Shown here piece after piece: positions 1 through 64,000 of a DNA stretch of 64,000 nt. Where the stretch lies: positions 620,001-684,000 of the forward strand of contig NC_015458.1 of the NCBI RefSeq assembly GCF_000209655.1. The letters are read 5' to 3'. A model generated the notes under the pieces. The model was not told the origin of the DNA. It worked only from the letters and a program-made list of their open reading frames with translations, and searched no databases. Made by a program: the position numbers and the translations under genes. Source of the DNA: Pusillimonas sp. T7-7 (GTDB lineage Bacteria; Pseudomonadota; Gammaproteobacteria; Burkholderiales; Burkholderiaceae_B). Position 1 is the stretch's first letter. Every line of letters begins with the position of its first letter.

Positions 1-2
1 GC

Positions 3-740
3 CTGGAGTCGCTCTGGGTCACCCTGATCACTATCGTCGTGGCTTTCGTATCGGCTTATGTACTGGGGAAATGGCTGGGCATTCCTGCCCGGCTCAAAAC
101 GCTTATTGGTGTGGGTACGGCCATATGCGGCGGCTCGGCCATTGCAGCCGTCACGCCCATTATCAAACCGGAAGAGCATGAAACAGCTTTTGCCATTTCC
201 ACGATCTTTCTCTTTAATATCGTTGCCGTGCTGGTGTTCCCCGTGATGGGGCATTGGCTGAATATGTCCGACGCCGGGTTTGGCATGTGGGCTGGCACAG
301 CCATCAACGACACCTCGTCGGTGGTGGCGGCCGGCTACAGTTACAGTACCGCTGCTGGCGACTATGCCACCATCGTCAAGCTCACAAGGGCAACCTTGAT
401 CATTCCCATCTGCCTTATTCTTGCCGTGCTGGTGGCCTGGAGTGAAAAAAAGCAAGGCAGCTCAGGCTTTAGCCTGCGACGTGTTTTTCCCTGGTTCATA
501 TTGTGGTTTCTGGTGGCTTCGGCACTGCGCTCAAGCGGACTTATTCCCGAAGCCATGCACGCCAGCCTGCATCTGCTGGCCCAGTTCCTGATCGTCGTGG
601 CCCTGACGGCCATTGGCTTGTCGTCCGATCTGCGACGCATGGCCATTGCCGGCATACGTCCGATCTTGCTGGGCCTGGGTGTATGGATGTCGGTGGCTGG
701 CAGCAGCTTGCTGGTGCAGCATCTGCTGGGCGCATGGTAA
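3..740 (+). CDS. YeiH/YadS-type putative sulfate exporter (5'-truncated by window edge)
   Basis: C-terminal part of a multi-pass inner-membrane protein of the conserved-hypothetical-698 (YeiH, UPF0324) family. The family is usually annotated as a putative sulfate exporter, but its substrate is poorly established. The reading frame is open to the left edge, so the true start lies outside. Visible features are the family-typical segment GTAICGGSAIAAVTPII, a GTAINDTSSVVAAGYSYS segment, and about six hydrophobic helices. Full-length members are about 340 residues, so roughly 90-100 N-terminal residues are missing. The stop is followed 41 bp later by the convergent SirB2 gene. Family call is firm; transported substrate is unknown. 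Confidence 0.8.
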   Translation: MESLWVTLITIVVAFVSAYVLGKWLGIPARLKTLIGVGTAICGGSAIAAVTPIIKPEEHETAFAISTIFLFNIVAVLVFPVMGHWLNMSDAGFGMWAGTAINDTSSVVAAGYSYSTAAGDYATIVKLTRATLIIPICLILAVLVAWSEKKQGSSGFSLRRVFPWFILWFLVASALRSSGLIPEAMHASLHLLAQFLIVVALTAIGLSSDLRRMAIAGIRPILLGLGVWMSVAGSSLLVQHLLGAW

Positions 741-781
741 GGGAATAAGGCCCTGGGCAAGCGTCCTTCAACAGGCTCGTG

Positions 782-1156
782 TCATGCGAACCAGGAAAGC
801 GGGTGTTTGTTTATGGCCACCCCCACGATATACGCAAAAATCAAAATGGCCACCAGCGCAGCAATAGCGCGGGTCCTGGGCGTTTTCCCCCGCTTGATGG
901 CGATAGTGCCCACGCCTATATAAGCGATCAGGGCCACGATCTTGGCCAGTATCCAAGGCTGATTGGCGCCTATCATGGCTGCCAGCGCAATGCCCGCCGC
1001 CAGCAGCACAGTGTCGATCACATGCGGCAGAGTCTTGACCAGCCGATGCTGCAACAGTGATGAACCCGTAACCGACCAGTAGGCGCGTATTACAAAGAAA
1101 AGAATGCTCAGCACGGCGGCTGTCATGTGCAGATGCTTGATCGCAAGGTAGTTCAT
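782..1156 (-). CDS. SirB2 family membrane protein
   Basis: Small integral membrane protein of 124 residues with four predicted helices. The opening MNYLAIKHLHMTAAVLSILFF and the following arrangement HRLVKTLPHVIDTVLL match the SirB2 family, named after an old Salmonella invasion-regulator locus. No biochemical function is established. The N-terminal ATG is the only sensible start, and the length matches the family. It stands alone between a convergent exporter gene and the SbmA-like ABC transporter on the same strand (38-bp gap), so it may be cotranscribed with the latter. Confidence 0.75.
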   Translation of the reverse strand: MNYLAIKHLHMTAAVLSILFFVIRAYWSVTGSSLLQHRLVKTLPHVIDTVLLAAGIALAAMIGANQPWILAKIVALIAYIGVGTIAIKRGKTPRTRAIAALVAILIFAYIVGVAINKHPLSWFA

Positions 1157-1194
1157 GGTGATGTTGCCTAAAATAGTTTCAAGATAAACCGACG

Positions 1195-3186
1195 CTATGG
1201 TAGCAGTTCGGTATGGCTGATTTCCCAGGCGCCGGTTTCGTCCCCTTTCAGGATCAATTGGCGGGTGTGATGGGCATGCAGCGTGCTGCGATGCCCCACG
1301 CTGAGCAATATGGTCTCTGGCAAGCGCTCACGAATCAGTCGATACATGGCGTCTTCAAGGCCTTCATCCATGGCCGAGGTGGCTTCATCCAGAAAGGCCG
1401 CCTGAGGTTCGGCCAGCAACAAGCGGCCGAATGCCAGGCGCTGCTGCTCACCCAGCGACAAGACACGGCCCCAGTCGGCCACCAGATCCAGCCGGTCTGC
1501 CAAGTGCCCCAACTGTATCAGCCGTAGTATGTCTGCAGCGTGCTGATCGAGCTTGCCGGATGCGCTGTCTTGGGCGCTTGGTTCGGTTTGATTTGAAAGC
1601 GCATCATCAGACGGGCGGGGCAGGCGGGAGCTGCTTTGATGGGCGCCAATCAGGCCATCAAGATTGCTGGGTACGCGATGCGCGCTGGCCAGCGCGGCTT
1701 GCTCCTGGTGCCGGATGTCGGTGACGGTTGGCCGGCCTGTGCTGTCTGGCAGGCGCTGTGGGTAATACAGGGCTTCACGCAGGCTGCCCAAAGGCAGGTA
1801 GGGTTTCTGCGACAAAAACAACACTTCGTGCTCGGGCCGTATGATGCGGCCATCGCAATAGGGCCATAAGCCTGCGATGGCTCGCAGCAAGGTGGTCTTG
1901 CCCGAGCCGGAGGGGCCGCGTATTAACAGGGGTTCGCCCGGCAAGACTTCCAGGTCAAGGTTCTTGAGCAGCAGTATGCCGGACGGCGTGCGCACGGTAA
2001 GCTGCTGCAGTGCAATGCGTGAGCCCTGCGCCTGAACATCAGGCTCGGGCAAGGTCCGCGCATCGCCAATGGCTTTGGTGAAACCGGTCAGACGATCGAG
2101 CGTGGCGCGGTAAGTGGCAAAGTCATCGTAGGCATTGCGAAAGAAAGACAAGTTGTCTTGCAGGCGGCCGAAAGCCTGGGCGGTTTGCATCAGATCGCCC
2201 AGGCTAATCTGCTGCGAGAAAAAGCGCTGGGCTTGTATGATGAAAGGAAACACCACGGCGGCCTGGCTGACTGAAAAGTTGAAGCCCAGGAACTTGAGTG
2301 ATCGATACACGATCGCCCAAGCGTTATTGATGACGTTGGCAAATCGGCCCCGCAGCATGGCGCCTTCGACTTTTTCGCCGGCATAAAAGGCAATGCTTTC
2401 AGCGTATTCGCGCAAGCGTACCAAAGCATAACGGTAATCGGCGTTGAAACGTTCGTTCAGAAAGTTCAGCAAAATCAATGGCCGCCCGATCTTGATGGCA
2501 AAGACGGTGGCCACAATGACGTAGGCGAATACCAGGAAGACCATGCCGCGAGGCACCTCCAGGCCAAAAAGCGATAGCGGCCCCGACAAATTCCACAAGA
2601 TCAAGGTGAAGGCAAAGGTGGATACCAGGGCGTTGATCACGCCCATGCATAGCGACAGCGACATCTCGACGAATATGGAGACGTCTTGCTGTATACGTTG
2701 ATCGGGGTTGTCGACAGGCGCGTCAAGATACTGGCTGCGGTAATACGCTTGTTTGTCGAGCCAGTTGCCCAGCAGCTTTTCATTCAGCCAGACGCGCCAG
2801 CGTATCGTGAACGCCTGTTGTACATAGAAATCGAACAAGGAGCGCGCCACGTGTATTGTGGCCAGGACGGCAAACAGCAGCATGGCGCCCCAAAAGCCGG
2901 ACTCGTCCAGTTTTTGCAGTGCGGTGTACATGGTGTTGTACCAGTTCGAGAACAGGACTTCCAGCCGTACGGCGCACAGGGTCAGAAACAGAATCAGCGC
3001 CAGTGTGGCCAACGGCTTCCAGCTGCGTCGTGGCGAAAAGTAGCCGGCTGCCAGTGCCCAGAACTGCCTGCCCCATACGGTGCGCCGGGCCAATACCCCT
3101 ATGCAGGAAACCGCCACCACCAAGGTAATGCTGTAGGCCTGAATCAGCCATATGCCGCTTTCGATCAATGCTTCGGTCCAGTTCAT
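1195..3186 (-). CDS. SbmA/BacA-YddA type ABC transporter, permease fused to ATPase
   Basis: 663-residue half-transporter: an N-terminal membrane domain of about 330 residues related to SbmA/BacA (signature stretch around RWRVWLNEKLLGNWLDKQAYYR, with the QRIQQDVSIF motif) fused to a C-terminal ABC ATPase. The ATPase has Walker A GPSGSGKTT, a variant signature LSLGEQQRLAFGR, and Walker B AAFLDEATSAMDE. Homodimeric relatives (YddA, Rv1819c) take up cobalamin, bleomycin-like peptides or other hydrophilic cargo. The substrate here cannot be read from sequence. The ATPase carries an unusual polar insert of about 60 residues (rich in S, D, R, Q) between Walker A and the signature. No dedicated partner gene is adjacent. 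Confidence 0.85.
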   Translation of the reverse strand: MNWTEALIESGIWLIQAYSITLVVAVSCIGVLARRTVWGRQFWALAAGYFSPRRSWKPLATLALILFLTLCAVRLEVLFSNWYNTMYTALQKLDESGFWGAMLLFAVLATIHVARSLFDFYVQQAFTIRWRVWLNEKLLGNWLDKQAYYRSQYLDAPVDNPDQRIQQDVSIFVEMSLSLCMGVINALVSTFAFTLILWNLSGPLSLFGLEVPRGMVFLVFAYVIVATVFAIKIGRPLILLNFLNERFNADYRYALVRLREYAESIAFYAGEKVEGAMLRGRFANVINNAWAIVYRSLKFLGFNFSVSQAAVVFPFIIQAQRFFSQQISLGDLMQTAQAFGRLQDNLSFFRNAYDDFATYRATLDRLTGFTKAIGDARTLPEPDVQAQGSRIALQQLTVRTPSGILLLKNLDLEVLPGEPLLIRGPSGSGKTTLLRAIAGLWPYCDGRIIRPEHEVLFLSQKPYLPLGSLREALYYPQRLPDSTGRPTVTDIRHQEQAALASAHRVPSNLDGLIGAHQSSSRLPRPSDDALSNQTEPSAQDSASGKLDQHAADILRLIQLGHLADRLDLVADWGRVLSLGEQQRLAFGRLLLAEPQAAFLDEATSAMDEGLEDAMYRLIRERLPETILLSVGHRSTLHAHHTRQLILKGDETGAWEISHTELLP

Positions 3187-3285
3187 TCGCTTTCTTTCTT
3201 ATCTCTTGTTCTGAGTTTGTGCCAACATAGCAAAGACCGTATTCCACTGGAAACGTTCCCGATGCGACGCAGTTGAGGTTGTCGC

Positions 3286-4152
3286 TTAGAGCTGATTGAG
3301 CGGTATCTTCAGATAATGCACACCGTTGTCTTCGGGCGGCGGAAACTGGCCCGCATGGATATTGATTTGAATCGCCGGCAGTATCAGTACCGGCATATCC
3401 AGGGTTTTGTCGCGTGCGTTGCGCATGTCTGTGAACTCTTGTTCACTGATGCCGTCACGAACATGAATGTTGTCGGCGCGCTGGGCCCTTGCTGTGCAGA
3501 CGTGTGTGGGCGAGCGAGTGTCGGGCGGGTAATCGTGGCATAGGTACAGGCGTGTGTCGTCGCCCAGGCTCAGCAGTGCCTGGATGGAGCGATACAGCTG
3601 GCCGGCATCGCCACCCGGAAAGTCGCAGCGCGCCGTGCCTACGTCGGGCATGAATAATGTATCGCCTACGAACGCGCCCAAGCCGTCAATGCAATAGGCT
3701 ATGTCTGCGGGGGTGTGTCCGGGGACGTGCATGACTCTTGCAGACAAGCGGCCGATCTGGAAGCGGTCGCCGTCACGAAACAGGTGGTCGAACTGCGAAC
3801 CATAGGGTTGCAACGTATCCTTGAGATTGAAGACCTCGGTGAATACTTGCTGAACCTGCACAATATGTTCGCCGATGGCGATTTTCCCGCCTAGTTGGGC
3901 CTGAATATAGCTTGCTGCGGAAAGGTGATCGGCGTGTGCATGCGTTTCAAGCAGCCATTGCACCTGCAACTGCCTTTGCCGGATGAAATCCATGATCTTG
4001 TCTGCCGAATCGGTGCTTGTACGACCCGACTTCGGGTCGTAGTCCAGGACTGAGTCGATCACGGCGCAAACGCTGTCTGCCGGATGATGAACCACATATG
4101 AAAAAGTAGAGGTCTGCTCATCAAAGAAGGCTTGAACCTGAGGCGAAGTCAT
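3286..4152 (-). CDS. MBL-fold hydrolase, persulfide-dioxygenase/Blh-like
   Basis: Metallo-beta-lactamase-fold protein with the metal motif THAHADH at residues 70-76 and the downstream ligands HVPGHTPADIAY, VGDTLF and LCHDYPP. This pattern, with one mononuclear metal site, is typical of the persulfide dioxygenase / beta-lactamase-hydrolase-like branch, which oxidises glutathione persulfide or handles H2S-derived sulfur. I chose the start MTSPQVQAFF because an AAAGGAT element lies about 8 bp upstream; a longer in-frame extension to 4200 lacks one. Nearby genes are unrelated, so the sulfur role rests on family resemblance only. Confidence 0.75.
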   Translation of the reverse strand: MTSPQVQAFFDEQTSTFSYVVHHPADSVCAVIDSVLDYDPKSGRTSTDSADKIMDFIRQRQLQVQWLLETHAHADHLSAASYIQAQLGGKIAIGEHIVQVQQVFTEVFNLKDTLQPYGSQFDHLFRDGDRFQIGRLSARVMHVPGHTPADIAYCIDGLGAFVGDTLFMPDVGTARCDFPGGDAGQLYRSIQALLSLGDDTRLYLCHDYPPDTRSPTHVCTARAQRADNIHVRDGISEQEFTDMRNARDKTLDMPVLILPAIQINIHAGQFPPPEDNGVHYLKIPLNQL

Positions 4153-4279
4153 AAGGCATCCTTTAAAAAGAGGCAACAGAGGCTGGGCGCGCACCTTCAA
4201 ATATTACACGCAGTGCTTGTGCAGCCGGCCATCGTACAGCGATAATCGGTATTCAACTCTTTATCAACACGAGGATTCC

Positions 4280-4654
4280 ATGCCGTACGTTACGATTTCC
4301 GCCACCGAAGGCCTTTCTGCCGAAAAGAAAAAGCAATTGCTGGAACGCAGCAGCGACGCGGTGGTGCAAAGCATAGGGGCGCCGCTGGCAAGCGTGCGGG
4401 TCATGCTGCACGAGCTGCCTGGTGGGCACTATTTGAACGCGGGCCAGTTCAATACGCCTGGTCTGATGTTTGTGGTTGATTTCATCGAAGGCCGTACCGA
4501 AGAGCAAAGAAATGCGCTGATTGCTGCACTCAGCAAAACCGGCACTGAAACCACTGGCATTCCTGAAAGTGAGGTTCGTGTGCGCTTGCTTGATTTCCCC
4601 AAGGCCAATATGGGCATGGCCGGCGGGATCAGTGCAAAAGCCATGGGTCGATAG
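4280..4654 (+). CDS. Tautomerase, two fused 4-oxalocrotonate-tautomerase-like units
   Basis: 124-residue protein beginning Met-Pro, giving the N-terminal catalytic proline that defines the tautomerase superfamily. It contains two tandem beta-alpha-beta units: residues 2-60 (PYVTISATEGLSAEKKKQLL...) and residues 61-124 (TPGLMFVVDFIEGRTEEQRNAL...). This is the fused arrangement of cis-3-chloroacrylic acid dehalogenase and malonate semialdehyde decarboxylase relatives. An upstream in-frame ATG at 4217 would bury the proline, and GAGGA sits just before 4280, so the shorter start is preferred. The reaction catalysed is unknown. Confidence 0.8.
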   Translation: MPYVTISATEGLSAEKKKQLLERSSDAVVQSIGAPLASVRVMLHELPGGHYLNAGQFNTPGLMFVVDFIEGRTEEQRNALIAALSKTGTETTGIPESEVRVRLLDFPKANMGMAGGISAKAMGR

Positions 4655-4661
4655 CAAGATC

Positions 4662-5213
4662 ATGGCTACGGCGCAAATCCAGCAAGCACAAGAGCTGGTC
4701 GATTTCTGGCTTGAAGCTGGCTCAGCAGCCTGGTTTACCAAGAACCCTGCGTTCGATGCCAGGTTCAAGCAGCGCTTTCTAAGTCTGCATCAGGCGGCGG
4801 CCCGCGGCGAGCTCGATAGCTGGGCGGACCACGCTGTGGGCAGCTTGGCGCTTGTCCTGTTGCTTGACCAGTTCCCGCGCAATGCCTTCCGTGGCACGCC
4901 AGCCATGTTTGCCACCGATGCCCTGGCTCGGCGGTATGCCCGCAAAGCCATTGACGCAGGCCATATTGAACAGGTAGCCCCCGAGCTGTCGCTGTTCTTC
5001 TGTGTGCCTTTCATTCATTCGGAAGCCATCGATGACCAGCGTTACGGCGTTGAGCTCTATCGCGAGTTCAGTCCCGAGGCCTTGAGCTTTGCCGTTGATC
5101 ATTGCGACATCATCGCCCGTTTTGGGCGCTTCCCGCATCGCAACCCCGTCCTGGGTCGCCAAAGCACGGCAGACGAGCTTCAGTTTCTGGCTGACGGCGG
5201 GTTCGCAGGCTAG
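4662..5213 (+). CDS. DUF924 family protein
   Basis: Protein of about 183 residues of the DUF924 family. The recognisable core is DFWLEAGSAAWFTKNPAFDARFKQRF, followed by LVLLLDQFPRNAFRGTPAMFATD and a C-terminal RFGRFPHRNPVLGRQST. The start ATG lies 7 bp after the tautomerase stop. The longer open frame back to 4521 overlaps that gene and has no homology. The family resembles all-helical TPR-like folds; its function is unknown. It probably forms a two-gene unit with the tautomerase. It converges on norR with only 15 bp between the stops. Confidence 0.8.
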   Translation: MATAQIQQAQELVDFWLEAGSAAWFTKNPAFDARFKQRFLSLHQAAARGELDSWADHAVGSLALVLLLDQFPRNAFRGTPAMFATDALARRYARKAIDAGHIEQVAPELSLFFCVPFIHSEAIDDQRYGVELYREFSPEALSFAVDHCDIIARFGRFPHRNPVLGRQSTADELQFLADGGFAG

Positions 5214-5228
5214 GGAGGCCGGGCGGCT

Positions 5229-6776
5229 TTATTTCAGCCCCAGCTTCCTGGCCAGTTTGTGCAGGTTGCTGCTGTCAATGTCCAATAGGCGCGCCGCTTG
5301 CGCCCAGTTATTATTGGTCTGTGCCAGGGCCTGCTGTACGGCATGCCGCTGGGAGTTTTCCATTGTGATGCGTAAAGGCATGGCTTTCTGTTCGGCAGCG
5401 GACCCGATATGAACGGGGCTTGCGCTGTCTGGTGCCGTTGAGTCGGGTTCATGAATGGGTTCGGCAGCGTCTACATCCAGGACCTCGGGCTCGAGCGTAA
5501 GAATTTGGTCGCGTGATGCTCCGCGGCTGAGTGTTTTCAGAGCGGCGCGACTGACCACGTGTTCGAGCTCGCGCACATTGCCAGGCCATGTGTAGTTCAA
5601 GAGCGCTCTTTCGGCCGCATACGACAGGCGCAGGCCACGCAAGCCCAATCGCGCGCGACTGAGCTCCAGGAAATGCCCCGCGAGTATCAGTACGTCGCGC
5701 CCGCGCTCGCGCAAGGGTGGAATATGTACCGGGTACACCGAGAGGCGATGATATAAGTCGGCACGGAAATTCCCCGCTGAGGTGCTCTCTTTGAGTTGCC
5801 GGTTGGTGGCGGCAATGATGCGGACATCGGTCTTGATGGTCTGGTCGGCGCCCAGCCGCTGGATTTCCCCGTTTTGCAGGGCGCGCAATAATTTGGCCTG
5901 GACCGACAGGGGCAGCTCACCGACCTCGTCCAGAAACAGCGACCCCCCTTGGGCGGCCTCGAAGCGGCCGGCGCGATCGCTGCTGGCGCCGGAAAATGCT
6001 CCCTTCACGTGCCCGAACAATTCGCTTTCGGCCAGCGACTCGGGCAGGGCGGCGCAATTGACATGAACCATGGGTTGCTGGCTGCGCCGGGACCGGCGAT
6101 GCAGCCGACGTGCGAAAAGGTCTTTGCCAACACCGGTTTCACCGGTCAGCAGCACGGGCAAGTCGGAATCAGCAACCACATCCAGTTCGTGCAGCAGCTG
6201 CGTAATAGCGTCGCTTGCCCCAAGGATCTCGCTTTCATCGACTATTTGCATGGCGTCGTTGACGCTGCTGCCCAACAGTTTCAGGCTGCGGTTTTCTTTT
6301 TCGAGTGCTGTAACCCGGATGGCTGCTTCAAGTATAAGAGAATAATGCTGCAGCTCGGCCAGTGCGGCATCATCGAATGCGCCGACTGCCAGTGCGTCCA
6401 GAGTCACCACCCCCCAGGGCCGGCCTTCGGTGTACAAGCTCATGCCCAAACAGTCGTGCACGGGCAGTGGCAAGCCTTTTTTATCGTCGAGCAGGCCGTC
6501 GTAGGGGTCAGCCAGCATGCTGCCGGGCTCGAACCAGGTTGGTTCGCGTCGCGACAAAATGGTGGCAAAACGCGGGTGCTGTGCAACAACAAAACGCCGT
6601 CCCAGCGCTTCGTGGGCCAAACCGGAGGCGGCGACCAGGCGCAGGCTGTCGTCGTCCAGGCTGAGCAGCCCGACTGCGTCGCATTCGAAATGTTCGCGCA
6701 AGGTGTGCACCGCCCTTTGCAGCCTGACGGCATTGGGCAGGTCGGTAAGCAGGTCGGCGAGTATTAGTTGATGCAT
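5229..6776 (-). CDS. norR: NorR, nitric-oxide-sensing sigma-54 activator
   Basis: 515-residue enhancer-binding protein: GAF domain (about 1-160), AAA+ ATPase (about 182-420) and C-terminal Fis-type helix-turn-helix (about 478-513). Walker A is GETGVGKD (212-219), the sigma-54 contact loop is GAFSGA (259-264, a conservative change from GAFTGA), and Walker B is LFLDE. D90, D93, C109 and D127 look like counterparts of the mononuclear-iron ligands through which E. coli NorR senses NO (inferred by alignment by eye). It is divergent from norA-norB, and the intergenic region carries three NorR boxes. The first box begins only 3 bp upstream of the norR start and no Shine-Dalgarno is visible, so norR is probably autoregulated and weakly translated. 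Confidence 0.92.
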   Translation of the reverse strand: MHQLILADLLTDLPNAVRLQRAVHTLREHFECDAVGLLSLDDDSLRLVAASGLAHEALGRRFVVAQHPRFATILSRREPTWFEPGSMLADPYDGLLDDKKGLPLPVHDCLGMSLYTEGRPWGVVTLDALAVGAFDDAALAELQHYSLILEAAIRVTALEKENRSLKLLGSSVNDAMQIVDESEILGASDAITQLLHELDVVADSDLPVLLTGETGVGKDLFARRLHRRSRRSQQPMVHVNCAALPESLAESELFGHVKGAFSGASSDRAGRFEAAQGGSLFLDEVGELPLSVQAKLLRALQNGEIQRLGADQTIKTDVRIIAATNRQLKESTSAGNFRADLYHRLSVYPVHIPPLRERGRDVLILAGHFLELSRARLGLRGLRLSYAAERALLNYTWPGNVRELEHVVSRAALKTLSRGASRDQILTLEPEVLDVDAAEPIHEPDSTAPDSASPVHIGSAAEQKAMPLRITMENSQRHAVQQALAQTNNNWAQAARLLDIDSSNLHKLARKLGLK

Positions 6777-6778
6777 AG

Positions 6779-6836
6779 GGTAATAAATACCATTTAAGGG
6801 TAAATATAACCATTTTTTACGATGGTTAATTTTACC
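6779..6836. promoter_or_regulatory. Three NorR binding sites (enhancer)
   Basis: Three perfect copies of the GGT-N7-ACC NorR consensus: 6779-6791 (GGTAATAAATACC), 6799-6811 (GGTAAATATAACC) and 6824-6836 (GGTTAATTTTACC). Spacings are 20 and 25 bp start to start. Three such boxes are the known arrangement needed for NorR hexamer assembly in Ralstonia and E. coli. They lie 39-96 bp upstream of the sigma-54 promoter of norA. Confidence 0.92.
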
Positions 6837-6874
6837 CTATTTTAGTTTTTCCTTAATAAACAATAAAGTAAATC

Positions 6875-6890
6875 TGGCACGGCTATTGCT
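6875..6890 (+). promoter_or_regulatory. Sigma-54 (-24/-12) promoter of norAB
   Basis: TGGCAC-N5-TTGCT matches the RpoN consensus (TGGCAC...TTGCW) with the canonical GG-to-GC spacing. Transcription should begin about 12 bp after the GC, near 6900, leaving a short leader before norA at 6930. Together with the upstream NorR boxes this explains NO-inducible expression of norA-norB. Confidence 0.9.
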
Positions 6891-6929
6891 TATAGAGTTG
6901 CGTGATCAACTTGTAAAAGGACAAAACAG

Positions 6930-7457
6930 ATGAACGCCTTAGTGCCAGCATCGACAGAACTCGCCGATTGGCGCAGTGCTTCCGCCGAAGACCTGGTCGC
7001 CCATATCGTAAAGCGCTTTCACGAGCGGCATCGGGAACAACTGCCCGAATTGATCCGTTTGTCGCGAAAGGTCGAGCATGTGCATCAGTCCAGTGCGGAT
7101 TGTCCGGCGGGCTTGGCCGACGCGCTCGGTGAGCTGCAGCAGGCCTTGGAAAGCCACATGTTGAAAGAAGAGCAGGTGCTGTTTCCCATGCTTGTAAAGG
7201 GTATGGGCACATCGGTTCGTGGTCCTGTGGCGATTATGCGCCTGGAACACGAAGAGCAGAGTCAGGGCATGGATGAAATCCGTCGCCTTACTCATGGCCT
7301 GGTCATTCCCGACGATGCGTGTGCCACCTGGCGTGCGCTTTACAGTGGATTATCAAGTTTTATTGAAGATTTGTCGCAGCACATAGAACTGGAAAACGAT
7401 GTGCTGTTCTTGAATGGCTCGAATGCAGCAAAAGGAGCTGAACATGCGCGAGTATAA
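6930..7457 (+). CDS. norA: NorA, hemerythrin-like di-iron NO-response protein
   Basis: 175-residue cytoplasmic hemerythrin-like four-helix protein. Likely iron ligands are His and Glu residues in HERHREQLPEL, LESHMLKEEQVLFP, RLEHEEQSQGMDEI and LSQHIELENDVLF. It resembles NorA of Ralstonia and the C-terminal part of YtfE/ScdA/DnrN but lacks their N-terminal Cys-rich DUF542 domain. It is therefore more likely an NO-binding buffer or modulator of NorR than a full cluster-repair protein. It is the first gene of the sigma-54-driven operon and overlaps the norB start by 14 bp, implying translational coupling. Confidence 0.85.
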   Translation: MNALVPASTELADWRSASAEDLVAHIVKRFHERHREQLPELIRLSRKVEHVHQSSADCPAGLADALGELQQALESHMLKEEQVLFPMLVKGMGTSVRGPVAIMRLEHEEQSQGMDEIRRLTHGLVIPDDACATWRALYSGLSSFIEDLSQHIELENDVLFLNGSNAAKGAEHARV

Positions 7458-9723
7458 GAAGTTATGGTGGGTATTGTTGGCCGTTCTGGCGCTTACCTTT
7501 GCGGTTCTGGGATGGAGCGGGGTCGAAATCTATCGACAGGTTCCGCCTATCCCGGAACAGGTGATCACGACCTCGAACAAGGTATTGATGACCAAAGAAG
7601 AAATTCTTGATGGCCAAACTGCCTGGCAAAGCACAGGCGGCATGCAGGTCGGGTCGGTTTGGGGCCATGGCTCCTACCAAGCGCCTGACTGGTCTTCAGA
7701 CTGGCTGCACCGCGAACTGGTGGCCTGGCTGAATCTGGCCGCACAGGAAACGGCCGGTGTTCCTTTCGACGAGCTGGACTCCGACAGACAGATTGTCTTG
7801 AAGAATCAGCTCAAGAATGAGTATCGCCGCAACACGCTCGACCCTGAAACAGGCGTTATGACAGTGACTGACCGGCGTGCTCAAGCCATGGCGCAAACGG
7901 GCGAATACTACATAAAGCTGTATGGCTCCGATCCGGAGTTCCGCAGCTCGCGTTCCAACTTCGCCATGAAGGAAGACACCTTGCCCAGTCTGGAGCGCCG
8001 CGAAGATCTGGCCAAGTTCTACTTCTGGACGGCATGGGCGGCATCAACCGAGCGGCCCAACAGCCAGGTCACTTACACCAACAACTGGCCGCATGAGCCG
8101 CTGATCGACAATAAGCCGTCCACGGCCAATGTGTTGTGGTCGATTGCCAGCGTGATCTTCCTGATTGCAGGGATTGCCTTCCTGGTCTGGGGCTGGGCAT
8201 TTACGCATCGTGAAGAGCCTGAACCGGTCGCGCCCAAGAGGGACCCTCTGAGCATTGGGCCGTTGACGCCTTCGCAGCGCGCATTGGGCAAGTATTTGTT
8301 CCTGGTGGTGGCTCTTTTTGTTTTCCAGGTCTTGCTGGGTGGCTTTACTGCGCACTATACGGTCGAAGGGCAAACCTTCTACGGTATTGATGTATCGCAG
8401 TGGTTCCCCTATTCATTGACGCGTACCTGGCACTTGCAGACGGCTTTGTTCTGGATTGCCACGGGCTTCCTGGCCGCGGGCCTGTTCCTGGCGCCCATGA
8501 TCAACGGCGGGAAGGATCCCAAGCATCAGAAATTGGGTGTCGATGTCTTGTTCTGGGCGCTGGTGGTACTGGTGGTTGGTTCGTACATCGGCAACTTCCT
8601 GGCCATCAAGCACATCATGCCCGAGCATCTGAACTTCTGGCTGGGCCACCAAGGTTACGAGTATCTTGAATTGGGCCGCGTCTGGCAGCTTGTGAAATTC
8701 CTGGGCCTGGCTTTCTGGCTGCTCCTGATGCTGCGCGGCATGTTGCCGGCGTTCAAGAAAGAAGGCGACAAGAACTTGCTGGCCTTGCTGGCTGCGTCCA
8801 CCATTGCCATCGGCCTGTTCTATGGCACTGGTTTGTTCTATGGCGAACGCACTCACATCACCATCATGGAGTACTGGCGCTGGTGGGTGGTGCACCTGTG
8901 GGTAGAAGGTTTCTTTGAAGTGTTCGCTACAACAGCACTGGCCTTCATCTTCTCGAGCATGGGCCTGGTATCGAAACGTGGCGCAACCGTTGCCAGCCTG
9001 GCATCGGCATCGCTGTTCATGCTCGGTGGCGTACCTGGCACCTTGCATCACATGTACTTCTCGGGCACGACTACACCCGTCATGGCCATAGGCGCCAGCT
9101 TCAGCGCGCTTGAAGTGGTGCCCTTGATCGTGCTGGGTTACGAAGCGTGGGAAAACTGGCGTCTTAAAGAGCGTGCTCCCTGGATGGAAGCCGTTCGCTG
9201 GCCCTTGATGTGCTTTGTAGCCGTGGCCTTCTGGAATATGCTGGGCGCCGGTGTGTTCGGTTTCATGGTGAACCCGCCCATCTCGCTGTACTACATCCAG
9301 GGCCTGAACACCACTCCTGTTCACGCGCATGCCGCCCTGTTTGGCGTGTATGGCTTCCTGGCCATAGGCTTCACCTTGCTGGTGCTGCGCTACATCGTAC
9401 CCGGCTTCAGCTTCAACGAAAAGCTGATGCGTACGGGCTTCTGGGGATTGAATGGCGGCCTGGTGCTGATGATTGCCACCAGTCTGCTGCCTATCGGCAT
9501 CATTCAGTTCTACGCCAGCGTGTCGGAAGGCATGTGGTATGCCCGCAGCGAAGAGTTCATGCAGCAACCTCTGTTGGAAACCCTGCGCTGGGTCCGCACC
9601 TTTGGTGACGTTGTGTTCATCGTGGGCGCACTGGCCATCTTCTGGCAAGTCGTGCTGGGTGTGTTTCGCCCAAAAAGTTACGCTGCCCGGGCCAACTATG
9701 TTGTAACGGCCGGAGCCGAATAA
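7444..9723 (+). CDS. norB: Quinol-dependent nitric oxide reductase (qNOR)
   Basis: 759-residue single-subunit nitric oxide reductase that reduces 2 NO to N2O with electrons from quinol at the cytoplasmic membrane. The N-terminal extension (residues about 1-220) has one membrane anchor, a periplasmic domain and no CxxCH haem-c motif, which distinguishes qNOR from cNOR. The catalytic core of about 12 helices shows the haem/FeB histidine segments WHLQTALFW, RWWVVHLWVEGFFEVF, GTLHHMYFSG and VHAHAALFGVYG. The start MREYKK is preceded by AAGGAG; an upstream ATG at 7414 is inside norA. A terminator follows at 9765. Confidence 0.95.
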   Translation: MREYKKLWWVLLAVLALTFAVLGWSGVEIYRQVPPIPEQVITTSNKVLMTKEEILDGQTAWQSTGGMQVGSVWGHGSYQAPDWSSDWLHRELVAWLNLAAQETAGVPFDELDSDRQIVLKNQLKNEYRRNTLDPETGVMTVTDRRAQAMAQTGEYYIKLYGSDPEFRSSRSNFAMKEDTLPSLERREDLAKFYFWTAWAASTERPNSQVTYTNNWPHEPLIDNKPSTANVLWSIASVIFLIAGIAFLVWGWAFTHREEPEPVAPKRDPLSIGPLTPSQRALGKYLFLVVALFVFQVLLGGFTAHYTVEGQTFYGIDVSQWFPYSLTRTWHLQTALFWIATGFLAAGLFLAPMINGGKDPKHQKLGVDVLFWALVVLVVGSYIGNFLAIKHIMPEHLNFWLGHQGYEYLELGRVWQLVKFLGLAFWLLLMLRGMLPAFKKEGDKNLLALLAASTIAIGLFYGTGLFYGERTHITIMEYWRWWVVHLWVEGFFEVFATTALAFIFSSMGLVSKRGATVASLASASLFMLGGVPGTLHHMYFSGTTTPVMAIGASFSALEVVPLIVLGYEAWENWRLKERAPWMEAVRWPLMCFVAVAFWNMLGAGVFGFMVNPPISLYYIQGLNTTPVHAHAALFGVYGFLAIGFTLLVLRYIVPGFSFNEKLMRTGFWGLNGGLVLMIATSLLPIGIIQFYASVSEGMWYARSEEFMQQPLLETLRWVRTFGDVVFIVGALAIFWQVVLGVFRPKSYAARANYVVTAGAE

Positions 9724-9764
9724 AGGCTTGAGTCTTGAGCGCTCAGGCGCATAGACGAAAGCAG

Positions 9765-9790
9765 GGGTCGCCAGACGGCGGCCCTTTTTG
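9765..9790 (+). terminator. Rho-independent terminator of norAB
   Basis: Eight-bp stem GGGTCGCC / GGCGGCCC (one G-T wobble) with loop AGAC, followed by TTTTTG, 41 bp after the norB stop. Confidence 0.8.
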
Positions 9791-9939
9791 TTGTCTTTTG
9801 GTGTTGGCCGCTGCTTGGTGACTACTGCATAAATAGTATTTGGTTTGCATAAGATTATAATAAAAGCCACATTCAATGCGGCTCTATTTCACGAGTGCGA
9901 AGCAGAGCCTGTCAACACTCTTGAAGGAATCGCGTAGGT

Positions 9940-11571
9940 ATGTTTGCTGTTCTGGACGCAAAGCGTGCGGGCTTGCTGGGGCGCCAGCATTGGCTGGCCA
10001 ATATCATTGCCGGCATTGTTGTTGGCATTGTCGCCTTGCCCCTGGCCATGGCTTTTGCCATTGCCTCGGGAGTCAAGCCCGAGCAAGGGTTGTATACAGC
10101 GATTGTTGCAGGCATTGCCGTTTCCTTGTTTGGCGGCAGCCGCGTGCAGATCGCCGGTCCCACCGGGGCATTTATCGTCATTTTGTCGGGTGTCGTGGCC
10201 CAGCATGGGGTCGATGGCCTGCAAATCGCCACCCTGATGGCCGGCGTCATTCTGCTGCTGTTCGGCCTGGCCCGCATGGGGGCGGTCATCAAGTTCATTC
10301 CGGCGCCGGTCATCGTCGGGTTTACAGCGGGTATCGGTGTCATCATTTGGGTGGGGCAGTGGAAGGACTTTTTCGGCCTGCCTGCGGTTCAGGGCACGCA
10401 CTTTCATGAAAAGCTCTGGCAACTGCTGCAAGTGCTGCCGCAATTCGACTGGGCGACCACTTTGCTGGCCATTGTTTCGCTGGTGCTGGTTATTTTTACC
10501 TCGCGTATCCCGCGCATGTCGCGTGTGCCAGGCCCCTTGTGCGCCCTGGTCGTGGTAACGGCAGTTCAGGCTTTGTTCAATTTTGAAAGCGTTGCCACCA
10601 TAGGCAGCACATTTGGCGAAATACCCCGGGGCCTACCCACATTCCAATGGCCCGACATCACATTGACCCGGTTGGTAGAGCTGATCGGCCCCGCATTTGC
10701 CATTGCCATGCTGGGCGCAATCGAGTCATTACTGTCGGCCGTGGTGGCTGACGGCATGACGGGTACCCGCCATAACTCCAACCAGGAGTTGGTTGGGCAG
10801 GGCCTGGCCAATGTACTGGCGCCCTTGTTCGGAGGTATTGCGGCCACTGGTGCGATTGCCCGTACGGCCACCAATATCCGCAACGGCGGCAACAGTCCCA
10901 TAGCAGGCGTTGTTCATGCCGCCTTGCTGGTTCTGGTGTTGTTGTTCCTGGCGCCGCTGGCAAGCAGCATACCGCTGGCCACACTGGCTGCCATTCTATT
11001 CGTGGTGGCCTGGAATATGAGTAATCTGCGCCACGTCGTGCGAATGGTCAAGCGGGCTCCACGGGCCGATGCGGTGATCTTGCTGGTCACATTTTGCCTG
11101 ACTGTTTTTGCGGATCTGGTGGTGGCCGTAAACATAGGTGTCGTGCTGGCCATGTTGCATTTCCTGCGCAGAATGGCGGAAAGCGTCACCGTGCGCCGGC
11201 AAGATAACAGCATGCTGCAAAAAGAGCTTGGCCACGAAGGCATTGTGGAACTGCCGCCAGATGTATTGGTGTATACGGTTGAAGGGCCTTTTTTCTTTGC
11301 GGCGGCTGATGCTTTTCAAAGGGTGTTGACGGAAACCCATACCGACCCCAAGGTGTTGCTGATCCGGCTGGGGCATGTGCCCTTTATGGATGCCACCGGC
11401 CTCGAGGCGCTGGAAGAAACCGTAACGAGCCTGCAGCGCAGGGGAATACGCGTGGTGCTTGTGGAAGCCAATGAGCGCGTGCTGGCGAAACTGCAAAAAA
11501 TGGGCTTGATCAACAAGCTGGGCGGCTCGAACTTTAGCCACAGTCTGGCCGAGGCGCTGGCGCGCTTGTAG
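9940..11571 (+). CDS. SulP family anion transporter with STAS domain
   Basis: 543-residue inner-membrane transporter of the SulP/SLC26 family. The N-terminal helix pair VGIVALPLAMAFAIASGVKPEQGLY and the following SRVQIAGPTGAFIVIL are diagnostic of the transporter core (about residues 1-420). The C-terminal cytoplasmic STAS domain (about 430-540) includes LGHVPFMDATGLEALEET, where the acceptor region of anti-sigma-antagonist-like folds lies. Substrates in the family include sulfate, bicarbonate and C4-dicarboxylates; nothing here decides between them. The ATG at 9940 aligns with family N-termini. The gene has its own upstream region after the norB terminator, with a TATAAT-like box near 9855. 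Confidence 0.88.
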   Translation: MFAVLDAKRAGLLGRQHWLANIIAGIVVGIVALPLAMAFAIASGVKPEQGLYTAIVAGIAVSLFGGSRVQIAGPTGAFIVILSGVVAQHGVDGLQIATLMAGVILLLFGLARMGAVIKFIPAPVIVGFTAGIGVIIWVGQWKDFFGLPAVQGTHFHEKLWQLLQVLPQFDWATTLLAIVSLVLVIFTSRIPRMSRVPGPLCALVVVTAVQALFNFESVATIGSTFGEIPRGLPTFQWPDITLTRLVELIGPAFAIAMLGAIESLLSAVVADGMTGTRHNSNQELVGQGLANVLAPLFGGIAATGAIARTATNIRNGGNSPIAGVVHAALLVLVLLFLAPLASSIPLATLAAILFVVAWNMSNLRHVVRMVKRAPRADAVILLVTFCLTVFADLVVAVNIGVVLAMLHFLRRMAESVTVRRQDNSMLQKELGHEGIVELPPDVLVYTVEGPFFFAAADAFQRVLTETHTDPKVLLIRLGHVPFMDATGLEALEETVTSLQRRGIRVVLVEANERVLAKLQKMGLINKLGGSNFSHSLAEALARL

Positions 11572-11598
11572 CATTTGACTGGGGCGCGCAAGGTTGGC

Positions 11599-11802
11599 TT
11601 ATGCCGATTTTCCCCTGACTTTTGGATTGGTCGTTGTGCTGGCGGCCTTGCCGTAGCTGACGCCATGCTCGGCCAGGTAATTACGTATCAGTTGCCGCAC
11701 AACCTGCGAAGGAGTGATGTCCTGGCTGGCACAAAGGCGTTCGAATGCTTTCTTTTTGTTGGGATCGATAAGCACCGTCAGGCGGGCTGTCTTGCTTTCC
11801 AT
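11599..11802 (-). CDS. Ribbon-helix-helix (CopG/Arc-like) DNA-binding protein
   Basis: 67-residue protein. RLTVLIDPNKKKAFERLCASQDITPSQVVRQLIRNYL is a ribbon-helix-helix signature: a beta strand with alternating residues, helix, turn and helix. The basic tail has low complexity. RHH proteins of this size are often antitoxins or autoregulators, but no toxin-sized gene is adjacent (SulP on one side, the lipoate ligase-like gene on the other). It may regulate one of those genes. Function unassigned. Confidence 0.7.
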   Translation of the reverse strand: MESKTARLTVLIDPNKKKAFERLCASQDITPSQVVRQLIRNYLAEHGVSYGKAASTTTNPKVRGKSA

Positions 11803-11881
11803 GGCTGCTTAAATTGATGATGTTAAGCAAATTATAATGTAATGCGTGCGCCCGGGGGTATGCGGCCTGGCGCCCTGGCCG

Positions 11882-12610
11882 TCATGGCAGCTGTTTTATC
11901 TGCCGGGCCAGAGCGTTATTCAGTGCCGATACCCACGAGCCCTCGACGGACGCCAGTTTGCTTTGAAACGTATGCACAGAGGCAACTCGCTCGCTGTCAT
12001 AGCATTTGTTACTGCCCAGTATCTGCTCAAAATGATTGGCCAGCGTGCACAGGTTTTGCACATCTGCCTGCGCCAGTATCAGGGCATGGACCAGAACGAT
12101 CTGCTGGTCTGATCCGGCAGTCGTTGCCGGATGCCTGCGCCACATTTGTGCCGTACCGGCAATTTTTTTCGCCTCGGGTCCCTGGCCTACCGCCAGGTTG
12201 TAGCGGCCATCGCAGAAGGAGCCTTCCACCGCCTGCGGATGAGAGGCGATGCCGAACTGCTGTAGCGCCCGACTGATGATGCCGCATATAAGCAGATAAG
12301 CGGCATCGGAGTGATCCAGCGGTTTACCCCGCACCGAATAAGCCAGGCTCAGGTTAATGATGCCAGGTCCTTGAGGCACGATACCCCCGCCAGACTGGCG
12401 TACCGTTACAGGCCAGCCGGCTTGTTCCAATTGTTCGCAGGCTTGTTCAAAGTCGGCGTAGCGTCGATAGGTGCGTGGCACCACCAGCCCTTGCTCGGCT
12501 TCCCAGATGCTGGCGCTTGGGCCTTGTTGGGCGGCCAGGGCGATGAGCGACTCATCAAAGCGGGCATGTTGCGGCTCATTCCCCACATAGGGCAGTAATG
12601 TGAACGGCAT
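11882..12610 (-). CDS. Lipoate-protein ligase A-like (BPL/LPL) protein
   Basis: 242-residue BPL/LplA/LipB-fold protein. The motif VTVRQSGGGIVPQGPGIINLSL corresponds to the ligand-binding RR.TGGG.V..D.G..N segment, but the usual Asp/His of the catalytic region is replaced by Pro-Gln. Further matches are VEGSFCDGRYNLAVG and KIAGTAQMWRR, the latter carrying the conserved lysine (KIAGTAQ) for lipoyl-AMP chemistry. It could be a ligase or an amidotransferase. It is transcribed together with, and just downstream of, the TM2 protein gene. Confidence 0.75.
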   Translation of the reverse strand: MPFTLLPYVGNEPQHARFDESLIALAAQQGPSASIWEAEQGLVVPRTYRRYADFEQACEQLEQAGWPVTVRQSGGGIVPQGPGIINLSLAYSVRGKPLDHSDAAYLLICGIISRALQQFGIASHPQAVEGSFCDGRYNLAVGQGPEAKKIAGTAQMWRRHPATTAGSDQQIVLVHALILAQADVQNLCTLANHFEQILGSNKCYDSERVASVHTFQSKLASVEGSWVSALNNALARQIKQLP

Positions 12611-12622
12611 GGAGCAGCTGCT

Positions 12623-13090
12623 TTAGATGCGCGCCTGCGCGAAGTCTTCGTCGCTCATGAACATATAGCGTACGGCATCGATCAGGCCGAGTATGATCAC
12701 CAGCGGGGCGAATAGATACAAAATGATCAGATAAAAAATACCCCAGCCTATCTGCCCAAGGTAGAAGCGGTGGGCGCCGAGCCAGCCCAGGAACAAAGCC
12801 AGCACAATAGCGATTTTGCGATGGTTGGTGGGCTTTTCAAGTTCATCGCTTCTGTTCTTGATGATCCACAGGCTGATTGGCACCGTCAGTACCAGGGCAA
12901 TAAGGACTTTGGCGGCATGCGTGTGCACATAGTCGCGGGCTGCGTAATAGATATCCGAGAAGTTTTCGATGACCAGACCGGTCAGGTGCGAGATCCAGAC
13001 GAAAGCATCATGAGCGATGGTTTCGCCAAAAGTCAGCGCCACCAGAATAATGATGAAGATGGCGATTACCAGAATAATTTTTTGCAGCAT
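12623..13090 (-). CDS. TM2-domain membrane protein
   Basis: Small membrane protein of about 155 residues. An N-terminal helix (LQKIILVIAIFIIILVALTF) and a second helix (AAKVLIALVLTVPISLWII) precede a C-terminal TM2 domain. In that domain KIAIVLALFLGWLGAHRFYLGQIGWGIFYLI shows the typical G..GAHRFYLG loop between two helices. I preferred the start MLQKII because GGAG lies upstream; a longer frame reaches 13126. TM2 proteins are widespread and mostly uncharacterised. Confidence 0.75.
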   Translation of the reverse strand: MLQKIILVIAIFIIILVALTFGETIAHDAFVWISHLTGLVIENFSDIYYAARDYVHTHAAKVLIALVLTVPISLWIIKNRSDELEKPTNHRKIAIVLALFLGWLGAHRFYLGQIGWGIFYLIILYLFAPLVIILGLIDAVRYMFMSDEDFAQARI

Positions 13091-13197
13091 GGTGGTTGTT
13101 GAAACTCCGGCGCCATGAATAAACATGGGCGCAATAATTCAGACGTTCATAGTGTAATGAGTTTAGGTGTATTCAGGGGTCAAGGACTTTTTCAGGG

Positions 13198-14367
13198 CTA
13201 TTGCTGCTGAAGGCCAAGACGCCATAAAGAGGTGACTTCGGCCTGCCGCGCTTGGTGCAGTGGGTCGGTGAGGTCTGTGGCCTTGGGGTGGCTGGGCCTG
13301 GCGGTATGCTGTTCAATGACGCGTAGCCCTGCGTTGGTGATGGCCTTGGAAAGGAAATCCGGGCTGCGCAAGCCCAGGTGTTCAGCCAGGTCCGACATGA
13401 TCAGCCAGCCCTCGCCATCAGCTTGCAGATGAGCCGGCAAGCCCTGCAGGTAGCCCAGCAGCATGCGGTTGTCGGGGTCATAGATGGCGTGCTCGATGGC
13501 TGTGGTCGGTCGGGCAGGCAGCCACGGGGGGTTGCAGATAATCAAAGAACTTTTGCCGTCCGGGAATAGGTCGGTTTGTTGCAACTCGATAGTCTTTGCC
13601 AAACCCAGACGATTGATATTTTCGCGGGCGCAGTCCAGTGCTCTGGTGTCCTGGTCAGTTGCTATGATCTTGCGCAGCCCGCGTTGCGCCAGCACCGCCG
13701 CCAGCACGCCGCTGCCTGTTCCAATGTCAAAGGCAAGATCCGTGGCTGGCAAGGGCGCTTGGGCAACCAAAGCTATGTATTCGCCGCGATTGGGTGAAAA
13801 TACGCCGTAATGCACATGGATTTTGTCGGTCAACCCCGCTACGGCAACGCCTTTTTTGCGCCATTCATGAGCGCCTATGAGGCCCTGCAGGGCGCGCAAG
13901 GGGATCAGGAAGGCAGCGCCAATATCGCCCAGGGCCGCGTGGCACGCTTCTTGTACATCGGGTGCGCGCCGCAGGGCTATGCATGCATGGGCATCAAGCT
14001 CTATCAACACGCGGTTGAGCAGAGCGGTGCGTTGAGATTGCTGCTGACGATGCCGGTTGAAAAGATCCAGTGGTGTTGTCGCGGGGGCAGGGTCAGCCTT
14101 GCGGTTTTTTTTGACCTCGGGCTTGTTGTCTATTCGGCGAGCAAGCGCCTGCAGCAATTGTCGGGCATTCTGGAAATCGCCGCGCCATAGCAGTGATGTG
14201 CCCTGACTGATCAGTCGGTAGGCGGCGTCGGCGCTTAGCGTGTCGTCGGCAATGACAATGCGTAAAGGCGCCGAGCCTTGTGCGCTGGTCAGCCATAGTG
14301 CTTCCCGAATGCTGTCGTTTTCATTCCAGGAGACGGTGCTTGATGCAAGGTGTTGGGCTGTAGGCAT
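13198..14367 (-). CDS. PrmC/RsmC-type class I SAM-dependent methyltransferase
   Basis: 389-residue protein. The Rossmann-fold methyltransferase domain lies in the C-terminal half: SAM-binding motif I is AFDIGTGSGVLAAVLAQRG, acidic motif II is IIATDQDTRAL, and catalytic NPPW (IICNPPWLPARP) is the N-methyltransferase signature of HemK/PrmC and RsmC/RlmG. The N-terminal 150 residues are unlike PrmC and probably act as a substrate-recognition domain. The methylated base or residue (amide N or exocyclic amine of rRNA) cannot be fixed from sequence. Confidence 0.8.
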   Translation of the reverse strand: MPTAQHLASSTVSWNENDSIREALWLTSAQGSAPLRIVIADDTLSADAAYRLISQGTSLLWRGDFQNARQLLQALARRIDNKPEVKKNRKADPAPATTPLDLFNRHRQQQSQRTALLNRVLIELDAHACIALRRAPDVQEACHAALGDIGAAFLIPLRALQGLIGAHEWRKKGVAVAGLTDKIHVHYGVFSPNRGEYIALVAQAPLPATDLAFDIGTGSGVLAAVLAQRGLRKIIATDQDTRALDCARENINRLGLAKTIELQQTDLFPDGKSSLIICNPPWLPARPTTAIEHAIYDPDNRMLLGYLQGLPAHLQADGEGWLIMSDLAEHLGLRSPDFLSKAITNAGLRVIEQHTARPSHPKATDLTDPLHQARQAEVTSLWRLGLQQQ

Positions 14368-14418
14368 GAAAAAGGTGGCCGATTAAAGAATCAATCCATT
14401 GTAGGTGAATAGTACGTC

Positions 14419-14537
14419 ATCTTTAAAAGATCATTATTAGTATCTTTTTTGCAAAAAAGATACTAATAATGATCTTAATATTTGATTTGTTATGCATAAA
14501 AAGTTACTATAAATTATCTTTTTTAGTAAAAAGAGTA
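14419..14537. promoter_or_regulatory. Putative HipB operators upstream of hipBA
   Basis: Three related inverted repeats in an AT-rich stretch: 14419-14431 (ATCTTTAAAAGAT); the centre of a 50-bp perfect palindrome at 14427-14476 (core TATCTTTTTTGC and its complement); and 14515-14537 (TATCTTTTTTAG ... AAAAAGAGTA), which ends 5 bp before the hipB start. The shared half-site ATCTTT/AAAGAT suggests cooperative binding of a HipB dimer and autorepression. The spacing fits HipB operator arrays, although the sequence differs from the E. coli TATCC-N8-GGATA box. Confidence 0.65.
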
Positions 14538-14542
14538 TTTAA

Positions 14543-14878
14543 ATGATCATTTCCTTGGTGTCTGAGCTTGAAGCACTCAGAAAAGCCGCAGGTCTCACAC
14601 AGGGGCAATTGGCTGACCGAGCGGGCTTGAATCGCATGACCGTGCAAAGGCTGGAAAGCGGCTCCCTTGATCCTCGCGTATCCACGCTGCTTGAAATGGC
14701 GCGCGCCATGGGTATGGAACTGATGCTGGTGCCCCAGTCCCTGCGCCAGGAAGTTCACGGCTTCATTCAGTCTGGCGGCCGGGTGCTGGGCCAGCCCACG
14801 GGGGCTGATGCACCGAAGTCTGTGGTCGACCTGTTGGCCTTGTCAGACAAGGCTTCCGGTAAGAAAAGCAAGTCATGA
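14543..14878 (+). CDS. hipB: HipB-like XRE antitoxin
   Basis: 111-residue XRE-type helix-turn-helix protein. The HTH is at about residues 10-55 (AGLTQGQLADRAGLNRMTVQRLESG, DPRVSTLLEMARAMGMELMLVP), followed by a C-terminal tail that is probably disordered. It is translationally coupled to the hipA-like gene (ATGA overlap at 14875) and preceded by palindromic operators. By family it represses the operon and neutralises the HipA kinase by forming a HipB2-HipA2-DNA complex. Confidence 0.85.
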   Translation: MIISLVSELEALRKAAGLTQGQLADRAGLNRMTVQRLESGSLDPRVSTLLEMARAMGMELMLVPQSLRQEVHGFIQSGGRVLGQPTGADAPKSVVDLLALSDKASGKKSKS

Positions 14879-16179
14879 ATACGTCCATCAAATATTTGCG
14901 CATGTATTTGCACCTGCCTGCTCGAACAAGACGGCCGCTGGGCTATCTGTCGCAATATGGCGATATTGTCCGGGTCTCTTTTGACGCTGATTACGTCAAC
15001 GACGCCGCGCGTCCGCTCCTGTCTTTAAGCTACCGGGGGGCCAATGAAGCGTCTACTCGTGAAATTCTGACTTCCATGCGTGATGCCAGATTGGTGCGCA
15101 ACGATGGGCGTTTGCCGGTTTTCTTTCAAAACCTGCTCCCCGAAGGGCACAACCGGGAGCGGCTGGCACGCGAGCGCAGCTGCACAACTGATGATGAATT
15201 CGAGTTGCTGGCGGCAGCCGGGCACGACTTGATGGGGGCGCTTGAGGTCGAGCCGGTTTCGGCCGACTTGGGCGTGCCTGATTCAGTCAGGCACTGGCAT
15301 ACTGCCTTGGGGCTGGATGTGCTGGAGCCAGGCTTTGTTGAGATGCCCGTAGAAGACGCGGCCTCGCTGCCCGGTGCGGTGACCAAATTTTCTGCAGTCC
15401 AGGAAGGGCGTCGCTATGTCATCAAGCGTCGTGGCCAGGCCGGTTCATTCATATTGAAACTGCCTTCCACACGCCATGCCGATCTGGTGGAAAACGAATA
15501 CACCTGCTATCGGCTTTGCAAGGCACTGGAATTGGACTGTGCGGCGGCTTCGATTATTTCGCGCATCGATGCCGACTTGCCCGCAAACCTGCCTTTTAAT
15601 CATATTCTGGCCGTTGCCCGTTTCGACCGCGGTCCCGCAGGGCAACGTATTCATATGGAAGAGTTTGCGCAAGCCCTGCAGTACGAGCCTCGTCATAAAT
15701 ATGGCAAAGACATGATAGCGGACTACGCCGCCATGCTGCGCGTGCTGGATCGATTGTCGGGCAGGCCTGTGCAAGACCTTCGGTCATTTGTCGAGCGTCT
15801 GGTGGCATTCATTCTTATGGGGAACACCGACGCGCATTTAAAAAATTGGGCGCTGGTTTATCCGGATGGTGCCACGCCCCAGCTGGCTCCCATTTACGAC
15901 CCGGTGTGTGTGACCGCGCTGTTCGATAGCGTGGCGGAAACCGACTACGGCGTAAACCGCGCCATCAATAAGACAGTGTCCCGCTTTGGCTGGAACGACC
16001 TGGAAGCGCTGTTGACGGCGGCGCAGATCTTGCGACCCGGCCGTTACCTGACATTGGCTCAGCAACTGGTCAAGCGTGCGCAGGCAGACTGGCCTGCCTT
16101 GTTGAAAGACGGGCCGCCGGCCGTTCAAGAAGCAGTTTTGGCGCGTTTGAATGGGGGCGTGGCGTTAACGGCAAGCTAG
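14875..16179 (+). CDS. hipA: HipA-like serine/threonine kinase toxin
   Basis: 434-residue HipA-family kinase. E. coli HipA phosphorylates glutamyl-tRNA synthetase and induces persistence. The N-terminal couple domain (LSLSYRGANEAS, PVFFQNLLPEG) is followed by the kinase core. GNTDAHLKN (316-324) supplies the catalytic Asp319 and Asn324, and IYDPVC (340-345) supplies the metal-binding Asp342. LPGAVTKFSAVQ (165-176) occupies the position of the flexible regulatory/P-loop region. Length is close to E. coli HipA (440). All key catalytic residues are present, so it should be active. The target substrate is inferred, not shown. Confidence 0.88.
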   Translation: MNTSIKYLRMYLHLPARTRRPLGYLSQYGDIVRVSFDADYVNDAARPLLSLSYRGANEASTREILTSMRDARLVRNDGRLPVFFQNLLPEGHNRERLARERSCTTDDEFELLAAAGHDLMGALEVEPVSADLGVPDSVRHWHTALGLDVLEPGFVEMPVEDAASLPGAVTKFSAVQEGRRYVIKRRGQAGSFILKLPSTRHADLVENEYTCYRLCKALELDCAAASIISRIDADLPANLPFNHILAVARFDRGPAGQRIHMEEFAQALQYEPRHKYGKDMIADYAAMLRVLDRLSGRPVQDLRSFVERLVAFILMGNTDAHLKNWALVYPDGATPQLAPIYDPVCVTALFDSVAETDYGVNRAINKTVSRFGWNDLEALLTAAQILRPGRYLTLAQQLVKRAQADWPALLKDGPPAVQEAVLARLNGGVALTAS

Positions 16180-16220
16180 GGAAACCCTGCACAAGTCTGA
16201 TAGATTCACCGGGCGGGATC

Positions 16221-17714
16221 CTAGTCGGCGCAGGTCTGACGCACGGCGTGCTCCCAGCCGTCCATCAATGCCTGGGCCTCGGCCTTGGACATCTGTGGCG
16301 TGAAGCGGCGCTCTACATTCCAAAGGGCCGACAATTCCTGGCTATCGCGGTAAACGCCGCTGGTCAGGCCGGCCAAGTAGGCGGCGCCCAGCGCAGTGGT
16401 TTCTATCATGGTGGGCCTGAGCACCGGAATGCCAAGCAGGTCAGCCTGGAACTGCATCAACAGATCATTAACGCAGGCGCCGCCATCAACACGCAGCTCG
16501 GCCAACGGCGCCGAGCCCGCTGCGACAGAGTCCCGGCTCATGGCTTGCAACAAGGCTGCGCTTTGATAGGCAATGCTTTCCAACGCAGCCCGCGCTATGT
16601 GTGCCATGGTGGTGCCACGCGTCAGACCGGTGATCGCGCCCCGGGCATCCGGCTTCCAGTAGGGGGCGCCCAGGCCTGTGAATGCCGGCACCAGCATGAC
16701 TCCGCCCGAGTCGGGTACGCTTTGCGCCAATGCTTCGATTTCGCTGCTTTTCTTGAAGGCATGCAGGCCATCACGCATCCACTGCACCACGGCGCCCGCC
16801 ACAAATACACTGCCCTCCAGCGCGTACAGGGGCTGGCTACTGGTTTGTGCCGCGCTGGTGGTGACCAGGCCGTTCTGTGAAATCTGAAAAGTCGAGCCGG
16901 TGTGCATCAGCATGAAGCATCCTGTGCCGTAGGTGTTCTTGGCCATGCCCTCGGTAAAGCATGCCTGCCCGAACAAGGCGCTTTGCTGATCGCCGGCGAC
17001 GCCGCATATCGGAATGGCATGACCAAGCAGGTCGGCGGCAACCGCCCCAAACTCGGAGCCTGACGGCTGCACTTTGGGCAGAAGGGCAGGCGGGATGTCC
17101 AGCATTTGCAGCAGCTCGGCATCCCATTCATTGCTGTGGACATTGAACAGCATGGTGCGCGAGGCATTGCTGACATCGCTGACGTGCTTGTCGCCCTGGG
17201 TCAGCTGCCACATCAGCCAGCTGTCTATCGTGCCAAAGGCAAGTTCGCCTTTGGCGGCCTGCTTGCGCGCATCAGGGACGTGGTCCAGTATCCATTTGAG
17301 CTTGGTGCCTGAAAAATAAGCGTCGACACGCAAACCGGTTTTTTCCAGGATGACGCCGTCAAGGCCTTGCTCCCGCAGTATGGCGCACGTGGGCTCGGCA
17401 CGCCGGTCTTGCCAGACGATGGCATTATATATGGGCGTACCTGTTTTCTTGTTCCAGACGACGGTGGTTTCACGCTGGTTGGTAATGCCGATGGCGTGTA
17501 TGTCGCTGGCCTTTAGCCCGGCCTTGGCAATGGCTTCCTGGGCAGTGCTCAGCTGGGTGTGCCAGATTTCCATGGGATCGTGCTCGACCCAGCCCGGCTC
17601 GGGATAGATTTGCGCGATTTCCTTTTGCGCCAGCGCCACGATGTTTCCTTGTTGGTCGAAAACAATGCTGCGTGTGCTGGAAGTGCCTTGGTCAAGTGCA
17701 AGTAGGTAAGTCAT
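16221..17714 (-). CDS. glpK: Glycerol kinase
   Basis: 497-residue FGGY-family kinase that phosphorylates glycerol to sn-glycerol-3-phosphate. The N-terminal ATP-site segment is [18 protein letters not shown]. Glycerol contacts include the family-typical [13 protein letters not shown] and [20 protein letters not shown]; later motifs are [13 protein letters not shown] and [22 protein letters not shown]. The start MTYLLALD gives the canonical length; a longer frame to 17759 adds 15 unrelated residues. It is 62 bp downstream of glpR on the same strand and divergent from the glpSTPQUV-glpD operon, so uptake, phosphorylation and oxidation are encoded together. Confidence 0.95.
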
Positions 17715-17776
17715 GGCGGCCCTGAATATATCGCTGATCTGGAGTGTACGGGCAAGCATGCCCGCCTACAAGATGG

Positions 17777-18544
17777 TTAGGCCGCGGCTATATCGCATTG
17801 CACTTGGGCGTGAGCCAGCAGGTCCGGGAAGGGCTCGGGCGGCGGCGCATCGGTGAACAGGCGGTCTATTTGCTTGAGCTCGGCGACTCGTACCATGGCG
17901 GGGCGATTGAACTTGCTGGCATCAGTCGCCAGCCACACCTCGCGTGCGTGCGAAATAATGGCCTGGGAAACCTTGACTTCGCGATAGTCATAATCTCGTA
18001 GTGATCCATCTGATTCAATTCCGGATATGCCGATCAATGCGATATCGACCTTGAATTGCCGGATGAAGTCGACGGTGGCCTCGCCCACAATGCCGTAGTC
18101 CCGGGGCCTTACAACGCCGCCAGTTACGATGACTTCGCAATTCTGATTGCGGCTGAGTATGGATGCAACGTTGATGTTGTTGGTAATGACCCGCAGCCCG
18201 GTGTGCCGAAGAAGCGCCTTGGCAATGGCTTCTGTGGTGGTGCCGATATTGATCAACAGCGAGCAGTCGTTGGGTACGGCCCTGGCCACTGCTTGCGCAA
18301 TGCGGCGCTTGCCTTCGGCATGCAGGCTTTCGCGCTGATGGTAGCCAATATTTTCTATTGTGGAGTTGGGCAGGCGGACACCCCCATGGAAGCGGGCAAG
18401 CAACCCCGCCTCGGATAAGCGCTGCAGATCGCGCCTTACGGTTTGAACCGTAACGCCCAGATGGATGGCAAGCTTGTCTACGGTGCTGCTGCTGTGCTCA
18501 TGCACATGCTGCAGCAATTTCAGTTGACGGGGATTAGGGTTCAT
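17777..18544 (-). CDS. glpR: GlpR-like DeoR family repressor
   Basis: 255-residue DeoR-family regulator. N-terminal winged HTH is RQLKLLQHVHEHSSSTVDKLAIHLGVTVQTVRRDLQRLSEAG. The sugar-phosphate sensor domain has NIGTTTEAIAKALLRHTGLRVITNNINVA and VTGGVVRPRDYGIVGEATVDFIRQFKVDIALIGISGI, the pattern of GlpR proteins that respond to glycerol-3-phosphate. The start MNPNPRQ aligns with family N-termini; a longer frame to 18661 would add 39 atypical residues overlapping the promoter. It lies between glpK and the divergent glp importer operon, so it very probably represses both. Confidence 0.88.
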   Translation of the reverse strand: MNPNPRQLKLLQHVHEHSSSTVDKLAIHLGVTVQTVRRDLQRLSEAGLLARFHGGVRLPNSTIENIGYHQRESLHAEGKRRIAQAVARAVPNDCSLLINIGTTTEAIAKALLRHTGLRVITNNINVASILSRNQNCEVIVTGGVVRPRDYGIVGEATVDFIRQFKVDIALIGISGIESDGSLRDYDYREVKVSQAIISHAREVWLATDASKFNRPAMVRVAELKQIDRLFTDAPPPEPFPDLLAHAQVQCDIAAA

Positions 18545-18635
18545 TTTTTTGTTATTCAATGTGATCAAATAACTGTACAACGAAACAAAAAGAACTGAAG
18601 CTAGGGTTTTCAGCAAGGGAAATATACCCATAAAC

Positions 18636-18666
18636 GAACAATAATGCTCAGAATAGAACAAAAATG
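18636..18666. promoter_or_regulatory. Candidate GlpR operator, two direct half-sites
   Basis: Direct repeats GAACAATAATG (18636-18646) and GAACAAAAATG (18656-18666), offset by 20 bp (two helical turns), lie just upstream of glpS in the glpR/glpS intergenic region. The first belongs to ACGAACA, similar to half of the E. coli GlpR box (CGAACAT). A related ACGAAACAAAAA occurs near 18580. Plausible by sequence; not proven. Confidence 0.45.
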
Positions 18667-18678
18667 TGAGACAAGTCC

Positions 18679-19761
18679 ATGCAGTTGACGCTAGACGGCA
18701 TCAGCAAGAAAGTGGGTAGCGAAACCTGGCTATATGACATGAGCCTGAGTCCGAAACCGGGTGCGGTCACGGTCCTGCTGGGCGCGACCCAGTCCGGGAA
18801 AACCAGCCTGATGCGTGTCATGGCAGGCCTGGATGCGCCTACTTCCGGCAAGGTGCTGGTCGATGACCAGGACGTCACAGGCCAGCCGGTACGCAAGCGC
18901 AATGTTGCCATGGTGTACCAGCAGTTCATTAACTATCCATCATTCACAGTGCGGCAGAACATTGCCTCGCCACTGAAGCTGCGTGGTGAAAAGAACATTG
19001 GCGAACAAGTCCGGGCGTTGGCCGAAAAACTGCATATAGACATGTTTCTTGACCGCCTGCCCGCCGAGCTTTCCGGTGGCCAGCAACAACGGGTTGCATT
19101 GGCCCGGGCGCTGGCCAAGAATGCGCCCCTGATGCTGCTTGACGAACCCTTGGTCAATCTTGACTACAAGCTGCGCGAAGAGTTGCGCGAAGAGCTCGGT
19201 CAGGTGTTTCGAACCAGCGATTCCACAGTCATCTATGCCACGACTGAACCGGGCGAAGCCTTGTTGCTGGGGGGCTATACCGCGGTGTTGGACCAAGGGC
19301 GATTGCTGCAGTACGGGCCAGCCACTGAAGTCTTTCATTTCCCCAAATCGCTGCGGGTTGCCCGTGCCTATAGTGATCCGCCCATGAATTTTGTTGTTGC
19401 CACACCCGTTACAGGCGGCCTTCAACTGCCCGGTGCAGGCTTGTTGCCGCTGGTCTGGCCGGACCAGGCCATAGCCGGACAGCAAACGGTCACGGTAGGC
19501 CTTCGTGCCAGCTCCTTGCGATTGCAAGCTCAAGAGGGCGATCACGTGCTGCACGGCAAAGTGCTGCTGGCCGAGATATCCGGCTCTGATACCTATATCC
19601 ATGTAAGCAGCGATATTGGCGAAGTCGTGGCGCAGGCGCCGGGGGTTCACCACTTCGACATCGGCGACGAGTTGGCCTTGCATTTTTCGCCGGCCGCCGC
19701 CTTCCTGTTCAACGAAGCGGGTGACCTGGTGTTGGCGCCCGGGCTGGCGCACGGAGCTTGA
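18679..19761 (+). CDS. glpS: Glycerol ABC importer ATPase 1 (GlpS)
   Basis: 360-residue ABC ATPase. Walker A is [14 protein letters not shown] (Ala-Thr-Gln replaces the usual PSG), Q-loop is [10 protein letters not shown], signature is [15 protein letters not shown] and Walker B is [12 protein letters not shown]. The C-terminal third (about 240-360) is a TOBE/MalK-like regulatory domain. The H-loop position reads ATTEPGEA rather than TH, a variation shared with GlpS-type proteins of the Rhizobium glpSTPQUV system. It pairs with the second ATPase glpT, whose start overlaps closely downstream. First gene of a six-component glycerol importer followed by glpD. Confidence 0.88.
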
Positions 19762-19762
19762 T

Positions 19763-20835
19763 ATGGCGCGCATCGACCTCGACTTGTCGCATTCTTACGT
19801 AGACCATCCCAAAAACGATGACGACTACGCCTTGCTGCCTTTGAAGATGTCGTTTGAAGACGGGGGCGCCTATGCCTTACTGGGCCCTTCGGGTTGCGGC
19901 AAGACAACCATGCTCAATATCATTTCCGGCTTGCTCTCACCTTCGCAGGGTACCGTTCATTTCGATGGCGTCGATCAGACACTGGCTTCGCCTCAGGCGC
20001 GCAATATCGCTCAGGTATTCCAGTTTCCCGTTGTTTACGACACCATGACGGTAGGCCAGAACCTGGGCTTTCCTTTGCGCAATCGCAAAATCCCCGAAGC
20101 CCGGATCAAGGCGCGTGTGGGTCAAATTGCCGAAATGCTTGAAATGAGCCATCAGCTTGATCAGCGGGCGGCAGGCTTGTCAGCCGATGCCAAGCAAAAG
20201 ATCTCGCTTGGGCGCGGCCTGGTGCGCGACGATGTCTCGGCGGTGCTGTTCGACGAGCCTCTTACCGTCATCGACCCGCATCTTAAATGGCAGCTGCGTC
20301 GCAAGCTCAAGCAGATCCATCAAGAGCTGAAGCTCACTCTTATCTATGTCACGCACGACCAGGTCGAGGCTCTGACCTTTGCCGAACAGATCATGGTGAT
20401 GTCGCGTGGTCGGGTGGTGCAGGTGGGCACGCCGCAAGAACTGTTCGAGCGTCCGGCCCACACCTTCGTCGGACATTTCATAGGCTCACCAGGGATGAAT
20501 CTGCTGCCCCTCAGCATTGGCCAGGGCGTCGCAACACTGGCGGGAGTGAACGTCACCATTCCTGCCGGCCTGCTTGTAGAGCAGGGTGAGCTCACGTTGG
20601 GAATACGGCCTGAATATACGCGTCTGGCGCCTGTGGGCGAGCCGGGAGTGGTCAGCGCGACGGTCGAAAATGTACAGAATGTAGGCACCCATCAGTTGTT
20701 GACGGCCCGAGCTGGCTCTCAATTGCTGCGTGCCCGCCTGGGTGTGGAGTACAGGCTGCCAGAAGTCGGTTCAGTGATTGGGCTGGAACTGCTGGGGCCG
20801 CAATCCTGCTTCTACAGGAACGAGGAGCTCATCGC

Positions 20836-20839
<4 letters not shown>
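19763..20839 (+). CDS. glpT: Glycerol ABC importer ATPase 2 (GlpT)
   Basis: 358-residue MalK-like ABC ATPase beginning MARIDLDLSHSY. Walker A is LGPSGCGKTTMLN. The signature is degenerate (LSADAKQKISLGRGL instead of LSGGQ). Walker B is VLFDEPLTVID and the H-loop is YVTHDQVEALTFAEQ, followed by a TOBE domain. With GlpS the heterodimer would have asymmetric sites: GlpS has a good signature but no H-loop His, and GlpT the reverse. The start ATG is 1 bp after the glpS stop; an open frame back to 19616 overlaps glpS and is not used. This glpT is the ABC ATPase, not the GlpT antiporter. Confidence 0.85.
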
Positions 20840-21721
<882 letters not shown>

Positions 21722-21729
<8 letters not shown>

Positions 21730-22537
21730 AAAGACACCTTTCAAGAAGCGCACGATTTTCCTGCTTCTGTACTTGCTGTTTGCGATGCTGCCCATCTATT
21801 GGATGGTCAACATGAGCTTCAAGACCAATTCCGGAATCTTGTCCAGTTTTTCTTTGCTGCCACAGCACTTTACGCTGGACAACTACATCACCATATTCAC
21901 CGACCGGTCCTGGTACAGCGGTTATATCAACAGCCTGATTTACGTAGCCCTCAACACGGTCATTTCCTTGTCGGTGGCCCTGCCGGCCGCCTATGCGTTT
22001 TCGCGTTATCGCTTCTTGGGCGACAAACACGTTTTTTTCTGGCTGTTGACCAACCGCATGACGCCGCCGGCCGTTTTCCTGCTTCCGTTCTTCCAGCTTT
22101 ATTCCACGCTGGGCCTTATGGATACTTACTGGGCCGTAGCCTTGGCGCATTTGGTGTTCAACGTGCCGCTGGCGGTCTGGATACTCGAAGGTTTCATGAG
22201 CGGCATACCCCGCGAAATCGATGAGACCGCTTATATCGATGGTTACAGCTTTCCGCGATTTTTCCTGACAATATTCCTGCCGCTCATCAAATCGGGCGTG
22301 GGTGTGGCGGCCTTCTTCTGCTTTATGTTCAGTTGGGTCGAGCTATTACTGGCACGCACACTGACCAGCGTTAATGCCAAGCCCATTGTGGCGACCATGA
22401 CCCGCACCGTGTCGGCTTCGGGTATGGACTGGGCAACGCTGGCGGCGGCGGGCACCTTAACCATCATTCCGGGCGCTATCGTCATCTGGTTCGTTCGCCA
22501 TTACATCGCAAAAGGTTTTGCAATGGGCCGCGTCTAA
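21722..22537 (+). CDS. glpQ: Glycerol ABC importer permease (GlpQ)
   Basis: 271-residue MalG-type permease. The EAA loop reads PREIDETAYIDGYSFPRFFLTIFLPLIKSG, followed by MFSWVELLLARTLTSVNAKPI. Six helices are predicted. It forms the translocation pore as a heterodimer with GlpP. It overlaps glpP by 8 bp. This GlpQ is the ABC permease and is unrelated to glycerophosphodiester phosphodiesterase. Confidence 0.9.
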
Positions 22538-22567
22538 GGCCAGGACGGCCTATTGAAGGAGACTCTT

Positions 22568-22876
22568 ATGTTTGGCTGGATGATGTGGACCTTGCCAACC
22601 GCTGTGTTTTTCATCTGCATTGCGTTGATGCTGGCAGGCATGACTTTCTGGGAACTCAAGCATCCCACCATCGTAAGCAAAGGCTTTTTGCCCATGGCCA
22701 CCACCAGGGGCGACCGCTTGTTCATAGGTCTGCTGCTTGCCGCGTATATCAATCTGGGTTTCCTGGGCCTGGCTGAGGCCATGGCAGAGTGGTTCACACT
22801 CGAACAGGAACCCAGTGTCTGGATCAGTTTTGTAGTGTCGATGCTGGTTCTTGCATTTACCGTACGCAAGGGCTGA
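22568..22876 (+). CDS. glpU: DUF2160 small membrane protein of the glycerol importer (GlpU)
   Basis: 102-residue membrane protein with three hydrophobic helices (MFGWMMWTLPTAVFFICIALMLAG, RLFIGLLLAAYINLGFLGLAEAM, VWISFVVSMLVLAFTV). It belongs to the DUF2160 family found in glpSTPQUV-type operons as glpU. Role is unknown; it is probably accessory to the permease. The ATG is preceded by AAGGAG; an upstream TTG at 22553 is not needed. Confidence 0.82.
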   Translation: MFGWMMWTLPTAVFFICIALMLAGMTFWELKHPTIVSKGFLPMATTRGDRLFIGLLLAAYINLGFLGLAEAMAEWFTLEQEPSVWISFVVSMLVLAFTVRKG

Positions 22877-22886
22877 ATCAAGTATT

Positions 22887-22921
22887 GCCACGCAATCCGA
22901 CCATCCCCCGGAGTGCGTGGC
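22887..22921 (+). other. Intercistronic hairpin before glpV
   Basis: Perfect 8-bp inverted repeat GCCACGCA ... TGCGTGGC with a 19-nt loop and no T-run, located in the 85-bp gap between glpU and glpV. Such hairpins before binding-protein genes commonly stabilise or segment the mRNA so that the binding protein is made in excess. That role is an inference. Confidence 0.5.
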
Positions 22922-22961
22922 GGAACACAAGAATGGGGACTGTGTTACCTAGGAGACAGCA

Positions 22962-24692
22962 ATGTTATTTCGTCGTACCGCATTGGGGCTAGCCATAGCA
23001 TGCCTGCTATCCGGCCAGGCTTTTGCCGGAGTGGCCGAAGCCGAGAAATGGGTAGATAACGAGTTCCAGCCTTCTACGCTGAGCAAAGACCAGCAGATGG
23101 CTGAAATGAAGTGGTTCATCGAAGCCGCCAACAAACTGAAAGAGCAGGGCGTCAACGAAATATCGGTGGTGTCCGAAACGATCACCACCCACGAATACGA
23201 AGCGAAGACCCTGGCCAAGGCGTTTGCAGAAATTACCGGCATCACGGTGCATCATGACCTGATCCAGGAAGGCGATGTGGTCGAGAAGCTGCAAACGTCC
23301 ATGCAATCAGGGCAATCCATTTATGACGGCTGGATTTCCGATTCCGACCTGATCGGTACTCATTACCGCTACGGCAATATGTTGTCGCTGACCGACTACA
23401 TGAATGGGGAAGGCAAACAGTGGACCAACCCTGGTCTGGATATCAAGGACTTCATCGGCACTTCGTTCACCACGGCGCCTGATGGCAAGCTTTATCAACT
23501 GCCCGACCAGCAGTTCGCCAACTTGTACTGGTTTCGTGCCGACCTGTTCAACCGGCAAGACCTGAAAGACAAGTTCAAAGCCAAGTATGGCTATGAGCTT
23601 GGGGTGCCGGTCAACTGGACGGCCTACGAAGACATCGCCAATTTTTTTACCAATGACGTCAAGACCATTGACGGCAAGCCCATATATGGGCACATGGATT
23701 ACGGCAAGAAAGACCCGTCGCTGGGATGGCGGTTTACCGACGCATGGCTATCTATGGCGGGTACTGCCGACAAAGGTACTCCCAATGGCATGCCGGTAGA
23801 CGAATGGGGCATACGCGTTGCCGACGACAAATGCACACCGGTTGGCGCTTCGGTATCGCGCGGCGGAGCCACTAACTCGCCGGCAGCTGTCTATGCCTTG
23901 ACCAAATATATCGACTGGATGAAAAAATATGCGCCCAAAGAGGCGCAAGGCATGACGTTCAGCGAGTCGGGTCCGGTACCGGCCCAGGGTCACATTGCCC
24001 AGCAGATATTCTGGTATACCGCCTTCACGGCAGACATGACCAAAAAGGGGCTGCCTGTCGTGAACGAAGACGGTACGCCCAAATGGCGCATGGCGCCTGC
24101 TCCGCACGGCCCATACTGGAAAGAAGGCATGCAGAACGGCTATCAGGATGTAGGTTCGTGGAGCTTCTTCAAGAATCATGATCCCAAGAAGGTGGCGGCG
24201 GCCTGGCTGTATGCCCAGTTCGTAACCTCCAAAACCGCATCGCTCAAGAAGTCGATAGTGGGGCTGACCTTTATTCGCGACAGCGATATTCACAGCGACT
24301 ATTTCACCAAAAACGCAGACAAATATGGTGGGCTGATAGAGTTTTATCGCAGCCCGGCCCGTGTGGCCTGGACCCCAACCGGCACCAACGTGCCCGATTA
24401 TCCCAAGCTGGCGCAGCTGTGGTGGAAAAACGTGGCAACCGCCATTACCGCCGAGAAAACGCCTCAGCAAGCCATGGATAATCTGGCCAAAGAGATGGAT
24501 GCCATCATGGCAAGGCTGGAACGTGCCGGCATGAGCCATTGCGCGCCCAAGCTCAACAAGGAAAGCGATCCGTCCAAATGGCTGAGCGATACGCAAGCTC
24601 CGTGGAAGAAGCTTGATAACGAAAACCCCAAGGGTGAAACGGTTGCCTACGAGGCCTTGCTGAGCGCATGGAAAGAAGGCAAGGTACGGTAA
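22962..24692 (+). CDS. glpV: Glycerol ABC importer periplasmic binding protein (GlpV)
   Basis: 576-residue extracellular solute-binding protein. A Sec signal peptide of about 23 residues (RRTALGLAIACLLSGQAFA) precedes the mature lobe. It is larger than most family 1 binding proteins, as expected for GlpV-type glycerol receptors. Recognisable segments are VSETITTHEYEAKTLAKAFAEITGI, IYDGWISDSDLIGTHYRYGN and LPDQQFANLYWFRADLF. It is the terminal component of the glpSTPQUV importer. It has a Shine-Dalgarno (TAGGAGA) before ATG 22962 and is followed by glpD after 16 bp. Confidence 0.9.
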   Translation: MLFRRTALGLAIACLLSGQAFAGVAEAEKWVDNEFQPSTLSKDQQMAEMKWFIEAANKLKEQGVNEISVVSETITTHEYEAKTLAKAFAEITGITVHHDLIQEGDVVEKLQTSMQSGQSIYDGWISDSDLIGTHYRYGNMLSLTDYMNGEGKQWTNPGLDIKDFIGTSFTTAPDGKLYQLPDQQFANLYWFRADLFNRQDLKDKFKAKYGYELGVPVNWTAYEDIANFFTNDVKTIDGKPIYGHMDYGKKDPSLGWRFTDAWLSMAGTADKGTPNGMPVDEWGIRVADDKCTPVGASVSRGGATNSPAAVYALTKYIDWMKKYAPKEAQGMTFSESGPVPAQGHIAQQIFWYTAFTADMTKKGLPVVNEDGTPKWRMAPAPHGPYWKEGMQNGYQDVGSWSFFKNHDPKKVAAAWLYAQFVTSKTASLKKSIVGLTFIRDSDIHSDYFTKNADKYGGLIEFYRSPARVAWTPTGTNVPDYPKLAQLWWKNVATAITAEKTPQQAMDNLAKEMDAIMARLERAGMSHCAPKLNKESDPSKWLSDTQAPWKKLDNENPKGETVAYEALLSAWKEGKVR

Positions 24693-24708
24693 AATCAAAC
24701 CTTTTTCC

Positions 24709-26295
24709 ATGACTACTCAAGCTACTCCCCAAGAGTCCGGGCGCCCGCAGTTGTTGCAGGCGCTGGCCGGACTGGGCCAGGTCGACCTGGCCATCATCGG
24801 CGGCGGAGCAACCGGGCTGGGCGTTGCGCTGGATGCCGCCCAGCGCGGCTTGTCTGTGGTCTTGCTGGAGTCCCATGACTTTGCCAAGGGCACTTCATCG
24901 CGAGCCACCAAGCTGGTGCACGGGGGGGTCAGGTATCTCGCCCAGGGCAATATCGCCCTGGTGCGCGAAGCCCTGCACGAACGTGCGACCCTGCTGCATA
25001 ACGCCCCTCATTTGGCCAGGCCCTTGCCTTTTGTGGTGCCAGGCTATAAGTGCTGGGAGGTTCCATTCTACGGTGTCGGGCTGAAAGCTTACGATGCTCT
25101 GGCCGGCAAGGCAGGCCTGGGTTCAACCGAGTTCCTGAACTCCCGGCAAACCCTTCAATGCATGCCCGGTGTGAAGTCGCAAGGCCTGAAAGGGGGAGTC
25201 AAGTATTGGGATGGCCAGTTTGATGACGCCCGCCTGGCGCTGGCGCTGGCGCGTACGGCGGCGGCGCAAGGGGCGCTGCTCATCAACTATTGCCCGGTTA
25301 CCGAGCTGATGCACGAGCAGGGCAAGGTAGTTGGCCTGCGTTGCACCGATAGTGAATCGGGCCAGGTTTATACCGTCAAGGCCCATTGCGTGGTCAATGC
25401 GACGGGAGTGTGGGTGGATCACATCCGTCAGAAAGACGGCGAGGCCAGCGGACGTGCAGTCCAGCCTATGGTGGCGCCCAGCCAGGGTGTCCATCTGGTT
25501 GTCGACAGTGATTTTTTCCCTGGCGATCACGCCTTGCTTGTTCCGAAAACTCAAGATGGGCGAGTGCTGTTTGCCGTGCCCTGGCTGGGCAAGGTCATTT
25601 TGGGCACCACCGATACGCCTCGGCACGATTTATCACGCGAGCCCGACGCATTCGTCGAAGAGGTCAATTTCATTCTGGGCGAGGCGGGTCGCTACCTTAA
25701 GCGGGCGCCTACCCGTGCCGATGTCAAAAGCATCTGGGTGGGCTTGCGTCCCTTGGTTCGGCCGCCCGACAACGAGGGCAATAACACCAAGAAAATCAGC
25801 CGTGAACATACCGTATTGGTCAGCCCCACCGGGCTGGTGACCGTCACAGGCGGCAAATGGACCACGTACCGGGTCATGGCGGAAGACACCCTGCAAAAAT
25901 GCATGGACAACGCCTTGCTGGGGCGCCTGCCACCCTCGGCAACCGCAAACTTGAAGCTGGTGGGGGCGGCGTCGGGCCGCAAGTCCATGACGGACTCCCC
26001 CGGCTTGCTGTCTTATGGGGCTGAGGCCGCTGTTGTTCAAAGTTTGCCTGGGGCTGATATCGAATTGGCGCCAGGGTTTAGTGTGGCCATGGTACGGTTT
26101 GCAGCACGTTACGAATACGCCCGTACCGTGGAAGATGTATTGGCCAGGCGGACGCGCTTGCTGTTCCTGGATGCCCGGCTGGCCGAGCAATTGTCGGCCG
26201 CGGTTGCAGAAACTCTTCAGGAAGAAACGGGTGTGGACGCCAAACTGGGTGATTTTCTGACTCTGGTGGCTCACTATCAACACGTGCCTGCTTGA
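24709..26295 (+). CDS. glpD: Aerobic glycerol-3-phosphate dehydrogenase
   Basis: 528-residue FAD-dependent membrane-associated enzyme that oxidises glycerol-3-phosphate to dihydroxyacetone phosphate and passes electrons to quinone. The FAD-binding dinucleotide fold is DLAIIGGGATGLGVALDAAQRGLSV, and the family signature GTSSRATKLVHGGVRYL is intact. The substrate-domain segments VNATGVWVDHIR and TGGKWTTYRVMAEDTLQ are present, as is the GlpD C-terminal domain (VRFAARYEYARTVEDVLARRTRLLFLDARLA). It is the last gene of the importer operon and completes the pathway with GlpK. Confidence 0.95.
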   Translation: MTTQATPQESGRPQLLQALAGLGQVDLAIIGGGATGLGVALDAAQRGLSVVLLESHDFAKGTSSRATKLVHGGVRYLAQGNIALVREALHERATLLHNAPHLARPLPFVVPGYKCWEVPFYGVGLKAYDALAGKAGLGSTEFLNSRQTLQCMPGVKSQGLKGGVKYWDGQFDDARLALALARTAAAQGALLINYCPVTELMHEQGKVVGLRCTDSESGQVYTVKAHCVVNATGVWVDHIRQKDGEASGRAVQPMVAPSQGVHLVVDSDFFPGDHALLVPKTQDGRVLFAVPWLGKVILGTTDTPRHDLSREPDAFVEEVNFILGEAGRYLKRAPTRADVKSIWVGLRPLVRPPDNEGNNTKKISREHTVLVSPTGLVTVTGGKWTTYRVMAEDTLQKCMDNALLGRLPPSATANLKLVGAASGRKSMTDSPGLLSYGAEAAVVQSLPGADIELAPGFSVAMVRFAARYEYARTVEDVLARRTRLLFLDARLAEQLSAAVAETLQEETGVDAKLGDFLTLVAHYQHVPA

Positions 26296-26307
26296 GTCAG
26301 CGCGGCA

Positions 26308-26835
26308 TTACGAGCTGAATATTGTCCTGGCCGACTCGAAACGCTTGGCGTAATAAGGGTTGTTCAAAGAGTCGATGCGAACCTGGCCGCCAGAGGAAGG
26401 GGCGTTGATGAAACGCCCGTCTCCGAGATAGATCCCCATATGGGAAAAGGGCCGGTTCAGGGTATTGAAGAAAACAAAGTCGCCCGCCTTGAGCTGCTTC
26501 CTGCTGATGGGCCGGCTTAGACGGGCAATGGCCGCCGTGTTGTGAGGCAATGGCTGGCTGGCTGCGTGGTTGAATACATAGGCCACCAGGCCGCTGCAAT
26601 CAAAGCCTGTAGACGGGACGCTGCCACCGTAGCGATAGCGGGTCTCCATCAGGCCGACTGCAGTCAGGACAACATCGCCGCGTTGGGCGGGGTCCAGCGC
26701 AATGGTGGGGGCGGATGTCGCGTGCGACTCTGGCGAAGGTGTGCCAGGCCCGGCGCAGGCGGCGAGCAGCAGCAAGCTCGACAAGGACAACAGCAGGCGG
26801 CTGATCCGTTCGGACAGCAAGGCAAGATGCGTCAT
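26308..26835 (-). CDS. NlpC/P60 (C40) peptidoglycan endopeptidase lipoprotein
   Basis: Lipoprotein of about 175 residues: a signal peptide ending in lipobox LLAACAG, then an NlpC/P60 domain. The catalytic Cys is in TGFDCSGLVAYVF and the His in HMGIYLGDGRFINAPSSGG, with the third polar residue following in the next strand. It should cleave within stem peptides at the outer-membrane inner face. I prefer the start MTHLALLS because it gives a standard signal peptide; in-frame ATGs upstream (26886, 26901) would add a non-hydrophobic extension. It converges on glpD. Confidence 0.82.
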   Translation of the reverse strand: MTHLALLSERISRLLLSLSSLLLLAACAGPGTPSPESHATSAPTIALDPAQRGDVVLTAVGLMETRYRYGGSVPSTGFDCSGLVAYVFNHAASQPLPHNTAAIARLSRPISRKQLKAGDFVFFNTLNRPFSHMGIYLGDGRFINAPSSGGQVRIDSLNNPYYAKRFESARTIFSS

Positions 26836-26951
26836 GGCTGCGTTCCCATGGGCGGCTTCGAAGGCCAATGCTGCATATTGTGTCATATATAATTCAAGCA
26901 ATTGCGGTATGGTCCTTGATTAATACAGAAAATCACAAATACTGAGGGTTC

Positions 26952-28283
26952 ATGAAAGTTACGGTTTTCGGCATAGGTTATGTGGGGCTGACGCAAGCTG
27001 CAGTTCTGGCTGAAGTGGGTCACGACGTGATGTGCGTCGATGTCGATCAGGCTAAAGTCGAGCGGCTCAAGCAAGGTCAGATTCCAATTTTCGAGCCGGG
27101 GCTTGGTCGCCTGGTGCAAGAAAATCACGCTGCGGGTCGCCTCAACTTTACGGTCGACGCGGTTTTGGGTGTGCAGCACGGCGAAGTGCAGTTCATTGCG
27201 GTAGGTACGCCGCCCGATGAAGACGGCTCCGCCGACTTGAAGCAAGTGCTTGCCGTAGCTCAAACCATTGCCCAGCATATGGAAAGCCACCGCATCGTGA
27301 TTGACAAGTCGACGGTGCCCGTGGGTACGGCCGACAAGGTCGCCCAGCGCCTTGCCGATGTGCTGGCTCAGCGGGGGCGCAGCGAGCTGACCTTCGATGT
27401 GGTGTCGAACCCTGAATTCCTGAAAGAGGGCGCCGCTGTCGCTGATTGCATGAGGCCCGACCGCATCATTATTGGTACCAATAGTCATCACGCTGAAAAC
27501 GTCATGCGCGAACTGTACGCGCCGTTCAATCGTAATCACGAAAAAATAATCGTGATGGATGTACACAGCGCCGAGCTGACCAAATACGCGGCCAACTGTA
27601 TGCTGGCCACCAAAATCAGCTTTATGAACGAGATGGCCAATTTGGCGGAAAGGCTGGGCGCCAATATTGAAATGGTGCGCCAGGGCATAGGTTCCGATCC
27701 CCGCATCGGCTATGACTTCATCTATGCCGGTGTCGGTTATGGAGGGTCATGCTTTCCGAAAGATATTCAAGCCCTGATACGTACGGCCGACGGCATTTCT
27801 TTCGATGCCAAAATTCTTAAAGCTGTTGAGGCGCGCAACAACGAACAGAAAATGGTGTTGTTCAGGAAAATCCATCAACACTATCGGGGCGACCTGCAAG
27901 GTAAAATCTTTGCCCTTTGGGGCCTGAGTTTCAAGCCCAATACCGACGACATGCGTGATGCGCCCAGTCGCGTGTTGATGGAGGCGCTATGGGAGGCCGG
28001 GGCCAAAGTACAAGCCTATGATCCCGAAGCCATGAACGAGGCGCGACGTCTGTATGGTGACAGCGCCCAAATGCTGGCCCTGAGCGACACCAAAGAAGCG
28101 GCGCTGGAAGGCGCCGACGCACTGGTCATCGTGACTGACTGGCAGGTTTTCAAGGCGCCGGACTTTGATGGCATCAAAGAGCGGCTTGCCCAACCCGTGG
28201 TATTCGATGGCCGCAATCTGTTTGAGCCGGCCAGAATGAAAGCACGCGGCTTTACCTACTACTCCATCGGTCGTCAGGCGTAA
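26952..28283 (+). CDS. ugd: UDP-glucose 6-dehydrogenase
   Basis: 443-residue enzyme that oxidises UDP-glucose to UDP-glucuronate for capsule, exopolysaccharide or lipid A sugar synthesis. The NAD-binding motif is [13 protein letters not shown]. The catalytic segment [12 protein letters not shown] places the nucleophile at Cys267. FNPEFL-like SNPEFLKEG and the C-terminal UDP-binding fold ([21 protein letters not shown]) are present. GAGGG precedes the ATG. No capsule genes are in this window. A strong terminator follows. Confidence 0.93.
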
Positions 28284-28285
28284 AA

Positions 28286-28342
28286 AAACGACTCCTTTCG
28301 GAGCCGTTTTGCAAGGCCGGGTTTTCCGGCCTTTTTTTCCTG
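28286..28342. terminator. Terminator pair between ugd and the TRAP operon
   Basis: Two adjacent hairpins: AAACGACTCC ... GGAGCCGTTTT, and GGCCGG-GTTTT-CCGGCC followed by TTTTTTT. The second is a strong Rho-independent terminator for ugd. The A-rich left side (TAAAAAAAC) lets the first hairpin also stop the convergent TRAP operon. Confidence 0.85.
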
Positions 28343-28352
28343 TATTGCAAGG

Positions 28353-30269
28353 TCAGTACAGGACCTCCGGCAGCCACAAGCCAATTCCAGGGAACATATA
28401 CAGCAGCACAATGGCTATGATCTGTATGCCCATGAATGGCAGCATCCCGGCAAAGATCTGATTCAGTGTTACATGCGGCGGTGATACGCCCTTCAGGTAG
28501 AAGGCCGACATGGCTACAGGCGGCGATAGGAACGCAGTTTGCAGGTTCAAGGCCACCAGCAAACCGAAGAACAGCGGATCGATCTGATAGTGCGCCAGCA
28601 GGGGCAGGAAGATGGGCATGAAAATCACGATGATTTCTGTCCATTCCAGCGGCCAGCCCAGCAAGAAAATAACGATCTGCGCCAGGATCATGAACTCGAC
28701 CGGGGTCAGGTTCATACCCAGCACCCAGTCATTGATGATCGCTTGCCCGCCAAGTAGTGCAAAGGCTGCCGAGAAGATGCTGGACCCGACAAACAGCCAG
28801 CACACCATCGCACTGGTCTTGGCCGCCAGGTATACCGACTCTTTCAGCATTGGTAAATTGAGTCGCCGGTAGGCCAGCGCCAGCAACAGACCGCCGAAGG
28901 AACCCATGGCAGCCGCTTCCGATGGCGTGGCGAAGCCGAACACGATGCTGCCCAGTACCGCCAGAATCATGAGCGCCAGCGGAAAGAACGAGCTGAGCAG
29001 CATCTTGAAGATTTCAAGGCGGGCAAAGGTGAAGATGGCGTAGTAGATCAGTAGCAAGACTGCGCCGACTGCCAGGGTGATCCAGAACGACATCGGAGCG
29101 TCGAGTCTGGCACCAGCTTCTGTTGCAGCTTCAGCGTTGGCTCCTCCTGCTTCAGTGGCACTATCTGCTTCTGCGACGTCAGCCCCAAGAGGTTGGGCGC
29201 CTAGTGGCTCTGCCAGTGTGGCCGAGCCTTCAGGTTCGGCCAAGCCGCCCGAAAACTGAGTTTCGTTGCCCATAGAGAACGAGCCCATTTCGACCAGGCC
29301 GCTATCCTGGACGGGGTCAGGTTCGGTGATAATATCGTAGGTAAGCGCCATGGCTGCTGCAAAGACCAGGGCGGGCAACAGCGCAATGACCATGTTGTAC
29401 ATCAATGTGCTCATGGGTACATTGATGTTGCGCTTGCCTTTCATGGCGCCGAGCAGGCCCGGAATGACACGGTTGCTGATGGAGTTCTTGATGTTTTCGG
29501 CGAACTCGGGCAGTGTTACGCGGCGTTCTTCTTCAGACAGCGGTGGGGCTGATTTGGGGCTGATCTTGGCAACGATCATGATGTAAATGACGTACAGCAG
29601 CGCCAGCATAAGGCCGGGGAAAAAGGCGCCGGCATACAGCTTGACCACTGATACGCCCGCCACAGCGCCATATACGATCAGCAGCACGGAAGGCGGGATC
29701 ATGATGCCCAGGCAGCCGCCCGCAGTGATGGCGCCGGCCGTCAGGCGGACGCTATAGCCTGCCTTCATCATGGCGGGCATCGCCAGCAATCCCATCAGCG
29801 TAACGACCGCGCCCACAATACCCGTTGCAGTCGCAAAGACCGCGCAGGTAATGACGGTAGCAATAGCCAGCGAGCCAGGCAAGCGGGCCATGGCCAGGTG
29901 CATACTTTTGAACAGCCGCTCGACCAGGTTGGCGCGTTCAACCAGATAGCCCATGAAAATGAACAGGGGCACCGCGATCAGCACGTCGTTGGTCATGACG
30001 GCATAGGTACGCAACACCATCAGGTCCAGGGTTTGCTCGATGGCGATCTGCGGCCCCATGCCCCGATAGGCCAGGTAGGTAAACATCACCCCCATGCCCA
30101 TGAGGGTAAAGGCGGTGGGGAAGCCCAGCATGATGGTGACCACGATCAGGCCCAGCATCAGCAGGCCCAGGTGACCGTTGGTGAGATCTGCCGGCGAAGG
30201 CATCAGCACAATCAGGGCGATGACTACGGCCAATAATATAGAGAGGCCGAACCATATCTCTTTTCTCAT
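28353..30269 (-). CDS. TRAP transporter large permease (DctM/FcbT3 type) with long insert
   Basis: 638-residue multi-pass membrane subunit of a TRAP transporter, which imports an organic acid driven by an ion gradient. Typical DctM segments are LGFPTAFTLMGMGVMFTYLA, AVFATATGIVGAVVTLMGLLAMPAM, GGCLGIMIPPSVLLIVYGA and the C-terminal NLQTAFLSPPVAMSAFYLKG. Standard DctM is about 430 residues. Here a charged loop plus a low-complexity Ala/Glu/Gly-rich stretch (about residues 320-395) sits between hydrophobic segments, as in the longer FcbT3/TakM branch. Its start overlaps the small-permease stop (ATGA). Confidence 0.88.
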   Translation of the reverse strand: MRKEIWFGLSILLAVVIALIVLMPSPADLTNGHLGLLMLGLIVVTIMLGFPTAFTLMGMGVMFTYLAYRGMGPQIAIEQTLDLMVLRTYAVMTNDVLIAVPLFIFMGYLVERANLVERLFKSMHLAMARLPGSLAIATVITCAVFATATGIVGAVVTLMGLLAMPAMMKAGYSVRLTAGAITAGGCLGIMIPPSVLLIVYGAVAGVSVVKLYAGAFFPGLMLALLYVIYIMIVAKISPKSAPPLSEEERRVTLPEFAENIKNSISNRVIPGLLGAMKGKRNINVPMSTLMYNMVIALLPALVFAAAMALTYDIITEPDPVQDSGLVEMGSFSMGNETQFSGGLAEPEGSATLAEPLGAQPLGADVAEADSATEAGGANAEAATEAGARLDAPMSFWITLAVGAVLLLIYYAIFTFARLEIFKMLLSSFFPLALMILAVLGSIVFGFATPSEAAAMGSFGGLLLALAYRRLNLPMLKESVYLAAKTSAMVCWLFVGSSIFSAAFALLGGQAIINDWVLGMNLTPVEFMILAQIVIFLLGWPLEWTEIIVIFMPIFLPLLAHYQIDPLFFGLLVALNLQTAFLSPPVAMSAFYLKGVSPPHVTLNQIFAGMLPFMGIQIIAIVLLYMFPGIGLWLPEVLY

Positions 30270-30895
30270 GGTTGCTTCCCTTTTTCTTGTTCAATGACCA
30301 ACTGGTCGAGTTCTTTTATGTCTTTGTCGTCTACGTGCACCATATCTTTGAGTTTTTCCACATCGACTTCTTCGACGTCTTCCTCGCGTTTGGTCCAGTA
30401 GCCTTGTTTCAGACACTGTATGCAATAAACCACTTCAACAAAGCCCTGAAACAGCAAGGCGATGCCGGCGAAGGGGATAATAGCTTTGAAGGGGTAAATC
30501 GGAGGGCCGTCGGCCGTGATGGTCGAGTGTTCGTTGATCATCCAGGATTCGGCGGCGTAGGTGTAGCCGGCCCAGACGAGGGCAATGACGCCCGGAAAGA
30601 AAAACAGAATGTACAAGGTCAGGTCCAGTCCGGCTTGCAGACGGGGCGGAAAAAAGCCGTAAAGCACATCGCCGCGTACGTGCCCGTTCTTGGACAAGGT
30701 GTAAGCGCCTGCCATCATGAACAGCCCGCCGTACATCATGTTCATGGCGTCAAACGACCATGCGTGCGGATTCCCCAGCGCATAGCGTGAAAAGACTTCG
30801 TAGGTGACGAACAGCGTCAATGCCAGGACGAGCCAGCCGAACAGCTGACCGATCCAGGTATTGAACCGATCTATGGTCAATAAAAATTTCTGCAT
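30266..30895 (-). CDS. TRAP transporter small permease (DctQ type)
   Basis: 209-residue DctQ-family protein with four helices (IGQLFGWLVLALTLFVTYEVFSRY is the typical first helix; GGLFMMAGAYTLSKNGHVRGDVLY carries the family HVRGD signature). The C-terminal cytoplasmic tail of about 45 residues is highly charged (KREEDVEEVDVEKLKDMVHVDDKDIKELD) and longer than usual. It lies between the binding protein and the large permease, and a hairpin terminator/attenuator precedes it. Confidence 0.87.
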   Translation of the reverse strand: MQKFLLTIDRFNTWIGQLFGWLVLALTLFVTYEVFSRYALGNPHAWSFDAMNMMYGGLFMMAGAYTLSKNGHVRGDVLYGFFPPRLQAGLDLTLYILFFFPGVIALVWAGYTYAAESWMINEHSTITADGPPIYPFKAIIPFAGIALLFQGFVEVVYCIQCLKQGYWTKREEDVEEVDVEKLKDMVHVDDKDIKELDQLVIEQEKGKQP

Positions 30896-30972
30896 GGTGA
30901 TAACCTGCTGGGGGGGAAACAGCAGGAACGAGCCCGGTAGATGCCCCGTCCCTGCGTAGCCGATTTAAAAAC

Positions 30973-30997
30973 ACCACCCGTGCTGCTTATGGGTGGT
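30973..30997 (-). terminator. Intercistronic terminator/attenuator after the TRAP binding-protein gene
   Basis: On the minus strand, stem ACCACCC / GGGTGGT with an 11-nt loop is followed by GTTTTT, 21 bp after the binding-protein stop and before the two permease genes. It probably reduces permease expression relative to the binding protein. Confidence 0.65.
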
Positions 30998-31017
30998 ATT
31001 GTTGGGTGCGTATCGGC

Positions 31018-32172
31018 TTAGCTCTTGTTTTGAGCGGCTTTGCGGTAGTGGTTGTAGGCCATGCGCCGATTATTGTTGGTGTCCATGTCCCATGCTACAG
31101 CGCGTTTGGCAAAGGTTCGTTGCGACTCTTCAATTTTCTTGAACATGGGGTTGGTTTTGGCTTTCTCGTCGATGATCTTGTCCCAGACTACAAGCTGTTC
31201 TTGCAAGATGGCATCGGGTGTCTTGTAGAACTTGACGCCGTCTTCTTGCAGCTTGATGTAGTCCTCGGAATAGCGGCTGACCGCTTTCCATGACATGTCG
31301 GCCGATGCGGCCTCAACCGCGTTGGCAATAATGGCCTTCATCTTGTCGGGCAAGGCGTTGTACTTGTCTTTATTGAAGGTGATCTCGAAGGTTTCCGACG
31401 ACTGGTGGAAGCTTTGCAGCATGCACACTTTGGATACGTCGGGAAAGCCCAGCAGGCGGTCGGACGAGGCATTGTTGAACTCGGCGCCGTCAAGCAGTCC
31501 GCGATCAAGCGCCGGAACGATTTCACCGCCGGGCAGGGCGTTAACCGCGGCGCCCATGGCTGTGAACAAGTCAATGGCCAGACCGTTGGTGCGGAACTTC
31601 AGGCCTTTAAGGTCTTCAGTCTTGGTAATGGGGTTTTTGAACCAACCGAATGCCTGGGTGGGCATGGGGCCGCTAAGGAAGGTGACGACGTTGCCGCCGA
31701 TTTCGGCATACAGTTCGTCGAGCAGCTCTTTACCGCCGCCGTATTTGTGCCAGGCCAGGACCATATTGGCGTCCATGCCATAGGCGGGGCCCGATGAATA
31801 CAGAGCCAGAGCGTTCTGTTTGCCGTAGTTGTAACCCAGCACTCCGTGGCCGCCGTCGAGCGTGCCTTTGGAAACAGCGTCGAGCAGGGCGAAGGCGGGA
31901 ACCACCGCACCGGCGGGCAAGACTTCGATCTTGAGCTCGCCGCCTGTCATGTCGTTGACTTTTTTGGCGAAATCAAGGGCATATTCGTGGAAGATATCGA
32001 CTGTTGGCCACGTGCTCTGGAATCTGAGGTTGGTGGGCGCCTGTGCGCTGACAATCGAAGGGAAACCCATTCCTACCGCAGCGGCTGTGCCGGCTGCTGC
32101 TCCACCTAGAAACTGGCGGCGCGACGATTTGGGCTGGACGGATTTGGCGTCCACTTTTGCACTACTTTTCAT
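31018..32172 (-). CDS. TRAP transporter periplasmic binding protein (DctP, TakP/FcbT1-like)
   Basis: 384-residue binding protein with a twin-arginine signal peptide (SSRRQFLGGAAAGTAAAVGMG). The mature part begins LRFQSTWPTVDIFHEYALDFAKKVNDMTGGELKIEVLPAG, typical of the TakP/FcbT1 branch that binds 2-oxo acids or aromatic/mannitol-like carboxylates. GLKFRTNGLAIDLFTAMGAAVNALPGGEIVPALDRG contains the arginine that binds the substrate carboxylate in DctP folds. The start MKSSAK has GGAG 7 bp upstream; a longer frame to 32226 would precede the Tat motif unusually. Confidence 0.88.
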   Translation of the reverse strand: MKSSAKVDAKSVQPKSSRRQFLGGAAAGTAAAVGMGFPSIVSAQAPTNLRFQSTWPTVDIFHEYALDFAKKVNDMTGGELKIEVLPAGAVVPAFALLDAVSKGTLDGGHGVLGYNYGKQNALALYSSGPAYGMDANMVLAWHKYGGGKELLDELYAEIGGNVVTFLSGPMPTQAFGWFKNPITKTEDLKGLKFRTNGLAIDLFTAMGAAVNALPGGEIVPALDRGLLDGAEFNNASSDRLLGFPDVSKVCMLQSFHQSSETFEITFNKDKYNALPDKMKAIIANAVEAASADMSWKAVSRYSEDYIKLQEDGVKFYKTPDAILQEQLVVWDKIIDEKAKTNPMFKKIEESQRTFAKRAVAWDMDTNNNRRMAYNHYRKAAQNKS

Positions 32173-32226
32173 TTGTGTCTCCTGGCTTTTATACGATGAC
32201 GTTTTGTTGATTGCAACAAAATACAA

Positions 32227-32679
32227 ACTCTCAACTGCCGGTGCTTTTATAGGCTATACACATACGCACGTCAACAAGTTGTAAGCTGGAAAAAAACTTG
32301 CCATATGCATTGATTTAAGCGGCTGATAAGCTGAAAAAACCCAGTGTTTATGCGGGGTTAGTGAACTATTCAGAATAAATAATTTTAGGTTTAAATTGTT
32401 TTTTCAAGATTGGCGAGCAGGGTTATCACGTAGTATTTTTTGTCAGTTTTTTGTTTGCTCAAGTGCTTGTCAACCGTATTTCACCACTCCTGTATGAAAC
32501 CGGTTTACTCATCGGTGGCGGTGTTAAGCTGCCTTTCAGCGAACTTTGACGCTCCGATCTCGGGAATATCGCGATCAGGCCTGTCCGTAGCAATACAGCC
32601 GTGCCGTCTGCACATCTTTTATACGAAATGGGCTAGGATTTGGCCAAGTTGTTCATTAAGGATAGAGGAGTGGTGGGCA
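32227..32679. other. Intergenic region, no gene recognised
   Basis: About 450 bp, AT-rich in its left half, between the divergent TRAP operon and the small membrane protein gene. It should hold both promoters. I see no RNA gene, repeat or convincing operator. An open frame (32440-32679) continues in phase into the next gene but has no protein-like features. Confidence 0.5.
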
Positions 32680-33030
32680 ATGTACGAATCAAAAACTGAG
32701 CGTTTACTGCATACGCGCGAATTTACGCATCGGGTTCTGGCACATGTCGGGCTTGCACTGCTTGTCGTTGGATTCACCTTATCCATAGGCGTGCTGGGGC
32801 ACCTGCTGTTGGAACCTGTCGAATGGCATGACGCCATCCTGAACACGGCCTTGATTCTTTCCGGCATCGGCCCTTATATCGTGCCGGCCAGCGTAATGGG
32901 AAAGATCTTCTTTGCGTTCTATAGCATTTTGGTGGGCCTGGTTTTTGTTGCCACGCTGGGCTTGGTGCTGGCCCCATTGGCTCATCGCATCATTCATAAG
33001 TTCCACCTTGATGAAAACAATGACGACTAG
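32680..33030 (+). CDS. Two-TM pore-domain-like membrane protein
   Basis: 116-residue membrane protein with two long helices (VLAHVGLALLVVGFTLSIGVLGHLLL; KIFFAFYSILVGLVFVATLGLVLAPLAHRI). The connecting segment SGIGPYIVPASVMGKIFFAFYSILVG matches the layout of the pore loop and inner helix of two-TM potassium channels (T.GYGD..P....GK.F...Y...G). The selectivity filter, however, reads GIGPY rather than GYGD. It is therefore a channel-like protein with unknown or lost selectivity. GAGGAG upstream supports the ATG at 32680. No partner gene. Confidence 0.65.
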   Translation: MYESKTERLLHTREFTHRVLAHVGLALLVVGFTLSIGVLGHLLLEPVEWHDAILNTALILSGIGPYIVPASVMGKIFFAFYSILVGLVFVATLGLVLAPLAHRIIHKFHLDENNDD

Positions 33031-33144
33031 GGCCTGTTAACACTATTCAATTAGGTGCCAGAGGCCACCCGTTGCAAAAGGGCTGCTTGAAGTCCTGGTA
33101 TCGTTGCCGTCAGCGTGTAAACTTGCAGGTTTTGTCCCGACGCT

Positions 33145-33918
33145 ATGGCGCAAGAACTGCCACGACGCACAGGTTTTAGCGGGCCGGCGCTCATTCGCCT
33201 GCTGGTCAGCCTGAATGACGCCGACATACTCGAGCCCGCACAATCTATTTCAGACCGCCTGAGCCAGTGGCTGGGCTGGTCTGAAGCTATCGCTTTGGCT
33301 TCGGCATTGGGGGCCGCGGCGCCGGCAGTTTTCTCCAAGGCCTCCCGGCTGGATGAGGAACGGGAATATAACCGTGTCCGGAAAGTATTGGGCGATGCGA
33401 TCGCCGGCATCAACACGCCAGCGCCCGCCAGGCATCGAGCAAGACAGTCATCTGCCGTCCATGACAAAGCTGTAGCAGTGGACACCGTGGAGTTCTCGAC
33501 CTACCGTCAACGCTATGTTTCGCTGCAGCAAAACATGGAAACCCGCTGTACCGAGCTACGTGGGCGCTTGCGTACGACGCTGGCCACTATGTCGCCCGAC
33601 ATGGCCCGCCTGGCTGCTGTGGATGCCGTGATGGAGCAGGCCTTGAATGAACGTGAGTTCTGTGTGCTGGCCCGCGTGCCGGTTTTGCTGGAAACCCGTT
33701 TCAAGCGCTTGAAGCAAGTGGCCTTGGAGCCGCCAGCTGATGAATCTGCAGCCGGACTATCCCCGGCGAATCGGGCCAACTCCTGGCTGGATGTGTTCCA
33801 CCAGGACATGCAGAGCGTATTATTCGCCGAGCTGGATATTCGTTTACAACCGGCTCAAGGGCTGCTGGCGGCCCTGGGGCCGGTTAATACTGATCAAGGA
33901 GATCGCGTCGGGGCCTGA
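33145..33918 (+). CDS. DUF3348 family protein
   Basis: 257-residue soluble, mostly helical protein of the DUF3348 family. The N-terminal ARTGFSGP-like segment (PRRTGFSGPALIRLLVSL) and LSQWLGWSEAIALASAL are conserved parts. The C-terminal NSWLDVFHQDMQSVLFAELDIRLQPAQGLLAAL suggests a protein-interaction helix bundle. It is the first gene of a four-gene cluster with a MotA/ExbB-like long-coil protein, an OmpA/MotB-like protein and a DUF2894 protein. No function is known; from context it is probably a cytoplasmic component of that complex. Confidence 0.8.
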   Translation: MAQELPRRTGFSGPALIRLLVSLNDADILEPAQSISDRLSQWLGWSEAIALASALGAAAPAVFSKASRLDEEREYNRVRKVLGDAIAGINTPAPARHRARQSSAVHDKAVAVDTVEFSTYRQRYVSLQQNMETRCTELRGRLRTTLATMSPDMARLAAVDAVMEQALNEREFCVLARVPVLLETRFKRLKQVALEPPADESAAGLSPANRANSWLDVFHQDMQSVLFAELDIRLQPAQGLLAALGPVNTDQGDRVGA

Positions 33919-33948
33919 ACATGCCCTGGCCCGCCAACCCCCAAGCTT

Positions 33949-35922
33949 ATGAATCGACTTCTTCATTTTCTTATATTTGCCGCAGGGCTTGCGGCAGCCT
34001 GCTGGATAGGCGCCCACTACCTTGCCTCGAACCCCTTGGCGCTGGCTGTCACTGCTCTTATTGTGGTGGTTTATCTGGCTGGCGCGACGGAGCTGTTTCG
34101 CTATCAACAGGCCACTACGTCTTTGGCGCGGGCACTGACAGACTTGTCCGAAGTTCCGCATAGTCTGAGTGAATGGCTGGATACTGTGCCTTCAGCGCTG
34201 AGGGTGCAAGTCAGCCAGCGCATTCACGGAGAACGGACAGGCCTGCCCAGGCCGGTGCTGACTCCCTATCTGGTCGGTTTACTGGTATTGCTGGGCATGC
34301 TGGGTACCTTTTTAGGGATGGTCGCGACTTTGCGAGGAACCGGGCTGGCACTGGAAAGCTCAACCGATCTGGCTGCCATACGCGCGTCGCTGGCCGCTCC
34401 TGTCCAGGGCCTGGGCTTTGCGTTCGGAACGTCAGTGGCGGGGGTGGCCACCTCGGCGATGCTGGGCTTGCTGTCCGCCTTGTGTACCCGAGACCGGATC
34501 CGCGCGGCGCAAGCGCTGGATGCCAAGATAGCAAGCACCTTGCGTGTTCATTCGCCGGCTCATCAGCGCGAAGAAGGCTTCAAGCTAGTGCAGCAGCAAA
34601 CGCTTGGCATGAGCGCCGTAGCCGACAAGCTACAGGCCATGATGACAGCCATGGAGCGACACAACCAAAGCCTGAATGAACAATTGGAAGCTCGCCAGGA
34701 ACAATTCCACGAGAAAACCGAAGCCGCATACCTGCGTCTTGCCGCTTCGGTGGAACAATCATTGAAGGAAAGCGTTACTGAAGGCGTACACAGTGCGGGC
34801 GCGGCCATTCAGCCGCTGGTTGAAAAAACGATGTCCGGCCTGACGCGTGACACCGCCGCCTTGCACGACACGATTACGCAAGCAGTGCAGCAGCAGCTGG
34901 CTGGCGTGACGCAGGTTTTTGAACAGCGCTCGCTCAGTATGCTGGACGACGTCTCGGCTCGCATGGACAGCACGGTAGGCGATTTGCTAGCTGCTTGGGA
35001 ACAGACTGTTGCCACACAGCAGGAAGCGGGTGCGAAGCTCGCAGCCGACAACCAGCACGCTTTGACTGCCGCTGTGTCCGCCCTGGAGCAGCAGGCTGTT
35101 TCGCTTGTAAATACGGTGGGTCAGTCGCATCAGGATCTGCAGGCCGGCCTGGCAAATCAGGACGAAAAGCGCTTGAAGGCCTGGACGAGCTCTTTGTCTG
35201 AAACTGCCGCTGCGTTGCGCAAGCAGTGGGAGGAAGCTGGGGAACAGGCAAAAATCCAGCAGCAGGAAATCTGCAAAGTGTTGAGCCAAACCGCCAACGA
35301 TATTTCCACGCAAACCAGGGCGCATGCCGACAGCGCCATTGCCGAAATGACGAAGCTGGCCCAGCAAGCCGGTGAAGCGCCCAAGGCGGCAGCAGGTCTG
35401 GTTGCAGAAGTGCGCCAGGCTTTTTCCGACAGCATGGCTCGCGACAACTCCATGCTGGATGAACGCAATCGCTTGCTGGAAACCTCGGCAAGCCTGCTGG
35501 ACGCCATGCAGCAGGCTTCGTCTGAACAGCGTGAGGCCATCGATGCCTTGGTGCATAAGTCCGCTGACGTGCTTGAGCGTGTGGGCGCCCGATTTACCGA
35601 TCAGGCCCGAACTGAGTCTGAAAGGCTTGCCGACGCTGCCAGCCAGATCACAGGCAGCGCGGTCGAGGTAGCCAGCCTGGGCGAGGCATTCGGCGCCGCC
35701 GTACACCTGTTCGGCGAATCGAATGCCGCTTTGATCGAACATCTGCAGCGTATCGAAGCCGTATTGGAAAAATCCATCACACGCAGCGACGAGCAGCTGG
35801 CCTACTACGTGGCGCAGGCAAAAGAAGTGATCGATTTGAGTGTGATGTCGCAAAAGCAGATCATCGAAGAGCTGCAGCATGCAGCGGGAAAACGGCCCTC
35901 TTCTGATTCGGTGCCGGCATGA
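33949..35922 (+). CDS. DUF802 MotA/ExbB-like membrane protein with very long coiled-coil tail
   Basis: 657-residue protein. Four helices lie in the first 180 residues: about 5-23, 30-48, 105-127 (LVGLLVLLGMLGTFLGMVATL) and 154-178 (GLGFAFGTSVAGVATSAMLGLLSAL). TM3-TM4 match the core of MotA/TolQ/ExbB ion-driven stators. The remaining 470 residues are an almost uninterrupted Ala/Gln/Glu-rich coiled coil reaching into the cytoplasm, the same architecture as ZorA of the Zorya anti-phage system. Its stop overlaps the start of the OmpA-like gene (ATGA), the expected stator partner. Family DUF802; function unknown. A motor role is inferred from architecture. Confidence 0.8.
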   Translation: MNRLLHFLIFAAGLAAACWIGAHYLASNPLALAVTALIVVVYLAGATELFRYQQATTSLARALTDLSEVPHSLSEWLDTVPSALRVQVSQRIHGERTGLPRPVLTPYLVGLLVLLGMLGTFLGMVATLRGTGLALESSTDLAAIRASLAAPVQGLGFAFGTSVAGVATSAMLGLLSALCTRDRIRAAQALDAKIASTLRVHSPAHQREEGFKLVQQQTLGMSAVADKLQAMMTAMERHNQSLNEQLEARQEQFHEKTEAAYLRLAASVEQSLKESVTEGVHSAGAAIQPLVEKTMSGLTRDTAALHDTITQAVQQQLAGVTQVFEQRSLSMLDDVSARMDSTVGDLLAAWEQTVATQQEAGAKLAADNQHALTAAVSALEQQAVSLVNTVGQSHQDLQAGLANQDEKRLKAWTSSLSETAAALRKQWEEAGEQAKIQQQEICKVLSQTANDISTQTRAHADSAIAEMTKLAQQAGEAPKAAAGLVAEVRQAFSDSMARDNSMLDERNRLLETSASLLDAMQQASSEQREAIDALVHKSADVLERVGARFTDQARTESERLADAASQITGSAVEVASLGEAFGAAVHLFGESNAALIEHLQRIEAVLEKSITRSDEQLAYYVAQAKEVIDLSVMSQKQIIEELQHAAGKRPSSDSVPA

Positions 35923-36590
35923 ACGACGAACTGGACACCGGCATTGAACCTGCTGCACCCGTATGGGCGGTTTTCGGTGATTTGATGTCTGTGCTGCTGG
36001 GTGCGTTTGTTCTTGTTCTGGTGGGAGCCATCGGGCTGCAGCTGGAGCTGTCGGCCAAGCTGGAAGAAGAGGTGCTGCATCGTCAGGAAGAAACGCAGCG
36101 TCGTATTAGCCTGGAGCAGGCGCTGGCCAGGCCGCTGGCCGAGGGTAGCGTGACCCTCATCGACGGACGCATAGGCATCAGCGGCAGCGTGCTGTTTGCA
36201 TTGAACTCAGCGCAATTGCAAGCCGAGGGCCACGATGTGCTTGAGTCGCTGGTTGCGCCGCTAAGCGATTATCTTCAGTCCCACGATCAAATCCTGATGG
36301 TTAGCGGCTTTACTGATGACCAGCAAGTGCTGCAGGGCAACCGCCGGTTTGACGACAACTGGGATCTGTCGGCCCAGCGTGCCTTGACCGTTACGCGGGC
36401 CCTGATTGCTGCAGGTATTCCATCGTCATCGGTATTTGCCGCGGCTTTTGGCGCTGAACAGCCAGTTGCTTCCAATGCCGATGAACAAGGGCGAGCCAAG
36501 AACCGGCGGGTGGAGATTTCGCCGGTGCCCAGCATGTCGGCTGCTGCGGCATTATCGGTTGCGCCCGGTGTAGAGCCGGCCGATGAGTAA
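35919..36590 (+). CDS. MotB/ZorB-like OmpA-domain protein
   Basis: 223-residue protein. A short cytoplasmic N-terminus and one membrane helix (about 18-40, FGDLMSVLLGAFVLVLVGAIG) carry Asp21 at the position of the proton-accepting Asp of MotB. Then come a short coil and a periplasmic OmpA-like peptidoglycan-binding domain (about 75-205) with SGFTDDQQV, LSAQRALTVTRALIAAGI and GRAKNRRVEI. This is the MotB/PomB/ZorB plan. It overlaps the DUF802 gene by 4 bp and the DUF2894 gene by 8 bp, indicating a coupled operon. Confidence 0.85.
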   Translation: MNDELDTGIEPAAPVWAVFGDLMSVLLGAFVLVLVGAIGLQLELSAKLEEEVLHRQEETQRRISLEQALARPLAEGSVTLIDGRIGISGSVLFALNSAQLQAEGHDVLESLVAPLSDYLQSHDQILMVSGFTDDQQVLQGNRRFDDNWDLSAQRALTVTRALIAAGIPSSSVFAAAFGAEQPVASNADEQGRAKNRRVEISPVPSMSAAAALSVAPGVEPADE

Positions 36591-37029
36591 AGTGAGCATG
36601 GACGCGCCTCAAAAACGGAATACGGACAAGACAGCCCCAGGGCCTTTGGCCGAACTGCTGGCCTATGCTGCCAGCCAGACGCAGAGCGGAATTGCCGACC
36701 ATGCTGCTCCAAACGACGCCTTGCGGAAAAATGCGCTCAATCTTGACCCTGCGCTGGTTGATTACTTTAGACTCACCTGGGCCAGGGTGAGTGCCAATCG
36801 ATTGCTGCGGCGGTCGGGCGAGCAGGTGCCCGATAATGCCGGCCCGCTTAATTCCAGCAGCCTGGCACATCGGTCATTGCTTCTTATGCATGAGTTATCG
36901 CCAGGATACCTGCAGCACTTCCTGTCGTACGTCGAGGCCTTGTCATGGATGGAGCAGTTGAATGAAGAGAGGTCGGGAGTCAAGGGCAAGGCTGCCTCTG
37001 CAATAAAACGAAAACCCCTCAGGCGTTAG
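36583..37029 (+). CDS. DUF2894 family protein
   Basis: 148-residue soluble protein of the DUF2894 family. The conserved C-terminal part is LVDYFRLTWARVSANRLLRRSGEQVPDNAGPLNSSSLAHRSLLLMHELSPGYLQHFLSYVEALSWMEQL. It lies at the end of the DUF3348-DUF802-OmpA cluster and overlaps the upstream gene. Nothing indicates an enzyme; the helical C-terminal region suggests an adaptor. An alternative start is the ATG at 36598. Confidence 0.8.
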   Translation: MSKVSMDAPQKRNTDKTAPGPLAELLAYAASQTQSGIADHAAPNDALRKNALNLDPALVDYFRLTWARVSANRLLRRSGEQVPDNAGPLNSSSLAHRSLLLMHELSPGYLQHFLSYVEALSWMEQLNEERSGVKGKAASAIKRKPLRR

Positions 37030-37547
37030 ATTTCATGCGGGTTTTCTAATAGCGTAGCGCCTGTGTTTCAAGTGAGCGGCATATAGGAGTTAAAGCCTGC
37101 GCGATGGGTCTGGTCAGCAGGCAAATGGAAACATCTATTCCTAAAATGGCCCGTATCGGGTATGATGCATACCTTCAAGTCAGAAAAACGGTTTAAACAA
37201 AACCGGTCAAACGCAGCGTACGCGGCAAAATTGTTGTTTTCAAAATCATCTACGTACCCGCATACAACGCGCAGCTATAAATTCGTTTAATACGATAAAA
37301 AAAACTGCGTTGTGGGTAGCGCTGGAAAGTGCAGTTCTACTCGATGTGTCTGAAATAGCTCCAGCATTCTGAACCGTGCGGTTTGACAGCATTGGCGACC
37401 TGGTCACCAATGTCTCATCTGTTGCGCGCGCTTATTGCGCCGTGCTTCTGATGAACGAACGCTGCGTGACACGGACACGACTGTGTCGCCAACCCCTTGA
37501 AACGCGCCGACTTGTCGCTCTTTCAAGATAACGGAGGGAACTTTCCA
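37030..37547 (+). other. Long leader/intergenic region before the quaternary-amine ABC operon
   Basis: About 520 bp without a gene. It contains a 15-bp perfect palindrome at 37159-37173 (GGTATG-ATG-CATACC) and a 21-bp near-palindrome at 37391-37411 (ATTGGCGACC-T-GGTCACCAAT, one mismatch). A TTGACA box (37383-37388) sits immediately upstream of the second. The latter arrangement looks like a repressor operator over a promoter spacer. No sRNA or riboswitch fold was recognised. Confidence 0.5.
37391..37411. promoter_or_regulatory. Candidate operator/promoter of the quaternary-amine ABC operon
   Basis: The 10+1+10 inverted repeat with a single mismatch directly follows a perfect TTGACA -35 hexamer, so a bound dimer would block RNA polymerase. 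The size suits a TetR- or GntR-type regulator. No matching regulator gene is adjacent. Confidence 0.45.
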
Positions 37548-38513
37548 TTGAAAACACTCAACCATCTAAGCGTTAGCATATTGTTGGCCGCAGGTTTGAT
37601 CAGTGCGCCTGTCTTTGCAGCTACGCCGGAATCAAGTGATCCCATCAAGATCGTGGATAACAACTGGTCGAGCCAGAAAGTGCTTGCGCGCGTCGCGCAG
37701 CAGTTGCTTGAAAAGATAGGCTACGAAACAAAGATCGTGCCATCGGACAGCCAGGGGCAATTTGCCGCAATGGGTTTGGGTGATCTCCATTTGCAGATGG
37801 AGATATGGGAAGGCACCATGCACGACAGTTTCATGAAAGAGGTGAAGGCTGGTCGGATGGTTGACCTGGGTAGTCATACTGCCACTACGCGTGAGGACTG
37901 GTGGTATCCGGAGTACATGGAAGAAATTTGCCCCGGCTTGCCAGATTGGCAAGCGCTTAATGCATGCGCGGATAAATTCGCAGCCCCCGAAACAGCGCCT
38001 AAAGGGCGTTATCTGGCAGGCCCTGTCGACTGGATCAAGCATGATAAAGAAAAGATCGAGGCATTGGACCTGAACTTTACCGTGGTTAATGCCGGTTCTG
38101 CAGCCGCCTTGTTTGGCGAGTTGAAATCAGCTGCCGCGCGTAAAGAGCCTATCGTCTTGTTCAACTGGTCGCCTAATTGGGTGGGTGCTGCTTTTCCTGG
38201 CAAATTCGTTGAATTTCCAGAGCACGAACCGGCTTGCACGGAAGATCCGAAATGGGGCGTCAACCCAGACAAGACCTACGATTGTGGCTCGCCCAAGGGC
38301 GGTTATCTGAAGAAGGGTGCATGGTCTGGTTTCGAGAAAAAATGGTCTTGCGGTTATCAATTGATTAAAAACATAGACTTTACCGGACCAATGATTGATC
38401 AGGCCGCCGCGCTGGCCGATGTTGACGGACTGGCGCATGACGATGCCGCTACGGCCTGGATCGAAAAGAACCAGGAACAGGTCGCGGCATGGACGCCCGA
38501 TTGCGCTAAATAG
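37548..38513 (+). CDS. ABC transporter periplasmic binding protein, glycine betaine/choline type (ProX/OpuAC)
   Basis: 321-residue OpuAC-family binding protein with signal peptide (LNHLSVSILLAAGLISAPVFA). Features typical of quaternary-amine binders include IVDNNWSSQKVLARVAQQLLEKIGY, LGDLHLQMEIWEGTMHD, WWYPEYM and NWSPNWVGAAFPGKFVEFPEHEPAC, rich in Trp/Tyr for cation-pi caging. The start is a TTG at 37548 with GGAGGG 9 bp upstream; the open frame extends to another TTG at 37497 but without a signal-peptide-like start. ATPase and permease genes follow. Substrate inferred: a betaine-like osmolyte. Confidence 0.83.
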   Translation: MKTLNHLSVSILLAAGLISAPVFAATPESSDPIKIVDNNWSSQKVLARVAQQLLEKIGYETKIVPSDSQGQFAAMGLGDLHLQMEIWEGTMHDSFMKEVKAGRMVDLGSHTATTREDWWYPEYMEEICPGLPDWQALNACADKFAAPETAPKGRYLAGPVDWIKHDKEKIEALDLNFTVVNAGSAAALFGELKSAAARKEPIVLFNWSPNWVGAAFPGKFVEFPEHEPACTEDPKWGVNPDKTYDCGSPKGGYLKKGAWSGFEKKWSCGYQLIKNIDFTGPMIDQAAALADVDGLAHDDAATAWIEKNQEQVAAWTPDCAK

Positions 38514-38564
38514 AGCCAGCCTGCGAAGAGGCTATGTTCATGCGGCCTCGTCGCGCTATCCACG

Positions 38565-38595
38565 TGGGTGATCGAGCCATTGCTTGCATCACCCA
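38565..38595 (+). other. Intercistronic hairpin before the ATPase gene
   Basis: Inverted repeat TGGGTGAT ... ATCACCCA with a 15-nt loop and no T-run, in the 209-bp gap between the binding-protein and ATPase genes. Probably an mRNA-processing or stability element. Confidence 0.4.
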
Positions 38596-38722
38596 TCTGT
38601 TCAACACCGCACTTATCCGACACTGCATAGGCTTTTTCCTGAGTCAGCTCCGATCCGTTTAACACCGCTGATCCTGTCGGAAAGTGATTGCGCCCGTGCG
38701 CATCTACCTGACAGGACTATTT

Positions 38723-39751
38723 ATGAGCGATTCGGTAAAGATTTCATGCAAGCACCTGTGGCAGCTGTTTGGCAAAGGAACCGCTGGTTTTCTCGAACAA
38801 CATCAATACAACCCAAGTGACGCCGATCTGGAATCAGCCGGCATAATTGCCGCAATACGCGACGTCAGCTTTGATGTGCATGCCGGTGAAATACTGGTCA
38901 TCATGGGTTTGAGTGGTTCGGGAAAATCCACGCTGGTGCGTTGCATGACCAGGCTGGTCAAGCCCACGTCCGGGCAGGTACTGTTCGATGGCATTGATCT
39001 ATTGCAGGCGTCTCCCGCCAGCCTGACAGACATCCGTCGGCGAAAAATGGGCATGGTCTTCCAGAACTTTGGTTTGCTGCCGCACCGTACCGTTGTGGAC
39101 AACATCGCCTTTCCGCTGGAAATCCAGAACATACCCAAGGAAACTCGCCTGGCCAAGGCGCGCGAGCTGGTTGCCACCGTAGGCCTTGAAGGGCGTGAAC
39201 ATAATTTTCCGCGTGAGTTGTCGGGTGGACAACAGCAACGTGTCGGCATTGCACGCAGCCTGATTGGCGAATGCGACGTCTGGTTTCTGGATGAGCCATT
39301 CTCGGCCCTTGATCCGCTAATCAGGCGTGAGATGCAAGACGAGTTTGTAAGTTTGCAGTCCCGGCTGAACAAGTCCATTGTGTTCGTTACCCATGACTTT
39401 GACGAGGCGGTGCGATTGGGCGATCGTATCGCCATCATGAAAGATGGCCGTCTTGCACAGATAGGCACAGCAGAAGAGCTGCTGATGAATCCAGCCAATG
39501 ATTACGTCAAGAAATTCGTGCAGCATGCGCCACGCGCCAAATTGATTACGACACGGCAGATCATGGCGCCAGCACAAGCTGGCGATGTCAGTCTTGCTGA
39601 AAGCCAGTATGTGATCAAGAGTACTGATGTCCTTGAAAAGATAGCGCGACGCGTTATTGAAGCTGATCGCGCATTACCGGTCGTTGATGCCGCTGGTTTG
39701 CTGGTAGGGCAGGTAAGTCGCGAACATCTTGCAAGGGCGCTGTTCCAATGA
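38723..39751 (+). CDS. Quaternary-amine ABC transporter ATPase (ProV/OpuAA-like)
   Basis: 342-residue ABC ATPase. Walker A is IMGLSGSGKSTLVRCMTRL (ProV-typical), signature is [15 protein letters not shown], Walker B is VWFLDEPFSALDPLIRREMQ and H-loop is FVTHDFDEAVRLGDRIAIM. The C-terminal tail (about 285-342) contains a single short CBS-like unit (VLEKIARRVIEADRALPVVDAAGLLVGQVSREHL), where ProV/OpuA use tandem CBS modules to sense ionic strength. The N-terminus includes the ProV-like LWQLFGKG. Start chosen at ATG 38723 with AGGA 6 bp upstream. The stop overlaps the permease start. Confidence 0.87.
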   Translation: MSDSVKISCKHLWQLFGKGTAGFLEQHQYNPSDADLESAGIIAAIRDVSFDVHAGEILVIMGLSGSGKSTLVRCMTRLVKPTSGQVLFDGIDLLQASPASLTDIRRRKMGMVFQNFGLLPHRTVVDNIAFPLEIQNIPKETRLAKARELVATVGLEGREHNFPRELSGGQQQRVGIARSLIGECDVWFLDEPFSALDPLIRREMQDEFVSLQSRLNKSIVFVTHDFDEAVRLGDRIAIMKDGRLAQIGTAEELLMNPANDYVKKFVQHAPRAKLITTRQIMAPAQAGDVSLAESQYVIKSTDVLEKIARRVIEADRALPVVDAAGLLVGQVSREHLARALFQ

Positions 39752-41829
39752 CACATACTGCAATCGTAACGAATGACGGTCTGAACCAAACGCAGATCAG
39801 GGTGCAGCCGCCCGCCGGCGCAATGGGCCAGGCTCATTCAAATGCCGAACAATCAGTTGAGCGGCATGTTGAAACAACCTCTCGACCGTTCTTGTATTGG
39901 ATCGCGGCATTTGCCATTATTGCATTCGGGCAAATCGCTGTAAGCCGGTTTGACTGGGTCGCGAGCTATCCCTCCGCCTGGATCTTGCCCATCAAAGAAT
40001 GGATTGATTCATTCTTTGAATGGCTGGTGTATGGAATTCGCTTTTTTGAAGGCACCGGGTTTGAGTTCACCCCACGTGACTTGACTCGCGGCGTATCTGC
40101 GCTGTTGGCGTACCCGTTGGGGCTGACCGAGTCGCTATTTTTTGATGGCTTTTCCAAAGATATTCCCCCTTTGCCGTGGATCACGGTGGTGGGCCTTGCC
40201 GCGCTCTTGGGGCATTGGCTGGGTGGTTGGCGCACAGCACTGCTTGGTGCTGCTTCGTTTGTTTACTTGGCAGTGTTTGGCGTGTGGCAGGCGTCCATGC
40301 AGACTTTTTCTCTTGTCCTCATCACTGTCCCCCTGGTTTTTCTGTTGGGATTGATTGCCGGGATATTGATGAATAGGAGTCCCCATTTCAAGAGCGTGAT
40401 TACGCCCTTGTTCGATGTGCTGCAGAGCATGCCGCCATTCGCATACCTGGTTCCCATCGTGGTGCTATATGGTGTGGGCAATGTTCCGGCCATGATCGCT
40501 ACTGCATTGTTTGCGGTACCGCCGGTTGCGCGTTGCATTGCCCTTGGCTTGGGTGGCGTCAGCAAAGGCGTGATTGAGGCGGGGCAGATGATGGGTTGCA
40601 CACGCTGGCAATTATTGTGGCGCGTGCAAATGCCGGCTGCACGTTCGGCATTATTGGTCGGCCTGAACCAAGGCGTCATGCAAACATTGGCCATGATAGT
40701 GTTGGCCGCATTGATCGGGGCCGCAGGTCTGGGAAGCGAATTGTTGACATCACTGCAGTCATTGCGTCTGGGTGAAGCGCTGGAGCAGGGGATTGCAATC
40801 GTCGTGATCGCCGTTGTGCTTGATCGCTTTAGCCGTGCTTATGCATTGAAGAAACCAGTGTATGTGGATCCTGGCCTCAGTTGGTGGCGGCGTCATCCGT
40901 ACCTGTCGCTTGCAATTGCATTTCTGTTGGCCAGCGTGTCGATTGCCAGTCTGCTGCCAGAACTGGTGTTGCTGACCGACAAGTACGGCTTCACCACTGC
41001 GCCGTACTGGAATGCCGGCATCGATTGGATCAACTTGAATCTATACGAGTCGGTCCAGGCATTCCGCAATTTCACCCTGATGGAAATCTTGATCCCGACC
41101 CGCAACTTCTTCCAGGCAATACCGTGGGTCACTTTCGTTGCCGTTGTGGCTTTGCTGGGCTACAGGCTGGGTGGCTGGACAGTGGCCTTGATTGCCGGTT
41201 TACTGGTCTTGTTCCCGGCTGCCACCGGCCTGTGGCACCAAGCCATGACAACGTTGTACATGATAGGGACAGCAGCTGTGGTTTGCATAAGCACGGGGTT
41301 CTTCATTGGCCTGCTTGCGTCGCGTACCGCAGCCTGGTCGCGCTTTGCTTCAGGGGTATGCGATTTCTTCCAGACCTTTCCTTCGTTCATCTACCTGATT
41401 CCGGTAGTGATGCTGTTTAAGGTCAGTGACTTGTCCGCCATTATTGCCGTGCTGCTGTTCGCCGTGGTGCCGATGATACGCTACACCATACTGGGGCTGC
41501 GCGGCGTGCCAACGCCCATCATAGAGGCCGCAACTCAACAGGGCACGACCCGCTTGCAGCGGCTGTTGAAAGTGGAATTGCCCATAGCGCTGCCCGAAAT
41601 CATGCTGGGTGTGAATCAGGTGATCTTCATGGCTTTGTTCATGGTTGCGATCACCGCCTTGATAGGTACTCAGGATCTGGGCGCGGAAATCAACTCGGCA
41701 CGTTCCGGCAATGAAATTGGCAAAGCGCTGGTTGCGGGCCTATGTATTGCATTCATGGGGATGGCCGCAGACCGCTTGATCGGTGCGTGGGTCAGACGCA
41801 AGAAAGTACAGCTGGGGTTGACAGCCTAG
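39748..41829 (+). CDS. Tandem-fused quaternary-amine ABC permease (ProW-like, two permease domains)
   Basis: 693-residue protein containing two complete BPD_transp permease modules. The first EAA-type loop is around SKGVIEAGQMMGCTRWQLLWRVQMPAARS and the second around PTPIIEAATQQGTTRLQRLLKVELPIALPE. Each module repeats the same helix pattern, so one polypeptide forms the dimeric pore normally made by two ProW subunits. ATPase (upstream, ATGA overlap) and binding protein complete the importer. The last module ends with RKKVQLGL. A hairpin follows. Confidence 0.87.
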   Translation: MTHTAIVTNDGLNQTQIRVQPPAGAMGQAHSNAEQSVERHVETTSRPFLYWIAAFAIIAFGQIAVSRFDWVASYPSAWILPIKEWIDSFFEWLVYGIRFFEGTGFEFTPRDLTRGVSALLAYPLGLTESLFFDGFSKDIPPLPWITVVGLAALLGHWLGGWRTALLGAASFVYLAVFGVWQASMQTFSLVLITVPLVFLLGLIAGILMNRSPHFKSVITPLFDVLQSMPPFAYLVPIVVLYGVGNVPAMIATALFAVPPVARCIALGLGGVSKGVIEAGQMMGCTRWQLLWRVQMPAARSALLVGLNQGVMQTLAMIVLAALIGAAGLGSELLTSLQSLRLGEALEQGIAIVVIAVVLDRFSRAYALKKPVYVDPGLSWWRRHPYLSLAIAFLLASVSIASLLPELVLLTDKYGFTTAPYWNAGIDWINLNLYESVQAFRNFTLMEILIPTRNFFQAIPWVTFVAVVALLGYRLGGWTVALIAGLLVLFPAATGLWHQAMTTLYMIGTAAVVCISTGFFIGLLASRTAAWSRFASGVCDFFQTFPSFIYLIPVVMLFKVSDLSAIIAVLLFAVVPMIRYTILGLRGVPTPIIEAATQQGTTRLQRLLKVELPIALPEIMLGVNQVIFMALFMVAITALIGTQDLGAEINSARSGNEIGKALVAGLCIAFMGMAADRLIGAWVRRKKVQLGLTA

Positions 41830-41851
41830 GCCTATTTCTGGGTTACCTCCG

Positions 41852-41888
41852 ATCGTCAGGCGAGAAGCAGCGCTTCTTTTCCTGGCGA
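41852..41888 (+). terminator. Possible terminator after the ABC operon
   Basis: Nested hairpin: inner stem GAAGC-AGC-GCTTC followed by TTTT, within an outer TCGTCAGG ... CCTGGCGA pairing, 23 bp after the permease stop. Short T-run, so modest confidence. Confidence 0.45.
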
Positions 41889-41970
41889 CCGGTACGCTGC
41901 CTTTAGCATATCACTGAACTTATGTTCGCCATTCAGGCTCTGCCCGGCCGCACGCCGGCCCGCTCAATGG

Positions 41971-42354
41971 TCATTCAACAATTCGTTCGGATATTTCAAT
42001 CAGATTAAGATCGGGGTCGCGTAGATAGATTGAGCGTATAGGCCCAGTGGCGCCGGTACGTGGCACGGGCCCTTCGATGATTTTGGCGCCTTTTTTGTGC
42101 AGTACTGAAATCACCTCTTCTAAAGGCCGGTCTGCAATAAAACATAAATCCAGTGCGCCCGGCACCGGTAAATGCGCCTTGGGTTCGAACTCTGAGCCTT
42201 TGACATGAAGGTTGATTTTTTGTTGTCCGAAGCTGAATGCTTTTCGTCCTTCGCCAAAACTCAGAAGCGTCATGCCCAGCACGCCGACATAAAAGTCGAC
42301 GCAAGCTGTTTCGTTGGATGTGGTGAGGACCAAGTGATCAAGGTGATGAATCAT
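41971..42354 (-). CDS. VOC-family (glyoxalase/dioxygenase fold) protein
   Basis: 127-residue vicinal-oxygen-chelate protein. It begins IHHLDHLVLTTSNETACVDFYVGVLGM (metal-ligand His in HLDHLVL) and continues with QKINLHVKG and the C-terminal IRSIYLRDPDLNLIEISE (metal-ligand Glu). It resembles virulence-associated/dioxygenase-like VOC proteins and short fosfomycin-resistance relatives, but lacks features that would fix a substrate. The start at 42354 is favoured by AGGA 8 bp upstream; an in-frame ATG at 42363 is too close to that element. Confidence 0.78.
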   Translation of the reverse strand: MIHHLDHLVLTTSNETACVDFYVGVLGMTLLSFGEGRKAFSFGQQKINLHVKGSEFEPKAHLPVPGALDLCFIADRPLEEVISVLHKKGAKIIEGPVPRTGATGPIRSIYLRDPDLNLIEISERIVE

Positions 42355-42468
42355 GGGAGACATCCTGCAGTTGATGGGTAGATGATTTTAGTTGTTGCCC
42401 CAGTTATAAATCACTTTCTTTGCAAGTTAAATAAGATTTGAACTTGCTCCTGCCAGCCCTACAACCAC

Positions 42469-43611
42469 TCATTCGGTTACCCCGAAATACCTAGCCTCTA
42501 GCTCTTCGATTCGGCCAGCGTCAACAGCTCCCAGCACTGCAAGTGTCACATCTCGAGTTAAGGGGCTATGGCGAGGTAGAGCAAACCCATATTTGTCACG
42601 CTCGAAAAGTCTTCCAACCACGCTAACGGGCACGTCGGGATTAGTGTGAGCATAATACTCAAGCACCGGCGCGTCTGCGATGATGGCCGTAACCTCACCA
42701 TCCAGCAGCGCGGCGGTGGCATTAGCCAGGCCAGAATAGCTACGCACGGAAAGACCTTGCTCATGGGCATAGTCTTCCTCTACCGTTCCGATGAGCACGC
42801 CGACGGGGCGGCCGTCCAGGTCGTTCACACTACTGATCTGATTGGAAAGAGACAGCGTGGTCATCACGCTAGTGACGGAAGAGGTAACAAAAGCTAGAAC
42901 AGCAATGCCGCAGACCAGCCAGAGCGCTTGCCAAATGCGGCCGATCCAGCCAAACAGATTTTTTCTGGACGGTGGCCGCCCAGAGGTGACGACCGACATG
43001 ACGGTATAAAAGCTTTCTGCAACGCCATCCCGCCAGCGCGCCGGAAATGACGTGTCAAATCGGCGATCGAATAGGGTAAGAAGAGCGGTGGTGAGGACAA
43101 TAACAAGCGCTATCCAGGCGTAAGCAGTAATGAAGCCCGCTTGAGCAAGCCCCTTAAGAACGCCGCGGAACCCGGTTCCCTGCTCTGTACTGACCATGAG
43201 CCGCATTCCGCCATCGAACCAAGGCTGTGTAAAGTCTACCTTCAGGGCACGCTGTTGAGTAATGGTAATGTTTGTCATCGCCAGGTCAACATGCCCCGAC
43301 TCAGTTGCATCGAGCAGTTCACGAAAGGTTTCGTACTTTCGGTATCCGGACTGCCATTCGTTCTCTGATGCTAACTCTTCCCAAAGATCAATTGCCAAGC
43401 CGGTAAACTTTCCATTGTTCTCTATCACAAAGGGGGGTGAGGCCAGTACGCCTACGACAAGGGACTGAGCTTGGGCAAAGGTGCTAACGGGGTAGATCGT
43501 CAGAAACGCTAATACGAAACATCCCAGAAACGTTCTTGCCTTTGCAAAGCATAACGTGCCATATCTGATACGTCGGCGAATAATCGTATTGAGTGCTGGC
43601 ATACCTTTCAC
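42469..43611 (-). CDS. GluR0-like prokaryotic ionotropic receptor
   Basis: 380-residue protein in which an amino-acid-binding fold is interrupted by a channel. Signal peptide is about 25-47. S1 half (about 50-145) includes AMTNITITQQRALKVDFTQPW, whose Arg121 should bind the ligand carboxylate. Then come TM1 (160-180), a pore helix/loop (195-213, AESFYTVMSVVTSGRPP) and TM2 (225-250). S2 half (about 255-375) has Asp313 in IIADAPVLEYY, at the usual amine-binding position. This S1-TM-P-TM-S2 order is that of cyanobacterial GluR0. The filter lacks GYGD, so ion selectivity is uncertain. The gene stands alone. Confidence 0.82.
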   Translation of the reverse strand: MKGMPALNTIIRRRIRYGTLCFAKARTFLGCFVLAFLTIYPVSTFAQAQSLVVGVLASPPFVIENNGKFTGLAIDLWEELASENEWQSGYRKYETFRELLDATESGHVDLAMTNITITQQRALKVDFTQPWFDGGMRLMVSTEQGTGFRGVLKGLAQAGFITAYAWIALVIVLTTALLTLFDRRFDTSFPARWRDGVAESFYTVMSVVTSGRPPSRKNLFGWIGRIWQALWLVCGIAVLAFVTSSVTSVMTTLSLSNQISSVNDLDGRPVGVLIGTVEEDYAHEQGLSVRSYSGLANATAALLDGEVTAIIADAPVLEYYAHTNPDVPVSVVGRLFERDKYGFALPRHSPLTRDVTLAVLGAVDAGRIEELEARYFGVTE

Positions 43612-43829
43612 GCCTCATTTGTATTAGTAGGTTGGCCGACGGATAAAAACTCCGTGAAGCCACACAACGCTACATCCAGTGTGGTGCCAGTCGACGTGGC
43701 TGTAAAAAAGGGTAGCGCACGATTGAGTTGCAAATGAGTAAAGATATGTAAGGCTATAACGCTTAACACGTTTCAGCTTTCAGGGTTTGCTATACGATGG
43801 GCTATAGCAATTCTGCAGGTGTCGTGAAA

Positions 43830-44051
43830 ATGTCCATTCAAATGTTGTGCCGATTCGGCTTGTCACTGTTTCTTGTTGCCGTTGTATCGGGGTGCACGTC
43901 CGGAGGTTCGATCCAGTGCAAGGTCAGTCCCAGCAGCTGCATGCACGAGGGATCGTATGAGCCAGGAGAAGAGGAATACGCTGAAGAAGAGGCGAAAGAC
44001 CTGAATAAAGATGCAGCCAAAAAGGTGCGTACCCGCTCTAGCTGGTGGTGA
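43830..44051 (+). CDS. Small lipoprotein of unknown function
   Basis: 73-residue predicted lipoprotein. Helix MLCRFGLSLFLVAVVSGC ends in lipobox VSGC. The mature part is short with two further Cys (IQCKVSPSSCMH), an acidic stretch (EPGEEEYAEEEAKD) and a basic tail. I do not recognise a family. The start could also be the ATG at 43797, which adds 11 residues before the signal peptide. A strong hairpin terminator follows at 44106. Confidence 0.55.
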   Translation: MSIQMLCRFGLSLFLVAVVSGCTSGGSIQCKVSPSSCMHEGSYEPGEEEYAEEEAKDLNKDAAKKVRTRSSWW

Positions 44052-44105
44052 AGTTCAGTAGCCATGGACGAAGTATGGCATATGCTTTTACTTCAAATAA
44101 TCGGA

Positions 44106-44150
44106 AAAAGGCCTGGGCCGATCACGTATCGGGCCCAGGCCTTTTCCTTT
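44106..44150. terminator. Strong bidirectional terminator
   Basis: Perfect 14-bp stem (AAAAGGCCTGGGCC / GGCCCAGGCCTTTT) with a 12-nt loop, flanked by A-rich and T-rich runs. It can end both the lipoprotein gene and a minus-strand gene whose 3' end remains at 44182. Confidence 0.85.
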
Positions 44151-44181
44151 TACCGCCCAAGGTTATTGGGCTTGACAAAGC

Positions 44182-44265
44182 TTAAGCGGCTTTCTTCAGC
44201 GACTTTTTCAGCGCTTTGATTTTGTTCTCGTGCTTTTCTACTTTGGATTGCAGGCGCTTTACTTT
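44182..44265 (-). pseudogene. 3' remnant of a lysine-rich coiled-coil protein gene
   Basis: Minus-strand frame ending KVKRLQSKVEKHENKIKALK plus a further short Lys/Ala-rich tail and stop. It has clear heptad-like Lys/Leu spacing and is followed by the strong terminator. Upstream it runs into plus-strand transposase sequence, so its 5' end appears to have been replaced by the IS insertion. Weakly supported; it could be chance. Confidence 0.3.
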
Positions 44266-44295
44266 GCCAAGCAGCAGTTGAATGGGTTTCTGGTC

Positions 44296-44583
44296 ATGAA
44301 GCACTTGAAGGCCAAGCGGGCCAAACAGCTGTTGCCCAAGTTCCTGGCCTTGATTCGTCAGTTTGAGCAAAGCCCAGCCAGGGCGCTGGCCGCGACATTA
44401 ACATCGTGGCTCGAGCCCATCGTACGTATGTGGCGATTCACCAAGTCCAATGGGATCACCGAAGGATTCCATACAAAGATGGAGATGCTCTCACGCCGAG
44501 CGTATGGGTTCAGGAATTTTGAGAATTACCGCATGAGAGTCTTGGCTCAATGCGGTTGGAATGGTGTAATTAACCGAGTGTAG
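44296..44583 (+). pseudogene. ISL3-family transposase, C-terminal remnant
   Basis: About 95 residues matching the end of an ISL3-type DDE transposase: LTSWLEPIVRMWRFTKSNGI, then TEGFHTKMEMLSRRAYGFRN and FENYRMRVLAQCGW. The catalytic Glu region is here (ITEGFH), but the rest of the protein (about 300 residues, including both catalytic Asp) is missing, so it is dead. The 3' flank contains duplicated pieces of itself, pointing to repeated rearrangement. Confidence 0.75.
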
Positions 44584-44695
44584 TGAATGCCCTGATCCCC
44601 CGATTGTGGGGTAGAGCCGGTCTAGTGAATGCCATCCCCCGATTGTGGGGTAGAGCCAGGAATTTTGAGAATTACCGCATGAGAGTCTTGGCTCA
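44511..44695 (+). repeat. Duplicated IS fragments: 39-bp and 24-bp direct repeats
   Basis: A 39-bp piece of the transposase 3' end (44511-44549) is repeated without change at 44657-44695. Between them ATCCCCCGATTG plus TGGGGTAGAGCC occurs at 44595-44618 and 44634-44657, each preceded by TAGTGAATGCC (44581 and 44623). This is a tandemly rearranged IS end. Confidence 0.8.
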
Positions 44696-44718
44696 TGCGA
44701 ATTAAAAGAACAAAAAAC

Positions 44719-44747
44719 TGCCCCGAACCTTGCGGTGTCGGGGCAGC
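44719..44747 (-). terminator. Terminator of the tRNA remnant
   Basis: Minus-strand hairpin CTGCCCCGA ... TCGGGGCAG followed by TTTTTTGTTCTTTT, starting 11 nt beyond the tRNA CCA. This is the original downstream terminator of the tRNA locus. Confidence 0.75.
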
Positions 44748-44757
44748 TTGTATTCTT

Positions 44758-44806
44758 TGGTGGCGCATCCCTGATTCGAACAGGGGACCTGCGGATTATG
44801 ATTCCG
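44758..44806 (-). tRNA. 3' half of a tRNA (CAT anticodon), island attachment remnant
   Basis: On the minus strand the 49 nt run from the 5' side of the anticodon stem (CGGA-ATCATAA-TCCG, anticodon CAT: Met or Ile2 type) through the variable loop and T arm (CCTG-TTCGAAT-CAGG) to ATGCGCC-A-CCA. No D arm or 5' acceptor strand precedes it; the matching ends abruptly at the anticodon stem. This is the displaced 3' end left when an element integrates at a tRNA gene, so it marks an att site. Confidence 0.8.
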
Positions 44807-44892
44807 TACCATGGCGCTGCATTGTATACGCTTTATATTAGCAATCAATGGGTTAGCCTGTTTCGTTTTCGCTATAGTGGTGCTTTATTTCG

Positions 44893-45930
44893 CTATGCTG
44901 TCGACGATTGGTTGACACTATTCTTATCTCTGCGAGGCTCCTTTAACAGGATAAAGTGCTCAATCAGCCGGATCATCAAAGTCTTCTGGCCCGGCAGGCT
45001 TTCGGCTACTAGCAACGCCAATGCTACCAGGGTGTTGTCATTGATTAACTGCTCCACAGGCCGGGCCAGCAAGTGCTGGTTACGACGCAGATACCAGAGA
45101 AACAGGAAAGAGCCGCAACGCTTATTGCCATCGGCCAGTGCATGGTTCTTGATCAGAAAATACAACAGATGCGCAGCGCGGCTGGCCACGTTAGGGTAAA
45201 ACAACTCGTCGCCAAACCCCTGTTCAATTGTTGACAAGGCAGATGTCAGGCCATTACCACGCACCAGTCCAAACAGCTCGGTCGCTTCGCCTTTAGCGAT
45301 CAATGTTTGCTTTAATTCGGCAATGGCGGGCAACGCCTCGTTCAAATTCAACGGGTGCATGTCCGACTGATTGAGGGCGATTTCTCCAAGCGCTTGCTCG
45401 TCGTAGCCCTGCAGCAAACTCCAGGAGCGTGCATAGTCGCTGATGACCTTGGCCACCGCCTCACCTTCAGCGGACATCAATCCTTGATTAGTGAGCGTAC
45501 GACGGAGCAAGTTAACTGCCTGCTCAAACTCAACGCCACGCTCGACCAACCGACGCTGATTCACGCTATAGCCCTGTACCAGGTGGTCCTTGAGCACATG
45601 GGTGGCCCACTGGCGAAATTGAGTTGCTCGTTTCGAACTGACTCGGTAGCCAACCGAAACAATGGCGTCTAGGTTGTAGTGCTTGATCTGTCGGCGGACA
45701 TTGCGTTTGCCTTCCTGGCGAACTACCGAGGATTCCTCGGTAGTTGCCGATTCACTCAGCTCCGCCTCCTGATAGATATTCTTCAGGTGCAGACTGATAT
45801 TATCCGTCGAGGTATCAAACAACGTGGCCATTTGAGTCTGACTCAGCCAGACGGTATCTTGATCCAGCGCTACCTCTAGCTGAGCCTTGCCGTCCTGACT
45901 AGTAAATATTTGAATCTGTTGTTCAGTCAT
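44893..45930 (-). CDS. RhuM family protein with C-terminal Fic/Doc domain
   Basis: 345-residue protein. The N-terminal half is the RhuM (virulence-associated) domain: VWLSQTQMATLFDTSTDNISLHLKNIY is HTH-like, then RQIKHYNLDAIVSVGYRVSSKRATQFRQWATHVLKDHLVQGY. The C-terminal half is a Fic/Doc-like domain with HALADGNKRCGSFLF in place of HPF.DGNKR (Leu for Phe, and no second Arg motif). Doc-type proteins phosphorylate EF-Tu; Fic proteins AMPylate. RhuM proteins occur on islands and phage-defence loci. First gene inside the island boundary. Confidence 0.85.
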   Translation of the reverse strand: MTEQQIQIFTSQDGKAQLEVALDQDTVWLSQTQMATLFDTSTDNISLHLKNIYQEAELSESATTEESSVVRQEGKRNVRRQIKHYNLDAIVSVGYRVSSKRATQFRQWATHVLKDHLVQGYSVNQRRLVERGVEFEQAVNLLRRTLTNQGLMSAEGEAVAKVISDYARSWSLLQGYDEQALGEIALNQSDMHPLNLNEALPAIAELKQTLIAKGEATELFGLVRGNGLTSALSTIEQGFGDELFYPNVASRAAHLLYFLIKNHALADGNKRCGSFLFLWYLRRNQHLLARPVEQLINDNTLVALALLVAESLPGQKTLMIRLIEHFILLKEPRRDKNSVNQSSTA

Positions 45931-46319
45931 CTGTGGTCATCACAGCACATTTATTTTTAAGTGATTAGTACGCATCTGAAATGGTCTCCGAAGACGTATT
46001 TCCCATGTTTTCTAAGATGTCCAGTGTTGGCAATAACAGAACAATTTCCCTTGTTTCGAGGCTCACTGCGATCACGCGCAGGACAATCGTAGTGGGTACT
46101 TGAGATTGTGCATCATATCGATAACCCAGTCGCTGGAGCGGTTGACGATACCCACTCGATTATTAATAACAACAAAATACCATTACAAATCAGCATGTTG
46201 AGTTATTTTATGTGCCTGATACCATAGAAAATACCATATTGAGAGAATTCAAGCCGTCAGAGCGGTAATTTGTACACCCACATTCGCCCAAGTATGTAGG
46301 TGATTCGCCATCTGCGACC
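45931..46319. other. Non-coding stretch between rhuM and hamB
   Basis: About 390 bp with no protein-like frame. The only pattern seen is three copies of ATACCAT (46177-46183, 46219-46225, 46231-46237) in an AT-rich segment. It contains the rhuM promoter and the 3' side of hamB; no clear terminator was seen. Confidence 0.5.
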
Positions 46320-49300
46320 CTAGCCTCCCCACAAATCATCGGGGCCGAGATAGCTCAGATCAAGCTGGCCGTTATTCATAGCGACCGTCGCTCGAACAAC
46401 ACCTCGCCAATTCGGGTTGAGTGGGTGTTGTAGCAGACCAATCGCGTGCCCGTCGGGTGCCAGCACTAGCGGCTGTCCGTTCCAATGAAAGAGGCTGACT
46501 GGTGTTCCGGGAGGCGCCGGTACAGCGAACCACTGGACGTTTCCAAGATAATCTCGCCGCGCCCAGGTCAGGTTGTCTGACGGAGCAAACTCCTGGATGA
46601 ATGCGAGCCATATGGCCCGAGTCTCGGCCGTTGGCCAGTTTGGTTGCGCCGACCAGGCCGCGAGGCCGGGTGAACGCAGCCAGTCGCGCAATTCCGCACC
46701 GGTCCTGAAGGTGGCGGCCGTGTCGGTGACAGCTTTGATGGCCGCCAGCCGTGAATTAAACCCCGCTTGGATCAGAATCGAAGCGGAGCGGTTCATCGTC
46801 CCCGTTTCGACAGCCTGAACAGCCAGGCCGAGTTCATAATCATCCAACGCCTGTGCAAACATGCCAACGACATCGCCATTGGCGGCAGCACGGACCCGTA
46901 AGGCCTCCATGGCCCAAGGAAGGCGATAAACTAGGCCACCCTCAATAAACTGCAATGCATCAGCTTCCTCTCCGGCGATGATCGCTGCCAACGGCTGCCC
47001 GAGCAACCAACATCTGAGGACTTGGCGCCAATTCGCCGGGAGTGGGTCTGGCTCAAACGGGTAGAAGGCGAATACGCGTTCGGCGATACCAGTGATCGCA
47101 GCGATTGCCGACTCATGATCCGATGCCATGAGGGCTGCGTTGGCTTGTATGAGAAGATCGTTCGCCTCCGGCGCAATTGCGTCCAGCGCATGTCCAGCTT
47201 CAAGGCCAAGCCCGGCCAAAAAGTAGCCACGCCGTGTAGCGGCAGTCGAATTCATCCATATATGCCGGCTCCGAGTAAGTAACGTGGTGCGATAGGCAGC
47301 GCGCAATGCGTCGTCGACGCGAAGTAGGCGGCGTTGCCAGAGCGAAGATTGAAGGATGTTGTCGAGCGCAGCCTCGATCTGATCATCGGGCACGTCGGCC
47401 TCGCCGATGAGACTTAGAATGGCTGTGTCGAGCGTTGCCATATTACGCTCCCACTCTTTCAGCGCCCGTTCGCGCTTGTCGGCCTCTTCGCCGGCGACCT
47501 CGGGGAAGGTCCACGCCGCAGCATTGTTGACGACATAGTCGATCAACTGGTCGAGATTGCCACCGAGGCGGGCGTGCATACGGCTCAGCAGCGAGAAGAT
47601 GAGCTGGATGAGCCCACTTTCCATCTCGCGGGCGCCGAGGTCCTGGATCAGCTCGACCCAATTGTCGTGTTTCCTGTTCCTCGCATCTTCAAAGATAGGA
47701 TAGAGGACAAGGCCTTCTACGTCGACGTAGGCCCGGCCTGCGCGGCCGATGACATTCTTGAACTCCGAAACCTTGATCTTCTCGCCGTGCCGGTAGAGCG
47801 AGTGCATGACGACTGCGGTCGCCGAAAGATTGAGCCCCTGCGCCAGGGTCGGCGATGAGATCGTGATCTTGAGCACACCGTCACGCAGAAGGCGCTCGAC
47901 TTCCTTGCGATAAGCGGTCGGCAAGGCCCCATGATGAAGCGCCACACCAAGCTGAAGGCATTTCAGGATGTCGCTGTCCGGCCCAAGCCATTCTTCACCG
48001 AGCGCGACGGCGGTCTGCAAGGTGGCTGGATCAACCGTGAGCAAGGATACGAGTGCACCGCGCGAGTGCAAGTCAACGATGACCTTGGCGAACGGTTCAA
48101 CGCTGCGACGCTCTGGACAATAGATCAGCACGGTCTGGCCGTCGCTGACGAGGCGCCATGCGGTAGCAAGGCTCAATTCTTGCTGATTGTCCGGGAAGAG
48201 CCGAGTGCGAAGCCTCTTCGGCGGCACGAACAGCGGCGGCGCAGTGCCGGTGAGAAATCGGGGCACGAAGGGTCTCTCCTCGCCGACGCGAAGATTGAGG
48301 CGCGCTGTCGGCGCGTTCCAGGTTACTTCGCCGAACCGCAAGCGCGTCGGGCGCCAATCGTTCTTGATGGGACTTCCCAGTTGATCTCGCCGTAGCCACG
48401 CCGAGAAGTCTTCCATTTGATCGCCGTCGGGAAGAATTGCCGACAGACAGACGATTCGGCGTTGATCGGCGTCCTGACGACGCAAGAGGCGCTGAATCTG
48501 AACCTCATATCGAACTTCGCGCTCGCCAGGCCCGATCATATGGCCTTCGTCGAACACGAGCAGGCCCACATCGTCGAGCAGCGATGGATCGCTCCTCAAG
48601 GCGAAATCCAGCTTCTCGGGGGTCGCGACGACGATGTCACGCTCGCGAATGGCATCCTCGTCGAAGCCGGACACGCCGATGCTGCCGTAGAGGGCGGAAA
48701 TGGTCTTGCCAAGCGGCCCGAACGTGCGCTGGAGCGTGTTTTCGGTTTGCGCCGACAAGGCGCGAAGCGGGGTCACGAATATGACGCGCCGCCCGCCGGC
48801 TAAACATCTCAATATGGACAGCTCAGCGATGCGGGTCTTCCCGGCACTGGTCGGCAGTGAAACGACTAGGTTGTCGGTTTGATCGACAGCGCGCGATGCC
48901 GCCTCGGTCTGTGACGGCCATAGGTCGACCTCGGCCCTTGGGCGTCGAGCGAGCAAGGCGATGAAGAGTTCGCGGAGGCTGGGCCATGAAGGGGCAGCGC
49001 CGCCGGCGGGAAGCAGCGGGATCTTTTCGTGGAAGGTGTTCGACCAGAGATCGGAAAGCAGATGGATAGCGATCCGATGCACCCACCATTGCGGCAGAAG
49101 GTTCAGCTCCCCGCAGATGTCGAGATTCTCGCGAAGCTGGGCGATCGCCCTGTCGAGAAGAGCATGTTCGCCGCGATCCAGGGCGAGCAGGAACATCGAA
49201 AAGGCGCCGAAGAAAGCGTCTGTCAGTGCGAGATCCAGGCCTTCGAAAAGAAAGTCCTTTCCGTCTTGTTCCGGCGCATCGACGGCGACGGGTTCGGTGA

Positions 49301-49841
49301 GGCGCTGCTGGAAGAGCGCCTTAATAGCCGCGTCCGATCCTCGGCCATCAAGGCGGAAGGCATACACGCGTCCACGCAGCGCGTTGATGTCCCGGCGCAT
49401 CAACAGGGCGAGCGCCTGCTCGATCGGCGAGAAATTCGCCTCGTCGGCCACTATTGCGAGGAGGGAATAGGCCCGGGCGGAAAGGTGCGCGAGATGATAG
49501 CCGGCTGCTGCCATGACGAAATGGAAATCGCGGCCAGCTTCGTCACGATTGCCGTTGGCCATAACCGACTCAAGGGCTGTCGCCGCCTGTTCGAATGCGA
49601 TCCGTGCCTGGTTTGGGTCACCATCGAGCTCTAGAAGGCGTAGCCCGAGCCCAAGCAAGCCATAGGAGTAACTGTGAAGGTCGAAGCTGAGCTGCGGCGA
49701 GAAGGCGGGCGCATCAGGTGGAAGAACACCGTCACGCCAGATCATTGCGCGCGCCTGACCTCGCGCAATGAGCCTGCCGCGAAAGCCTGCCGTCGCCGCA
49801 TCCGTTATAGCGGCTGTGATCGAATCAGGGGTGGTTGGCAT
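46320..49841 (-). CDS. hamB: HamB, Ski2-like helicase of a Hachiman defence system
   Basis: 1173-residue SF2 helicase. The N-terminal region of about 310 residues is helical, then motif I is PTSAGKT (330-336), Ia TPLRAL, II DEGH (431-434), III LSA (467-469), V SPTLAQGLN and VI VIGRAGR (697-703), followed by a long C-terminal region. Ski2-like helicases with this size paired with a DUF1837 gene define HamAB (also AbpAB). HamB senses altered DNA ends and restrains the HamA nuclease. The gene overlaps hamA by 17 bp and lies downstream of it. All visible helicase motifs are intact. Confidence 0.85.
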   Translation of the reverse strand: MPTTPDSITAAITDAATAGFRGRLIARGQARAMIWRDGVLPPDAPAFSPQLSFDLHSYSYGLLGLGLRLLELDGDPNQARIAFEQAATALESVMANGNRDEAGRDFHFVMAAAGYHLAHLSARAYSLLAIVADEANFSPIEQALALLMRRDINALRGRVYAFRLDGRGSDAAIKALFQQRLTEPVAVDAPEQDGKDFLFEGLDLALTDAFFGAFSMFLLALDRGEHALLDRAIAQLRENLDICGELNLLPQWWVHRIAIHLLSDLWSNTFHEKIPLLPAGGAAPSWPSLRELFIALLARRPRAEVDLWPSQTEAASRAVDQTDNLVVSLPTSAGKTRIAELSILRCLAGGRRVIFVTPLRALSAQTENTLQRTFGPLGKTISALYGSIGVSGFDEDAIRERDIVVATPEKLDFALRSDPSLLDDVGLLVFDEGHMIGPGEREVRYEVQIQRLLRRQDADQRRIVCLSAILPDGDQMEDFSAWLRRDQLGSPIKNDWRPTRLRFGEVTWNAPTARLNLRVGEERPFVPRFLTGTAPPLFVPPKRLRTRLFPDNQQELSLATAWRLVSDGQTVLIYCPERRSVEPFAKVIVDLHSRGALVSLLTVDPATLQTAVALGEEWLGPDSDILKCLQLGVALHHGALPTAYRKEVERLLRDGVLKITISSPTLAQGLNLSATAVVMHSLYRHGEKIKVSEFKNVIGRAGRAYVDVEGLVLYPIFEDARNRKHDNWVELIQDLGAREMESGLIQLIFSLLSRMHARLGGNLDQLIDYVVNNAAAWTFPEVAGEEADKRERALKEWERNMATLDTAILSLIGEADVPDDQIEAALDNILQSSLWQRRLLRVDDALRAAYRTTLLTRSRHIWMNSTAATRRGYFLAGLGLEAGHALDAIAPEANDLLIQANAALMASDHESAIAAITGIAERVFAFYPFEPDPLPANWRQVLRCWLLGQPLAAIIAGEEADALQFIEGGLVYRLPWAMEALRVRAAANGDVVGMFAQALDDYELGLAVQAVETGTMNRSASILIQAGFNSRLAAIKAVTDTAATFRTGAELRDWLRSPGLAAWSAQPNWPTAETRAIWLAFIQEFAPSDNLTWARRDYLGNVQWFAVPAPPGTPVSLFHWNGQPLVLAPDGHAIGLLQHPLNPNWRGVVRATVAMNNGQLDLSYLGPDDLWGG

Positions 49842-50604
49842 CTGCTATGACTCGCTCGTAAACGGCCCCGACAAAGGCGGCATGGCCGTCGACGTACAGA
49901 CCGATACCAAATTGTCCAATCGGACCAGGATAAGCCTGCAGCGCCTGCGTCAGCAGCGCCTGCGGGGAGTTTCCGGAGAACGTGAAGAGGAGATGTTTCA
50001 CGCTCTCGGGCGGGATACCGTGCCGATAGAGCGCCTCGTCGATGGCGTCGACGAGCGGTGCGTCGATGCCTAGTTCCATCAGTCTGGCCGAGATAAAGGA
50101 CAATGCATGCGACGAGGGAAGGCCGCCATCTTTATCCAGGCCGCTCCGCGCCTCCTCCAGCGTTTGAGCACGCAGGTTGATGCGGCTCTTGGCTTCTGTT
50201 TTCAGGAAACAGAGCCGCTGTGTTGCCGGATCGAGAAGCATGCCGATGACGTCGTCGCCGCGCATCGCCATGTTGCGGTGATCCTTCCAGCGCAGCCGTT
50301 TGATTGGCGCGCGATAACCGCTGTGCGTGTCGATCCATTCTGTAGCGTAGATCTCACCGAGGTCGCCCGATCGGATCTGCGGCGTTTGCGGGAGAAGATC
50401 GGTGATCATCTGAGCAGCTGCGGCCTTGCCCAATCTCACAAGCGCGGCCGCGATGCGCTCTTCGGCAGCGTAGTGAGCGGGGATAGCCCTGGCCGTCACC
50501 TGAATGCCGATCGCAGTGTCCGCTGGCCGGCCTGTCATGACGCGAACATGATGATTACCTAATGGCGTGTATACCGAGTCGCACCAATCATTGAATTGGA
50601 CCAT
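49825..50604 (-). CDS. hamA: HamA, DUF1837 nuclease effector of Hachiman
   Basis: 259-residue DUF1837 (HamA C-terminal) protein. A PD-(D/E)xK-type core is visible: DLGEIYATEW (Glu84), RGDDVIGMLL (Asp117/118) and FLKTEAKSR (Glu137, Lys139). In Hachiman systems HamA is a DNA nuclease that degrades cellular DNA when released by HamB, giving abortive infection. The start ATG is preceded by AGGAGGAGGGG, a very strong ribosome site. It overlaps the broken methyltransferase reading frame upstream, so the defence pair was inserted in that gene. Confidence 0.85.
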   Translation of the reverse strand: MVQFNDWCDSVYTPLGNHHVRVMTGRPADTAIGIQVTARAIPAHYAAEERIAAALVRLGKAAAAQMITDLLPQTPQIRSGDLGEIYATEWIDTHSGYRAPIKRLRWKDHRNMAMRGDDVIGMLLDPATQRLCFLKTEAKSRINLRAQTLEEARSGLDKDGGLPSSHALSFISARLMELGIDAPLVDAIDEALYRHGIPPESVKHLLFTFSGNSPQALLTQALQAYPGPIGQFGIGLYVDGHAAFVGAVYERVIADANHP

Positions 50605-51020
50605 CCCCTCCTCCTTAGCTCGGAAAAAGGTCGCGAACGCGAAGAAAGGGCATGCCGGTTTCGGCTGGTGTCGCGAAACTCGGCTACCACCACAAGATCA
50701 TCCAGTGCCACTGTCTGCGTCTCGACCTCTGCCGCGCCCAGCAACTCCAGGTCAGCCGTTTTCTTCCCCTTGTGGATGGCCTTCACTTGCCATAGACGCT
50801 GATCACCCTTTCGGGTCGTGCCACGCTCTGGCAGCACGCGCACCTTGTCGCCCTTGCGTATCGGACGCAGCGGTAGTTCTACCGCTTCAGGGCTATGTCG
50901 TTCGAAGTTCAGGCCAAAGGGAAGGCGCGAAGATAGAATCTTGAATTCTCGATCCAACTCGGCCCCTAGTGCCGAATCTTTGGCTTTTGCCTTGGCAATC
51001 AAATCAGTCAGTCTGGACAC
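50559..51020 (-). pseudogene. Truncated N-terminus of a type III-like DNA methyltransferase
   Basis: About 120 residues resemble the N-terminal part of adenine-specific (Mod-like) methyltransferases: SRLTDLIAKAKAKDSALGAE, then RLPFGLNFERHSPEAVELPL and VALDDLVVVAEFRDT. They are followed by unrelated residues running into the hamA start. The catalytic DPPY and SAM motifs are absent, so it is inactive. The likely start is GTG 51020 (VSRLTD), 25 bp after the tnpR stop, suggesting a former tnpR-mod unit. Homology is recalled, not searched. Confidence 0.55.
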
Positions 51021-51045
51021 GGAATTTTTTTCTCTTCTATCTTTT

Positions 51046-51618
51046 CTATTGATGACGCGGTTGTACGACGCCGCAATGCTTGTAAATCGTGGTTCGAGAT
51101 ACGCCATAGCGACGGGCCACGTCAGCCACCTGAATATCAGGGTCACGCAGCAGGGCTTTGATCTCTCTAATCTGCTGCTCGTCCAGCTTCGGCTTGCGAC
51201 CGCCTGATCGGCCACGGGCACGCGCTGCGGCCAAGCCGGCCTGCGTCCGCTCCCGGATCAAGCCACGCTCGAATTCGGCCAGCGCTGCGAACACATAGAA
51301 AATCAGCTTGCCCGCCGCGCTGCCTGTTTCGATCTTTTCTGTCAAACTTTCAAAACCAATGCTGTGCTGCTCAAGATCGGTCACGATCTGTACCAGGTCG
51401 GGCAAGCTCCGGCCAAGGCGATCCAGCCGCCAGACGACAAGGGTGTCCCCAGCCCGCAGCGCTTTACGACACTGCTCAAGCTCGGGACGAGCCGTATTCT
51501 TGCCGCTGGCCGCTTCTTCGTAGATCACGCCGCACCCAGCCTGCTGGAGCGCGTCGCGCTGCAGGTCCAGGTGCTGATCATCGGTCGATACGCGGGCGTA
51601 TCCTATGCGTTGATTCAT
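51046..51618 (-). CDS. tnpR: Tn3-family serine resolvase (TnpR)
   Basis: 190-residue serine recombinase. The N-terminal catalytic region is RIGYARVSTDDQHLDLQRDAL (nucleophile Ser11), then VWRLDRLGRSLPDLVQIV and FYVFAALAEFERGLIRERT, with a C-terminal HTH (IQVADVARRYGVSRTTIYKH). Length and order match TnpR of Tn3-family elements. No transposase gene remains nearby. The region just upstream, where its res site should lie, is interrupted after about 70 bp by the IRt of the mercury transposon. Confidence 0.87.
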   Translation of the reverse strand: MNQRIGYARVSTDDQHLDLQRDALQQAGCGVIYEEAASGKNTARPELEQCRKALRAGDTLVVWRLDRLGRSLPDLVQIVTDLEQHSIGFESLTEKIETGSAAGKLIFYVFAALAEFERGLIRERTQAGLAAARARGRSGGRKPKLDEQQIREIKALLRDPDIQVADVARRYGVSRTTIYKHCGVVQPRHQ

Positions 51619-51690
51619 GGACGCATCCAGGACATTGAAAACTTGACGCCGATGTTAACACTCATAGGCGGCTTTCACGAACACAAAGTG

Positions 51691-51715
51691 TGTCATTTTC
51701 AGAAGGCGATAGCAC
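51691..51715 (+). repeat. IRt of the Tn5053-like element
   Basis: Twenty of the first 25 bases or better agree with the opposite terminal repeat. It begins TGTCATTTTCAGAAG. The left flank is the upstream region of tnpR. Confidence 0.9.
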
Positions 51716-51755
51716 GAATTATCAAAAGTCGGCCGCACGGTTTTTTCTGACGGTT

Positions 51756-51793
51756 GACGTCACCTCAGAAAACGGAAAATAAAGCACGCTTAG
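51756..51793 (+). repeat. Relict Tn21-type 38-bp terminal inverted repeat
   Basis: The stretch CTCAGAAAACGG followed by AAAATAAAGCACGCT (51764-51790) matches the Tn21-group 38-bp IR almost perfectly, with a diverged outer end. It lies between IRt and merR, showing that the mer module was once the end of a Tn21-like transposon. Confidence 0.75.
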
Positions 51794-51808
51794 GCGTAGT
51801 TCCCTTGG

Positions 51809-52243
51809 CTACACCGCGTCGGTACTGCGCGGTTCTTTCTTCCCTTGCAGTGAAGCAATCAGCGGGCAAGAAACATTCCCCTGCCGCAGGTGGCAGGCAC
51901 ACACAAGTTCGGAAAGCACCGACTCCATACGCGCCAAGTCAGTCATTTTTTCGCGCACGTCCTTGAGCTTGTGCTCGGCCAGACTACTGGCTTCCTCGCA
52001 ATGGGTGCCATCCTCCAGCCGCAGCAGTTCGGCTATTTCATCCAGACTGAAGCCCAGCCGCTGGGCTGATTTCACGAACCGCACCCGCGTTACATCCGCC
52101 TCGCCATAGCGGCGGATGCTGCCGTAAGGCTTGTCCGGCTCCGGCAACAAGCCCTTGCGCTGATAGAACCGGATGGTCTCTACGTTGACCCCGGCCGCCT
52201 TGGCGAAAACGCCGATGGTCAGATTTTCCAAATTGTTTTCCAT
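51809..52243 (-). CDS. merR: Mercury-responsive regulator MerR
   Basis: 144-residue MerR. HTH is [26 protein letters not shown]; Hg(II) ligands Cys82, Cys117 and Cys126 are at their classical positions. It represses its own gene and, with Hg(II), twists the 19-bp-spaced promoter to activate merTPCADE. It is divergent from merT, with the operator at 52249-52279 between them. Confidence 0.97.
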
Positions 52244-52248
52244 ATTGC

Positions 52249-52279
52249 TTGACTCCGTACATGACTACGGAAGTAAGGT
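52249..52279 (+). promoter_or_regulatory. merOP: MerR operator and mer promoter
   Basis: TTGACT (-35, 52249-52254) and TAAGGT (-10, 52274-52279) are separated by 19 bp, the overlong spacer characteristic of MerR-controlled promoters. The spacer carries the dyad CCGTAC...TACGG. Confidence 0.93.
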
Positions 52280-52314
52280 TACGCTATCCAATTTAAATTC
52301 GAAAGGACACGCGC

Positions 52315-52665
52315 ATGTCTGAACCACAAAACGGGCGCGGGGCGCTCTTCGCCGGCGGGCTGGCTGCCATCCTCGCCTCGGCCTGCTGCCTGGGGCCGCT
52401 GGTTCTGGTCACCTTGGGGTTCAGCGGCGCTTGGATCGGCAACCTGACGGTATTGGAGCCGTATCGGCCGATCTTCATCGGCGCGGCGCTGGTTGCACTG
52501 TTCTTTGCCTGGCGGCGCATCGTCCGACCGACCGCAGCCTGCAAGCCGGGCGAGGTGTGCGCGATTCCGCAAGTGCGCACCACCTACAAGCTCATTTTCT
52601 GGTTCGTCGCCGTGTTGGTCTTGGTCGCGCTTAGTTTTCCCTACGTCATGCCATTTTTCTACTAA
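52315..52665 (+). CDS. merT: Mercuric ion inner-membrane transporter MerT
   Basis: 116-residue protein with three helices. The Cys pair in LASACCLGPLVLV on the first helix takes Hg(II) from MerP, and the cytoplasmic-loop Cys pair (TAACKPGEVCAI) passes it on to MerA. Length is canonical. First gene of the operon. Confidence 0.96.
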   Translation: MSEPQNGRGALFAGGLAAILASACCLGPLVLVTLGFSGAWIGNLTVLEPYRPIFIGAALVALFFAWRRIVRPTAACKPGEVCAIPQVRTTYKLIFWFVAVLVLVALSFPYVMPFFY

Positions 52666-52678
52666 TCAGGAGTTCATC

Positions 52679-52954
52679 ATGAAAAAGCTGTTTGCCTCCC
52701 TCGCTCTCGCCGCTTTCGTTGCCCCCGTGTTCGCCGCCACTCAGACCGTCACGCTGTCCGTGCCTGGCATGACCTGCGCCTCTTGCCCGATCACTGTCAA
52801 GCACGCGCTTTCCAAGGTTGAGGGCGTGAGCAAGACCGACGTAAGTTTCGACAAGCGCCAGGCCGTCGTCACCTTCGACGATGCCAAGACCAACGTCCAG
52901 AAGTTGACCAAGGCGACCGAGGACGCGGGCTATCCGTCCAGCCTCAAACGCTGA
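52679..52954 (+). CDS. merP: Periplasmic mercury-binding protein MerP
   Basis: 91-residue HMA-domain protein with a 19-residue signal peptide (KKLFASLALAAFVAPVFA) and Hg-binding motif GMTCASCPITV. It scavenges Hg(II) in the periplasm and delivers it to MerT. The ATG at 52679 gives the canonical size; the open frame upstream belongs to merT sequence. Confidence 0.96.
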   Translation: MKKLFASLALAAFVAPVFAATQTVTLSVPGMTCASCPITVKHALSKVEGVSKTDVSFDKRQAVVTFDDAKTNVQKLTKATEDAGYPSSLKR

Positions 52955-52981
52955 TCCGTTAACCGAACTCGGGAGCGACAC

Positions 52982-55131
<2,150 letters not shown>

Positions 55132-55148
55132 GGAAAAGGAGGTGTTCG

Positions 55149-55514
55149 ATGAACGCCTACACGGTGTCCCGGTTGGCCTTTGATGCCGGGGTGAGTGTGC
55201 ATATCGTGCGCGATTACCTGCTGCGTGGATTGCTGCGGCCAGTCGCCTGCACCACGGGTGGCTACGGCCTGTTCGATGACGCCGCCTTGCAGCGACTGTG
55301 CTTCGTGCGGGCCGCCTTCGAGGCGGGCATCGGCCTCGGCGCATTGGCGCGGCTGTGCCGGGCGCTGGATGCGGCGAACTGCGATGAAACTGCCGCGCAG
55401 CTTGCTGTGCTGCGTCAGTTCGTCGAACGCCGGCGCGAAGCGTTGGCCAATCTGGAAGTGCAGTTGGCCGCCATGCCGACCGCGCCGGCACAGCATGCGG
55501 AGAGTTTGCCATGA
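55149..55514 (+). CDS. merD: Mer operon co-regulator MerD
   Basis: 121-residue MerR-like protein ([28 protein letters not shown]) lacking the Hg-ligand cysteines of MerR. It competes for merOP and helps switch the operon off after Hg is removed. The ATG at 55149 gives the standard size; an earlier in-frame ATG at 55116 lies inside merA. Confidence 0.93.
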
Positions 55515-55747
55515 ACAGCCCCGAGCGCATGCCGGCCGAGACGCACAAACCGTTCACCGGCTACCTGTGGGGCACGCTGGCCGTGCTGACTTGCCCCTGC
55601 CACCTGTCCATCCTCGCTGCCGTGCTGGCCGGCACAACCGCCGGTGCATTCCTTGTCGAGTATTGGGTCATCACGGCGCTCGGTTTGACCGGCCTGTTTC
55701 TTCTGTCACTGGCGCGGGCGTTGCGGGCATTCAGGGAAAGATCATGA
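55511..55747 (+). CDS. merE: Mercury transport-associated protein MerE
   Basis: 78-residue membrane protein with two helices and the Cys pair [11 protein letters not shown]. Overlaps merD by 4 bp. MerE of Tn21 transports Hg(II) and methylmercury. Confidence 0.92.
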
Positions 55748-55880
55748 GCGCTTCCCGGCCGGATGGATGGACTACGGCGGAGGGCCCAAGCGTTCGAGCG
55801 CGGGCAAGGCTTTCTGTTCGCAAAGCCGATGCCGGCGGCGGCATTCGCCGTCTTCGTCAGTCAATGGAGGGGTGCCACCA
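55744..55880 (+). pseudogene. Urf2 (EAL-domain) remnant with internal deletion
   Basis: The frame begins [17 protein letters not shown], as in the urf2 start of Tn21-type mer operons, then jumps to an urf2 C-terminal piece ([28 protein letters not shown]) in another frame. The central EAL domain has been deleted. It is not expected to be functional. Confidence 0.7.
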
Positions 55881-56083
55881 TGAATGCAAATGATCCGACC
55901 GCCACCAGTTGCTGCGTGTGCTGCAAGGAAATTCCGCTCGATGCCGCCTTCACACCGGAAGGCGCGGAGTACGTCGAGCACTTCTGCGGGCTGGAGTGTT
56001 ATCAACGTTTCCAGGCGCGGGCCAGCACTGCGACCGAAACGAGCGGCGAACCGAACGCTTGCGGTTCGCCGCCGTCAAATTGA
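55880..56083 (+). CDS. DUF3330 small Cys-rich protein
   Basis: 67-residue protein that follows urf2 in Tn21/Tn5053-type mer regions. [20 protein letters not shown] and [14 protein letters not shown] contain two Cys clusters, suggesting metal binding. The ATG at 55880 has GGAGG upstream. Role in mercury resistance unknown. Confidence 0.75.
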
Positions 56084-56121
56084 GACAAACCACGCTTTCG
56101 CTACGTCGCCTCATGTCGGCA

Positions 56122-56736
56122 TCAAATTCGGCTGAGTAGCTTCTCGCCATCTGGACGTAGCTCGCCCTTGGGTGAAATATGCCGATACAGGGTCTGCCGC
56201 GTGATGCCAAGTTCCTGGCACAGGTCGCCGACCTTGGTCTCTGACTGCCCCATTGCCGCCATCGCCAGCCGCAGCTTGGCGGCGGTCATCTTGAACGGCC
56301 GGCCGCCTTTCCGGCCGCGTGCCCGTGCTGAGGCCAGGCCCGCCACGGTGCGCTCGGCGATCAACTCGCGCTCGAACTCGGCCAGCGCGGCGAAGATACC
56401 GAAGACCAGCTTGCCGGCGGCGGTCGTGGTGTCAATGGCCGCGCCGTGCCCGGTCAGCACCTTGAGGCCGATGCCGCGTCCGGTCAGGTCATGGACGGTA
56501 TTGATCAGATGGCGCAGGTCGCGCCCGAGCCGATCCAGTTTCCAAACGACCAACGTGTCGCCTGGCCGTAGTGCCTTCAGACAGCTCGCCAGACCGGGAC
56601 GATCCTCGCGTTTTCCGGACGCTTGGTCTTCATAGAGATGCGCCGGATCAACACCGGCCGCGACCAGCGCATCGCGCTGCAAGTCCGTCGCCTGGGAGCC
56701 ATCCGCCTTCGATACTCGCATGTAGCCAATCAGCAT
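56122..56736 (-). CDS. tniR: TniR serine resolvase
   Basis: 204-residue serine recombinase (LIGYMRVSKADGSQATDLQRDAL, catalytic Ser9; VWKLDRLGRDLRHLINTV) with a C-terminal HTH (ETKVGDLCQELGITRQTLYRHI). It resolves cointegrates made by TniABQ at the adjacent res site. Confidence 0.94.
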   Translation of the reverse strand: MLIGYMRVSKADGSQATDLQRDALVAAGVDPAHLYEDQASGKREDRPGLASCLKALRPGDTLVVWKLDRLGRDLRHLINTVHDLTGRGIGLKVLTGHGAAIDTTTAAGKLVFGIFAALAEFERELIAERTVAGLASARARGRKGGRPFKMTAAKLRLAMAAMGQSETKVGDLCQELGITRQTLYRHISPKGELRPDGEKLLSRI

Positions 56737-56743
56737 CTTGTAC

Positions 56744-56810
56744 CTGTCACATATACGTTCGATTATGTGACAGTTTGCATCGGGAAGCTCTGCACGTCAA
56801 AATTTGTCAC
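56744..56810. other. res site of the Tn5053-like element
   Basis: Inverted repeat CTGTCACATA (56744-56753) and TATGTGACAG (56764-56773), followed by further TGTCAC/GTCAAAA half-sites up to about 56810, in the tniR-tniQ gap and the tniQ 3' end. Position and dyads fit the three-subsite res of Tn5053/Tn402. Confidence 0.7.
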
Positions 56811-58014
56811 TTAACCCGTCATTCTGTCTAAGGCATGCAAAGGGTAGGCTAGGCTCATAATGTGACAGAAATTCCGGGGGGATGCCTTCCTTCGCGAAGG
56901 TGGCGCGCAACTGTTCCAAGGAAGCGGGGTCGCGCCGACCATAGGAAGCCAACGCGAACAGCGAGCGTGCCGTCTCGGGGTTGTGTCGTGCTTCAATGAT
57001 GGCCTCATCAATGGCCTGGATTGCACGCTGCCAGTGATCGACGGGTTCGGGCTTCGGCGCTTTCGCCGGCAGGCCACTGGTGAACCCGGTTTGGGGCTCG
57101 GACCAGAATAGCTTTGCGTGCTCGCCTGGCGGGCTTATATCCCTCACCTCAATCAAGCTGATTGCCGTTGCCGCCGCCTCCAGCATCTGCAACCGTACTG
57201 CCGGGTTCAGGGTTTCATACGGTCGCCACAGACTTTGCCCAGCACGCAGCGGATGCCCGCAGCATTCCCAGATTTGGCGGAGATACCCCGCGTAGGTGCC
57301 GCACGTCGAAAGCGGGGTGTTCAGCTCATCGAGCAGCGTGCGTAGCAGCCTAAACCACAATCCGGCGTGGATGCGTCGGCGCGGCAACTCCACGTGGCCG
57401 GTCGTCAGTGCCTGCCAGGTACGCTGGTCCATCGCCGCAATCGCGTCGCTGGCAGTGCGCGGTTCGGCGTCGGCGTTCTCCCAGCCGAGAAACCGCCCTG
57501 GCACGCCCCAATAGGATTCCAGCCAGCAGCCATGCAGTGGGCAGCTCAGCATCAGGGGCAGCTTCCACGCGAGCAGTACGGCTTGGTTCTCCGGATCGTT
57601 CAGGCAGAGCGGACAGGCGCGGTGTATCGGTTGGGTGGGCAGCCAGGCACGCCAGCTCGTGATGGATCGCGTCTTACGGCGGAGTCTCGGCAGCAGTACC
57701 GAGAGCTGGAACGCATAGGTTTCCAATGCGGCTGGAATCTGATCATCAAGGCTGTCCAGTAGCCAAGGCACCCAGCCGGCGAAACTCATGCAGCGCAGCC
57801 GATCCAGCTCGATACCGCTCCGCTGGGAGAGCATCGCCAGCAGCGCCAGTGGTGGCGCGGTGTCCAGGTCATCAACCTGGCCGTGACCAAGATCGTGCTC
57901 CAGCAGCTCGGACACTTCCATGTGATAGCAAAGGGCCACGCGGTTGAGCCACGAAGACAGGGCTTCGGCTTCCCTGGGTGCCGGATGCAGTGGCCAGCGT
58001 GGCGCTGGCTTCAC
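56797..58014 (-). CDS. tniQ: TniQ transposition protein
   Basis: 405-residue TniQ with the family zinc-binding patterns CPLCLNDPENQAVLLAWK and LSCPLHGCWLESYWGVPG. It is required with TniA and TniB for cointegrate formation, and TniQ-family proteins act in target selection. It overlaps tniB by 4 bp. Confidence 0.93.
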   Translation of the reverse strand: MKPAPRWPLHPAPREAEALSSWLNRVALCYHMEVSELLEHDLGHGQVDDLDTAPPLALLAMLSQRSGIELDRLRCMSFAGWVPWLLDSLDDQIPAALETYAFQLSVLLPRLRRKTRSITSWRAWLPTQPIHRACPLCLNDPENQAVLLAWKLPLMLSCPLHGCWLESYWGVPGRFLGWENADAEPRTASDAIAAMDQRTWQALTTGHVELPRRRIHAGLWFRLLRTLLDELNTPLSTCGTYAGYLRQIWECCGHPLRAGQSLWRPYETLNPAVRLQMLEAAATAISLIEVRDISPPGEHAKLFWSEPQTGFTSGLPAKAPKPEPVDHWQRAIQAIDEAIIEARHNPETARSLFALASYGRRDPASLEQLRATFAKEGIPPEFLSHYEPSLPFACLRQNDGLSDKF

Positions 58015-58928
58015 ATCAGTTCCCGCTCGAATTGCCGCCGCCGCTCGCTGGGACCGGTGTAATCGGCCATGCTGAGCGTGCGGTGGTTGATCGCTTCCTC
58101 ACCACTCTCCACGGCGGCCACGGCCGCCGCCATCAATAGGTGCGCCAGCTCGCCAATAGTGCCCTCGCTGCGCGTGAGCAGGTAGCGAGCCATGTCCAGC
58201 GTGGCAATCGACGAAGGTCGCCGCAGCGGGAGCGAAGCCGCGAAGCTGGCCAGCAGTGAACAGCAATCGTCGTTGGCCTCCCACACCGGCAGCATCATCG
58301 GCTCGAAGCGATTTTCCAACTGGTCATCCGAGCGGATGGCCAGGTAGGCGTCGCGTGTGCCCACACCGACCAGCGGGATGCGCAATTCGTTGCCGAGGAA
58401 GCGCAGCAGGTTGAGGAATTCCCGGCGGTTGACGCTGTTGCCGGCCAGGACGTTGTGCAGCTCGTCGATCACCAGCAAACGCACACCGAGCTTGCGCAGC
58501 AGTGTCAGCGCCAGTTGCTCTATTTCCGGCAGCCGTGGGCGCGGTCGCAATGGTGCTCCCATCGCCGCGAGCAGCGCGACGTAGAAGCGGATCACCGATG
58601 GCTCGGACGGCATCTGCACGACCAATACCGGGATGTGCTCCTGGTCGGCGTCGGAGCTGGCCGGGTGGGCGCGGCGGAACTTCTCGACGATCATCGACTT
58701 GCCGTTGTTGGTTGGACCGACCAACAGCAGGTTGGGCATGCGTTGTTTGTTTGGCCACGTATACAGGGCTTCCAGCCGGTTCAACGCCTCGACTGCTCGC
58801 GGATAGCCGATCCAGCGGTCGGCGCGAAGGCGATGGATGCGCTCGTCCGCCGGGAGACGGGCCAAGCCCTGGGCCGCCGGCAGCAGGTGGGACAGGTCGA
58901 TGATGGGATATTCGTCCACGGCTACCAC
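58011..58928 (-). CDS. tniB: TniB AAA+ transposition ATPase
   Basis: 305-residue TnsC/TniB-type AAA+ protein. Walker A is GPTNNGKS (71-78) and Walker B is LLVIDELHNVLAG. Forms the ATP-dependent bridge between TniQ/target and the TniA transposase. Overlaps tniA by 7 bp. Confidence 0.94.
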   Translation of the reverse strand: MVAVDEYPIIDLSHLLPAAQGLARLPADERIHRLRADRWIGYPRAVEALNRLEALYTWPNKQRMPNLLLVGPTNNGKSMIVEKFRRAHPASSDADQEHIPVLVVQMPSEPSVIRFYVALLAAMGAPLRPRPRLPEIEQLALTLLRKLGVRLLVIDELHNVLAGNSVNRREFLNLLRFLGNELRIPLVGVGTRDAYLAIRSDDQLENRFEPMMLPVWEANDDCCSLLASFAASLPLRRPSSIATLDMARYLLTRSEGTIGELAHLLMAAAVAAVESGEEAINHRTLSMADYTGPSERRRQFERELM

Positions 58929-60604
58929 TCCTCAATCTGGTCGAACGGTTTGGCAGGTGGCTGGTTGTCCGCCTGCGGGTCTGCCATGTCCGTGTCCGCT
59001 GGTGGCGTGGTTTTGACAGGTTGTTCCGTTGACTTGAGATGCTGGCGTCGATCCGCGTCGCGCCGCGCCTTGCGCGTGGCTTTCTGCGCAGTGGTCACGA
59101 TTTCGCGCATCTGCCCGATCATGCGGAACAGCGCCGACTCATCCACCTGTTCGCGCCCTTGCTGCCGCAATTTCGCCAGCGCCTGCCGTTGTTCCCAGAG
59201 GGTGACAGCCGGGTGCGACAAGGTACGGTATGGAATTTCCAGATAGTGCTGCCCCTCCGGCTCCAGCACCCAAATGCGGCTGATGTCGCGTGGGTCGCGC
59301 CGGATCAGGAACGCAGGCAGGCGGTCGCGCCGAGCTATCCACGGCTTGAGCGCATCGGCGTAGTAGTGGATGTGGTCGATGACGAAGCCAGTGCGGGTCA
59401 GGGTGCGGCGGAGGACGGGCAGGAAATCGACCAGAAAAGCCGTGGTGCGAGTGATGACGGTTGGAACGCCGGTACGCGCGACAGCTTCGGCCCAGCGTGC
59501 GGCCGGCGGTTGGAGCAGGCCGTTGTGCACGGAGCCGTGATAGGTGCCAACCGCCAATGCGAGCCAGCGTTCCAGCTCGCGCAGTGTCAGGGCGGCCATC
59601 TTCTCGGAGGCGTATTCCCCGCGCTGGTCAGGGTTGGAGAAGGTCGTCCCCGGCAATTCGTCGTGGATCATTTGCATCGCCGTGCCGATGATCCGTTCCA
59701 CGATGCCGCCATAGTGCGGCTGCCCGAGAGGCCGATAGTCCAACCGGATGCCATGCTGCTCGCAGCCACGGCGTAGCGCCTCGCTCTTGAATTCGGCCGC
59801 GTTGTCCAGGTAGAGCAGCGCGGGCTTGCCGCTCATCGGCCAGTCCATTTCCACGTCCAACCTTTCCAACCAAGGGCGCTTGTCGCAACCGGCGTGTGCG
59901 AGGCACAGGCCGACCGAGACGGCAGATGGCGCTTCTAACGTGACCACCATGCCAACCACGCAGCGGGTGAACACGTCGATGGCGAGGGTCAGGTACGGAC
60001 GGCCAATCGGTTGCCGGTCGCGCTCGTCCACCACGATCAGGTCGATGACTGTGTGGTCGATCTGTACCTGCTCCAGCGGTGCGGAGACTGGCGGAGGAAC
60101 ACCGCCAACACCTTGCAGGATGCGGGACGCATCCTGGCCTTCCCGAAGTCGAGTGGTCTTGAGTGGATCAAGGCTGGCGATCCGCAACGCGACCGTGTTG
60201 CGCGCCGGCATCCGCAGCTTTTGCAGCTTGCACACCCGCGCAACTTCACGGTGGAACGCCGCCAAGCTGCGCTTCTGCTTGGTCAGGAAGCGCTTTTGCA
60301 GTAGCTCGCGGATGATTCGTTCGACCGACTCCGGCAAGCGGCCTTTACCTTTGCCACCGCTCGACTGTCCAAGAGCCAAATCAGTGACCAGCCCCGAACC
60401 TTGCCGGGCACGGCGGATCAGGACGTAGACCTGCCGCCGGGACAGACCCAGCGCCTGGGCTGCTGCGTCGGCCGCTTCATGCCCGACCGTCTCCGACTGC
60501 GCCAACGGCCCAATGATCTCCGCGCGGCAGCGAGCACGCTCCCATGCCTGTTCTGACAGGGTGGCTACGCCGCGCTCGGCAATCGGTACGGTATCGGTCG
60601 CCAT
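58922..60604 (-). CDS. tniA: TniA DDE transposase
   Basis: 560-residue transposase. N-terminal HTH region, then a DDE catalytic core: QIDHTVIDLIVVD (Asp183 or 187), LYLDNAAEF (Asp267) and GGIVERIIG (Glu303; exactly 35 residues between the last two). C-terminal Mu-type domain. The start MATDTVPI, with GAGGCGAG upstream, matches the family; 12 further codons to 60640 are open. It acts on the 25-bp IRs. Confidence 0.95.
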   Translation of the reverse strand: MATDTVPIAERGVATLSEQAWERARCRAEIIGPLAQSETVGHEAADAAAQALGLSRRQVYVLIRRARQGSGLVTDLALGQSSGGKGKGRLPESVERIIRELLQKRFLTKQKRSLAAFHREVARVCKLQKLRMPARNTVALRIASLDPLKTTRLREGQDASRILQGVGGVPPPVSAPLEQVQIDHTVIDLIVVDERDRQPIGRPYLTLAIDVFTRCVVGMVVTLEAPSAVSVGLCLAHAGCDKRPWLERLDVEMDWPMSGKPALLYLDNAAEFKSEALRRGCEQHGIRLDYRPLGQPHYGGIVERIIGTAMQMIHDELPGTTFSNPDQRGEYASEKMAALTLRELERWLALAVGTYHGSVHNGLLQPPAARWAEAVARTGVPTVITRTTAFLVDFLPVLRRTLTRTGFVIDHIHYYADALKPWIARRDRLPAFLIRRDPRDISRIWVLEPEGQHYLEIPYRTLSHPAVTLWEQRQALAKLRQQGREQVDESALFRMIGQMREIVTTAQKATRKARRDADRRQHLKSTEQPVKTTPPADTDMADPQADNQPPAKPFDQIEEW

Positions 60605-60720
60605 GCTCGCCTCGCTTTGGTGCACACGAGTATTGAGCATAGACGAGTTTCGTGCAGAGGAGTCCTGATATCGGGCTGTCAGGAGCCGTATGCACAGCAG
60701 GCTTCATGTCTCGTTGATTG

Positions 60721-60745
60721 GTGCAGTCGTCTTCTGAAAATGACA
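60721..60745 (-). repeat. IRi of the Tn5053-like element
   Basis: Complement reads TGTCATTTTCAGAAGACGAC then TGCAC, the canonical Tn5053/Tn402 terminal repeat. It lies 117 bp upstream of the tniA start. The next bases (ACCAC) do not repeat the left flank. Confidence 0.93.
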
Positions 60746-60969
60746 ACCACCGTTTTCTTGGCGGGGGTTGTTCAGCCAACGCAGTTATCACAACTAAGAT
60801 GCATCGCATCTCTGAGCGGTCACAATCCAAAGTCAACATTCAGACAGAAGCCGCAAAACGGTCATTTGATACCGCCTTGCTTTGCAAAAATATCTTTATG
60901 TATTAAGGTTGCATGAAATGTAACTATTTGGTGTTTGACCTTAATCGAGCTACAACTTACGAGGGCGGC

Positions 60970-62793
60970 ATGAGACTGGAATCTGTTTCGATAAAAAATT
61001 TCCGCTGCTACCGCGAAGAGACTACGGTATCGATGGTGGACCTGACGACATTTGTTGGAAAAAATGACATAGGAAAATCATCAATTCTCGAGGCGCTGGA
61101 GATATTCTTTAACAACGAAGCCGTCAAGATCGAACAGGGTGACGCCAACATCTACAGCGGCTCCCCACTAGTTTCCATTACCTGCGAATTTTCTGATTTG
61201 CCGTCCAAGTTGAGCCTTGACGCAGGGGCAGAGACGACTCTTACGGCGGAATTCCTTCTCTCGGTTGAGGGTACCCTGAAGATTCAGAAAGTATTCGATT
61301 GCGGCAAGAGGACACCATCCGTGGAAGTGTATATCCTTGCGAATCATCCGACCGCAGCCGGGGTTGCAGACCTTCTCGATCTGAAGGAAAAAGATCTCCA
61401 GAAACTTGTAAAAGACCAAAAGCTCGATACAGCGCTAAAAGGGAATCCAGGCATGCGGCAGGCTCTATGGGCCGCGACGAAAGACCTGGAACTGAAGGAG
61501 GTGGCTCTTCCAGTTACCAAGCCGAAGGAAGATAGCAAACGGATCTGGGATCAGCTCGAGAGCTACCTGCCGATGTATGCACTGTTTCAGAGCGACCGGA
61601 GCAGCCGCGATTCTGACGGGGAGGTACAAAATCCAATGAAGGCTGCTGTGGCAGCCGCCATTGCCGAAGTGCAGGACGATATCAACCGGATTCAGGAAAA
61701 GGTGCGCGAGAAAGCCGAGTTGATCGCGAAGATCACTCACGAAGCTTTGAAAACAATCGACCCTAATCTCGCCAAAGAACTGACGCCGCAATTTGTGCCA
61801 CCGACTGCAGCAAAATGGACCGGATTGTTTTCGGTCGGCATGGACACTGATGATGGTATCCCGCTGAACAAGCGCGGCAGCGGCGTTCGTCGCCTTGTCT
61901 TGGTCGCTTTTTTCAAGGCAGAAGCGGAGCGCCGGTTAAAGGCCGGGACTAGCCGGAGCATTATCTACGCGATCGAGGAGCCGGAGACGGCACAGCACCC
62001 GAACAACCAGCGCATCCTTATCGAATCATTCAAGACATTGGCGTTGGAGCCTGGATGTCAGATCTTGCTTACGACGCACAGTCCTGGCTTTGCGTCGGAT
62101 TTGCCTACCGCTAGCATCAGGTTTGTAACGCGCGACGCAGATCTTCAACCCGTTATCCTGGAGGGCGCAGACGTATTTGGGGAGGTGGCTGAAACGCTCG
62201 GGGTCGTGCCGGATAGTCGTGTCAAAATCTTATTTTGCGTCGAAGGGCCAACAGACGTAGCAGCCTTTAAATCGCTCAGTCGGGCGTTACATACGGCAGA
62301 CCAAACGCTGCCGAACCTGGCTTTAGATGACAGAGTTGCCTTCGTCTTGCTCGGCGGCTCGACGCTTAAGCACTGGGTTACACAACACTATCTCCGGTCG
62401 CTGAATCGTCCTGAGGTACATATTTATGACAGCGACGTGGCCAAGTATGCGGAATCTGTCACTGAGGTAAACCTGCGTACGGATGGCTCCTGGGCCGTCC
62501 AAACGAACAAGCACGAGATTGAATGTTATCTGCATGCGGACGCGATTAAGGATGCCTTTGACGTCGAGATTGTTGTCATTGATCAGCCCGCTGCCGACGG
62601 GAAGTCAGTCCCAAGGATTTTTGCTGAAGCTTTCTCGGTACAACAGCATTATGATGGGGTTCTAGGCGATGACAAGGCAAAGCTACGTCTCGCGGACAAG
62701 GCATTCCCCAGGATGACTGCAGAGCGGGTGGCCGAGAGAGATCCTTTGGGAGAAGTTGAGGGGTGGTTCCGCAGGATTGGGGCCATGCTATAA
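60970..62793 (+). CDS. OLD-family ATP-dependent endonuclease
   Basis: 607-residue protein. The N-terminal ABC-type ATPase has Walker A GKNDIGKSS (30-38), a signature-like RGSGVRRLVLVAFF, Walker B/D-loop IYAIEEPETAQHPN and LLTTHSPGF. The C-terminal TOPRIM nuclease domain has ILFCVEGPTDVAAF (catalytic Glu) and VHIYDSDVAKY (DxD). OLD proteins act alone or with a helicase partner (GajA of Gabija); no UvrD-like gene follows here. The start MRLESVSI has GAGG upstream. Located directly beyond the transposon end. Confidence 0.85.
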   Translation: MRLESVSIKNFRCYREETTVSMVDLTTFVGKNDIGKSSILEALEIFFNNEAVKIEQGDANIYSGSPLVSITCEFSDLPSKLSLDAGAETTLTAEFLLSVEGTLKIQKVFDCGKRTPSVEVYILANHPTAAGVADLLDLKEKDLQKLVKDQKLDTALKGNPGMRQALWAATKDLELKEVALPVTKPKEDSKRIWDQLESYLPMYALFQSDRSSRDSDGEVQNPMKAAVAAAIAEVQDDINRIQEKVREKAELIAKITHEALKTIDPNLAKELTPQFVPPTAAKWTGLFSVGMDTDDGIPLNKRGSGVRRLVLVAFFKAEAERRLKAGTSRSIIYAIEEPETAQHPNNQRILIESFKTLALEPGCQILLTTHSPGFASDLPTASIRFVTRDADLQPVILEGADVFGEVAETLGVVPDSRVKILFCVEGPTDVAAFKSLSRALHTADQTLPNLALDDRVAFVLLGGSTLKHWVTQHYLRSLNRPEVHIYDSDVAKYAESVTEVNLRTDGSWAVQTNKHEIECYLHADAIKDAFDVEIVVIDQPAADGKSVPRIFAEAFSVQQHYDGVLGDDKAKLRLADKAFPRMTAERVAERDPLGEVEGWFRRIGAML

Positions 62794-62887
62794 GCGCTGG
62801 GGCCGCGAGCTAGCGGCAGCACCCACGCCAGGCGCAGTTTTCCATAACCCCTCTGGCAGCGAGACTGGAACGACATCCCAAGCTGCA

Positions 62888-63229
62888 TTATTCCCAGCTC
62901 TCAATTAAGCTGGCCGCAGCTTTTCCAAAGCCAATAGCGTCTGCTTCGGCCTTGTCTCCGCGTAGGCTGCGGCACTGCCGATTAAGCGTACCGGCTAGAT
63001 CAGGGGATCGCGTAACGAAAAAGCGGCGGGCCAGTAGTTCAAACGGTACTTCGGCATCCCGTGTTACGCCATTTGCATCCAGTAATTCAGGAATCATGCG
63101 ATTGAGCTTCGTGGACAGAATTTCTAACGTTTTAGCCTCTGTGACAAGACCCGGCACGTCATTAGATGCAGCCACCCAAACCTCTGCATTCTGATCCCAC
63201 TCTGCCTGTATAAATAAGATTTTCTGCAT
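62888..63229 (-). CDS. DUF1902/HicB-like protein with C-terminal extension
   Basis: 113-residue protein. The first 75 residues (FIQAEWDQNAEVWVAASNDVPGLVTEA) match DUF1902, a HicB-type antitoxin-like fold. The last 38 residues are not typical of that family and may come from a fused neighbour. A HicA-like toxin gene is not visible next to it. Confidence 0.6.
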   Translation of the reverse strand: MQKILFIQAEWDQNAEVWVAASNDVPGLVTEAKTLEILSTKLNRMIPELLDANGVTRDAEVPFELLARRFFVTRSPDLAGTLNRQCRSLRGDKAEADAIGFGKAAASLIESWE

Positions 63230-63759
63230 AAATCAGGTGCCTCTGGAGCTGATCGACCACCATTATTTTTCCACATCGCTGGCGTGTCAAATAATTTCGG
63301 TTTTGCCGCTTGAAAGAGCCTCGTTCATAGCGGCCTCTCGATTCTCACATTTCGTATTCGCCCCGCGAACATTTCGAATGCTGGCGTCGCCAGCATTTCA
63401 CTTTTTCCTGGCCGTATGGCCAGGCTTCCCGGTTGCAAAGGTGGAACCTTTGGCACACTGGTGTTTTACCGTAGGCGTAGCCGAAGTGTAAACATACCAG
63501 TAGTGCCTTTTTGGGCACGGCATGTGTAAACATGCCCATAGTGCCTTTCTGAACTCACCCCACATCAATGGTCACTTATGGTCATTAACGATTTTTATGT
63601 GCTAATCATGTTAAATCGTTCGTTCATATGCGTACCATCGTGTTAACTCTATGGGACTTCATGTACCAATCATGTTAAATCGTTCGTCCAGATTACGTCG
63701 CCATTGCGTTTTCCTATGCCATAATTAGTTCCCATGGTCATTTATGGTCATTTTCTGAT
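63230..63759. repeat. Non-coding hairpin and repeat array
   Basis: 530 bp with no gene. Perfect palindromes: 63377-63397 (AATGCTGGCG-T-CGCCAGCATT), 63407-63424 (CCTGGCC-GTAT-GGCCAGG) and 63436-63452 (CAAAGGT-GGA-ACCTTTG). Direct repeats: GTGTAAACAT-type 25-mers at 63486-63510 and 63524-63548 (22 of 25 identical); a 30-bp unit at 63597-63626 and 63661-63690 (27 of 30 identical, with a 20-bp identical core); and ATGGTCA[CT]TTATGGTCATT at 63568-63586 and 63734-63752. The last copy ends 7 bp before the next gene. Confidence 0.75.
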
Positions 63760-64000
63760 ATGACATACGATTTCGATAGTGTTCTGGCTTTTTTGAAGAC
63801 CTACGACCGGCCCAGCTCGACCAATCTTCACCGGTTGGTCGAACCGATGGCGTTCCTTCACTACCTGGGTTTTCGTCTGATCTCCATCCACAAGTTTGCC
63901 ACCCAGCAGGGATACAGCGGTAGCTACTCGGCCTTCTGCCGGTGGGTCAAGCGCAACGTCGATTTCGACGAGGTGTGCAAGCAGCATGAGGCAGAATTCA
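63760..64000 (+). CDS. Unknown protein, 3'-truncated by window edge
   Basis: Open frame from ATG 63760 to the edge (80 codons shown): MTYDFDSVLAFLKTYDRPSS at the N-terminus, then LVEPMAFLHYLGFRLISIHK and FCRWVKRNVDFDEVC. It is not listed as a closed frame because no stop is reached. I do not recognise a family. The Trp/Arg-rich YSAFCRWVKRN part could be an HTH. Repeats directly upstream look like operators. Confidence 0.5.
   Translation, partial: MTYDFDSVLAFLKTYDRPSSTNLHRLVEPMAFLHYLGFRLISIHKFATQQGYSGSYSAFCRWVKRNVDFDEVCKQHEAEF

Follow-up and report, generated by a model that had tools for sequence, protein, structure and literature searches.

An ORF check of the window (the whole 64,000-nucleotide stretch of Pusillimonas sp. 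T7-7 DNA analyzed here) finds four co-directional genes on the + strand at positions 33145-37029. Their places and strand are those given by an earlier sequence-only reading, which had described the products as a DUF3348 protein, a MotA-like DUF802 protein, an OmpA-domain partner and a DUF2894 protein. The DUF3348 and zorA3 genes are separated by 30 bp, and the two junctions that follow are overlaps of 4 bp and 8 bp. The genes and their parts are:

33145..33918, + strand: DUF3348 gene (ZorG3 in PADLOC-DB; ZorF in the 2021 paper), 257 aa; PF11828 1.1e-77; PADLOC ZorG3 1.4e-83; predicted all-helical and soluble, model pLDDT 83.7
33949..35922, + strand: zorA3, MotA-like membrane core and long coiled-coil tail, 657 aa; PADLOC ZorA3 (PDLC00649) 1027 bits, E-value 0; similarity to 8vvn_C over residues 108-193, E 1.8e-5
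34306..34308, + strand: Thr120 codon, third membrane helix of ZorA3; Thr in 98/98 aligned rows
34429..34434, + strand: Thr161-Ser162 codons, fourth membrane helix of ZorA3; invariant in 98/98 aligned rows
34951..35109, + strand: DUF802 segment (residues 335-387) within the ZorA3 tail; PF05650 2.1e-7
35919..36590, + strand: zorB3, one N-terminal membrane helix and a periplasmic OmpA-type domain, 223 aa; PADLOC ZorB3 9.1e-112; NF006547 366 bits, cut-off 194
35979..35981, + strand: Asp21 codon (GAT) of ZorB3, the expected ion-accepting residue; Asp in 99/99 aligned rows, 89 of them distinct
36192..36506, + strand: OmpA-type peptidoglycan-binding domain of ZorB3 (residues 92-196); PF00691 1.7e-17
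36583..37029, + strand: DUF2894 gene (ZorF3 in PADLOC-DB; ZorG in the 2021 paper), 148 aa; PF11445 3.6e-35; PADLOC ZorF3 1.5e-43, from profile position 83 of 242 onward; about 70 residues short after residue 9

PADLOC models assign the four genes to ZorG3, ZorA3, ZorB3 and ZorF3 (1.4e-83, 0, 9.1e-112 and 1.5e-43, respectively), and the type itself was defined in 2021 (6,401 zor gene pairs, with DUF3348 and DUF2894 genes flanking; PMC8565338). Because the models place all four genes in Zorya type III and the 2021 paper describes that type, the system is already known, and we confidently regard the operon as one more Zorya type III locus; the earlier suggestion of an undescribed system has to be dropped. 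The tightness of the operon also agrees with the 2021 description (PMC8565338), and the window copy differs in its shortened DUF2894 protein. With Zorya types I and II it shares a long-tailed MotA-like ZorA and a MotB/OmpA-like ZorB with the aspartate, as well as the similarity to 8vvn_C, whereas its two accessory proteins have no ZorC, ZorD or ZorE match in PADLOC: at E-values up to 5 they match only their own PADLOC families. The window ZorA also falls short of the curated cut-offs for ZorA_1, ZorA_2 and ZorA_4 (21.7 against 190, 36.1 against 100 and 24.2 against 500 bits). Nine of ten proteins encoded around the operon have no PADLOC match at 1e-5 and the tenth is an ABC ATPase, so that the absence of ZorC, ZorD and ZorE noted earlier holds for the accessory proteins and these neighbors alike. 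We note that the ZorF and ZorG names are swapped between sources, the 2021 text using ZorF for DUF3348 and ZorG for DUF2894, and PADLOC-DB 2.0.0 the reverse.

A Zorya III system from Stenotrophomonas nitritireducens, cloned in Escherichia coli BL21-AI, reduced plaque formation by at least one phage and, when the phage dose was low, also protected cultures in liquid, both effects being given by all three system types tested in that study (PMC8565338); the phage protection reported there concerns a different copy from that in the window. The placing of the DUF3348 and DUF2894 proteins where effectors would be, as in the sequence-only reading, agrees with the 2021 paper, which had already proposed that they stand in place of ZorC, ZorD and ZorE (PMC8565338). 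PADLOC also lists Zorya III in a Variovorax strain (PMC11953036). In Burkholderia cenocepacia under phage infection, a Zorya III expression change is described for the first one or two genes only, and the type is missing from the list of active systems in the available text of that study (PMC12584637).

The gene order is strongly conserved. It is identical in 32 of 33 named loci, the lone exception (L051) being a contig of 3.4 kb that breaks off within the four-gene block, and it recurs in all 46 loci retrieved from the 50 positive genomes of the family (four were not retrieved) and in all 20 more distant loci drawn from a phylum sample and a second genus; the three sets share some genomes. 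The two accessory genes thus accompany zorA3 and zorB3 in every complete locus examined, which answers the earlier question of whether the four travel together.

Hydropathy profiles of ZorA3 show four strong membrane segments (residues 4-22, 29-47, 108-126 and 161-179) and a weaker fifth peak (141-159), and those of ZorB3 show a hydrophobic stretch at residues 9-46 with two weak peaks (77-95 and 155-173) within the soluble part. The ZorA3 membrane core aligns with the solved MotA/TolQ/ExbB-type chain 8vvn_C (residues 108-193, E 1.8e-5), whose length of 696 aa suggests that it is the type I ZorA from Shewanella described in PMC11890865. Across 99 aligned ZorB rows (89 distinct), Asp21 is invariant together with W16, F19, L22 and M23, as are D133, N147, L150, S151, R154, N195, R196, R197 and E199 of the OmpA-type domain; in 98 ZorA rows, T120, T161, S162 and S169 are invariant. 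In the ZorB proteins of G015 and G103 the profile match starts at position 41, yet the alignment shows the Asp region to be present. The ZorB3 C terminus is variable, with proteins from 208 to more than 300 residues (L035, L048, L049, G006, G035 and G100 among others; start codons chosen mechanically), and the L048 protein has a 14-residue insertion directly after the membrane helix. A 5:2 ZorA:ZorB ion-conducting complex is known for types I and II, in which protection depends on the aspartate of ZorB, on binding to peptidoglycan and on the tail of ZorA (PMC11890865). The family models, the similarity to 8vvn_C and the invariant channel residues support the earlier view of an ion-driven, peptidoglycan-anchored ZorAB-like motor, for which the conservation of Asp21 and of polar residues in the third and fourth ZorA helices had been named as a check. 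By analogy, the type III complex would likewise be a 5:2, ion-conducting and rotating assembly.

The ZorA3 tail is a hendecad-type coil and not a heptad one. In 32 of 33 loci its hydrophobicity is most strongly periodic at 3.62-3.68 residues and shows little power at 3.5 (scan range 3.2-4.2, without a shuffle control); the window tail, peaking at 3.60 (power 14.6, and 13.5 near 3.667), is less clearly hendecad than the others. The DUF802 match in Pfam covers only a 53-residue piece of this tail, outside the membrane part. ZorA3 length varies from 611 to 1,281 aa across the loci measured (start codons chosen mechanically), and internal repeats are present in 14 of the 16 proteins scanned (of 34), their best scores being 96-310, compared with 31-76 for shuffled versions (three per protein); they are not outstanding in the ZorA3 of the window (41, shuffled maximum 38) or of L032 (47, shuffled maximum 41). 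The repeat unit is 131 residues in five Achromobacter proteins, 87 in three from Cupriavidus and one from Paraburkholderia, 80 in one from Burkholderia and 109 in one from Bordetella, while the repeats of L049 and L058 are mostly multiples of 11 and L035 has a single 55-residue duplication. From the repeats and the length variation together it follows that tail length is free to vary and the motor core is not. Where the tail repeats are in tandem (L043-L045, L048, L050, L054, L055, L062 and others), the unit is lineage-specific and copy number alters the length of the protein.

For the two accessory proteins, no known fold or nuclease was recognized. The DUF3348 protein is predicted to be all-helical (pLDDT 83.7), and the model of a DUF2894 relative is helical, with its domains poorly placed (pLDDT 73, pTM 0.37); neither model has a Foldseek match in the PDB at E ≤0.001, and neither protein has a match beyond its own families in PADLOC or, above cut-off, in Pfam. 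These results fit the proposal of the 2021 authors that the two are regulators of ZorAB (PMC8565338). DUF2894 (PF11445) also occurs above cut-off in a control genome, Corynebacterium glutamicum, far from the Gammaproteobacteria that carry the operon.

Each of the four genes has a match in 50 of 151 genomes of the family, covering 17 of 43 genera, and the 50 genomes are the same for all four (thresholds E 0.001 for DUF3348 and DUF2894, 1e-40 for ZorB3 and 1e-30 for ZorA3). Every positive family genome has one DUF2894 and one ZorB3 match; additional DUF3348 and ZorA3 matches adjoin one another and were read as pieces of a single gene or of a gene split between contigs. In counts of DUF3348 only, the gene is present in 4 of 4 genomes of the window's own genus, in 41 of 43 species of the genus of G003 (apparently Achromobacter; the two negative genomes are 78% and 57% complete) and in 87 of 91 species of a second genus from another order, where three of the four genomes lacking it are near-complete. 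A control search for Hachiman HamA found it in 5 of the same 43 species. The phylum sample, again searched with DUF3348, gave matches in 20 of 398 genomes, 19 of them above cut-off and all 19 in the same class; in another class, a frame of 484 codons at L083 (G245:C1:558303-558488) matches profile positions 187-245 below cut-off, at 21.2 bits. The system is not essential, since 101 of the 151 family genomes and three near-complete genomes of the second genus lack it.

Trees of the zor genes and of gyrB were compared for 46 of the 50 positive genomes, leaving out G021 (no gyrB above cut-off) and G045, G049 and G112, in which the operon is broken between contigs within the ZorA3 gene. The distance correlation is 0.49, against a maximum of 0.24 in 500 permutations; 18 of 27 well-supported zor splits are also in the gyrB tree and 4 of 27 conflict with well-supported gyrB splits. 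Of the nine genera with at least two genomes, five form single clades in the zor tree and eight in the gyrB tree. Inheritance is thus mostly, not wholly, vertical, with some transfer between genera. Among 72,556 plasmid records, ZorB3 and DUF3348 are each found in 27, of which PLSDB predicts 20 to be non-mobilizable and 7 mobilizable; the best 20 of the 27 matches for each gene lie on replicons of 0.59-3.2 Mb from Caballeronia, Paraburkholderia, Burkholderia and Cupriavidus. No DUF3348 match was found in 50,697 phage records. Zorya III is single-copy, mostly vertically inherited and near fixation in at least two genera, unlike most defense systems.

Flanking gene order is common to the window and L032-L034, two families just downstream are common to nine of 11 Achromobacter-labeled loci, and a TRAP-transporter pair is common to the window clade and five Achromobacter loci; operon neighbors otherwise differ between genera. 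The earlier reading had held that constant core-genome synteny near cell-division genes would argue against a defense role; what we find is core and syntenic within genera with neighbors that differ between them, and no cell-division genes among the ten annotated proteins around the operon. Past the 3' end of the operon, colinearity with three congeners extends to about position 41800. Farther on, a 3' piece of tRNA-Met that starts at 44752 is repeated at G000:C1:689371-689425, where the tRNA-Met is intact, and the DNA from window position 44752 through 64000 and on to G000:C1:689425 forms an insert of about 24.6 kb that contains a RhuM-Fic gene, Hachiman HamA/HamB, a methyltransferase fragment, TniQ/TnsC/TnsB and an AriA-like gene. 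In two congeners (G020 and G083), less than 7 kb separates the conserved transporter gene from a tRNA-Met that has the matching far flank, which leaves no room for the insert; the corresponding stretch of the third gave no tRNA. The insert looks like a mobile defense island; it begins 7.7 kb from the zor operon, at the tRNA, and the operon lies outside it.

We put at roughly three in four the probability that Zorya III is a 5:2 ion-driven motor that passes a signal along its tail to non-nuclease helical adaptors and is inherited much as core genes are. ZorA3 and ZorB3 would most likely form the inner-membrane motor, as in their solved relatives, with ZorB anchored to peptidoglycan through its OmpA domain and ions probably passing Asp21 and a ring of ZorA Thr and Ser residues; the residues are invariant here, and ion flow along them is suggested by the relatives. 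The tails, whose periodicity is observed, would bundle into a long hendecad coil reaching perhaps tens of nanometers into the cytoplasm. Disturbance of the wall on phage entry would cause ZorB to engage and ions to flow. In the least certain steps, motion or ion entry may be relayed by the tail to the DUF3348 and DUF2894 proteins, which may act as regulators or adaptors and not as nucleases, and the output may be ion flux with growth arrest or the recruitment of host factors.

Two other readings concern the window locus itself. Its MotA-type membrane core and single-helix partner with an Asp and an OmpA-type domain are shared with the flagellar stators MotAB/PomAB, and MotB-like structures are among the ZorB matches; nonetheless, a flagellar or other motility stator is already disfavored and we consider it extremely improbable, since the window ZorB misses the curated cut-offs for MotD (86.8 against 283 bits) and MotB (PRK09041, 45.5 against 277), the Zorya III models fit far better, none of the ten annotated neighbors is flagellar, and stators differ from the window system in its long cytoplasmic coiled-coil tail and its two extra soluble proteins, the genes for which are present in every complete locus examined. 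The window copy of Zorya III could also be impaired. Alignment with P0121, a relative that is 93% identical, and with three congeners shows that about 70 residues have been lost in frame after residue 9, and this stretch is predicted better than any other part of the relative's model (pLDDT 86-93, residues 11-70). However, neither the reading frame nor the overlaps are disturbed, and the remaining three genes have their full length. In 12 of the 50 positive family genomes (11 of 49 besides the window's own) the DUF2894 profile match starts no earlier than position 36, so that the stretch may be dispensable or divergent; we think impairment quite unlikely.

A broader alternative is that the operon encodes a resident envelope motor with a mainly housekeeping role in wall-stress sensing or repair, and that phage protection is a by-product that shows when it is over-expressed in a foreign host. 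The near-fixation of DUF3348 in two genera (41/43 and 87/91 species, against 5/43 for HamA), the mostly vertical tree, the neighbors held in common within genera, the lack of DUF3348 in the phage records and the position of the operon outside the nearby island all speak for it. On the other side stand the reported protection by the cloned type III system (PMC8565338), the absences from two-thirds of the family genomes and from near-complete members of the second genus, and the change of neighbors between genera, and we judge a mainly housekeeping role to be unlikely. The reading of Zorya III as a tail-signaling motor has its own points against it: near-fixation is unusual for a defense system, 7 of the 27 plasmid records are mobilizable, the window DUF2894 is shortened and the window tail has a period of 3.60, 4 of 27 splits conflict, and four of nine genera are not clades in the zor tree (one of nine for gyrB). 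The B. cenocepacia expression data, with Zorya III not among the active systems in the text available, also count against it (PMC12584637).

The new part of this analysis is the genomic behavior, namely core-like inheritance, and we do not claim that core-like status is absent from print; because of that inheritance, an everyday role is worth testing. Tentatively, and with considerable doubt, Zorya III might primarily be not a mobile defense but a resident motor that guards the envelope in Burkholderiales and certain other Gammaproteobacteria (in the GTDB sense), near-fixed in whole genera and mostly vertical. Lineages would have reset tail length by amplifying a repeat unit of their own (80, 87, 109 or 131 residues), phage protection would be one of the outputs of wall-damage sensing, and types I and II would represent nuclease-armed relatives. 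The pattern of interest is a near-fixed ion-driven "defense" motor beside an island that behaves as defense islands usually do. It suggests that genome counts of Zorya III would measure mainly vertical inheritance, and near-fixation makes the role of this nuclease-free system in its native hosts directly testable.
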